Positions 1 through 34,279 of a DNA stretch of 34,279 nt are shown here, piece by piece. The position numbers and the translations under genes are program-made. The stretch comes from Candidatus Poribacteria bacterium (lineage in GTDB: Bacteria; Poribacteria; WGA-4E; PCPOR2b): assembly GCA_022822785.1 (NCBI GenBank), contig JAJEAL010000050.1, positions 1 through 34,279 of the forward strand, given 5' to 3'. Below the pieces are notes generated by a model. That model saw only the letters and a list, made by a program, of their open reading frames with translations. It did not search any database and had not been told where the DNA came from. Numbering within the stretch: position 1 is the first letter of the stretch; each line of letters begins with the position of its first letter.

Positions 1-162
1 TGACATTTGGCTTTTGCTGTCGCGAGAAACCCTCAAATCATTGGAAAAGATGCCAGAAACCGAGTTTTTTCTTCAAAACTCGGTTTCTTGTCTGGGGTGT
101 TACGTCAGTGAACTGATTTATGTCTCTCTATTATCTGGCCACAATGAAATGTCAACAGAACC
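1..162 (-). mobile_element. MITE-like element, family A, copy 1 (cut by window edge)
   Basis: About 162 bp that match, in reverse orientation and with scattered differences, the segment at 10951-11121. The right end here reads AAATGTCAACAGAACC followed by TA (163-164); its reverse complement equals the left end of the other copy. The opposite end is missing about 8 bases because the window begins inside it. In the middle lies a perfect long palindrome (56-87). It has no coding capacity, so it would need a transposase supplied elsewhere. TA flanks are what IS630/Tc1-type and some IS5-type elements produce; the parent family is not identified. Confidence 0.75.
56..87. repeat. Palindrome GAAACCGAG...CTCGGTTTC, copy 1
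   Basis: A 32-bp inverted repeat with arms starting GAAACCGAGTTTT and a short loop. Nearly the same hairpin occurs at 11027-11058 (inside the second family A element) and at 22124-22155 (outside any recognised element). In RNA it would be a stable hairpin with A/U-rich inner pairs. Confidence 0.85.
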
Positions 163-237
163 TAACGATAAATCACAATTCGTAAATTCAGATTTTACAT
201 TTTTATTCAGGTAAACATTTATGCGGAGGTGTTTCGC

Positions 238-3200
238 GTGGCAACCCTCAACCTCAAATCAACTCACAAAATTATTAAGAACTACTACGACGAGTTGAAT
301 CGGTTTGATCGACTCGGCAAAACGCATGAGGGGGCCGTGCGTTCAGCGTTCCAATCCCTCCTCCAAGGTTGTGCTCGGAAGTTTGATTGGACGCTCATCC
401 CTGAACATGCAATGACCGGCCGTCGAAAAAAGCGGGTTGTCGTTGACGGTGCACTAATTGACAGTTTCCAACTGCCCCACGGCTACTGGGAGGCGAAGGA
501 CATCCACGACGACCTACCAGCCGAGGTACTCCGCAAGTTTGAAAGAGGCTACCCCCGCGACAACATCCTCTTCCAAACCCCACACCGCGCCATCCTGTGG
601 CAGAACAATCAGCAGACACTTGATGCCGACCTGACCGACCCGACGCAGCTGATACATACCCTTGAAATCTTCTTTTCTCACCGTCCGCAAGAGTACGCCG
701 AATGGGAAGAAGCAGTATCACAATTCAAAGACAGAGTGCCCGCACTTGGGAACGGCTTGGCAGAACTGATTGAGAAAGAACGGGGAGCGAATCGGGAGTT
801 TACCGCCGCCTTTGCCGCCTTCCATGAGAAATGCCGTCAATCAATTAACCCCAATCTCTCCGAAGCCGCTGTTGAGGAGATGTTGATTCAACACCTGTTG
901 ACCGAGCGAATCTTCCGAACCGTCTTTAGCAACCCCGACTTTGTTCATCGCAATATCATCGCCCGTGAAATTGAAACCGTCATCACTGCACTGATGTTTC
1001 ACGCCTTCAATCGCGATGAGTTTCTTAAAAGCCTTGATCCTTTCTATGTAGCGATTGAACGCACCGCTGCGACTATGGACGACTTCTCCCAAAAACAGGG
1101 GTTCCTCAACACGGTCTACGAGCAATTTTTTCAGGGTTTTTCGGTAGAGGTCGCCGATACGCACGGGATTGTCTACACACCGCAGCCGATTGTCGATTTC
1201 ATGGTGAAAAGCGTTGAGGAGATTCTGGGAACCGAATTTGACCGCTCACTCTCCGATGCCGGCGTTCACATCATCGACCCATTTGTAGGGACCGGCAATT
1301 TCATCGTCCGGACAATGCGCGAGATCCGCCCAACCGCGCTTGAGGATAAGTATCAGTCCGAGTTCCACTGCAACGAGGTGATGCTGTTGCCGTACTACAT
1401 CGCGTCGATGAACATTGAACATGAATTTTACGAGGCAACAGGGGACTATCAGCCGTTTGAAGGTATCTGCCTCGTCGATACGTTTGACCTTGCGGAAGAC
1501 CGGCAGCTACCGCTGTTTGCCCCTGACAATACCCGCCGCGTTGAGGAGCAGAAGGAGACGCCAATGTTTGTGGTCATCGGCAATCCACCTTATGATGCGA
1601 AACAGGTCAACGAGAACGATAACAACAGAAAACGGAAATATCCAACAATGGATATGCGGGTTAAGGAGACCTATTCAGAAGACTCCACAGCAAGAAATAA
1701 AAATCAACTCTCCGATCCGTATGTGAAGGCGATTCGGTGGGCATCTGACCGGATAGGAGAGGAAGGGGTTATCGCGTTTGTAACGAATAACAGCTTTCTT
1801 GACGGTGTGGCGTTTGATGGGATGCGGAAACACCTTGAAAAGAACTTTACCAAAATTTATCACATTGACCTCAAAGGCAATGCCCGAACCTCTGGTGAAC
1901 GCCGACGCAAAGAGGGTGGAAATATCTTTGATGACCAGATCCGTGTGGGGATTGGAATCAGTTTCTTCATCAGGAAAGTAGGAACGGAATCTAAAGGGGC
2001 TGAAGTTTGGATTTATTCCATTGAAGATTATCTTAAAGCTCGTGACAAGCAGGAAACTTTAACCCGATTCAGTGCCTATACAAACGTCCCGATGAAGCAA
2101 GCTACTATTGATGCAGAACATACATGGTTGACAGAAGGGCTCCACGCCGAGTTCGAGACCTTTATCCCTATGGGAATGCAGGAAGCGAAGGGGGCAGAGG
2201 GTGAGGCAGTGGATGTGATTTTTAAGACTTATAGCCGCGGTGTCGTAACCTCCCGTGATGCGTGGGCTTATAACTTCACACGAAACACTCTCACTGAAAA
2301 CATGAGTGAGATGATTGATACCTACAACGAATGGGTATTCAAGTGGGAACATCGGAAGGATCGGGAGGCAAACGTTGATGAGCTTATAGTTTATGATGAC
2401 ATGCACATCAGTTGGAGTCGTGACTTAAAATTGGACTTGGAACGAAGCAGGACTGCCGAATACTCTGAAGGCAAGGTAAGAAATTCTCTTTATCGTCCCT
2501 TCACCAAATCTAATCTGTTCTTTGATCGCGTTATGAACGAGGAAGTTTATGTTTTCCCGTCTATCTTCCCCATACCTGAGACAGAAGCGGAAAATCGCGT
2601 AATTTGTGTGAGTGGACTCGGAAGTAAAAAGCCTTTTCACATCTTGACGGTAGGAATGGTTCCCGATCTTCAAATACTTGAAAATACCCAATGCTTTCCC
2701 TTCTACATCTACGATGAGGATGGCACAAACCGTCGGGAGAACATCACCGATTGGGCGTTAGCACAATTCCGGGCACATTACCGAGACGAGACCATCGGCA
2801 AATGGGATATTTTCCACTATGTCTACGCGCTCCTACATCACCCCGATTATCGGGAGCGGTATGCAGCCAACCTCAAGCGGGACCTGCCGCATATTCCGTT
2901 TGGGTCCGATTTTTGGGGGTTTGTCCAAGCGGGGGGACGGTTGGGGGAAATTCACATCAACTACGAGGAGATGCCCGAGTATCAACTTGCATTCATCGAA
3001 AACCGTGAAGTGCCAATCAATTGGCGTGTGGAGAAGATGAAGCTATCCAAAGACAAGACGCAGTTGGCCTACAACGATTTCCTGACGTTAGAGGGGATAC
3101 CCGCAAAGGTGTTTGACTATCGGCTTGGGAATCGGGCAGCGTTGGAATGGGTGATCGACCAGTATCGCGTCAAGACGGACAAACGCAGCGGCATCGTCAA

Positions 3201-3315
3201 CGACCCGAACCGCCCAGACGACCCACGGTACATCGTCAAACTGATTGGGAAGGTGATTACGGTTAGCTTGGAGACGGTGGAGATTGTGGAAGGATTGCCT
3301 GCGTTAGAAATCTGA
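238..3315 (+). CDS. Single-chain restriction-modification enzyme (type ISP/IIG-like, no helicase)
   Basis: A 1025-residue protein predicted to bind DNA, methylate adenine N6 and cut. The N-terminal ~130 residues look like a PD-(D/E)xK nuclease: VDGAL near residue 69 and an E-A-K at 85-87 in GYWEAKD. A helical coupler region like that of type ISP enzymes follows (~140-330), then the methyltransferase with motif I DPFVGTGNF (from ~347) and motif IV NPPY (from ~449), and a long C-terminal part likely to be target recognition. Type ISP enzymes such as LlaBIII carry a RecA-like helicase between nuclease and methylase; no Walker A motif is visible here and the chain is much shorter, so it resembles a type IIG layout. 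GTG 238 is preferred over GTG 229 because GGAGG (225-229) then sits about 8 nt upstream. No specificity or helicase partner is next to it. Confidence 0.85.
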   Translation: MATLNLKSTHKIIKNYYDELNRFDRLGKTHEGAVRSAFQSLLQGCARKFDWTLIPEHAMTGRRKKRVVVDGALIDSFQLPHGYWEAKDIHDDLPAEVLRKFERGYPRDNILFQTPHRAILWQNNQQTLDADLTDPTQLIHTLEIFFSHRPQEYAEWEEAVSQFKDRVPALGNGLAELIEKERGANREFTAAFAAFHEKCRQSINPNLSEAAVEEMLIQHLLTERIFRTVFSNPDFVHRNIIAREIETVITALMFHAFNRDEFLKSLDPFYVAIERTAATMDDFSQKQGFLNTVYEQFFQGFSVEVADTHGIVYTPQPIVDFMVKSVEEILGTEFDRSLSDAGVHIIDPFVGTGNFIVRTMREIRPTALEDKYQSEFHCNEVMLLPYYIASMNIEHEFYEATGDYQPFEGICLVDTFDLAEDRQLPLFAPDNTRRVEEQKETPMFVVIGNPPYDAKQVNENDNNRKRKYPTMDMRVKETYSEDSTARNKNQLSDPYVKAIRWASDRIGEEGVIAFVTNNSFLDGVAFDGMRKHLEKNFTKIYHIDLKGNARTSGERRRKEGGNIFDDQIRVGIGISFFIRKVGTESKGAEVWIYSIEDYLKARDKQETLTRFSAYTNVPMKQATIDAEHTWLTEGLHAEFETFIPMGMQEAKGAEGEAVDVIFKTYSRGVVTSRDAWAYNFTRNTLTENMSEMIDTYNEWVFKWEHRKDREANVDELIVYDDMHISWSRDLKLDLERSRTAEYSEGKVRNSLYRPFTKSNLFFDRVMNEEVYVFPSIFPIPETEAENRVICVSGLGSKKPFHILTVGMVPDLQILENTQCFPFYIYDEDGTNRRENITDWALAQFRAHYRDETIGKWDIFHYVYALLHHPDYRERYAANLKRDLPHIPFGSDFWGFVQAGGRLGEIHINYEEMPEYQLAFIENREVPINWRVEKMKLSKDKTQLAYNDFLTLEGIPAKVFDYRLGNRAALEWVIDQYRVKTDKRSGIVNDPNRPDDPRYIVKLIGKVITVSLETVEIVEGLPALEI

Positions 3316-3349
3316 AGATTTACCAAATTTTCAAGCGGTATACAAAAAT

Positions 3350-3577
3350 TCAAGCAACTGATAGACTTAATTGGGCGTCTCTTGTTGATAATTGAGATAA
3401 CTTGGGGATTGCCCGCAGGCTTATCATGTAATACTCTTCGTAACGTTCAAGGCCAACACAAGCATAACCAACTGCTTCGGCAGCTGCAACTGTGGAACCC
3501 GATCCCATAAATGGGTCTACGACAACACCTTCACCAAGTGCCAGAGAGGCATAAACGATTTGAAGGTATTTACCGCA
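3350..3577 (-). pseudogene. C-terminal fragment of a DNA methyltransferase (beta-class style)
   Basis: The minus strand encodes about 75 residues ending at a TGA (3350-3352) that match the end of N4-cytosine/N6-adenine methyltransferases: motif DPFMGSGST (3491-3517), then AAEAVGY, a VGLE and a YY pair. This is the SAM-binding segment that closes the circularly permuted beta-class enzymes. Upstream of about 3577 the reading frame continues, but only as antisense of the dehydratase gene, and no further methyltransferase motif (no SPPY/NPPY) appears. The catalytic half is therefore missing. It is best read as a remnant left when a deletion or insertion joined it to the neighbouring sugar-acid cluster. 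Convergent with the restriction-modification gene. Confidence 0.75.
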
Positions 3578-3589
3578 TGAAGGAGAACC

Positions 3590-4774
3590 ATGAAAATCAC
3601 TGAATTTGAAATTCTGCGTGTGCCGCCGAGCTGGGTGTGGCTGCGGATACACACCGATACCGAACTGACAGGACTGGGCGAGCCCTTCCTTGAGGGCCAT
3701 GCGGAGCCCGTCATCGCTGAGGTCAAACGACTCGAACCGCTGCTGATTGGAAAAGATCCCTGCCGCGTCGAAGAACTGTGGCACCTGATGTACGGTGAAG
3801 GCTATGTGGGCGGGCCCATTAAGATGAGCGCGATCAGCGGAATTGATATTGCGCTGTGGGACTTGGCGGGCAAAGCGGCGGGTTTACCCATCCACAAGAT
3901 GCTTGGCGGTGCATGCCACGACCGGATTCGTATGTATCACGCGACCGGAGGAGGGCTCCCTTGGTGCGTGGAACCCGGAGACCCTTACCGCGCCGGAACG
4001 CCGCCCGAAACGTCACTGATACCCGACTCACCGGAGGCCTATAGGGAAGCAGCGCGGGTGCTGACCGAAGAGTGGGGGTTCCGATGTTTGAAAGTCCACT
4101 TCGGTCCGGGGACGGGATTGCCTGTTACTTCAGAGGTAGAAGCGTTTGCGGAAAAATTCGCTGCCGTGCGCGAAGGGGCGGGGCCAAACGCTGATGTCGC
4201 TGTGGACATCCATAACCCGCATCCAGCAATCGCTAGGCAGCTCATCGACGCGCTTACCCCACACCGACCGTTATTTGTCGAGGAACCGATGCCCGTTGAA
4301 CGGGTGGACGTTCTCGCCCACATCGCCCAAGGCGCTAACGTTCCCATCGCCGCCGGTGAACGCTGGATGGGCAAATGGATTTTCTTCGATGCGCTGTCAC
4401 GCGGCGCGTTGTCTGTGCTACAGCCGGACATCTGCCACGCAGGTGGCATTACGGAGTGCCGCAAAATTGCAGCGATGGGCGAAGCGGCTTACGCCACGTT
4501 AGCGTTGCACTGTCCGCTCAGTCCACTGGCTTTGGCAGCCTCCATTCAACTGGACGCCTGCACCCCGAACTTCCTCGTGCAGGAGCACAACGAAGTGAAC
4601 GACACGCGCGACGGGGCCCGCACGTTAATCGGTAAAGGCTACTTCAAAGAACCGTTTGTGCTCGACGATGAGGGATGTGTGCCGGTGCCGGACGGCCCGG
4701 GGTTGGGAATTACGTTGGATGAGGAGGGTATGGACCGCATCATGGCGATGCCGTGGAGTCTCCAACGCGGCTAA
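3590..4774 (+). CDS. Enolase-superfamily sugar-acid dehydratase, DgoD-like
   Basis: A 394-residue cytosolic enzyme of the mandelate racemase/muconate lactonizing group, predicted to dehydrate an aldonic acid to a 2-keto-3-deoxy acid using Mg. It follows the E. coli galactonate dehydratase pattern closely: N-terminal capping domain, then barrel metal ligands in VDIHNPH, VEEPMP and AGERW, and the base histidine in LHCPLSPLALA (DgoD has PHCPLGPIALA). The DIH in place of DFH keeps the acid histidine typical of DgoD. A KVHF replaces the KxNG of E. coli, so the exact substrate may differ. Start ATG with AAGGAG 5 nt upstream; that ribosome site sits at the edge of the methyltransferase remnant. A paralogue lies at 25474. 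Confidence 0.88.
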   Translation: MKITEFEILRVPPSWVWLRIHTDTELTGLGEPFLEGHAEPVIAEVKRLEPLLIGKDPCRVEELWHLMYGEGYVGGPIKMSAISGIDIALWDLAGKAAGLPIHKMLGGACHDRIRMYHATGGGLPWCVEPGDPYRAGTPPETSLIPDSPEAYREAARVLTEEWGFRCLKVHFGPGTGLPVTSEVEAFAEKFAAVREGAGPNADVAVDIHNPHPAIARQLIDALTPHRPLFVEEPMPVERVDVLAHIAQGANVPIAAGERWMGKWIFFDALSRGALSVLQPDICHAGGITECRKIAAMGEAAYATLALHCPLSPLALAASIQLDACTPNFLVQEHNEVNDTRDGARTLIGKGYFKEPFVLDDEGCVPVPDGPGLGITLDEEGMDRIMAMPWSLQRG

Positions 4775-4889
4775 CCCACTTTTCTGCTTGACGATGCGGT
4801 GGCGGTGTGTCACGATAGAATAGGAGCGTGTGCTGGGAGCCTTTACACCCACAAACGACTAACATCGGGGTCCAACAGAAGGGGTTGGC

Positions 4890-6542
4890 ATGAAAACGAT
4901 AGACGCAATCGCAAAAACGTTGAAAGCGCAAGGAATTGACTATTTGAGTTGTTTTCCCACGACATCGATGATCGAAGCCGCCGCCCAAGCGGGTATCCGT
5001 CCCATTATCTGTAGACAGGAGCGCGTCGGGGTGCATATCGCCGATGGGTATTCACGGGTCACAAACGGAACCACGCCCGGTGTCTTTGCCATGCAGTACG
5101 GTCCGGGAACCGAAAACAGTTTTGCAGGGGTCGCCACCGCTTTTTCTGACTCGGTGCCGATATTGTTATTGCCGCTCGGACATCCGGTTGATCGACAGGG
5201 AGTCTCGCCGCTATTCCGGTCCGAGATTAGCTACGCGGCTACCACTAAGCGGGTGGAGGTGGTAACCTCAACAGAACGTGTGGGCGGTGTGATGCGTCGG
5301 TCTCTGGCGGCGTTGCGACAGGGCAGACCGGGCCCTGTGATGGTCGAAATTCCTGCGGACGTCGCGATGCAGGAAGTCGGTGATTTCAATGGGGATGCGT
5401 CCCATGTGAAGCCGGTCAAATCCCAAGGGGATCCAAGGGATATCGAAGCGGCTGCCAAAGCCCTATGCAGCGCCCAACGTCCTGTTATTATCGCTGGGCA
5501 AGGGATCCTGTACGCAGAAGCGACCGAAGAGCTGCGGGAACTCTCCGAATTCTTGGCGGTGCCAGTACTGACAACGTTAATGGGGAAAAGCGCGTTCTCT
5601 GAGTCGCATCCGCTCGCCTTAGGATGTGCGACAGGTTCAATGCCGAAGGTACTCCACCACTTCTTGCACTCCTCCGATCTGATATGTGGAATCGGTTGCA
5701 GCTTTACGGACCACGTCATGGCAATGCGGCTGCCAACGGGCAGGACAATTATCCACGCGACCAATGATCCCGTTGACGTTCAGAAAGACCTTGATGTAGA
5801 CTACCCTATTGTCGGAGACGCTCAGCTGGTCCTCCGCCAGCTGTTGGAGGCGTGCAAGGATATTACCGGGAATCAGGCACGATCGACGGACGAGGTGGCT
5901 GCAGAGCTTGCCTCCATCAATGCAGAATGGCTCAATGACTGGATGCCCAAACTCACCAGCGACGAGGTGCCCATCACCCCGTTTCGTGTGATTTGGGATT
6001 TGATGCGGGCGATTCCGCCTGAAGATGCGATTGTAACCCACGACGCAGGCAGTCCCCGTGAACGGATGATTAGCTTCTATCGTGCTGCCGGACCGCGCAG
6101 CTTTATCGGTTGGGGTAGATCTCACGCGCTCGGTACCGGCTTAGGACTCATCATCGGCGCCAAACTCGCAAAACCGGAAAAAGTCTGCACCTACGTTACC
6201 GGAGATACAGCGTTTGGCATGGTTGGGTTGGACTTTGAGACCGCTGTGCGGGAGCGGATTCCTATTATCGTGACTCTGTTTAATAACGGTGGTATGGCAG
6301 GCGAAGCGAGAGGCGTCGCCGAGGCGGAGTATCAGATCAGCAATCTCGGCAGCGATTACGCAGACCTCGCACGGGCGATGGGCGGTCATGGAGAACGAAT
6401 TGAAAATCCCGCGGAAATCGTTCCGGCGTTCCAACGCGCCCGGCGGGTGACCGAAGAGGAAGGGCTACCGGTCTTGCTTGAGTTTATGACGAACCGCGAG
6501 AGGGGTTCATCTGGTCCCGGCAGCGATTTTAAGCCGGTGTAG
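4890..6542 (+). CDS. Thiamine-diphosphate enzyme, acetolactate-synthase-like
   Basis: 550 residues with the three-domain fold of the acetohydroxyacid synthase/benzoylformate decarboxylase family. The PYR domain carries the activating glutamate (E44 in CRQERVG), the central domain spans roughly 190-330, and the PP domain has the cofactor motif starting GDTAF (G438-D439) and ending NNGG (465-468). Members decarboxylate 2-keto acids or ligate the product to a second carbonyl; this copy is not clearly the biosynthetic IlvB, since no small regulatory subunit is adjacent and it sits among sugar-acid genes. ATG 4890 has AAGGGG about 8 nt upstream. It lies 115 bp behind the dehydratase, so co-transcription is possible but not certain. 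Confidence 0.85.
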   Translation: MKTIDAIAKTLKAQGIDYLSCFPTTSMIEAAAQAGIRPIICRQERVGVHIADGYSRVTNGTTPGVFAMQYGPGTENSFAGVATAFSDSVPILLLPLGHPVDRQGVSPLFRSEISYAATTKRVEVVTSTERVGGVMRRSLAALRQGRPGPVMVEIPADVAMQEVGDFNGDASHVKPVKSQGDPRDIEAAAKALCSAQRPVIIAGQGILYAEATEELRELSEFLAVPVLTTLMGKSAFSESHPLALGCATGSMPKVLHHFLHSSDLICGIGCSFTDHVMAMRLPTGRTIIHATNDPVDVQKDLDVDYPIVGDAQLVLRQLLEACKDITGNQARSTDEVAAELASINAEWLNDWMPKLTSDEVPITPFRVIWDLMRAIPPEDAIVTHDAGSPRERMISFYRAAGPRSFIGWGRSHALGTGLGLIIGAKLAKPEKVCTYVTGDTAFGMVGLDFETAVRERIPIIVTLFNNGGMAGEARGVAEAEYQISNLGSDYADLARAMGGHGERIENPAEIVPAFQRARRVTEEEGLPVLLEFMTNRERGSSGPGSDFKPV

Positions 6543-6555
6543 CTTGACTGTATTA

Positions 6556-6741
6556 TGGTGAACAATATAAATATGTAGACACTTTCGATCCACATGTTTG
6601 GTAGGCGCTGTTTCCAACTGTGCCGTCCATTCTCCCATTTGGTAGGTGCTGTTTCCAACTGCGCCGTCCATTCTCCCATTTGGTAGGCGCTGTTTCCAAC
6701 TGCGCCGGTATAGAGTGTCCAAGTAATTCTAAAATTCACCA
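6556..6741. mobile_element. MITE-like element, family B, copy 1
   Basis: A 186-bp non-coding element with inverted ends TGGTGAA / TTCACCA, flanked on both sides by TA (6554-6555 and 6742-6743); including flanks the 10-bp ends TTATGGTGAA / TTCACCATAA are perfect complements. The inside holds three copies of a 41-bp hairpin unit. A shorter relative is at 29879-29982 and a truncated one begins at 34255. It lies between the TPP-enzyme gene and the PhyH gene. Confidence 0.75.
6597..6706. repeat. Tandem 41-bp hairpin repeat, about 2.7 units
   Basis: GGTAGG begins at 6600, 6641 and 6682, giving an exact 41-bp period. Each unit holds GGCGCTGTTTCCAACTGCGCC, a 5-bp stem with an 11-nt loop. Unit 1 has a C-to-T change in the right arm and unit 2 a C-to-T change in the left arm; both keep G:U pairing in RNA. 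There are no spacers, so it is not a CRISPR array. Confidence 0.85.
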
Positions 6742-6795
6742 TAAATTAAATTGGGGCACAGAGACAAGTACAAAACAGAAATAGGGAGGGACACA

Positions 6796-7497
6796 ATGGC
6801 GCTTACACCCCAAGAAGTACAACTTTTTCGACATAACGGCTTCGTCAAACTACCGACACAGTTGGACGATGGTCTTGTAGCGGAACTGAAAGCAGCGGCG
6901 TTAAAAGATATTGGGGACGGGGTCGAACCGGTTGCGCGTAATAAAGACGGGCGGGTGATTCGCATTTCCGACCTGTGGGGGCGCGGCGGAGTCTTTCGAG
7001 AAACAATCGTCTGCGACGAAATCCTCAACCCGCTGGAGTCGATATTGGGTCCGAACATCGATTTTGTGTGCAATCGACATAATCATGTCTATCTTCGTGA
7101 CCGGGATTCAACCGCTTCGTTACAGCTCCACCGCGATGTGAGGCATTGGTCGCGCACCATTGTAACGGTGTTGGTCTATCTTGAGGAAACCAATTTGGAA
7201 AACGGCTGCACCCATGTGGTGCCGGGCTCACACGTCCTGCCGGACTTCGTGAACCTGAATGATGGCGAACTTGTCCATCAAATTGCGCTGGGACAAGTTG
7301 TTCCCGTTCCCATGAATGCCGGGGGATTGCTCGCCATTGATAGCATGATGATTCACTCCGCCGGCACGAATAAGACAGATGGCACCCGCATGAGCATGAC
7401 ATTGGGCTATCACACCGTCGATGAACTCTCTCTTGAAAACCCGAAGCGGATTCTGGTGCGCGGTGAGCAGGTTTATAGAGGGAATGATACCGATTGA
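6796..7497 (+). CDS. Phytanoyl-CoA dioxygenase (PhyH) family oxygenase
   Basis: 233 residues, a non-haem Fe(II)/2-oxoglutarate oxygenase. The iron-binding facial triad is visible as H112-x-D114 (LHRDVRHW) and H187 (MMIHSAG), with R198 placed to hold 2-oxoglutarate. Typical bacterial PhyH proteins are 230-300 residues, so it is full length. ATG 6796 is chosen because GGGAGGG ends about 5 nt before it; a TTG in frame at 6751 lacks this. No CoA ligase is nearby, so a small-molecule hydroxylase in the sugar/osmolyte cluster is more likely than fatty acid alpha-oxidation. The family B repeat lies 53 bp upstream. Confidence 0.85.
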   Translation: MALTPQEVQLFRHNGFVKLPTQLDDGLVAELKAAALKDIGDGVEPVARNKDGRVIRISDLWGRGGVFRETIVCDEILNPLESILGPNIDFVCNRHNHVYLRDRDSTASLQLHRDVRHWSRTIVTVLVYLEETNLENGCTHVVPGSHVLPDFVNLNDGELVHQIALGQVVPVPMNAGGLLAIDSMMIHSAGTNKTDGTRMSMTLGYHTVDELSLENPKRILVRGEQVYRGNDTD

Positions 7498-7529
7498 TAG
7501 CTGAAGCACCCTATTAAAATGTGAAACGT

Positions 7530-7573
7530 GGGTGTCGCTATATCTATCTATAAGCGATAGTGCCGACACGCCC
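7530..7573. terminator. Nested inverted repeat between PhyH and HAD genes
   Basis: GGGTGTCG (7530-7537) can pair with CGACA plus CCC (7564-7573, with a CG bulge), and inside it TCGCT (7535-7539) pairs with AGCGA (7553-7557) as an alternative stem. No U-run follows, so a classic Rho-independent terminator is unlikely; an mRNA-processing or attenuating hairpin is possible. Confidence 0.3.
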
Positions 7574-7603
7574 CAGCCACTGAGGTCGAAATTTGGAGAA
7601 CGG

Positions 7604-8329
7604 ATGAGGAAACTGGTTTTATTTGATATTGATGGCACCATACTAAATGCGGGCGGAATTGGTGGACGGTCGCTCTACCAAGCAGTTGAGGAAATCTGCC
7701 ACGAGAACAGGATGTTTGGGGACAACCCGACCCCCGAACTTGGCCGGGTGCGGATGTCAGGGATGCTAGACACACAGATTGTCCACGACATTTTGGAGGG
7801 TGTGCTGCCCGAACGGGCCATCCAACAGCTGCTGCCCGATATTTTTGACCGTATCGCTAAGCTTTTGAGGGAAGGATGCAAAGCGGAACGCGCGAATATG
7901 AGATTGTTGGACGGTGTACGGGAACTGATTTCAGCAGTGGCAGACCACAAGGCGTGTTTGCTTGGACTGTTGACCGGCAATAACAAGGGCGGCGCGGCTG
8001 CGAAGCTGGACGTTTTCGATCTGAACCCCTTTTTTCAGCTAGGCGCCTTTGGAGATGACGCCCGTTCCCGCAATGCGCTGCCGGCTATCGCTGCACGTCG
8101 CGCTTTTGAACAGACGGGTAAGCGGTTCGTGGGCCAGGACATTGTGATTATAGGCGACACGCCCCGCGATATTGAGTGCGCCCATCACGCCGGTGCCTAT
8201 GCCATCGCTGTTACTACCGGTCAATACTCTCGTGAAGCGCTAGCGCCCTATCAGCCGGACGCGCTCTTTGACGACTTGAGCGATACCCAAAGCGTTATGG
8301 GCGCGATTTTGTCGCCGAACCACGTTTAG
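7604..8329 (+). CDS. HAD-family hydrolase (phosphoglycolate-phosphatase-like)
   Basis: 241 residues. Motif I is DIDGT (D8 nucleophile, D10 acid/base), motif II is the threonine in LLTGN and motif IV is GDTPRD, with an alpha-helical cap between ~20 and ~95. These predict a soluble Mg-dependent phosphatase on a small phosphorylated metabolite; the substrate cannot be read from sequence. ATG 7604 has GGAG about 6 nt upstream; an in-frame codon at 7532 would add 24 unlike residues and overlap the inverted repeat. Its stop codon overlaps the stop of the convergent SDR gene by two bases. Confidence 0.82.
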   Translation: MRKLVLFDIDGTILNAGGIGGRSLYQAVEEICHENRMFGDNPTPELGRVRMSGMLDTQIVHDILEGVLPERAIQQLLPDIFDRIAKLLREGCKAERANMRLLDGVRELISAVADHKACLLGLLTGNNKGGAAAKLDVFDLNPFFQLGAFGDDARSRNALPAIAARRAFEQTGKRFVGQDIVIIGDTPRDIECAHHAGAYAIAVTTGQYSREALAPYQPDALFDDLSDTQSVMGAILSPNHV

Positions 8330-9051
8330 GCGTAATCTTCGGCGTTGTCTTTGGGGTCGTAACCAATCTCTTTTCGAGCATTCTCGGTGTCCCAATAGGC
8401 ACGCGTATTATTCGAGATACCGTAGTAGATGCCGAACTTCACCGATTCCGTCTCAATACTCCGTTTGGTCATATGCACCATATCTGGGTGGCTTAACCAT
8501 GTGGACAAGATGCGATCGCTGCTCCGGTTTTGCACGGACTCCACCGGTTGAAAGGTGCCAATCCGCAGACAGATTACCCGCAACCCAAATTCATCGACAT
8601 AGTATCTGCCGAGCGCTTCCCCGTAGGCCTTGCTGGCACCGTAGTGGCTATCGGGTCGCACCAGCATCTCAGGGGTGGTGTAAACGCCTTCCTGTTCATA
8701 CATTCCGGTCACATGGTTGGTGCTAGCAAAAATCACTTGCGGCACACCGGTCCGACGGGCTGCCTCGTAGATGCAGTAGGTGCCGAGGATGTTGTTCTCG
8801 TAAACCGATTGGAACGATGCGCTGACCGCGGGGTCACCCGCTAGATGAACGACCGAATCCACGCCGCCGACTACCTCCACCATTTTGTCAAGATCTTTGA
8901 CGCTTGCTACATAAACCTCTTCCCCCGGCGCTGCCGGCAGAACCGTCCTGTGATAAAGGAGCCGCAAATCGTAATCGTCTTTCAGTCCATCGCGCAGCAC
9001 CCGTCCAATTTTGCCCGCCGCACCTGTGATAAGTATTTTCTTCCGTGCCAT
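8326..9051 (-). CDS. NAD-dependent epimerase/dehydrogenase, uronate-dehydrogenase-like SDR
   Basis: 241 residues, extended SDR fold. The nucleotide loop is GAAGKIG (10-16), the catalytic set S110, Y137 and K141 (YGASK). The segments LRIG, the TWLSHPDM and the end WDTENARKEIGYDPKDNAE follow the pattern of bacterial uronate dehydrogenase, which oxidises glucuronate or galacturonate to the aldarolactone. Slightly shorter than the ~265 residues of characterised Udh, so a related sugar dehydrogenase/epimerase remains possible. Ribosome site AAAGGGA lies upstream of the start. Convergent with the HAD gene. Confidence 0.78.
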   Translation of the reverse strand: MARKKILITGAAGKIGRVLRDGLKDDYDLRLLYHRTVLPAAPGEEVYVASVKDLDKMVEVVGGVDSVVHLAGDPAVSASFQSVYENNILGTYCIYEAARRTGVPQVIFASTNHVTGMYEQEGVYTTPEMLVRPDSHYGASKAYGEALGRYYVDEFGLRVICLRIGTFQPVESVQNRSSDRILSTWLSHPDMVHMTKRSIETESVKFGIYYGISNNTRAYWDTENARKEIGYDPKDNAEDYA

Positions 9052-9247
9052 CTCTGTGTCCCTTTCTAATTTCTCATCAAATTATGGATAGACTTAGTAT
9101 AGTACATACTACCTATTTTGCCAGCTGCGCTGCGTAAAGTCAAGCGTATATTCGGCAGAAAGATGCGGATGAGATGGGAGTTTTCCCGCCTTTGTGGATT
9201 GATGCTGCCAACTGTTTTTCGTTGACATTTCTAGCCGAGCCGATATA
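9052..9247. other. Divergent intergenic region between SDR and unknown gene
   Basis: About 196 bp. It contains an imperfect AT-rich palindrome around 9097-9115 (TAGTATAGTACATACTA) that may lie in the SDR promoter, and on the plus strand a near-consensus promoter listed separately. Confidence 0.4.
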
Positions 9248-9249
9248 AT
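9222..9249 (+). promoter_or_regulatory. Sigma-70-type promoter, TTGACA-16-TATAAT
   Basis: TTGACA at 9222-9227 and TATAAT at 9244-9249, with a 16-bp spacer. The first ATG of the following reading frame is inside the -10 box (9248-9250), so if the promoter is used, transcription would begin after that ATG. The string GTTGACATTT at 9221-9230 also equals the inner end of the family A elements, which may be chance. Confidence 0.5.
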
Positions 9250-9700
9250 GTCAGACGGATTCCATGTGTCATTAACAGGTTTAGCGTCTGGTTCGGCTGT
9301 GCCAAGCCCCGAAGAGGTGGAGCGATTAAAAACACTCGAAGACACACGGGCAGTTGGCGATGACGCAACGGCAGCAGGTATTGAGGATCAACTTTTGGCA
9401 GGCGTGGTACGCATTGAAGCACCGGTAGCGTTATCGTCCGAAAGCATCTCCGCGGTGGGGGATGCAGTGCGTTCGGGACCGTTGAACGTCACGCCGGGGG
9501 GCAAAATGCCGGTGACTGTGGACGGGAAAGCGGAGGTAGAGGCAACGATCGCGGGGACGCCGGGCGTTGTTTTGGAGGGCGTGCCGGTGGTTCAGTTGGC
9601 ACCGGGGACGCGAGTAAGTCTGGAAAATACCGAACTTTTCAGTCAAGAGCTTGCTGATATCAGAGCGTTGATTAATCGACTGGGGGGTAGTGCGGGATAA
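9248..9700 (+). CDS. Protein of unknown function (150 aa)
   Basis: I do not recognise this protein. It is acidic, rich in Val, Gly, Ala and Glu, with several short beta-prone stretches (PVALSS, GVVLEGVPVVQLAPGT) and a helical end (FSQELADIRALINRLGG). No signal peptide, membrane segment or cysteine. The listed ATG has no ribosome site and falls within a promoter -10 box, so translation may start later, for example at GTG 9266 or GTG 9299, or be leaderless. Followed after 33 bp by the serine protease gene, which has its own promoter. Coding potential is inferred from the long open frame only. Confidence 0.5.
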   Translation: MSDGFHVSLTGLASGSAVPSPEEVERLKTLEDTRAVGDDATAAGIEDQLLAGVVRIEAPVALSSESISAVGDAVRSGPLNVTPGGKMPVTVDGKAEVEATIAGTPGVVLEGVPVVQLAPGTRVSLENTELFSQELADIRALINRLGGSAG

Positions 9701-9702
9701 TG

Positions 9703-9711
9703 TGATATAAT
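9703..9711 (+). promoter_or_regulatory. Extended -10 promoter for the serine protease gene
   Basis: TGATATAAT, an extended -10 (TGn-TATAAT), lies 22 bp before the ATG at 9734. No good -35 is present at the usual distance. The ribosome site AAAGGAGG follows at about 9718, leaving a very short leader. Confidence 0.45.
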
Positions 9712-9733
9712 ACACACAAAGGAGGATGTAAAT

Positions 9734-10459
9734 ATGAAATCTGTTTTGTGTGTTGTATCACTTATTTTTGTTGTTCTGGGGTGCGGGGATGAGGGAGAGC
9801 GGATAAGTGTCGCTGAACCTCAACTTCGTGGCTATCCTTTCGTTGACGGGACGCAGTTTAACCGAATCGCTGACGGCACCCAGTTTAATCGGATCGCTGA
9901 AATTGGAGTGAAATCCACAGTCGTTCTCTATCAGCATAGAGGAGACTATACCGTATTTCGCGGGACGGGCTTTGTGGTGGATACGCATATAATTGTGACT
10001 GTATATCACCTCGTCGATCGCATGGAAACGCATGACCGTTTATCAGTTTGGTCTGTGTTAGATAGCAGTGAGCGGCACTTTGTAACAATATCCGAAACCA
10101 ACCCTGACCTTGATCTTGCCATTTTGGAATCCGCTGAACCGTTGAATCTCCCACACCTGCAACTCGGCAACAGCGACGATATTTTTGTGGGCCAGCCCAT
10201 TTATATCATAAGTAACCCACAAAAAAATCTTGGTACGTTCTCGGTGGGCATAATCAGCGCGGTTCGTCCGCTGAATGAAGAAACAAAGATCATTCAATAC
10301 GCCGCTCCAATTTCAAGTGGAAGTAGCGGTGCGGCGCTCATGGACTGGTACGGGACGGTTATAGGTGTCGTGTCCTGGGGTGTCACAGATGCCAACGATG
10401 TCGAGTATGCAATCCCAATCAATTATGTAAAGGATCTTCTTTCACGAAACTCTTTATAG
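9734..10459 (+). CDS. Lipoprotein trypsin-like serine protease
   Basis: 241 residues. An N-terminal signal ends in the lipobox VVLGC (C17), so the protein is probably a membrane-anchored lipoprotein outside the cytoplasm. The chymotrypsin-fold domain has H92 (VTVYHLVD), D in NPDLDLAIL (125/127) and S198 in SSGSSGAAL, so the triad looks intact as in HtrA/S1C proteases; there is no PDZ domain after it. Between lipid anchor and protease is a perfect 9-residue tandem repeat DGTQFNRIA (38-46, 47-55). Strong ribosome site AAAGGAGG. The next gene follows by 18 bp, suggesting an operon. Likely role is surface protein processing or quality control; the target is unknown. Confidence 0.82.
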   Translation: MKSVLCVVSLIFVVLGCGDEGERISVAEPQLRGYPFVDGTQFNRIADGTQFNRIAEIGVKSTVVLYQHRGDYTVFRGTGFVVDTHIIVTVYHLVDRMETHDRLSVWSVLDSSERHFVTISETNPDLDLAILESAEPLNLPHLQLGNSDDIFVGQPIYIISNPQKNLGTFSVGIISAVRPLNEETKIIQYAAPISSGSSGAALMDWYGTVIGVVSWGVTDANDVEYAIPINYVKDLLSRNSL

Positions 10460-10477
10460 CGAAAAAAGGGGGCAATT

Positions 10478-10951
10478 ATGAAGCATCGAGAGAGATTTGG
10501 TTATATGATTTTAGGCGCAGTTATTATGTTAGTTGGGCTTGGTATTGGTGCGTTAGTGTCGGCTCCATTGAGGGCACAAACCTCGTTTGGCGAAATTACA
10601 TGCACTGGGTTAACAGTGACCGATGAATCAGGGAAGCCTGTTATCATGCTACAGATCTCTCAAGAAGGAGGGGCTATATCTGTTACGAATAAAAAGAGAA
10701 ACGCTGTGGCTATTCTAACAACTGAAGAAAAATTGCCTGCATTATATCTTGTGAACATAGAAACAAACGCTAAGGCGATTGTTTCTGTTGATAAGCATGG
10801 AGGCGGAGCATCATTCACCGGTGCTACTGGAGATGTCAATTTGAGCGTGACTGAATATGGCGGCGGATTATTGGTAAAAGACAGCGACGGGACAGGCTCA
10901 ATTTTTTTGCATGTTTCCGAAGGCAAAGGGAAAATAGATATAAATGATTAG
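10478..10951 (+). CDS. Small membrane-anchored protein with beta-repeat body
   Basis: 157 residues of unknown function. A transmembrane helix at about 10-32 is followed by an extracytoplasmic body of short beta-strand repeats (FGEITCTGLTVTDESGKPV, GGAISVTNK, GGGASFTGATGDV, GGGLLVKDSDG) spaced about 20-25 residues apart, suggesting a small beta-solenoid. An A-rich leader with GGGGG precedes the ATG. It sits 18 bp behind the protease and may be its partner or substrate. The TAG stop (10949-10951) is formed by the TA target and first G of the adjacent family A element, so the original C-terminus may have been different. Confidence 0.7.
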   Translation: MKHRERFGYMILGAVIMLVGLGIGALVSAPLRAQTSFGEITCTGLTVTDESGKPVIMLQISQEGGAISVTNKKRNAVAILTTEEKLPALYLVNIETNAKAIVSVDKHGGGASFTGATGDVNLSVTEYGGGLLVKDSDGTGSIFLHVSEGKGKIDIND

Positions 10952-11121
10952 GTTCTGTTGACATTTCATCGTAATCAGATAATAGAGAGGCACAAATCGA
11001 TTCACTAAGGTAGACCCCTTAGAAAAGAAACCGAGTTTTGAAGAAAAAACTCGGTTTCTGGCAGCTTTTTCAGTGCCTTGAGCGTTTTTGGCAACAGCAA
11101 AAGCCAAATGTCAACACGCCC
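10951..11121. mobile_element. MITE-like element, family A, copy 2 (complete)
   Basis: 171 bp with imperfect inverted ends GGTTCTGTTGACATTT (left) and AAATGTCAACACGCCC (right), flanked by TA at 10949-10950 and 11122-11123. It is the reverse-orientation relative of 1-162 and holds the GAAACCGAG palindrome at 11027-11058. No reading frame of note. The left boundary supplies the stop codon of the preceding gene. Confidence 0.78.
11027..11058. repeat. Palindrome GAAACCGAG...CTCGGTTTC, copy 2
   Basis: 32-bp inverted repeat inside the family A element, the reverse complement of the loop version at 56-87. Confidence 0.85.
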
Positions 11122-11123
11122 TA

Positions 11124-11318
11124 GCTATCAACAGTAAAAAGGGTTTTTATGGCAGATCGCGCTTTCATCTTTCATGAGACTACCGAATATCCTATTATGT
11201 GATTGACACGGGTCGAGCATTAATGAACCGATGGTTGTCACGTTTCACCTACTTATATTACATGTTCTCTTGACATCAACCAATATCTATATGAATTCAT
11301 CAATGGAGGTAATAAACG
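11124..11318. other. Leader region of the SMP-30/aldolase operon
   Basis: With the family A element this makes a gene-free stretch of about 367 bp (10952-11318). TTGACA occurs at about 11202 and again near 11270, but neither has a convincing -10 at 16-18 bp. The only clear signal is the ribosome site GGAGGT about 9 nt before the ATG at 11319. Confidence 0.4.
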
Positions 11319-12176
11319 ATGGCACTTCTTGATACTGAAACGCAGGTCTCTGTTTTGATTGGTGGTTTTACGGATGGGTTGGATCATCCCGAATGTATCA
11401 GCTGGGGCTGTGACGGTTTTGCGTATGCCGGCGGCGAGCTGGGTCAAGTGTACCGGATCAACTTGGCGCAGCGGGAGTTTCAAGAGTTCGCCAATACCGG
11501 TGGATTCGTAGGAGGTATAGCACAGGATGGGAATCACCGTCTTTATGTCTGTAGCGGCGGCGTTAAACGGGTTGAACCGGATGGGACGGTAAGTGTCTAC
11601 TGCGATGGCACGATTGAGCAGTCGCTCGAAGGGGCGAACTACCCTGTATTCGATCGCCACGGCAATCTGTATGTATCCCACTCCGGTGGGTGGAAAGACG
11701 ATAACGGTTGCATCTTCAAAATCGCTCCGGGCGGGACAGGCGAGGTCTGGTGCCGCAGTCTGACGCAGTTCCCGAACGGTGTGGCGTTGGACGCGGAGGG
11801 CGCATACCTGTATGTTGCCATGAGTCTCAATCCACCGCGTGTTGACCGGGTCGAAATCAGAGCAGATGGGAGTGCCGGGGAAGTTGAAACGTTGGTGCAC
11901 TTACCGGAGACTGTACCCGACGGGTTAGCGTTTGACACCGAGGGCAACCTGTACATCTCCTGTTACCGTCCCGATCGAATCTACCGACTGACGCCGGACG
12001 GAGCATTGGATGTGCTAGCAGAAGATTACGAAGGCACCGTGATTGCTGCTCCGACGAATATCGCCTTTTGCGGTGAAAATCGTGACCGCTTTCTCAGTGC
12101 GAATTTGGGGCGTTGGCATATCACCCAGTATGACCTAGGGAAAACAGGGATGCCGCTGAATTATCCGAATATCTAA
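11319..12176 (+). CDS. SMP-30/gluconolactonase family lactonase
   Basis: 285 residues, six-bladed beta-propeller of the SGL/LRE type, predicted to hydrolyse a sugar lactone with a bound divalent metal. The metal ligands of the family can be placed: E in HPECISW near the N-terminus, N in FPNGVALD and D in VPDGLAFD; blade repeats of the form DxxGNLYxS are visible (RHGNLYVSHSG, TEGNLYISCYR). No signal peptide. Strong GGAGGT ribosome site. The HpaI-like aldolase begins 17 bp downstream, so lactone opening and aldol cleavage of sugar acids probably belong to one pathway. Exact lactone unknown. Confidence 0.85.
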   Translation: MALLDTETQVSVLIGGFTDGLDHPECISWGCDGFAYAGGELGQVYRINLAQREFQEFANTGGFVGGIAQDGNHRLYVCSGGVKRVEPDGTVSVYCDGTIEQSLEGANYPVFDRHGNLYVSHSGGWKDDNGCIFKIAPGGTGEVWCRSLTQFPNGVALDAEGAYLYVAMSLNPPRVDRVEIRADGSAGEVETLVHLPETVPDGLAFDTEGNLYISCYRPDRIYRLTPDGALDVLAEDYEGTVIAAPTNIAFCGENRDRFLSANLGRWHITQYDLGKTGMPLNYPNI

Positions 12177-12193
12177 AACGGAGAACTATCGAG

Positions 12194-12958
12194 ATGAGAA
12201 CGAATTGGGTCCGAGAAAAAATCCGTGCCGGTCAACCGACAATCGGTTGCTTCATGGGGTTGGGCAGTCCGAACCTTGCGGAACTCTTGGCACATGCCGG
12301 ATATGATTGGTTGGTTATTGAAACGGAACACAACGCACTCGATTCTGCTCAGATTGAGCACATGCTCATGGCGATAAACGGGACCGACGCCATCCCCATT
12401 GTCCGTATCCCGTCTGCCAATCCGGTCTTCATCCAACGGGCATTGGACATCGGCGGCATGGGTGTGCTTGTGCCGATGGTAAAAACAGCTGATGAAGCGG
12501 AGGCTATCGTCGCCGCTACCCGTTACCCACCGCAAGGGACGCGCGGCTGGGGACCGTTACGTGCCTCGCAGTACACGGTTGACAATGAGGATTACTTCAA
12601 CCGAGCGAATGACAATATCCTTGTCTTCTTGCTCGTTGAGACCAAAGAGGCTGTGGGAAACTTGGAGGCGATTGCCGCGGTTCCTGGGGTGGATGTGTTG
12701 TATATCGGTATGTGGGATCTGTGCCTGTCGCTGGGATTGAACCCGCTTCACATGCCACATCCAGAGACGGACGCTGTCATCGAGCGTGCCCTAGCGGTGG
12801 GTCGCGAAACCGACGTTGCCATTGGGTTTGGGGAGAGTGCGCCGGCGGGGTTGCAGCGGCGGCAAGCACAAGGGTTTACTGTTTTGGGCTACGGCCCTGA
12901 TTACTCCCTGCTTTTACAAGCAGCCCGTGCAGGCTTGGAGGTTTTCAAGCGAGAATAG
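12194..12958 (+). CDS. HpcH/HpaI-type class II aldolase (2-keto-3-deoxy acid cleavage)
   Basis: 254 residues, the length of HpaI and 2-keto-3-deoxy-L-rhamnonate aldolase. Active-site residues are in place: H46 in ETEHNALD, R71 in VRIPS, metal ligands E149 (LVETKEAV) and D175 (GMWDL). It would split a 2-keto-3-deoxy sugar acid to pyruvate and an aldehyde. This is the step after the DgoD/UxuA-type dehydratases in the window. In the same transcript as the lactonase. The stop is close to the convergent beta-lactamase-fold gene, with a small hairpin (AGCAG...CTGCT, about 12957-12974) between them. Confidence 0.87.
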   Translation: MRTNWVREKIRAGQPTIGCFMGLGSPNLAELLAHAGYDWLVIETEHNALDSAQIEHMLMAINGTDAIPIVRIPSANPVFIQRALDIGGMGVLVPMVKTADEAEAIVAATRYPPQGTRGWGPLRASQYTVDNEDYFNRANDNILVFLLVETKEAVGNLEAIAAVPGVDVLYIGMWDLCLSLGLNPLHMPHPETDAVIERALAVGRETDVAIGFGESAPAGLQRRQAQGFTVLGYGPDYSLLLQAARAGLEVFKRE

Positions 12959-13015
12959 CAGGGACGAGGCTGCTTTCACGGGAGGGGATACCGTCGTAGA
13001 AACCAATTTCCGCGG

Positions 13016-14299
13016 TTAGCGCTGCACGTGTTGGACGCTGTGATTGCGACAATCAAACTGTCCGCCGTAATGGACTTCGTAGATGTACTCGTAAACTGCT
13101 TCTGATACACGCCGCAACGTGTTAGATCGGCGTCCCACCCACGACCCAAACGCCTCGAAGCGGTTACGGTTATTGGTTTTAGTCCGATCTTCAATCATGC
13201 CGGTAAAGATATACGCCCGCTGTTTCCCCTCTGAATCGGTAATCGCCAAGACACCACTGTCGCCGACCAAGCCGTAGACCGTTCCCGTCTTGTGATATAC
13301 ACGGACATTTGACGGCAGACAGGTTCTATCGTGCATGCGATCGCCGTTTGGCAATCCGAAATAGTATTTCATTTTGTTTGAATACGGCAGGTTCCCAAGC
13401 CAGAGTTGGTTGTAGAACCTATTCATGTCATGGGCGGATGTCATGTTTCGGTAAGTTCTGCCGCCGGGGGGAATATATTCAACGATGCGGGTATTCTTGA
13501 AATACGGGTAGTTCCATTTTAAAATTCGAGCCACACCGCTGGGACCGCCGAGCAATTTTATGAAGTAGTTCGTTGATGTATTGGCACTTCTCTGGATCAT
13601 CCGGCGGAGCTGCTGACGATTCCTAGTGGTATGTTCGAGCCGTTTGTATTTCACCTCATGGAAATAGGCGAGCATAACAAAGTTCTTGATTAGCGAAGCC
13701 GCCATCATTGACCGATCTTCGTTGATTGAAACCACTTTTTTCTGCTTCGTCACATCGTGAATAACGAAGCTCGTCCGATCTGTGCTTGCAAGTACCCCTC
13801 TGCTCCGTAATGTCTTGATATATTGATCGATGCTCTCCTCAAGGTCGGAATCCGGGGTGATAGTCAACGGTTGAGGTTGGGATTGGCGGGGTTGAGGTCG
13901 TCGAGTCTGAGGCCGCTGGGACTGCGTTGTGTGCTTGATTGGTCTAGATGAGTAGTCCTGACTCGGCATTGCGTAGGCAGCGTTAGGTCCCTTTGCTTTC
14001 GTTATACCTGCTCGATGCAGTAGCTTCGCATGATTTGCCGCTACCTGACGGGTTGTCTGATAATCGCCATCCCAATCATAGATGACGCCATATCTCTTCC
14101 CGTTCCGTACGACCTTAATCTGCTTTGCGATATCCGGACCTAATACCCGCTTAACTTTGTTGGCATATGCTTCGGCGCTCTGGTTCTTACTTCCCCAGAA
14201 ATAGCTGACATCGTAAGTTCCCGATGCGAATGACGCAGACACGGACACCAGAAAACTGGTTAAAATGTAAGTAAATAGAAGCGTATGTATTTTCGTCAT
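13016..14299 (-). CDS. Secreted protein: SPOR-like domain plus class A beta-lactamase fold
   Basis: 427 residues with a signal peptide (1-26, ending SFASG). Residues ~27-100 look like a SPOR domain, a module that binds glycan strands of peptidoglycan; a Q/R/P-rich linker (~113-145) leads to a serine beta-lactamase fold. The catalytic motifs are S202-L-I-K205, S238-A-N240 and K337-T-G339. I cannot find the ExxxN of the omega loop that class A beta-lactamases need for deacylation, so a peptidoglycan-binding DD-peptidase-like or acyl-enzyme-trapping protein is as likely as antibiotic hydrolysis. It stands alone on the minus strand. Confidence 0.75.
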   Translation of the reverse strand: MTKIHTLLFTYILTSFLVSVSASFASGTYDVSYFWGSKNQSAEAYANKVKRVLGPDIAKQIKVVRNGKRYGVIYDWDGDYQTTRQVAANHAKLLHRAGITKAKGPNAAYAMPSQDYSSRPIKHTTQSQRPQTRRPQPRQSQPQPLTITPDSDLEESIDQYIKTLRSRGVLASTDRTSFVIHDVTKQKKVVSINEDRSMMAASLIKNFVMLAYFHEVKYKRLEHTTRNRQQLRRMIQRSANTSTNYFIKLLGGPSGVARILKWNYPYFKNTRIVEYIPPGGRTYRNMTSAHDMNRFYNQLWLGNLPYSNKMKYYFGLPNGDRMHDRTCLPSNVRVYHKTGTVYGLVGDSGVLAITDSEGKQRAYIFTGMIEDRTKTNNRNRFEAFGSWVGRRSNTLRRVSEAVYEYIYEVHYGGQFDCRNHSVQHVQR

Positions 14300-14960
14300 G
14301 GCTTAGAAAGCTAACGTGGATAATCCATTAACGTTTCACTGTTTCGTTGGTGGAGTCACCATTTTCTGATATTTGAGAATAGTAGATAGAAACGTCACCG
14401 GGATATCTCCGTTGTACAAGCAGGCTCGCACAAAGAAGGATGACGATAACGGCGAGGTGATGTCCCTTTTATTCCATCTTGATTGAGATGAAGGTGAGAT
14501 TTCTACAATTCTGCTGGATCTGTATAGGCAATTATGCTATGATAGCGTAAAGACGTGCCAAACTCGCAAAAGTTTAACCAATCAAAGAACTGTTTGACGT
14601 AGAAACAGTAATGCTTTTGACCGGTACGAAATCCAGACAAAAATCGAACGTGTCTATTGCTAACTTAATCTACTCTTCCCAGCGGTAGTGGACACTTCAG
14701 CGGAAGGAATCGAAAAGTTGGATGACTGTCGATGGTTTTCAGGAGTGGGCTGCACACCAATAGAAAAATCTCCGCAGGTTGACCGATGAAGCGGGAGCAC
14801 ACCTCGTAACTAAACTAACGCATTCAATTAGAATTTGATTTCTGCGTAAATTGATGAAATGTGTTCTAATTCTCATAAATTTGCGTTCTCCCATCATATC
14901 ATGCAGTGATTCCTGCGTCAAGAGTTGTTTTGCAAAAAAATAAGCCCTTGAGTTAATGTT
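14300..14960. other. 661-bp gene-free region upstream of the sigma-54 regulator
   Basis: No convincing reading frame, RNA gene or transposon end seen. It holds an 8-bp perfect inverted repeat AATTAGAA (14826-14833) / TTCTAATT (14864-14871) separated by 30 bp, about 90-130 bp before the regulator start, which could be an operator. No TGGCAC-N5-TTGC (sigma-54) site was found on the plus strand. The length is unusual for this compact window and may contain a decayed gene. Confidence 0.5.
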
Positions 14961-16319
14961 ATGAAAGAACCGTTCAAACCAAATATACTCATCATAGACG
15001 ACGAAGCTAGCATCTGCGAATCGCTACAAGGTATCTTAGAGGATGAGGGATACAACGTTGCAACTGCTTGCAGCGGCGAAGCGGGAGTTCGCCACGTTGC
15101 GAGTGAACCGATTGACGTGGTGTTTCTTGACATTTTGATGCCTGGCGGCTTTGACGGTATTGAGACGTTACGACGAATCAAGCAGATATCGCCTGATATA
15201 GAGGTCATCATGATCACCGGGCACGGCACCTTTGAGCTCGCATTAGAAGCCGGGAGCATGGGGGCTCTCGACTTCTTAGGGAAACCGCTCTCACTAGATA
15301 TCGTGCTGGCTAAAGTGGAAGAAGCTGCACAGAAAATTGAACGCAGGCGGGCACAACTCACTCAGGAAAACAGCGAATTTGAACGCCCGATCATCGGTAC
15401 GAGCCGACCGATGCAGGAAATTTTAGCAAAAATCCGACAAATTGCGCCGACCAACGGACGCGTCCTCATCACCGGTGAGAGCGGTACGGGGAAGGAATTG
15501 ATCGCTTACGCGGTCCACAATCTCAGTCCACGGCAGAAGGCCGCTTTTGTCAAAGTAAATTGTGCGGCAATCCCTACAGATCTCATTGAATCTGAGCTTT
15601 TTGGGCATGAACGTGGGGCGTTCACTGGCGCCTCCAGTCGGCGGATCGGGAAATTTGAGCAGGCCGATGGCGGTACAATCTTTCTTGATGAAATTGCCGA
15701 TATGAGCCCATCAACACAAGCGAAGGTGCTGCGTGCCCTTGAGGAACATGAGTTTGAACGGGTCGGTGGCGGGCAGACCATTCGCGTCGATGTCCGTGTC
15801 ATCTCTGCGACCAACAAAGATTTGGAGGCGGAGATTCAGGGCGACAAGTTTCGTGAGGACCTCTACTACCGATTGAATGTCGTACCGCTTCATCTCCCGC
15901 CTTTGCGCGAGCGGGTTACCGATCTGCCGTCACTCATCGATCATTTTTTGACCCGATTTTGCCGAGAAAACCAGAAATCGAAAATGTTGGTCCACGAAAA
16001 AGCGCTGGCGGTTCTGAAAGGGTACAGTTGGCCCGGCAACATCCGAGAACTCCGTAATATGATAGAGCGGCTTGTCATTTTGTGTCCGCATGACACAATA
16101 AGGGTCGACAATCTACCTATAGAGCTCAATCATCGCGACAATCTAGCTCAGATTAGCACAGAGAGGCCACTTAGAGAGGCGAAAAGCGAATTTGAGTATC
16201 GCTTTATCCAAAACTGCCTTGAGACAAACGGTTGGAATATCACCGAAACTGCTAGACAGCTTGGCATTGAACGCACCAATTTGCATCGCAAAATGCGGCA
16301 GTACGATATCAAACGTTAA
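14961..16319 (+). CDS. NtrC-family sigma-54-dependent response regulator
   Basis: 452 residues. The REC domain (1-~125) has the acidic pair D13-D14 and the phospho-acceptor D57 (VFLDILMP); the AAA+ domain has Walker A GESGTGKE (172-179), GAFTGA (219-224) that contacts sigma-54, and Walker B FLDEI; the C-terminal Fis-type helix-turn-helix is in NITETARQLGIERTNLHRK. All motifs for ATP-driven activation of sigma-54 promoters are intact. No histidine kinase is adjacent, so it is an orphan regulator. The alcohol dehydrogenase gene starts 13 bp after its stop, so it may be co-expressed with it. Ribosome site is weak. Confidence 0.92.
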   Translation: MKEPFKPNILIIDDEASICESLQGILEDEGYNVATACSGEAGVRHVASEPIDVVFLDILMPGGFDGIETLRRIKQISPDIEVIMITGHGTFELALEAGSMGALDFLGKPLSLDIVLAKVEEAAQKIERRRAQLTQENSEFERPIIGTSRPMQEILAKIRQIAPTNGRVLITGESGTGKELIAYAVHNLSPRQKAAFVKVNCAAIPTDLIESELFGHERGAFTGASSRRIGKFEQADGGTIFLDEIADMSPSTQAKVLRALEEHEFERVGGGQTIRVDVRVISATNKDLEAEIQGDKFREDLYYRLNVVPLHLPPLRERVTDLPSLIDHFLTRFCRENQKSKMLVHEKALAVLKGYSWPGNIRELRNMIERLVILCPHDTIRVDNLPIELNHRDNLAQISTERPLREAKSEFEYRFIQNCLETNGWNITETARQLGIERTNLHRKMRQYDIKR

Positions 16320-16332
16320 AGGAGAAACTTCG

Positions 16333-17370
16333 ATGAGCACAATGAAAGCCGCGATTTACACAGGGATTGAACAGATTAGCCTCCAAGAGGTGGAATACAC
16401 ATCCCCCGCGCCGGGATACGTCGGGATTGACGCCAAGCAGACCGGCATCTGTGGCAGCGACCTCCATAGCTATTTCGGTCACTGGAATCAATCACATACC
16501 CATGCCGCCGGTCATGAAACCTGTGGCATCGTCGTTGAATTGGGTGAGGGTGTTACCGGGCTGCAACCGGGCGATAAGGTCGCCATCGAGTTCTTTTCAC
16601 ACTGTGGACGCTGCCTCTACTGTCGAAAAGGATACTACAATCACTGTCAGGAACGCAGATGGGTTTCACACAATGCCCACGGCGGTTTTGCCGAATACAC
16701 GAACGCTCATATTTCAGGGCTGTTCAAGCTTCCAGAGAGTATGAGCTTTGAGGAGGGGGCTTTGGTTGAACCGCTTGCGGTGTCCTATCGTGCGGTGGGG
16801 CAAGCCAATGCGACCTATCAGGACCGCGTGGCAATCATCGGCGGTGGAACCATCGGGCAGTTCGCCCTAGCGGCGGCGGTGGCAGCGGGTGTCAAAGAAA
16901 CGTTAATCACCGTCAAGTATGATCAGCAGGCGAAGCTAGCGAAGGAGTTGGGTGCCGACCATGTGGTTGATATCGGTGAGATGAATCTCAAAGAATGTGT
17001 CGATGAGTTGACGGGCGGGTTGGGAATGGACGTTGTTATTGAAACCGTTGGCGGTGGAGGGAACTTCGATGCCGCGATGAGCATTGTCCGACGGCACGGG
17101 AGGGTCGTGCTTGTTGCGGGCTATTTTGAACCGCTGGAGGTCGATCTGAGCCGTATCGTCTGGTCAGAAGCGATTGTCACCGGCTCCAACTGTTACGGCT
17201 ACACCGGCATGGACACCGATTTCGATGCAGCCATCGAGCTCATCTCGTCGGGTAAGGTCGATGCCACCAAGCTGGTAACCCACCGGTATCCGTTGGATGA
17301 CGTTGTCGAAGCGTTCAGGGTGTCCGCAGACAAACGCTCTGGCGCTATCAAGGTGCACCTGTGTCAGTGA
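16333..17370 (+). CDS. Zinc-dependent medium-chain dehydrogenase (sorbitol/threonine DH-like)
   Basis: 345 residues. Catalytic zinc ligands C40 (GICGSD) and H61-E62 (GHE); structural zinc held by C91, C94, C97 and C105; NAD loop GGGTIGQ around 165-172. This is the full-length Tdh/sorbitol/L-idonate dehydrogenase pattern, oxidising a secondary alcohol of a polyol or sugar acid with NAD(P). ATG 16333 follows GGAGAA at about 8 nt and lies just after the regulator stop; an upstream in-frame codon inside the regulator is not needed. Substrate unknown. Confidence 0.87.
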   Translation: MSTMKAAIYTGIEQISLQEVEYTSPAPGYVGIDAKQTGICGSDLHSYFGHWNQSHTHAAGHETCGIVVELGEGVTGLQPGDKVAIEFFSHCGRCLYCRKGYYNHCQERRWVSHNAHGGFAEYTNAHISGLFKLPESMSFEEGALVEPLAVSYRAVGQANATYQDRVAIIGGGTIGQFALAAAVAAGVKETLITVKYDQQAKLAKELGADHVVDIGEMNLKECVDELTGGLGMDVVIETVGGGGNFDAAMSIVRRHGRVVLVAGYFEPLEVDLSRIVWSEAIVTGSNCYGYTGMDTDFDAAIELISSGKVDATKLVTHRYPLDDVVEAFRVSADKRSGAIKVHLCQ

Positions 17371-17505
17371 ATCGATCCAACGGCGCAGGTGCTTCTTTGG
17401 GATTTAGTGATAGTACACCTTGTAGGAGTTGTGCACTTCAGATTGTAGTTGCCTGGTTTATCAGGTGTTAGCAACGGTGTTCAGTGGTGATGAATCGCCG
17501 ACCTA

Positions 17506-17520
17506 CCCCTTGATAAGGGG
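17506..17520. repeat. Short palindrome CCCCTTGATAAGGGG
   Basis: A perfect 6-bp stem with a 3-nt loop in the 210-bp gap before the beta-helix gene, followed by a G-rich run (GGCAGGGGGG). The look is that of a repetitive extragenic palindrome. Confidence 0.5.
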
Positions 17521-17581
17521 GGCAGGGGGGTTGGTTTTGACCGTTCAACTGCGTAAGTCCTAACCTTGTTGAGGGAGAATA

Positions 17582-18775
17582 ATGCAGAAGGGCGTAACAG
17601 TTACCGTCGGCGTAGAAAACGCGGCGATTGTCGGCTCAAATAATCGCGCATTGCAGGCGGCGGTAGACTATGTGTCGGGATTGGGCGGTGGGATTGTATG
17701 TATCGGCGCCGGGATTTACGAAATGGAAGATTCATTGCACCTGCGCAGCAATGTCACGGTGATTGGTGCAGGGGAAGACACCGTTTTGCGTAAAGGGAGC
17801 GGATATAGCTCCCCGCTGGTTACCGACGGCGATTACGGTGAAGAACAGATTACAGTCGCAGATGGGTCAGGACTCAAAGTTGGGATGGGGGTAACCGTGC
17901 ACGACGATCGTTCCGGCGGCTTTCATACCACTGTCGGGACGATTATCGCGCAGGTCGATGATCACACCTTTATCATCAACAATCCACTTCAAGCCGATTG
18001 CATGGTGTACAATAACGCGCTTGCCAAGAACACGTTTCCGATTCTTAGCAGCTATTACGCGCAAAACATACGTATCGAAGGGATAATGGTCGATGGAAAC
18101 AAGGCGGGCAACGCGCACCTGAATGGGTGCCGGGGCGCGGGTATCTTCTTCTATCGCGTCAATGATTCAGAAATCCACAACTGCACCGTCCACGACTATA
18201 ACGGCGACGGGTTCAGTTTTCAACAGAGCAATAATATCTCGATCGAACACTGCGTCTCGCATCATAACGAGGGGTTGGGATTTCATCCCGGCAGCGGTTC
18301 ACAGCGCCCGACGATGCGGACCAACGTCGCATACGAGAACAGAGACGATGGCTTGTTTCTCTGCTGGCGGGTGCGTCATGGGACCTTTGAAGGGAATGAA
18401 CTCCGGCGCAACGGTCGATACGGCATTTCTATCGGGCATAAGGATTCGGATAATCTCCTGCGAGGAAACACGGTGATTGGCAACGTGAATCACGGCATCT
18501 ACTTCCGGGACGAGCCGGAGTACACGGGTGGACATCGGAATCGGTTAGAGCAGAACAAAATCTACAACAACGGCACGAACGGAAAAGGGAGTGGTATCTA
18601 CATCGACGGTGAGACCAACGACACGGTGATTGTCGGCAATGAAATTGGCAATAGATCGGAGGTCGGCGATTCAACACAGCGTTTTGGCGTTGTGATTGGG
18701 GCGAAAGCGAAGCGGGTGAAATTGGAAGGGAACCGGATAGAAAGCAACCTAGATGGAGAGATTGAAAGACAGTAG
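17582..18775 (+). CDS. Right-handed beta-helix protein (pectate-lyase-like)
   Basis: 397 residues with parallel beta-helix repeats of the kind found in polysaccharide lyases and epimerases. The start (NNRALQAAVDYVSGLGGGIVCIGAGIY) is typical of the first turn of the pectate lyase 3-type fold, and Asn-rich turns such as SNNISIEHCVSHHNEG, NVAYENRDDG, NELRRNGRYG and NKIYNNGTNG follow at ~22-residue spacing. No signal peptide is visible at this start, which is odd for an enzyme acting on polymers. Catalytic residues cannot be assigned. Ribosome site GGGAG precedes ATG. The DegT gene follows after 29 bp. Confidence 0.75.
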   Translation: MQKGVTVTVGVENAAIVGSNNRALQAAVDYVSGLGGGIVCIGAGIYEMEDSLHLRSNVTVIGAGEDTVLRKGSGYSSPLVTDGDYGEEQITVADGSGLKVGMGVTVHDDRSGGFHTTVGTIIAQVDDHTFIINNPLQADCMVYNNALAKNTFPILSSYYAQNIRIEGIMVDGNKAGNAHLNGCRGAGIFFYRVNDSEIHNCTVHDYNGDGFSFQQSNNISIEHCVSHHNEGLGFHPGSGSQRPTMRTNVAYENRDDGLFLCWRVRHGTFEGNELRRNGRYGISIGHKDSDNLLRGNTVIGNVNHGIYFRDEPEYTGGHRNRLEQNKIYNNGTNGKGSGIYIDGETNDTVIVGNEIGNRSEVGDSTQRFGVVIGAKAKRVKLEGNRIESNLDGEIERQ

Positions 18776-18804
18776 CGACAAACGTGGAAGCGGAGGTGGC
18801 TTAT

Positions 18805-20004
18805 ATGGGAAAGCTGGCGTTGAACGGAGGCGAACCGGTCGTCAAACGGGCGTTAGGTAAGCGGTGGCCCATCTTTGGCGAAGAGGAGGAAAAGGCACTT
18901 ATAGAGGTTCTGCACAGCGGGGAATGGAATCGCCGTGATAAGGTTGACGAAGTGGGAGAAGCGTTCGCAGCGTACCAAGATGCCAAGTACGGTATCCCCT
19001 TGGCAAATGGCACGGTCGCCCTACAGTGCGCCTTAAAAGTCGCGGGTGTGGACGCGGGGGATGAGGTTATCGTTCCGGCGCTGACCTTTGTCGCAACGGC
19101 GACATCGGTGGTGCTAGTCAACGCGGTGCCGATCATCGTCGATGTTGACCCACTCACCTATAATATCAGTCCCGACGCGATTGAAGCCGCCATAACGCCT
19201 AGGACGCGCGCCATCATTCCCGTCCACAACGGCGGCTATCCAGCGGATATGGATGCGATCATGGAGATTGCGGATAAGCACAACCTTCGGGTTATTGAAG
19301 ATTGTGCACACGCGCACGGCTCACAGTGGCGAGGCAAGGGGGTTGGCTCCATCGGTCATTTGGGTACGTTTAGCTTTCAAATTGGGAAGACGCTCACCTG
19401 TGGCGAGGGCGGTATGGTGCTGACAAACGACCAAACCCTCGCGGAGGACGCCGCTCGATTTGCGAATCTCAATATGCGCATGACAAATCTGCAAGCCGCC
19501 CTACTGCTATGTCAGCTAGAGCGGTTCGATGCCCAGGTCGAAACGCGGGAGCAGAACACCGCTCACCTCGTTGCGGGGATGAAAGCGATCAAGGGCATTG
19601 ATCCGATTCCGCGAGATGACCGTGTCACGCGGTGGTGCTTCTACTATTGGGATTTTCGATACATCCCGGACCAGTTCGATGGCCTTCCAAGACGCCGATT
19701 TTTGGAGGCATTGAGCGCCGAAGGTGTGCCGTGTGGCGTTGGTGCTCACGGTCAACCCATCTATCGGGAAGGTCCCTTCGCTGACATGGCGTTCTTCGAC
19801 CAGCTTGGGTGTGCACGGAAGGGCTCGCTCTACGACGGTGAAATTGATTACAGCACGGTACATTGTCCCAATGCGGAGCGGGTCCATGCAGAAGAGGTGT
19901 GCAGCTTCTCCCACGCGCTGTTTTTAGGCGGTGTGGACGATATGGACTGCATCTTGGAGACGTTTCATAAGCTCCGAGAGAACACCGATGAATTGAACTA
20001 CTAG
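18805..20004 (+). CDS. DegT/DnrJ/EryC1-family PLP aminotransferase (contracted loop)
   Basis: 399 residues. Members transfer an amino group to keto-sugars. Conserved pieces are present: D166 in IEDCAHAHGS, the PLP lysine K195 in FQIGKTLTCGEGG, and the RMTNLQAALL segment. ATG 18805 has GGAGGT 7 nt upstream; a GTG at 18784 would lack that. In relatives about 20-25 residues lie between the ARFANL segment and the NxRMT segment; here they are joined directly (residues 219-226), an in-frame contraction. The TAG stop overlaps the TA flank and first G of a transposon-like end (20004-20019). Confidence 0.82.
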   Translation: MGKLALNGGEPVVKRALGKRWPIFGEEEEKALIEVLHSGEWNRRDKVDEVGEAFAAYQDAKYGIPLANGTVALQCALKVAGVDAGDEVIVPALTFVATATSVVLVNAVPIIVDVDPLTYNISPDAIEAAITPRTRAIIPVHNGGYPADMDAIMEIADKHNLRVIEDCAHAHGSQWRGKGVGSIGHLGTFSFQIGKTLTCGEGGMVLTNDQTLAEDAARFANLNMRMTNLQAALLLCQLERFDAQVETREQNTAHLVAGMKAIKGIDPIPRDDRVTRWCFYYWDFRYIPDQFDGLPRRRFLEALSAEGVPCGVGAHGQPIYREGPFADMAFFDQLGCARKGSLYDGEIDYSTVHCPNAERVHAEEVCSFSHALFLGGVDDMDCILETFHKLRENTDELNY

Positions 20005-20019
20005 AGCGTGTTGACATTT
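20004..20019 (+). mobile_element. Single end of a family A-like element
   Basis: GAGCGTGTTGACATTT preceded by TA (20002-20003) matches the reverse complement of the right end of the element at 10951-11121 at 15 of 16 positions. No partner end was found before the next gene at 20115, so this is a remnant or a different element sharing its end. A CCTCC/GGAGG hairpin (20030-20045) follows it. Confidence 0.5.
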
Positions 20020-20114
20020 ATGTTGCTTACCTCCTTTGTAGGAGGGGATTCCTAGCCCCGATATGGGCACCACGGCTTACCATCAGTAGTCATTCTGTAT
20101 CTGCTGCTAACCTA

Positions 20115-20711
20115 TTACGTGTTTAACGCCTTTCGCAACTCATGGGTCGATTCCGCGAGTGTCGGACGCAAGAAGCGTACAGCGTGTTCCGGGCTTCGCG
20201 TTGGCGGCGGTTCGTTGGCGAGGGCGAGCTTGAGGTTAATGAGCGTAGGCCCTGCTTCCGCCAGAATTGAGGGTAGCGAAGCGTCCAGTGAATCGGGATC
20301 GTCGAATTCGTAGATCTTCTCAAATCCAGCGCCGCGTGCAACCGTTGTAAAGCTGAAATTCTGTCCCCCCGGTATGGGCTGATTGCCCGTTACTTCATAG
20401 GAGCCGTTTTCGCATACAAAGAGGTAGTAGTTGCGCGCCGGTTTATTCAACGATGTTACCGTTGCGAGTGTGCCCAAACACATCAGCATGCTGCCGTCTC
20501 CGTTGAGGACAAGCACTTTTTTATCAGGTCTTGCTAGCGCTATCCCTAGCCCGAAGTCCGCTGCGTGTCCCATCGCACTCCCGACGGACGCATAGTCGAG
20601 TGGATGCTCTGAAATCTGCCCCCAAGGGACAGTGACCCCCATCGTTGCAATGACGACCTCGTCTGTGCGGTGTTTCGCAATAATTTTCAGACACTCTTCT
20701 TTATTAAACAC
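20115..20711 (-). CDS. Stand-alone TPP-binding subunit (sulfopyruvate/phosphonopyruvate decarboxylase beta-like)
   Basis: 198 residues consisting only of the PP (cofactor) domain of thiamine-diphosphate decarboxylases: GDGSMLM at 71-77 and NG at 102-103 bracket the Mg/diphosphate loop, with an SxGSAMG entry motif. Two-subunit decarboxylases such as ComDE pair this with a separate PYR subunit; none is adjacent here. GTG 20711 has GAAAGGAGC upstream; the longer in-frame form would add a basic tail read from the antisense of the upstream gene. It starts about 20 bp after the DUF4861-like gene, suggesting one transcript. Confidence 0.75.
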   Translation of the reverse strand: MFNKEECLKIIAKHRTDEVVIATMGVTVPWGQISEHPLDYASVGSAMGHAADFGLGIALARPDKKVLVLNGDGSMLMCLGTLATVTSLNKPARNYYLFVCENGSYEVTGNQPIPGGQNFSFTTVARGAGFEKIYEFDDPDSLDASLPSILAEAGPTLINLKLALANEPPPTRSPEHAVRFLRPTLAESTHELRKALNT

Positions 20712-20730
20712 AATTCTGCTCCTTTCAGCT

Positions 20731-22071
20731 TTATTCTTCTGATTTTTCCTGTGCTTGCGATTCTTGTGGTGTGAACCGGATGACTGGGGGGGTTCGGATC
20801 GCCGTCGCCATCGCTTGGATGTATTGCTCAAACGCCTCCTGCGTAACGATTTCACTCTTTTCTGGCTCCGGCGTCGCTGCCGCGGCCGCTTCCAGCCCCG
20901 GTGGCGCTATCTCGACCTCTGCCACATCCGGTGTCCCTGTTTCAGCATCTTCTGCGCCCAAAGCCGAAGCAAACCGATAGAACACTTCATCGTGTTGGTC
21001 AAGCTCCATTAATATAGTGTTTCCCGCCTCCGACGCTGAAAGGGTATCGAACCCCTCTGCCGGAAAAATAAGCCCAAAACCGGTTTCGTCGTCGGTTTCT
21101 ACCTCCGCTTCCCAACCCCATACCCAGCCATCTTTCTCATTGCTAAACGGGGTAGTGATACGGGACGGGAGATGGACGGCAACCCGGTGTTCGTCTCCTA
21201 ATCCTTTAACCTGTAGGCGATGTTCTCCCCACTGATGTCCGGCATAGATTGAAAACGTTGAAGTGAAAGCAATCTCTCGGTTGGATGGCAGCGTCCAACT
21301 GGGTATGATTCGCTGCACAACGGATCTTACAGGGCCATCAACGATAACCCGCACGTACTCTCGCTGATCCTCAAACGGGATGAGCCTTCGCATGTCGGCA
21401 TCCCAAAGCCCGAAGCTATGTGTTGTGAACAGGGGGGTCAAAATCGCTTCGTCGGAATCGGATGGGGCAGTAGCCTGACGAACGAACTGGTCAAGGAATA
21501 ACCCCTTCGTTTTCTTGCCGTAAGCGTCAATTGAGCCGTTGGGATGAAGAAGGTAAGCAACCCACTCGGATTCCAACGCAGCGAATCCCGCCAGCTCCGG
21601 AAATATCCCCGCCCGCGTTCGGCGGGCAAATCCAAGTGTGATTGACATCTCATTATCAGGGGCGTAACGGATGGTTATATTTTTTGTCTCCTGCGGTTCA
21701 AGGTCTATCAGAAAGACGAGCTCGTCTCGGTGGCCGTCATAGTTTGTGTCATCCGCTTGACTTGGAATTTCGGTTTCCACCGGCGGCTGCCCAGAAACGA
21801 TGAGATAGGCGTCAAATGAGAAGTCGGGGGCAACCTGCTTCAACTCAGCGAGCGAAAGCACAATCGGTAGGTTGACACGCTTGATGGGGAGGGTGTTCTG
21901 TACGGTCAGTTGGATCTGGGGGATGTCACGATTTTGGTCGCCGGGGAAGGTACAGCCAACAAGCCACAGCAATAGGGCGCTAAAGGCTAGATACACACGG
22001 AACGTCCTATAATGAGCGCTCCACTCATAAAGTTGCGGTTGTTTGTCTGAATTGGCGTAAAAACCGATCAA
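20731..22071 (-). CDS. DUF4861-like lipoprotein
   Basis: 446 residues. After a short N-terminal extension a hydrophobic stretch ends in WLVGC (near residues 36-40), a lipobox, so the mature protein is likely a lipoprotein. The body (KRVNLPIVLSLAEL..., DDTNYDGHRDELVFLIDLEPQETK, FGLWDADMRRL, SIYAGHQWGEHRL) resembles the DUF4861 family found beside polysaccharide-use genes; the function of that family is not established. The C-terminal ~60 residues are an acidic Pro/Ala/Glu-rich tail. Start TTG 22071 has GGGAGG 7 nt upstream. Confidence 0.65.
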   Translation of the reverse strand: MIGFYANSDKQPQLYEWSAHYRTFRVYLAFSALLLWLVGCTFPGDQNRDIPQIQLTVQNTLPIKRVNLPIVLSLAELKQVAPDFSFDAYLIVSGQPPVETEIPSQADDTNYDGHRDELVFLIDLEPQETKNITIRYAPDNEMSITLGFARRTRAGIFPELAGFAALESEWVAYLLHPNGSIDAYGKKTKGLFLDQFVRQATAPSDSDEAILTPLFTTHSFGLWDADMRRLIPFEDQREYVRVIVDGPVRSVVQRIIPSWTLPSNREIAFTSTFSIYAGHQWGEHRLQVKGLGDEHRVAVHLPSRITTPFSNEKDGWVWGWEAEVETDDETGFGLIFPAEGFDTLSASEAGNTILMELDQHDEVFYRFASALGAEDAETGTPDVAEVEIAPPGLEAAAAATPEPEKSEIVTQEAFEQYIQAMATAIRTPPVIRFTPQESQAQEKSEE

Positions 22072-22123
22072 GATGTATCCTCCCTGTCTAAAAAAGATCG
22101 CTCATGTAAAGAAATCGTGCAAA

Positions 22124-22155
22124 GAAACCGAGTTTTTTCTTAAAAACTCGGTTTC
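22124..22155. repeat. Palindrome GAAACCGAG...CTCGGTTTC, copy 3
   Basis: Perfect hairpin with 14-bp arms and a TCTT loop just upstream of the DUF4861-like gene. Unlike the other two copies it is not inside a recognisable family A element. Confidence 0.8.
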
Positions 22156-22297
22156 TCCAAGTCGCTCTGCACTCTCTTTTGACATAAGCCAAAAAGATAA
22201 CCGATCCGCAAAGAAAAGTCAAGAGTCATCTGGTGACAAAGTTCGCGTAGCTTGATAGATTTGAGCAGCGCGCGAAGCTATCTCCACGCTTCCGCTG

Positions 22298-22912
22298 CTA
22301 TCTCGGATCTGATGACTCTAATTTCCGATCTATCTGCGATTTTATCTCATCTAGCAGGGGTTGCAAAATATCTGAATCTAACGTTTCAGTCGGCTGGATT
22401 TCTTCGTTCGGTTCTTCCGTTGTCAGGAGTTCTGTGAAGTCATACGTGTCCGCGTTGATAGCGTCGTACCACTCGGTTTCGGGAAAGAGATTGGTCACGG
22501 GGTCTTCCGGCTCAGCGATTTCCTGGAGCAGCTGCTGTCTGGAGGCAGACTCCTCTATCGGTTCCGTTTGAGGTATATCGCTGAAATCTTCTCCTGAAAC
22601 ATCCCACATCGAATCGCTTGGGCCCGCCTGCCGCTCCGGTTGGGTACCTCTAACATTGTCGCGTACGGTTGTTGATTTCTGCACATAGTTTGGGAAATAA
22701 TCTTGCACTTCATCAGGGTTGAGGAACGCCGGTTCGCCTCTCAGAATGACGGTGTTCGGCGAATATGCAGCCAGCACCCAATTCACCATTTGACGGACCG
22801 ATACCGCGATGGAATGGAAGACTGGATTCAAATTGCCGATTGCATCAATTTGCAGTAATCCCAATATCAACAGTACGGCTAACAGGAAAATGCCGATAAA
22901 CTTTATCTTCAT
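22298..22912 (-). CDS. Acidic single-pass membrane protein of unknown function
   Basis: 204 residues. A hydrophobic segment at about 3-23 anchors the protein, followed by a mixed region, then a strongly acidic tail rich in Glu, Asp, Pro and Thr. No family recognised. ATG 22912 is preferred because GGGAG lies about 8 nt upstream; an ATG 39 bp further up has no ribosome site and would add a charged extension in front of the membrane segment. Confidence 0.6.
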   Translation of the reverse strand: MKIKFIGIFLLAVLLILGLLQIDAIGNLNPVFHSIAVSVRQMVNWVLAAYSPNTVILRGEPAFLNPDEVQDYFPNYVQKSTTVRDNVRGTQPERQAGPSDSMWDVSGEDFSDIPQTEPIEESASRQQLLQEIAEPEDPVTNLFPETEWYDAINADTYDFTELLTTEEPNEEIQPTETLDSDILQPLLDEIKSQIDRKLESSDPR

Positions 22913-23024
22913 CCGTATTCTCCCTTCGATTGTGGCGCGAAAGCTTTTCAACGCGATACGCTCTAGTCTTTAACGCCGAGGGTACGCCGCCGATCTCAAT
23001 GGAGAGCGTCTCTGGTCGCTATAA

Positions 23025-23044
23025 CCCCACACGTAGTTGTGGGG
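23025..23044. repeat. Hairpin CCCCACA-6-TGTGGGG in the leader of the acidic membrane protein
   Basis: A 7-bp GC-rich stem (23025-23031 with 23038-23044) in the roughly 200-bp leader between the candidate promoter and the start at 22912. No U-run follows on the minus strand. It may be a repetitive palindrome. Confidence 0.5.
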
Positions 23045-23115
23045 CGGGCACCCGATAAGTGGGGACTTCGTGCGATTGCGCTTTTCAACTTGCCTGACAG
23101 CTAGCGATTTGCGCT

Positions 23116-23124
23116 AGTATAGCA
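23116..23124 (-). promoter_or_regulatory. Candidate extended -10 promoter (minus strand)
   Basis: On the minus strand the sequence reads TGCTATACT, an extended -10. No clear -35 at the normal distance. It would start a leader of about 200 nt for the acidic membrane protein. Confidence 0.35.
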
Positions 23125-23192
23125 TACAATTGTTAAGAAAGTGTTAAAATAGTGTGAAGCATAGATGAAATTCTAAACATTTGCGCCTGTCG

Positions 23193-24089
23193 TTAGATCG
23201 CTTCAATCTGGGCAATGAGCTCCGGCGGCAGATAACGTCCATCAGCGACCGAAACCGATGTTTCTAACTCCTCAATCGACGCGACGCCTGACAACAGGAT
23301 GGACACTCGTGGATCGGATAAGAGATACCGCAGAGCGATTGGCGTGATGCCTTCCGGTTGGTCCGCTAGCAGGGATTCCACCCGTTCCAGCTTATCGTAA
23401 AGATTGGCGAAGCGGCCCTGTTCCGTCCACAGCTCCCGCTTGGATCCAAGGAGTCCAGCGTGGAGCGGCGAGGCGGTTATCACGGCGACATCGCGTTCCG
23501 CCGCGGTAGGAACCAGAATCTTTTTCGCTTCCTGTGTAAGCAGGTCATATTTACAGAATGTGATTACCGAGACAAACGCATCCGACTCCTTCAGCACATC
23601 TCGCATTAACTCTAGGTCCGAGCCGGTCAGGCCGATGTGCTGCGTCAACCCCTGCTCCCGAATCTCTAAGAGGGTTTCCAGCGTCCTACCCTTTCCGAAG
23701 ATACCCGCTCTGCCCGCCTGTTCCGCTTCGTGGATCTGCAGCAGGTCAACCTTGTCCCGTTGCAGCCGTTTTAAGCTCGCCTCAAACCCGCGCAAAACAG
23801 TGTCCCGCGTGTAATCGAACGGCTCCGGGTAATAGCCCACTTTGGTCGCTAGGTAGTACGGCTCAGTCACACCTTTGAGAGCAGCACCCAACACCTCCTC
23901 GCTGCGACCTTGACCGTAGAGCGGGGCTGTGTCAAAGTAGTTAATACCGAGTTCCAGCGCGCGTTCAACAACACCGGCGCCGTAGGAAAACGGCTTCAAT
24001 CCGAACTCCGGGCGTCCGTAGAACCACGACCCACCCAAGCCGATCTCACTGACCTGCCAATCTGTTTTGCCAAATCGTCGATACTGCAT
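23193..24089 (-). CDS. Aldo/keto reductase (sugar dehydrogenase-like)
   Basis: 298 residues, TIM-barrel NAD(P) oxidoreductase. Catalytic tetrad D53 (YFDTAPLYG), Y58, K83 (ATKVG) and H120 (QIHEAEQ) is complete; the NADP-binding C-terminal part contains the SGVASIEEL segment. It belongs with the L-fucose/D-threo-aldose 1-dehydrogenase-like subset rather than xylose reductases, judged by overall pattern only. GGAGGAAAG precedes the start. It lies 11 bp after the UxuA-like gene on the same strand, implying an operon for hexuronate or aldose breakdown. Confidence 0.85.
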   Translation of the reverse strand: MQYRRFGKTDWQVSEIGLGGSWFYGRPEFGLKPFSYGAGVVERALELGINYFDTAPLYGQGRSEEVLGAALKGVTEPYYLATKVGYYPEPFDYTRDTVLRGFEASLKRLQRDKVDLLQIHEAEQAGRAGIFGKGRTLETLLEIREQGLTQHIGLTGSDLELMRDVLKESDAFVSVITFCKYDLLTQEAKKILVPTAAERDVAVITASPLHAGLLGSKRELWTEQGRFANLYDKLERVESLLADQPEGITPIALRYLLSDPRVSILLSGVASIEELETSVSVADGRYLPPELIAQIEAI

Positions 24090-24100
24090 CTTTCCTCCTT

Positions 24101-25114
24101 CTAGAACCCAACTGCTTTCAGCAATCCCTTCAGATACCCGACTGAGTAGACAAATCCCTGTCCACCGATTTCGTTTTCGTAAAGTGTGTGTGGGCAGTGA
24201 CCGGGAAGCAGGACGCTGTCAAACCCGACCGCTTTGAAGGCTTGGAGCACCGCAAAAAAATCGCAATCGGCTTCATCTAAGAAACACTCTTGGAATTTTG
24301 GCACCGTCCCCTGAACACCTTGAGCGTGTCCGTAGACGATTTGTCCACGTTCTCCGAAATGGCGAATCGCTGCGAGGATGTCAGTTCCCATCGCCGTCCA
24401 GTTCCCGAGACAGAAGTTGAGCCCACTTGCACGACTATTATTGGCGACCTCCATCGCGCGTTGGAAGCCCTCGAAGTCGTGGAACAGCCGGGGGATGCCA
24501 CCCAATTTCTCTAACGGCGGATCGTCGGGATGGAGTGCGAGCCGGACACCCGCTGCCTCCGCCTCCGGGAGGATGGCCGCGATGAAATACTCGTAGTTCG
24601 CCCACATCTCTTCATCGGTGTATTCTCTGTCACGGAACAGGGGTGAGTGCTTCGCGATTTTCATGTCAAAACTGCTGACCTGCGACCCGCCGCGTCCAAC
24701 CGTCGTCAGCGAGGTGCGCCAAGAGTTCCGCGTTACGCCCGGCTGGTTCACCATCCAGTGGTAGCCGTAGACCGGGATACCTGCTCTGCCCATATTACGG
24801 ATGGTGGTAATCACATTCTCAATCTGTTGATCGCGACCCGGTAGCCCCAACATCGCTCGGTCATAGCAGCACGACGGAAGCGGATTCTCAATCCCGATGA
24901 CCCGTAATCCAGTGTCCTCACAACGCTTTTTGACCAATACCAGATCGAGGAAATCCCAGTGTGCGCCCGGTTTATCGCCGTTCTCGATTGAGAATCGTTG
25001 CGCGGCGTCAGGGTGAGAAGCGGAGCTGAGAACCACGTCATCAACACCATACTGCTTTAGGAACTGTAGGTAATCGTTCCTTCCATCTAAGCGTGCGTAA
25101 GAACAAATCCGCAT
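24101..25114 (-). CDS. Mannonate dehydratase-like protein (UxuA family)
   Basis: 337 residues, TIM barrel of the xylose-isomerase-like class. The family signature is RLALHPDDPP followed by GGIPRL (191-210), with other expected metal-site pieces such as the CLGN region and the GHCPHT near the C-terminus. UxuA removes water from D-mannonate to give 2-keto-3-deoxy-gluconate in glucuronate breakdown. It is shorter than E. coli UxuA (394) but near the B. subtilis length; a related dehydratase or isomerase cannot be excluded. First gene of the minus-strand pair with the aldo/keto reductase. Confidence 0.78.
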   Translation of the reverse strand: MRICSYARLDGRNDYLQFLKQYGVDDVVLSSASHPDAAQRFSIENGDKPGAHWDFLDLVLVKKRCEDTGLRVIGIENPLPSCCYDRAMLGLPGRDQQIENVITTIRNMGRAGIPVYGYHWMVNQPGVTRNSWRTSLTTVGRGGSQVSSFDMKIAKHSPLFRDREYTDEEMWANYEYFIAAILPEAEAAGVRLALHPDDPPLEKLGGIPRLFHDFEGFQRAMEVANNSRASGLNFCLGNWTAMGTDILAAIRHFGERGQIVYGHAQGVQGTVPKFQECFLDEADCDFFAVLQAFKAVGFDSVLLPGHCPHTLYENEIGGQGFVYSVGYLKGLLKAVGF

Positions 25115-25473
25115 ATCTGCCCCCTATGTCTGTTGGATAAAGATAGTGGATCCTGTCGAAAGAAAGTGCAAAGAACGTGAAAATCAACGATTCATTGGTA
25201 CAACCGGGCACGGAGGCCCCGATGCTATGGCACGATTGCTTACATAGACATTAAGATATTATAACCTATTTCCATTCTGTTTTGGAATCTAAACTTGTCT
25301 GATCCGCAGCCTTTGGGGTCGATTTTCGGACTTTGATCTTGACCGTACCGCAACTTTCTGCTACAATGTGCCAAAGGTGTGGGGAGATGGTCAAAAAGGT
25401 TTCTGACCTCCGTGTGGGATTGCAGCGGTTACGTCACAGCTTTCCGCGCCGAGTTGGAGCAAATTAAAAGCGT
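25115..25473. other. Divergent control region between UxuA-like and DgoD-like genes
   Basis: 359 bp between two divergent dehydratase operons, so a likely place for shared regulation. The plus-strand promoter is listed separately. On the minus strand a TATAAT (complement of 25258-25263) could be the -10 for the UxuA-like gene, but its -35 is poor. No other gene or repeat seen. Confidence 0.5.
25339..25367 (+). promoter_or_regulatory. Sigma-70-type promoter, TTGACC-17-TACAAT
   Basis: TTGACC at 25339-25344 and TACAAT at 25362-25367 with the optimal 17-bp spacer. Transcription would begin near 25374 and give a leader of about 100 nt to the DgoD-like gene and the genes after it. Confidence 0.6.
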
Positions 25474-26658
25474 ATGAAGATTCGGGGCATCAAAACCTAC
25501 AAGTTCAACGTGCCGATGGGGAAGCCGGTTCGGGACCCACATACCGGCCAACTGTTGAGCAGCCTTTCCAAGCCGTGGCTATTCCTGAAGATTGAAACGG
25601 ATGCCGGTATCAACGGTTGGGGTGAGGGCAGCGGCGAATGGCTGACACCGTCGGTCGAAGCGACGCTGCACGAATGGTCAACGCTCCTCATCGATCAGGA
25701 TCCGCTGTCGGTCGTGGCGCTGACCGAGGATATAACGAACCGCCTACCGTGGAAAGGCGGCCCCGTGTTCGGTACAGCCATCGCGGCGATTAACGCTGCC
25801 CTCTACGATATCGCGGGTAAGGCGTGGGGAGTCCCGGTGCACACGGTTCTCGGCGGCAGGCGGCGCGACCGGGTGCGTGTCTACTGCAGCGGGAATCTGT
25901 TCTCTACGCCAGAGGAAGCGGTAGACGCTGCACGTGCGGTGAAGGCACAGGGATACGCCGGGGTCAAGAGTAACCCGCTCGAAAGTCGCACATGGCAGAT
26001 GGATGGCGAAGCGGTTGATCACTCGACAACGTGTGTGGCAGCGGCGCGTGAAGCGGTTGGACCTAATTTTGATATCCTGCTTGATGCACACGGCAGTCCG
26101 ACACCGGAGTTAAGTGTCGAGTTCGCTCGGCGCGTTGCGCCGTTCAAACCGCTGTTTATAGAGGAACCGGTCAAGGTAGGTTCGCTCGAAGCGTTGATGG
26201 AGGTCACGCGGAAAAGTCCGGTGCCGATTGCGACGGGCGAAAAGCTGTTCACCATCGCTGACTTTAAGCCGTTAATCGACAGTCGAGCGTGTGCTGTCCT
26301 GCAGCCGGATGTGACGCACTGTTTTGGAATAACGACCTTGGTTGATATTGCTAAGTTGGCGGCGGCGGAGCAGATGCTCATGGCACCCCACAACGCCGGT
26401 GGGCCCCTCTGCTATGCTGCCACACTCCACGCCGATGCGGTCATGAACAACTTTCTCATTCAGGAATCCAGCAGCCAGCTGTCCCTATTCGATCGCTGTG
26501 TCGAACACGATTGGACGATAACGGAGGGGTACGTCAACCTATCGGACGCGCCGGGGTTAGGGGTTTCCGTGAAGGAATCAGATCTGGACGACCTACCGTA
26601 TGAACCGCTGCCCTATCGACAGTACCGACATGCAGACGGCAGTTGGAAGGGGTGGTAA
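25474..26658 (+). CDS. Enolase-superfamily sugar-acid dehydratase, second copy
   Basis: 394 residues, same superfamily as 3590-4774 but clearly diverged from it. Metal ligands appear in LDAHGS, IEEPVK and GEKLF, and the histidine of the second half in APHNAGG. The AHG and PHN patterns keep the acid and base histidines of galactonate/arabinonate-type dehydratases. Predicted to form a 2-keto-3-deoxy sugar acid. Ribosome site is weak (GGAG at a long distance). The isomerase/epimerase start lies 55 bp after its stop. Confidence 0.85.
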   Translation: MKIRGIKTYKFNVPMGKPVRDPHTGQLLSSLSKPWLFLKIETDAGINGWGEGSGEWLTPSVEATLHEWSTLLIDQDPLSVVALTEDITNRLPWKGGPVFGTAIAAINAALYDIAGKAWGVPVHTVLGGRRRDRVRVYCSGNLFSTPEEAVDAARAVKAQGYAGVKSNPLESRTWQMDGEAVDHSTTCVAAAREAVGPNFDILLDAHGSPTPELSVEFARRVAPFKPLFIEEPVKVGSLEALMEVTRKSPVPIATGEKLFTIADFKPLIDSRACAVLQPDVTHCFGITTLVDIAKLAAAEQMLMAPHNAGGPLCYAATLHADAVMNNFLIQESSSQLSLFDRCVEHDWTITEGYVNLSDAPGLGVSVKESDLDDLPYEPLPYRQYRHADGSWKGW

Positions 26659-26713
26659 CGGATACGGCAGAGAGAGGGACGTGTCGGTAGTAATAGGAAA
26701 GGAGCTGTCAGGA

Positions 26714-27532
26714 ATGATTAAACTGGGGACGATGGCGCGCGCTACGGATGAAACCGTATTCCGTAAGCATGTCCAATTCGCGCACGAACTGGGATTGGAT
26801 GTCATCGACTTCCATCTGTCGGGGTTGCCTAGAGACCACGATTTCCTGCGTCAGATTAAAATCTTGTGCATGAAACATGGTTTGCCCATCGGCTATCTGG
26901 GAGCCGGTAGCTTTGTGGGACCAGAGGAAGAGATGCGGGACGCTATCGAACGGGGCAAGGCGGACGTTGACTTGGCAGCTTTCCTGTCGGCACAGATGAT
27001 TCGCCTGTTCGCACGATACCGATGGCCAGATACCGTTGAGGAGCAGGAAGCCTTGTGGGGTCCGATGATTGCACGTTTCCAAGAACTCTCCGATTACGCA
27101 GCGAAGAAAGGTGTTGTCTTGGGGCTGCAGAACCATAACAACGGCAGTTTTGCGATGACAGCGGATCAGGTCTTACGCATCCTGAGAGAGGTTGATCGTG
27201 AGAATTTTACCTTTATTATGGATACCGGTCAGTGGTTAAATGCGATTGGCTCACACCCGCGTGGTGAGTTCGATCCGAATGTGGATCTCTACAAAGACTA
27301 CCTAGAACCGACCGCGCCATACGCGACCTACGTGCGTGCCAAGATTTACAAAATCGACAACGGACGGGAAGAGTGGCTCGATTACGGGCGGGTCCTAAAA
27401 ATTCTGAAGGCGGTGGGCTTTAACGGCAATATGTCCATCGTGTTTGAAGGCGGTGACCGAAATCGATACGATACGGACAAATGCCTCAAACTAGCGGTCA
27501 AACATCTACGGGAACGGCTCGCCGACTACTAG
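26714..27532 (+). CDS. Sugar phosphate isomerase/epimerase (AP endonuclease 2 fold)
   Basis: 272 residues, xylose-isomerase-like TIM barrel. Metal-site segments are visible at LQNHNN, FIMDTGQW and the C-terminal VFEGG. ATG 26714 has AAAGGAG 9 nt upstream; the longer open frame starting inside the preceding gene is rejected because of unlike composition and lack of a ribosome site. Members isomerise or epimerise sugars, inositols or keto-acids; the substrate here is unknown. In the operon with the dehydratase and amidohydrolase. Confidence 0.78.
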   Translation: MIKLGTMARATDETVFRKHVQFAHELGLDVIDFHLSGLPRDHDFLRQIKILCMKHGLPIGYLGAGSFVGPEEEMRDAIERGKADVDLAAFLSAQMIRLFARYRWPDTVEEQEALWGPMIARFQELSDYAAKKGVVLGLQNHNNGSFAMTADQVLRILREVDRENFTFIMDTGQWLNAIGSHPRGEFDPNVDLYKDYLEPTAPYATYVRAKIYKIDNGREEWLDYGRVLKILKAVGFNGNMSIVFEGGDRNRYDTDKCLKLAVKHLRERLADY

Positions 27533-27576
27533 CTCCCTTTCACTGTCTAGCAACGTTCTGTTTTAAGGAGGAACGG

Positions 27577-28401
27577 ATGATTATTGACACGCATCTGCAC
27601 GTTTGGAGTGATGACTTTTCGCGTTACCCCTTTGCCGATGGGCGGGAGACGGATGAAGGCGCGCCGGTTGAGCTGCTAAACGAAACGATGGCTGCAGCGG
27701 GGGTAGATAAAGCCGTTATCGTGCAACCAATCCATTACCGCTTTGACAACCGATATGTGGCGGAATGTCTGCGCCGGTTTCCGGAGCGATATGCCGCAAT
27801 CGGGTTGGTGGACCGGAACGCCCCCGATGCGCCCGATCAGCTTGAACGTTTGGTGCGGGAGGATGGATTCGGCGGATTGCGGATACACTTGGCACGCGCC
27901 GACGACCCCGCGGAATGGGCGGCACTCACCCAAGACTCGATATGGCGACGTGCTGAAGAGCTAGATGTCTGCTTCATTGTCTACGGTCCGGCGACGCATC
28001 TGCCCGCTGTTGAGCCAATCATCGCTCGGTTCCCGAATGTTCCGGTTGTGCTCGACCATATCGGCGGTGCACCGACAGACGAAGATCCACCGTATCCATT
28101 GCTCAGCAACGTGACAAATCTAGCGCGCTATCCGCAGGTCTATGTGAAGTTCACCCCCCAAGCCCATAAATCGGCGCTACCATACCCGCACGAAGATACA
28201 TTTCCTACGTTTCGCCGCCTGTACGACGCCTTCGGACCGGAGCGGTTGATGTGGGGGACAAACTTTCCGGGCGTGCTCAAGGGGGTCGGATATCTTCCCG
28301 CACTGGAAATGTTCAGGACGCATCTGGATTTTCTCACAGTTTCGGATAAGGGGTGGTTATTTAGCAAAGCAGCGTTGAAAGTGTGGAAGTTTGGAGATTG
28401 A
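27577..28401 (+). CDS. Amidohydrolase 2 family lactonase (COG3618-like)
   Basis: 274 residues, metal-dependent hydrolase TIM barrel. The HxH motif is D-T-H-L-H (residues 4-8) and LDHIGGAP marks the later strand. The C-terminal signature normally reads MWGSDxP with an essential aspartate; here it is MWGTNFP, with Asn in that place. COG3618 members open L-fucono- and related lactones, which suits this operon. TAAGGAGG precedes ATG 27577 at a good distance; the longer frame overlapping the isomerase is rejected. Confidence 0.8.
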   Translation: MIIDTHLHVWSDDFSRYPFADGRETDEGAPVELLNETMAAAGVDKAVIVQPIHYRFDNRYVAECLRRFPERYAAIGLVDRNAPDAPDQLERLVREDGFGGLRIHLARADDPAEWAALTQDSIWRRAEELDVCFIVYGPATHLPAVEPIIARFPNVPVVLDHIGGAPTDEDPPYPLLSNVTNLARYPQVYVKFTPQAHKSALPYPHEDTFPTFRRLYDAFGPERLMWGTNFPGVLKGVGYLPALEMFRTHLDFLTVSDKGWLFSKAALKVWKFGD

Positions 28402-28405
28402 TAGG

Positions 28406-28429
28406 CGATCCGTTGAACGGAACGGATCG
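28406..28429. terminator. Hairpin after the dehydratase/lactonase operon
   Basis: CGATCCGTT and AACGGATCG form a 9-bp perfect stem with a 6-nt loop 5 bp after the amidohydrolase stop. A T-run comes only at 28443, so termination is plausible but not classical. Confidence 0.4.
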
Positions 28430-28509
28430 AGGGATGGGCTGCTTTTTTACTGTGTTCTGCTGTTGACAGACTATGTTTGCACAATTTTACGAGGGATTAA
28501 AGTCAGTTA

Positions 28510-28635
28510 CCCCGCCCTAAAGGAGGAGGCTTGTTATAATTGCCTCCGCCACGGGTCTTACAAGGTTCCGCTTTTAGCGACATTTTACAACGAAAAGGAG
28601 CGCAGTTTCCTCCCCGCTCTAAAGAACGGGGTTTC
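28510..28635. mobile_element. IS200/IS605-like palindromic-end remnant (no transposase)
   Basis: Two related short motifs frame about 126 bp: CCCCGCCCTAAAGGAGGAGG at 28510-28529 and CCCCGCTCTAAAGAACGGGG at 28612-28631; the second folds into a 7-bp stem with one mismatch and a TAAA loop. Paired subterminal hairpins of this form, with the flanking TTTCC, recall the ends of IS200/IS605 elements and their non-autonomous derivatives. No TnpA or TnpB frame is present. It sits directly before the Ldh_2 gene. Confidence 0.45.
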
Positions 28636-28651
28636 CACTGCGAAGATTTTG

Positions 28652-29713
28652 ATGAACTTTAAACCGACGGATCAGGATATTGTTGTCAATGCCGATGAGT
28701 TAAAAAGTTTTGGGAGTCAGTTATATCAAGCAGCGGGTGTGCCGCAAACGGATGCCGATGCGGTCGCGCATCTACAAGTTGAGACGGACCTGCACGGTAT
28801 TCATTCGCACGGGACTCGTGCGTTGGCTGGTTATGTTCGCGGGATTCTGGGAGGGAGGATTAATCCCACCCCGAATCTCACGGTTGTCCGTGAAGGCCCC
28901 GCATTTGGGCGTGTCAACGGCGATCGGTCGTTGGGTCATGTCGCGGGTAAGTTTTCGATGGAACTCGCGATTGAGAAGGCGAAGACCGCCGGCATCGGTG
29001 CCGTCGGCGCATACGCTACCAATCACTTCGGCGCCGCGAGTGCGACCGCGATGCTCGCGCTTGAACACGGTATGATTGGGTTCAGCACGTCAACCAGTGG
29101 TCCGGGAGTCGCGCCGTTTGGCGGCAAGACGCGGGTTGTCGGGAATAACCCGTTCTCCTATGCCATCCCCGCGAAGACGGAGCCCCCCATTCTCCTCGAT
29201 ATGGCGTGTGGCGTTTCGGCGTGGGGCAGGGTCGGCACCCGACGGTTATACGGCGAAAGATTGACCACCGGCTGGGTGTTGGATGAAGAGGGCAAGGAGA
29301 CGGACGACCCCAATAAGGCGCATGTCCTGCTGCCGATGGGCGGCGCAAAAGGGTACGCCCTCGCGTTGGCGGTGGACGCCTTGGCAGGTCCCCTGTCGGG
29401 TATGATTGCAACGGTCAATCAGGCGGGCGACGTGCCGCTTGACAAACAGGGGTCGGGACTGTTCTACTACGCGATTAACATTGATAGCTTTGTGCCGCTC
29501 GATGAGTTTACTGAGGAGATTGATCGGGAAATCCATAAACTTCGGTCAAGTCCGCCCGCCGATGGGTTTGATCAGGTCTATTTCCCCGGCGAGCTGGAGG
29601 CGATGAAACACGCACAGTGGAGCCAAAATGGATTGCCATTACATCGGGACCATCTCCAAGGATTGGCGGATTTGGCGGGTGAGCTGGGTGTGCCTGTGTT
29701 CTGGAACGGGTAA
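28652..29713 (+). CDS. Malate/L-lactate dehydrogenase (Ldh_2) family oxidoreductase
   Basis: 353 residues, full length for the family, which uses NAD(P) to oxidise malate, lactate, ureidoglycolate or 2,3-diketogulonate-type hydroxy acids. DLHGIHSHGTRAL holds the conserved histidine pair, followed by TNHFGAAS, VAPFGG, GNNPFSYAIP, GGAKGYALAL and the SPPADGFDQV end. ATG 28652 gives the usual N-terminus but has no ribosome site, because the palindromic remnant occupies the upstream sequence. The frame is open through that remnant for 87 more codons, which look non-native. In the sugar-acid cluster it may reduce or oxidise a 2-keto acid. Confidence 0.83.
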   Translation: MNFKPTDQDIVVNADELKSFGSQLYQAAGVPQTDADAVAHLQVETDLHGIHSHGTRALAGYVRGILGGRINPTPNLTVVREGPAFGRVNGDRSLGHVAGKFSMELAIEKAKTAGIGAVGAYATNHFGAASATAMLALEHGMIGFSTSTSGPGVAPFGGKTRVVGNNPFSYAIPAKTEPPILLDMACGVSAWGRVGTRRLYGERLTTGWVLDEEGKETDDPNKAHVLLPMGGAKGYALALAVDALAGPLSGMIATVNQAGDVPLDKQGSGLFYYAINIDSFVPLDEFTEEIDREIHKLRSSPPADGFDQVYFPGELEAMKHAQWSQNGLPLHRDHLQGLADLAGELGVPVFWNG

Positions 29714-29878
29714 GGAATATCGTGCATCCTGTTGAGATGGAACAAATTAGACCCAACTGAGCAGGCATAAGCCCTCGATAGGTTGGGATTCGAAGCCGCT
29801 TGTGGTTGTCCTGATGTAGATCGATGTCCCAAAATCGATAGGGCTGCCCAGCTAGCAGCTTGTGTCACAATAAATATA

Positions 29879-29982
29879 TGGTGAATTAGAGAAATAAATA
29901 GACACTTTCGCTCCCCGTGTTGGGTAGGCGCTGTTTTCAACTGCGCCGATTGGCATTGTTCAAGTAATTCTAAAATCTACCA
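29879..29982. mobile_element. MITE-like element, family B, copy 2 (one hairpin unit)
   Basis: 104 bp, with TA at 29877-29878 and 29983-29984, left end TGGTGAATTA and right end TAATTCTAAAATCTACCA. It matches the outer parts of 6556-6741 (including AGACACTTTCG and CAAGTAATTCTAAAA) but contains only one GGCGCTGTTTTCAACTGCGCC hairpin. It ends 21 bp before the HEAT-repeat gene. Confidence 0.72.
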
Positions 29983-30005
29983 TAGTTAAAAGGAAACCGA
30001 AAAAA

Positions 30006-31016
30006 ATGAGACCAAGGATATTACTGTTCGTTGCTTTTACCTTCTTTTTTACCGTGATGGTGATGCCGTTTGAATCCAATGGGCACAGCGTCGACATTTA
30101 TGTTGTACAGATGAGTGACGAGAACCACCTTGTCCGTCGCGCTGCTGCCGAGCAGTTGGTTCGAGTGAGTAACGACCATGCAGACGCTGTGCTGCCACTA
30201 TTAGTAACGGCATTACAGGACGAGGATAAACATGTTCGTCGCTACACAGCGATGGCGTTAGGCACAATGGGTAGCCCCGTCGTGGATGCCATCCCTGCGT
30301 TAATAGGAGCGCTCAAAGATGAAGATGCGACTGTCCGTTCCAAGATTGCTGAAATATTGGGACGGCATGGCAAAGATCGGGCACCGGAGGTCGTTCCCGC
30401 ACTGATAGCCGCTTTGACGGATGAAAATCTGTGGGTGCGTTCCAAGGTTGTAACGGCATTGGGTCGGCTTGGCGCAGCCGCTCACGAGGCCATCCCTGTG
30501 TTGATAACAGCCTTGCAGGACGATAAAAAAGGGGTTCGTCGTCGAGCCGCCGAAGCGCTCGGACGGATTGGTAAATCAGCGGCTGTCCCCGCGTTGATTG
30601 CGGCGTTGCAGGACCAGGATAAAGCGGTCCGTCGCTACGCTGCCAAGGCGTTAGGTCGAATCGGTAAACCGGCGCATGCAGCGGTGCCGGCGTTGACGCA
30701 ACGACTCAGCGATGCAGATGAGAGCGTTGCGCTGTCCGCTGCCGTCGCATTGGGTCGAATCGGTGAACCGGTTGGGAGTGCACTCTCAATGTTGATAGAC
30801 GCGCTGCAAACGGAGGAGTGGCATATCCGTGAAGAGGCAGTCGCGGCACTGGGTGGCGTGGCGACTTCTGCTCAAGGTATCGTGCCTGTGTTGGTGGAGG
30901 CGTTGGACGACGAGCATAAGGGTGTTCGCTACCATGCACTTGAAGCGTTAATGGGGATAGACACGCCAGAGGCGATAAAAGCGGTTGAGGAGTTCAGGAA
31001 AAACAGTGAGCAGTAA
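30006..31016 (+). CDS. Secreted HEAT-repeat (PBS lyase-like) protein
   Basis: 336 residues. A signal peptide covers about 1-27; then eight or nine helical repeats of ~31-35 residues run to the end. The pattern is VPALIAALxDxDxxVRxxAAxALGRIG (seen as separate short runs such as AKALGRIGKPA and VVTALGRLGAA). Such arrays bind proteins or tether cofactors; being exported, this one probably acts in a periplasmic or surface assembly. Repeats are close to each other in sequence, implying recent internal duplication. AAGGAAA lies before the ATG. The leader contains the family B element. Confidence 0.82.
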   Translation: MRPRILLFVAFTFFFTVMVMPFESNGHSVDIYVVQMSDENHLVRRAAAEQLVRVSNDHADAVLPLLVTALQDEDKHVRRYTAMALGTMGSPVVDAIPALIGALKDEDATVRSKIAEILGRHGKDRAPEVVPALIAALTDENLWVRSKVVTALGRLGAAAHEAIPVLITALQDDKKGVRRRAAEALGRIGKSAAVPALIAALQDQDKAVRRYAAKALGRIGKPAHAAVPALTQRLSDADESVALSAAVALGRIGEPVGSALSMLIDALQTEEWHIREEAVAALGGVATSAQGIVPVLVEALDDEHKGVRYHALEALMGIDTPEAIKAVEEFRKNSEQ

Positions 31017-31032
31017 CTGTTAGTCTTTTTTT
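31002..31032 (+). terminator. Weak terminator overlapping the HEAT-gene end
   Basis: AACAGT (31002-31007) pairs with ACTGTT (31016-31021), followed after four bases by seven T (31026-31032). The stem is only 6 bp and overlaps the stop codon. Confidence 0.4.
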
Positions 31033-31140
31033 GCAAGGTTTTTTCTTGACAGACAGTTAAATGTTTGATAGGCTAGAACCATCTTTGTTCCGTAATTGAC
31101 AGTTTTTGGTCACAGTTGAAACTTGAAAGGAGAATTGGTC

Positions 31141-31947
31141 ATGTATAGAGCTAACAATTCATCCATACAGTTCCTGTTTGTGGCGATAGCGGTATTGGTG
31201 GGTGCTGCGCTCATCGTACCGAGTCTGGTTCAGGCGGGCGCAGTCCTGTTTGAGGACGACTTTAGAGTCGGAAAGGTGGATGGGACCGGCAAATGGCATA
31301 CCGCTCTCGGAAAATGGGCGATTCAGGGCGGGGCACTGGTAAAGCAGGGCGCCGATGTGGGGCTTATCCTAGTCACTGATGACCACTGGGATGACGAATG
31401 GAATGACTACTGGTTCCTTTCAACCATTACACTCACAGGTGGGCAGGAACTTGGTGTCTTCTGGCGTTTTTTTACTAAGGGTGAGCAAGGGGGCGCGTTT
31501 ACCAACCCAGGTAATCTGCCCAAACGCTTGCAGGGCAATGAAAGCCGCCATGTGATATATTGGGCGTTGAACAGAGAAGGGAAAACATCTATTGTCCAGC
31601 GCGATATAAAGACTGTTTCCCAACCCTTTGCCAAAACCGAGACAAAAACAACACTTTCAACCAATAAAGAGTACTGGGTCAAGGTCGAAAATCACCCGAA
31701 AGGTTACCGTCTTTACCTGACCGATAACGGAGCGTTGGCAAAGTCAGGGGAGTACGGCGCTGCCGTTGTTGATGTGAAAGATATCAATATTCAGGGGCGA
31801 GGTCGAATCGGTTTTGGATCTGTGGACAGTCGGTTTAAGGTAGACGACGTTTATGTTGTTGAGCCCGACACCAATCCTTTTTCCGTTGAAGCACAAGGCA
31901 AATTGGCAACTACTTGGGGCATGTTGAAATCGAGGCGAAATAAGTAG
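31141..31947 (+). CDS. Secreted LamG/DUF1080-like protein with C-terminal TTWG motif (1 of 3)
   Basis: 268 residues. Signal peptide 1-32 (cleavage near VQA-GA). The body starts LFEDDF and runs as a concanavalin-like beta-sandwich (GKWAIQGGALVKQG, DDHWDDEWNDYWF, LGVFWRFF, YRLYLTDNG, GRIGFGS, KVDDVYV), the form of laminin-G or 3-keto-disaccharide-hydrolase-like domains; no catalytic residue can be assigned, so carbohydrate binding is likely. It closes with GKLATTWGMLK followed by five residues. ATG 31141 has AAAGGAG 6 nt upstream. The protein at 33314 is a paralogue. Confidence 0.72.
   Translation: MYRANNSSIQFLFVAIAVLVGAALIVPSLVQAGAVLFEDDFRVGKVDGTGKWHTALGKWAIQGGALVKQGADVGLILVTDDHWDDEWNDYWFLSTITLTGGQELGVFWRFFTKGEQGGAFTNPGNLPKRLQGNESRHVIYWALNREGKTSIVQRDIKTVSQPFAKTETKTTLSTNKEYWVKVENHPKGYRLYLTDNGALAKSGEYGAAVVDVKDINIQGRGRIGFGSVDSRFKVDDVYVVEPDTNPFSVEAQGKLATTWGMLKSRRNK
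31900..31929 (+). other. C-terminal motif KLATTWGMLK
   Basis: Residues 254-263 of 268. Same motif as at 33145-33174 and 34019-34048. Confidence 0.75.
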
Positions 31948-32083
31948 CTCTGTTGCCCTTACGTCCAACCGAAAGTGAGCGGGAGAACTGATTAAGGAGG
32001 AGTAGCTAGGCTTTCTGCCTTGTGCAGAGAGCGCTCAAACAAGAGGGGGTGGTGCCCGCTTTTTGGAAGCTATAGCGTCCTAA

Positions 32084-32150
32084 CCAATCTTTGAGATGTT
32101 TGAAAGTAAAGAACATAGACACCGTTCTTATAGTATCTCCGAAAGATTGG
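32084..32150 (+). ncRNA. Structured leader before the CBM9-like gene
   Basis: A nested fold: the arms CCAATCTTT-GAGAT (32084-32097) and ATCTC-CG-AAAGATTGG (32135-32150) give 14 base pairs with a 2-nt bulge, and inside them AAGAAC (32109-32114) pairs with GTTCTT (32124-32129) around a 9-nt loop. It lies about 75 nt before the start codon in a 279-bp gap and has no U-run, so a cis-regulatory or stabilising RNA is more likely than a terminator. No known riboswitch is recognised. Confidence 0.45.
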
Positions 32151-32226
32151 GTAACTGATTACGTTTTAATGCCGTAACAATGGGAGTATGTCAAATCAAC
32201 CGATCTAAATAAAGGAGGAAATGAAG

Positions 32227-33192
32227 ATGTTTAAGTATGTTATTACCCTCACAGTGGTGTTAGCCATGTTGTTTAGTGCATCATTGGTGTTTGCACATTC
32301 GCGGGGGATCGCGAACGCGTTCTTCGTAGATGTTCCTCCCACGATTGACGGAGACCCCAACGACCCGCAGTGGCAGGAGCGCTGGGCAGAGTTTCAAGCA
32401 GGGGACAACGCCACAGGTCCAAGTATGCACATGAAGCCTGAGACGACACCGGATTGGTTTATCTTCCCTGAAACCTCGCCTAACCGTATCAGCCGAGGTA
32501 ACTTCGATAGTGACGAGGACTGGAGCTCTGAATTTGGGCTGCTCTTCGACGAAGAATGGCTTTACTATGTCATGGTTGTTACGGACGATGTCGTCTTCAC
32601 AGATCTCAATGACGATGTTGTTGCACAACAGGGCGGGCCCAATGCAGGCAACGATGAAATGTGGTGGATGTTCGACTTTGAACACGACGCGCCGAAGATT
32701 CCCAAGGGAGATGACGACCGGGACTTAGCTGCAGATCCCGACTGCTTCTATGCTGATGGAGATATATACCTTCGGTACAAAGTGTTTACCATAAATGATA
32801 CCACGCCCGCCTGCTGGCTCAGTCTCGGTACGAATCCTCAGGGAGGGACCTTTTTTAATCAAGAGTGTACAGAAAACGTCGTGACTAAGGTGACCAATGA
32901 CGGTTACGTCTATGAAGGGAAAATTACCTTCGAGGAAATGTACGATGGGTCAAAGAAACCCAATCTCCTGCCGCCGGTTGATGGAGTCGTCTGGGGTTTT
33001 GATAGCACAATCGACGATCACGATGTAAAGGGGTTTGGGAGAGAGGGCGCTATTTCTTGGGCATCGTCCTTTGAAAACGACAACATGGTTTGCGGTTTCG
33101 GGGACCTCCTCTTTGTTGGCACCCGTGCTGTTACACCACAGGATAAGCTCCCCACAACGTGGGGAAATCTTAAGCAGGAAGCAATGGAATAA
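32227..33192 (+). CDS. Secreted CBM9-like protein with C-terminal TTWG motif (2 of 3)
   Basis: 321 residues. Signal peptide 1-23 (VFA-HS). The mature part has the layout of carbohydrate-binding module 9-type domains: PTIDGDPNDPQWQ near the start, EEWLYYVMVVTDD, NDEMWWMFDFEHD, the YVYEGKITFEEM strand and a last strand with GREGAISWA. CBM9 domains bind reducing ends of sugars; the binding residues cannot be fixed by eye. The tail is DKLPTTWGNLK plus five residues. ATG 32227 is preferred to ATG 32221 because GGAGG (32214-32218) is 8 nt before it and only 2 nt before the other. Confidence 0.72.
   Translation: MFKYVITLTVVLAMLFSASLVFAHSRGIANAFFVDVPPTIDGDPNDPQWQERWAEFQAGDNATGPSMHMKPETTPDWFIFPETSPNRISRGNFDSDEDWSSEFGLLFDEEWLYYVMVVTDDVVFTDLNDDVVAQQGGPNAGNDEMWWMFDFEHDAPKIPKGDDDRDLAADPDCFYADGDIYLRYKVFTINDTTPACWLSLGTNPQGGTFFNQECTENVVTKVTNDGYVYEGKITFEEMYDGSKKPNLLPPVDGVVWGFDSTIDDHDVKGFGREGAISWASSFENDNMVCGFGDLLFVGTRAVTPQDKLPTTWGNLKQEAME
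33145..33174 (+). other. C-terminal motif KLPTTWGNLK
   Basis: Residues 307-316 of 321; second copy of the shared tail. Confidence 0.75.
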
Positions 33193-33213
33193 AAACCGAG
33201 TCCATCTTCTGAA

Positions 33214-33245
33214 GCGTGATATGGTGTAATAGTGGCGTATCACGC
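33214..33245. repeat. Inverted repeat GCGTGATA / TATCACGC
   Basis: An 8-bp perfect inverted repeat with a 16-nt spacer 20 bp after the CBM9-like gene, just before the terminator. It could be an operator or add to the 3'-end structure. Confidence 0.45.
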
Positions 33246-33262
33246 GCTGCATTTCAACCTAC

Positions 33263-33291
33263 AGGGACGTTCTTTGGGACGTCCCTTTTTT
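33263..33291 (+). terminator. Rho-independent terminator
   Basis: AGGGACGT (33263-33270), loop TCTTTGGG, ACGTCCCT (33279-33286), then a run of six T counting the last stem base. It ends the CBM9-like transcript 22 bp before the next start codon. Confidence 0.85.
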
Positions 33292-33313
33292 CTAACAATA
33301 CAAGGGGGAAGTC

Positions 33314-34060
33314 ATGAAGGCATTTTTATCGGCTGTATTCGCGCTGGCTATAATGCTTACCGTCGCATGTCTACCTACCAGCGCTCAAATCTTGTTTGAG
33401 GATAGTTTCTTAAAGGGGGCCGCCTCTGAAAAGAAGTGGATGTTCTTGCAGGGCGATTGGAAAGTACAGGGGGGTGCCCTCAAACAGAATGCTCAAGATG
33501 CCGAAACCATCGCTGTTATTGCGGATGATTTTTGGGATGATACGTGGAACGAGTACATCTTTGAAGTAACCGCCAGACGGTTTAGAGGGCAACACGGAGT
33601 TCGCATTTTCTGGCGAATTAATGACGATATGCAAGCCGCTCCCGGCAGAGGGGCGGGCTTTTTACTCGCCAATCCAGTTGAAGGGCGTCTTGCCGACGAA
33701 AAACGTCGTATTAAGTTCTGGTGGGAAATTGGTTGGGAAAACAAGGAGTCGTTTGTCATTGCAGACGTCAGGGGAGTCGCTCAAAGGAAAAAAGGGACCG
33801 AAACAAAACACAAGCTGGGAAATGAGCCGGTCCAAGTCAAGATTGTCAATCAAGGCAATGTCATGACGTTGTTTCTTGATGGTGAAGTGGTCTTTGACGG
33901 GAAGGACCTAAACGGGAACAACGGAGGGCGGGTTGGCGTGGGCACCATAGGTACGACCGCTGAATTTGACAATGTCTTTGTAACAGGGCTCAAAGGACGG
34001 TCTGTTGAGCCGGGCGATAAGCTAACCACCACCTGGGGCTCGCTAAAAGCCCTTCGGTAA
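33314..34060 (+). CDS. Secreted LamG/DUF1080-like protein with C-terminal TTWG motif (3 of 3)
   Basis: 248 residues, paralogue of 31141-31947. Signal peptide about 1-24 (ending TSAQ). The body again opens LFEDSF and contains GDWKVQGGALKQN, DDFWDDTWNEYIF, HGVRIFWRI, VMTLFLDGEVVF and GRVGVGTIGTTAEFDNVFV, a beta-sandwich typical of laminin-G-like domains. It ends DKLTTTWGSLKALR. It has its own start after the terminator, so it is likely transcribed separately. GGGGGAAG precedes the ATG. Function presumed to be carbohydrate binding at the cell surface. Confidence 0.72.
   Translation: MKAFLSAVFALAIMLTVACLPTSAQILFEDSFLKGAASEKKWMFLQGDWKVQGGALKQNAQDAETIAVIADDFWDDTWNEYIFEVTARRFRGQHGVRIFWRINDDMQAAPGRGAGFLLANPVEGRLADEKRRIKFWWEIGWENKESFVIADVRGVAQRKKGTETKHKLGNEPVQVKIVNQGNVMTLFLDGEVVFDGKDLNGNNGGRVGVGTIGTTAEFDNVFVTGLKGRSVEPGDKLTTTWGSLKALR
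34019..34048 (+). other. C-terminal motif KLTTTWGSLK
   Basis: Residues 236-245 of 248; third copy of the shared tail. Confidence 0.75.
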
Positions 34061-34254
34061 ATTGAGTCTCTCGCATTCAGTCGTTTACATTTCCCTGAAC
34101 TGTTTTGTGAAGCCTCATGGAACCGACTATTGATGATTGGACGGAGTGTTTTTTTAATTAATAGTTATCAATTTTTCAACTAACAGTGCCGTGGGGTTTC
34201 CTCTCTGCTTTTCCCCATTTCCTAGTGTGTTGCTAGTACGGCTTTGGCCGATTA

Positions 34255-34279
34255 TGGTGAACAATATAAATATGTAGAC
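34255..34279. mobile_element. MITE-like element, family B, copy 3 (cut by window edge)
   Basis: TA at 34253-34254 followed by TGGTGAACAATATAAATATG; the 28 bases 34252-34279 are identical to 6553-6580. The rest lies beyond the window. The 190 bp between the last gene and this element hold no gene that I can see. Confidence 0.75.

Follow-up and report, generated by a model that had tools for sequence, protein, structure and literature searches.

A short tag at the C-terminus of secreted Poribacteria proteins, possibly linked to a type IX-like secretion pathway

Introduction

Proteins of Candidatus Poribacteria that differ widely in fold, and nearly all of which begin with a signal-peptide-like stretch, end a few residues before the stop codon in a common motif of about 17 residues, built around KLxTTWGxLK. 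What is known of its conservation, position and carriers, all of it drawn from sequence, argues strongly that this motif functions as a sorting tag; the mechanism by which it would do so is a much more evenly balanced matter. The best explanation we can offer, which we would put at about an even chance, is that it serves for sorting or retention, is specific to this lineage and is tied to a pathway resembling the type IX secretion system (T9SS). The broader proposition, that this hydrophilic tag represents a new class of signal for export or surface anchoring, borne by tens of proteins per genome and read by a divergent T9SS as yet undescribed in this phylum, could equally well prove right or wrong. 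The tag is widespread and apparently undescribed; a literature search with the variants KLTTTWG, KLATTWG and KLSTTWG found no report of it, within the incomplete coverage of that search.

Three tagged proteins in one contig

The stretch of DNA analysed (hereafter the window) is the forward strand of contig JAJEAL010000050.1 from the Candidatus Poribacteria assembly GCA_022822785.1, and is 34,279 nt in length. An initial annotation of this window had proposed that three of its proteins share the tail [SA]V[ET]xx[GD]KLxTTWGxLK at three to five residues from the stop, and this can be read directly from the translated open reading frames (Table 1): the proteins starting at 31123/31141, 32221 and 33314 finish in SVEAQGKLATTWGMLK-SRRNK, AVTPQDKLPTTWGNLK-QEAME and SVEPGDKLTTTWGSLK-ALR, each followed at once by the stop codon, and their longer C-terminal ends are, in gene order, SVEAQGKLATTWGMLKSRRNK, AVTPQDKLPTTWGNLKQEAME and SVEPGDKLTTTWGSLKALR. 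The N-terminal signal peptides that had been ascribed to all three are borne out by a signal-peptide-like stretch in each, as is the suggestion that two folds share the one tail. The 31123 and 33314 proteins are homologous (33% identity, E ~1e-31), and the AF2 model of the latter (mean pLDDT 83.7) has a ConA-like jelly-roll fold for which the nearest match is CBM66 (Foldseek, E 1.7e-9); the 31123 protein is predicted, by its homology to this model, to be a jelly roll likewise. The 32221 protein is CBM9-like, scoring 31.3 bits against Pfam CBM9_1 (cut-off 23.4). In the model of the 33314 protein the fold ends at residue 225, while the tail, residues 229-248, has a pLDDT of ~44.

The gene directly upstream of these three (window 30006-31016, + strand) encodes a HEAT-repeat protein that has a signal-peptide-like start and does not carry the tag. 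Elsewhere in the window are genes for a Type ISP restriction-modification enzyme (229-3315, + strand; Type_ISP_C, 345 bits) and a Beta-lactamase2-family protein (13016-14299, - strand; 66.8 bits).

Table 1 Features of the window and of related loci. Positions are those of the window unless a locus is named.
Feature	Position	Strand	Basis and remarks
Jelly-roll (LamG/CBM66-like) secreted protein	31123..31947	+	ORF; TTG start at 31123 or ATG at 31141; tag-ended
CBM9-like secreted protein	32221..33192	+	ORF; CBM9_1 match; tag-ended
Jelly-roll (CBM66/3-keto-disaccharide-hydrolase-like) secreted protein	33314..34060	+	ORF; AF2 model, Foldseek; tag-ended
C-terminal tag VEAQGKLATTWGMLK (V-to-K core)	31885..31929	+	Stop 5 residues on; HMM E 1.0e-11
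C-terminal tag VTPQDKLPTTWGNLK (V-to-K core)	33130..33174	+	Stop 5 residues on; HMM E 1.1e-9
C-terminal tag VEPGDKLTTTWGSLK (V-to-K core)	34004..34048	+	Stop 3 residues on; HMM E 4.7e-10
SprA-like translocon, 2151 aa	L214:11266-17721 (G000:C109:66266-72721)		SprA_N and TIGR04189 matches
porU-like gene (2097 aa, own CTD), then directly PorV-family gene	L297:4748-12162 (G000:C41)
Second PorU-like ORF	L298:8635-14973 (G000:C129)
Tandem array of tagged paralogues (LamG-type, contig C8)	L300:7045-14738		Nearly all tag-ended
Tandem array of tagged paralogues (PD40, contig C145)	L301:8925-14853		Nearly all tag-ended

Anatomy of the tag and the proteins that carry it

An alignment of 205 tails gives the consensus [LT][APS]V[ED][PA]x[GD]KL[TAS]TTW[GA]x[LIV]K, followed by 1-12 further residues (mode 3) before the stop. 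The final Lys is near-invariant, V at -10 is conserved in 96% of the tails, and -8 and -6 are occupied by P or A and by G or D; since these last three positions were absent from the search patterns, their conservation is independent of the way in which the tails were found. Agreement between copies in the codons used is about what codon usage alone would lead one to expect, so the likeness is kept at the protein level, as had been suggested initially for the three window genes, and spread as a DNA element or by gene conversion is ruled out.

Once both ends are trimmed, the tagged proteins fall into 28 groups unrelated by BLAST, and their Pfam folds include Laminin_G_3, 3keto-disac_hyd, Kelch, PD40/WD40, CBM9 and F5/8 type C, among others. 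The initial annotation had recognised that its proposal would fall if the tail were simply the last strand of one homologous domain or were limited to one gene family. The 28 groups dispose of the second possibility; the first is ruled out by the AF2 model, in which the tail lies outside the fold, together with a family alignment: there the linker leading up to the tag is of variable length, and conservation is higher in the tag than in the domain.

A signal-peptide-like start was recognised, by a simple hydrophobicity criterion, in 165 of 183 complete tagged ORFs, as against 118 of 326 neighbouring control ORFs. We infer from these starts and from the model that tagged proteins leave the cytoplasm by way of Sec, and that the folded domain stops a few residues before the tag, which would hang free at the C-terminus. 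It is the Sec signal peptides, present on nearly all tagged proteins, that make it very improbable that the tail serves to load cargo into a cytosolic compartment such as an encapsulin or microcompartment, an idea to which one might be drawn by the shortness and C-terminal position of the tag and by the discussion of cell compartmentation in the Poribacteria single-cell genome paper (PMC3909097).

Distribution among genomes

The pattern L-x-T-T-W-[GA]-x-x-K finds six matches in the source genome and is present in 40/40 genomes of the relatives search, while a stricter DNA pattern finds 3,567 matches in 84 of 85 Poribacteria genomes (median 46 per genome, maximum 91); the one genome without a strict match, G048, still has 31 matches to a profile HMM. 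Reversed-pattern controls gave 0 matches both in the source genome and with the stricter pattern, which rules out a chance origin. The HMM, of 22 positions, has 48 matches up to E 10 in the source genome, and among the 30 of these that were listed nearly all are C-terminal; they include runs of LamG proteins and of PD40 propellers, on the contigs of the two tandem arrays in Table 1. Proteins with DUF6785/DUF6784 adjoin clusters of tagged proteins on two further contigs, C67 and C76 (L299:4990-6912 and L302:8729-10660). A search of the same organism and its relatives was the check originally envisaged; by patterns and HMMs, with reading of the source genome confined to the surroundings of matches, the tag recurs both within that genome and across almost the whole of the phylum sampled.

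Among the matches listed in named Poribacteria records, 116 of 117 lie no more than 12 residues from the stop, and the remaining one abuts a T9SS type A C-terminal domain (CTD). Matches listed from outside Poribacteria are either internal or in very short frames, apart from those on three contigs from odd bins. Those in Butyrivibrio, Bacillota, Lachnospiraceae, Prevotellaceae, Bacteroidaceae and a Saccharibacteria record are internal to their frames, those in Cyclobacteriaceae and Clostridia sit in very short frames, and all were rejected as true tags. The three contigs, labelled Pseudomonadota, Deltaproteobacteria and Thermoprotei (L063, L100, L142), do carry terminal tags, and are probably mis-binned or mislabelled Poribacteria-like sequence. 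Among the matches listed, then, the earlier surmise that the tag is specific to one lineage holds good, the lineage being Poribacteria.

Comparison with known sorting signals

The signals LPxTG, PEP-CTERM, IPTLxxWG-CTERM and GlyGly-CTERM each consist of a motif followed by a transmembrane helix and a basic end. They resemble the tag in being short, conserved C-terminal motifs found on many exported proteins; however, the tag has no helix, and the stop follows 1-12 residues after its final Lys. The CTDs of the T9SS can be compared as well. The type A CTD (TIGR04183 / PF18962) is likewise C-terminal and occurs on Sec-exported proteins of varied fold, but it is a folded Ig-like domain of ~70-90 residues with motifs A-E, whereas the tag has ~17 residues, is predicted to be disordered and shows no sequence resemblance to that domain; even taken as a tail of ~20 residues, with pLDDT ~44, it falls far short of the 70-100 residues looked for in an Ig-like CTD. 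Type B (TIGR04131) and type C CTDs are also C-terminal signals on unlike folds, type B having its own dedicated shuttle proteins, but they run to ~100 residues and their motifs are unrelated to the tag. No known sorting family was found by NCBIfam among the tagged proteins or their tails. The initial statement that the tail matches no known sorting signal therefore stands as regards the missing hydrophobic helix, basic cluster and NCBIfam match, but not as regards a link with type IX secretion, as the motif abuts type A CTDs and T9SS proteins are encoded in these genomes.

The tag and type A CTDs in tandem

At one locus (L071) the tag runs on as KLSTTWGKVKATEVFQNYPNPFNPETWIPY, which is the start of a type A CTD. 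More generally, W[GA]xxK is followed by N[FY]PNPFN at near-fixed spacing in 54 of 83 genomes (reversed control 0). Most such cases belong to one orthologous FG-GAP/ASPIC family, and the others are different proteins (e.g. in G007, G041, G042, G043 and G047). The poribacterial CTD passes TIGR04183 (30.4 bits in the source genome, and 33.3 bits; cut-off 23), among solved structures its model is matched best by P. gingivalis PorU (PDB), and it ends in TRKMLILK, which has no sequence resemblance to the tag. In the source genome, PD40 proteins on contigs C66 and C126 end in the propeller, a tag-like segment and a CTD, while PD40 paralogues on C145 end in the propeller and the tag, followed by the stop; the two sets align through the tag.

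This last alignment suggests that a CTD has been gained or lost exactly after the tag, and might be taken to mean that the tail is a relic of CTD loss, or else a conserved piece of a domain, with no function of its own. Such a reading is very unlikely. CTD remnants were found downstream of 0/194 tag stops, which rules out loss by recent frameshift, and the tail, which the AF2 model shows as disordered and outside the fold, is conserved more strongly than the domains to which it is attached and occurs on many different folds; ~46 copies per genome would not be expected of a relic.

A rather more serious possibility, although still an unlikely one, is that the tag is an anchor independent of any T9SS, a hydrophilic peptide binding a conserved receptor in the periplasm or cell wall, and that proteins with both tag and CTD are simple fusions. 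Most tag proteins have no CTD, and among the 60 CTD-model matches of the source genome most of those inspected have no tag before the CTD; moreover, few tagged proteins are lipoprotein-like (7/184) or have a second membrane-helix-like stretch (5/184), making some other means of retention plausible. On the other hand, tag and CTD adjoin at a nearly constant distance in several unrelated families, paralogues with and without a CTD align through the tag, and no receptor was found.

T9SS components encoded in Poribacteria

The single-cell study of 2014 did not find Por structural genes, although it did observe TIGR04183 domains in Poribacteria (PMC3909097). Contrary to that report, sequence matches indicate that a T9SS-like core of PorU, PorV family and SprA-like protein is encoded; no earlier account of it was found in a literature search of incomplete coverage. 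One PorU scores 436.5 bits against NF033707 (equivalog cut-off 420) and a second copy 407 bits, the motifs of the His/Cys dyad are kept (GHGG...SCYNG and GHGG...TCLNG), and C25 is found in 9/9 genomes. PorV-family proteins exceed the cut-off of NF033709 in 9/9 genomes (the source and eight relatives), with 14-21 PorV/PorQ-family matches in each. Several of these adjoin CTD matches (contigs C12, C35, C41, C83 and C131), and PorV-family genes so placed may possibly be dedicated shuttles. The SprA-like ORF scores 38 bits against SprA_N (Pfam cut-off 27) and 157.5 bits against TIGR04189, in five collinear stretches, the latter being below the cut-off of 200; similar matches occur in 40/40 genomes of the relatives search and in 11/12 outlying genomes, and a PDB profile search with the SprA-like alignment returned nothing meaningful. 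The motor protein GldM (TIGR03517) was not found in nine genomes, although divergence could mask a match. As T9SS parts were present in almost every genome searched, their co-occurrence with the tag is inseparable from their co-occurrence with CTDs.

The PorU and PorV-family proteins, over curated cut-offs and adjacent on C41, recall the PorU/PorV/PorQ/PorZ attachment complex of P. gingivalis. P. gingivalis PorU cleaves between T/E/D/N and G/A/S, and no conserved block of greater length is described upstream of the site (PMC10202324), whereas in Poribacteria a block of 17 residues is conserved.

Proposed route and its difficulties

For the T9SS substrates that are known, export is by Sec and passage across the outer membrane depends on the CTD; PorV carries them, and PorU cuts off the CTD (PMC10202324). 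For tagged proteins, the likeliest pathway would be a similar one, employing the SprA-like translocon, PorV-family shuttles and the PorU sortase. In the tandem proteins, a PorU-type cut at the junction of tag and CTD would make the tag the C-terminus of the mature protein, and tag-only proteins end in just this way from translation onwards. The exposed tag might then act as a retention or address element on proteins located at the surface, read by a component of the outer membrane or cell surface that would probably be a PorV-family or PorU-type factor.

The main difficulty is that the CTD required by known T9SS substrates is missing from tag-only proteins, so that it is not obvious how they would cross the outer membrane, and this keeps in play both the T9SS-independent anchor discussed above and the notion that the tag is itself the export signal. 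According to the latter, which we consider improbable to about the same degree, the tag alone would be a minimal translocation signal, of a further and very short T9SS class, recognised directly by SprA/PorV-like machinery that would thereby export proteins without CTDs. Its strictly C-terminal position, the near-invariant last Lys and its presence on tens of Sec-exported proteins per genome are in keeping with this, the numerous PorV-family matches in a genome leave room for several signals, and for export of GFP in P. gingivalis the final 22 residues of the HBP35 CTD are enough (PMC10202324). However, tandem proteins have the tag inside the chain with a full CTD after it, so that it would be redundant there, and its sequence is unlike the end of the poribacterial CTD. 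Also counting against a retention tag tied to a T9SS-like pathway, which nevertheless seems to us the best explanation, are the failure to find GldM, the SprA-like score below the TIGR04189 cut-off, the lack of a tag in most CTD proteins inspected in the source genome, and the concentration of tandem cases in one family.

Significance

If the explanation preferred here is true, the known C-terminal sorting signals would gain a short one that has no membrane helix, and it would provide a computable list of the surface or secreted proteome of Poribacteria, which are major sponge symbionts. It also bears on the puzzle left in 2014 of CTDs without Por genes (PMC3909097), as genes for PorU, PorV-family and SprA-like proteins are present.
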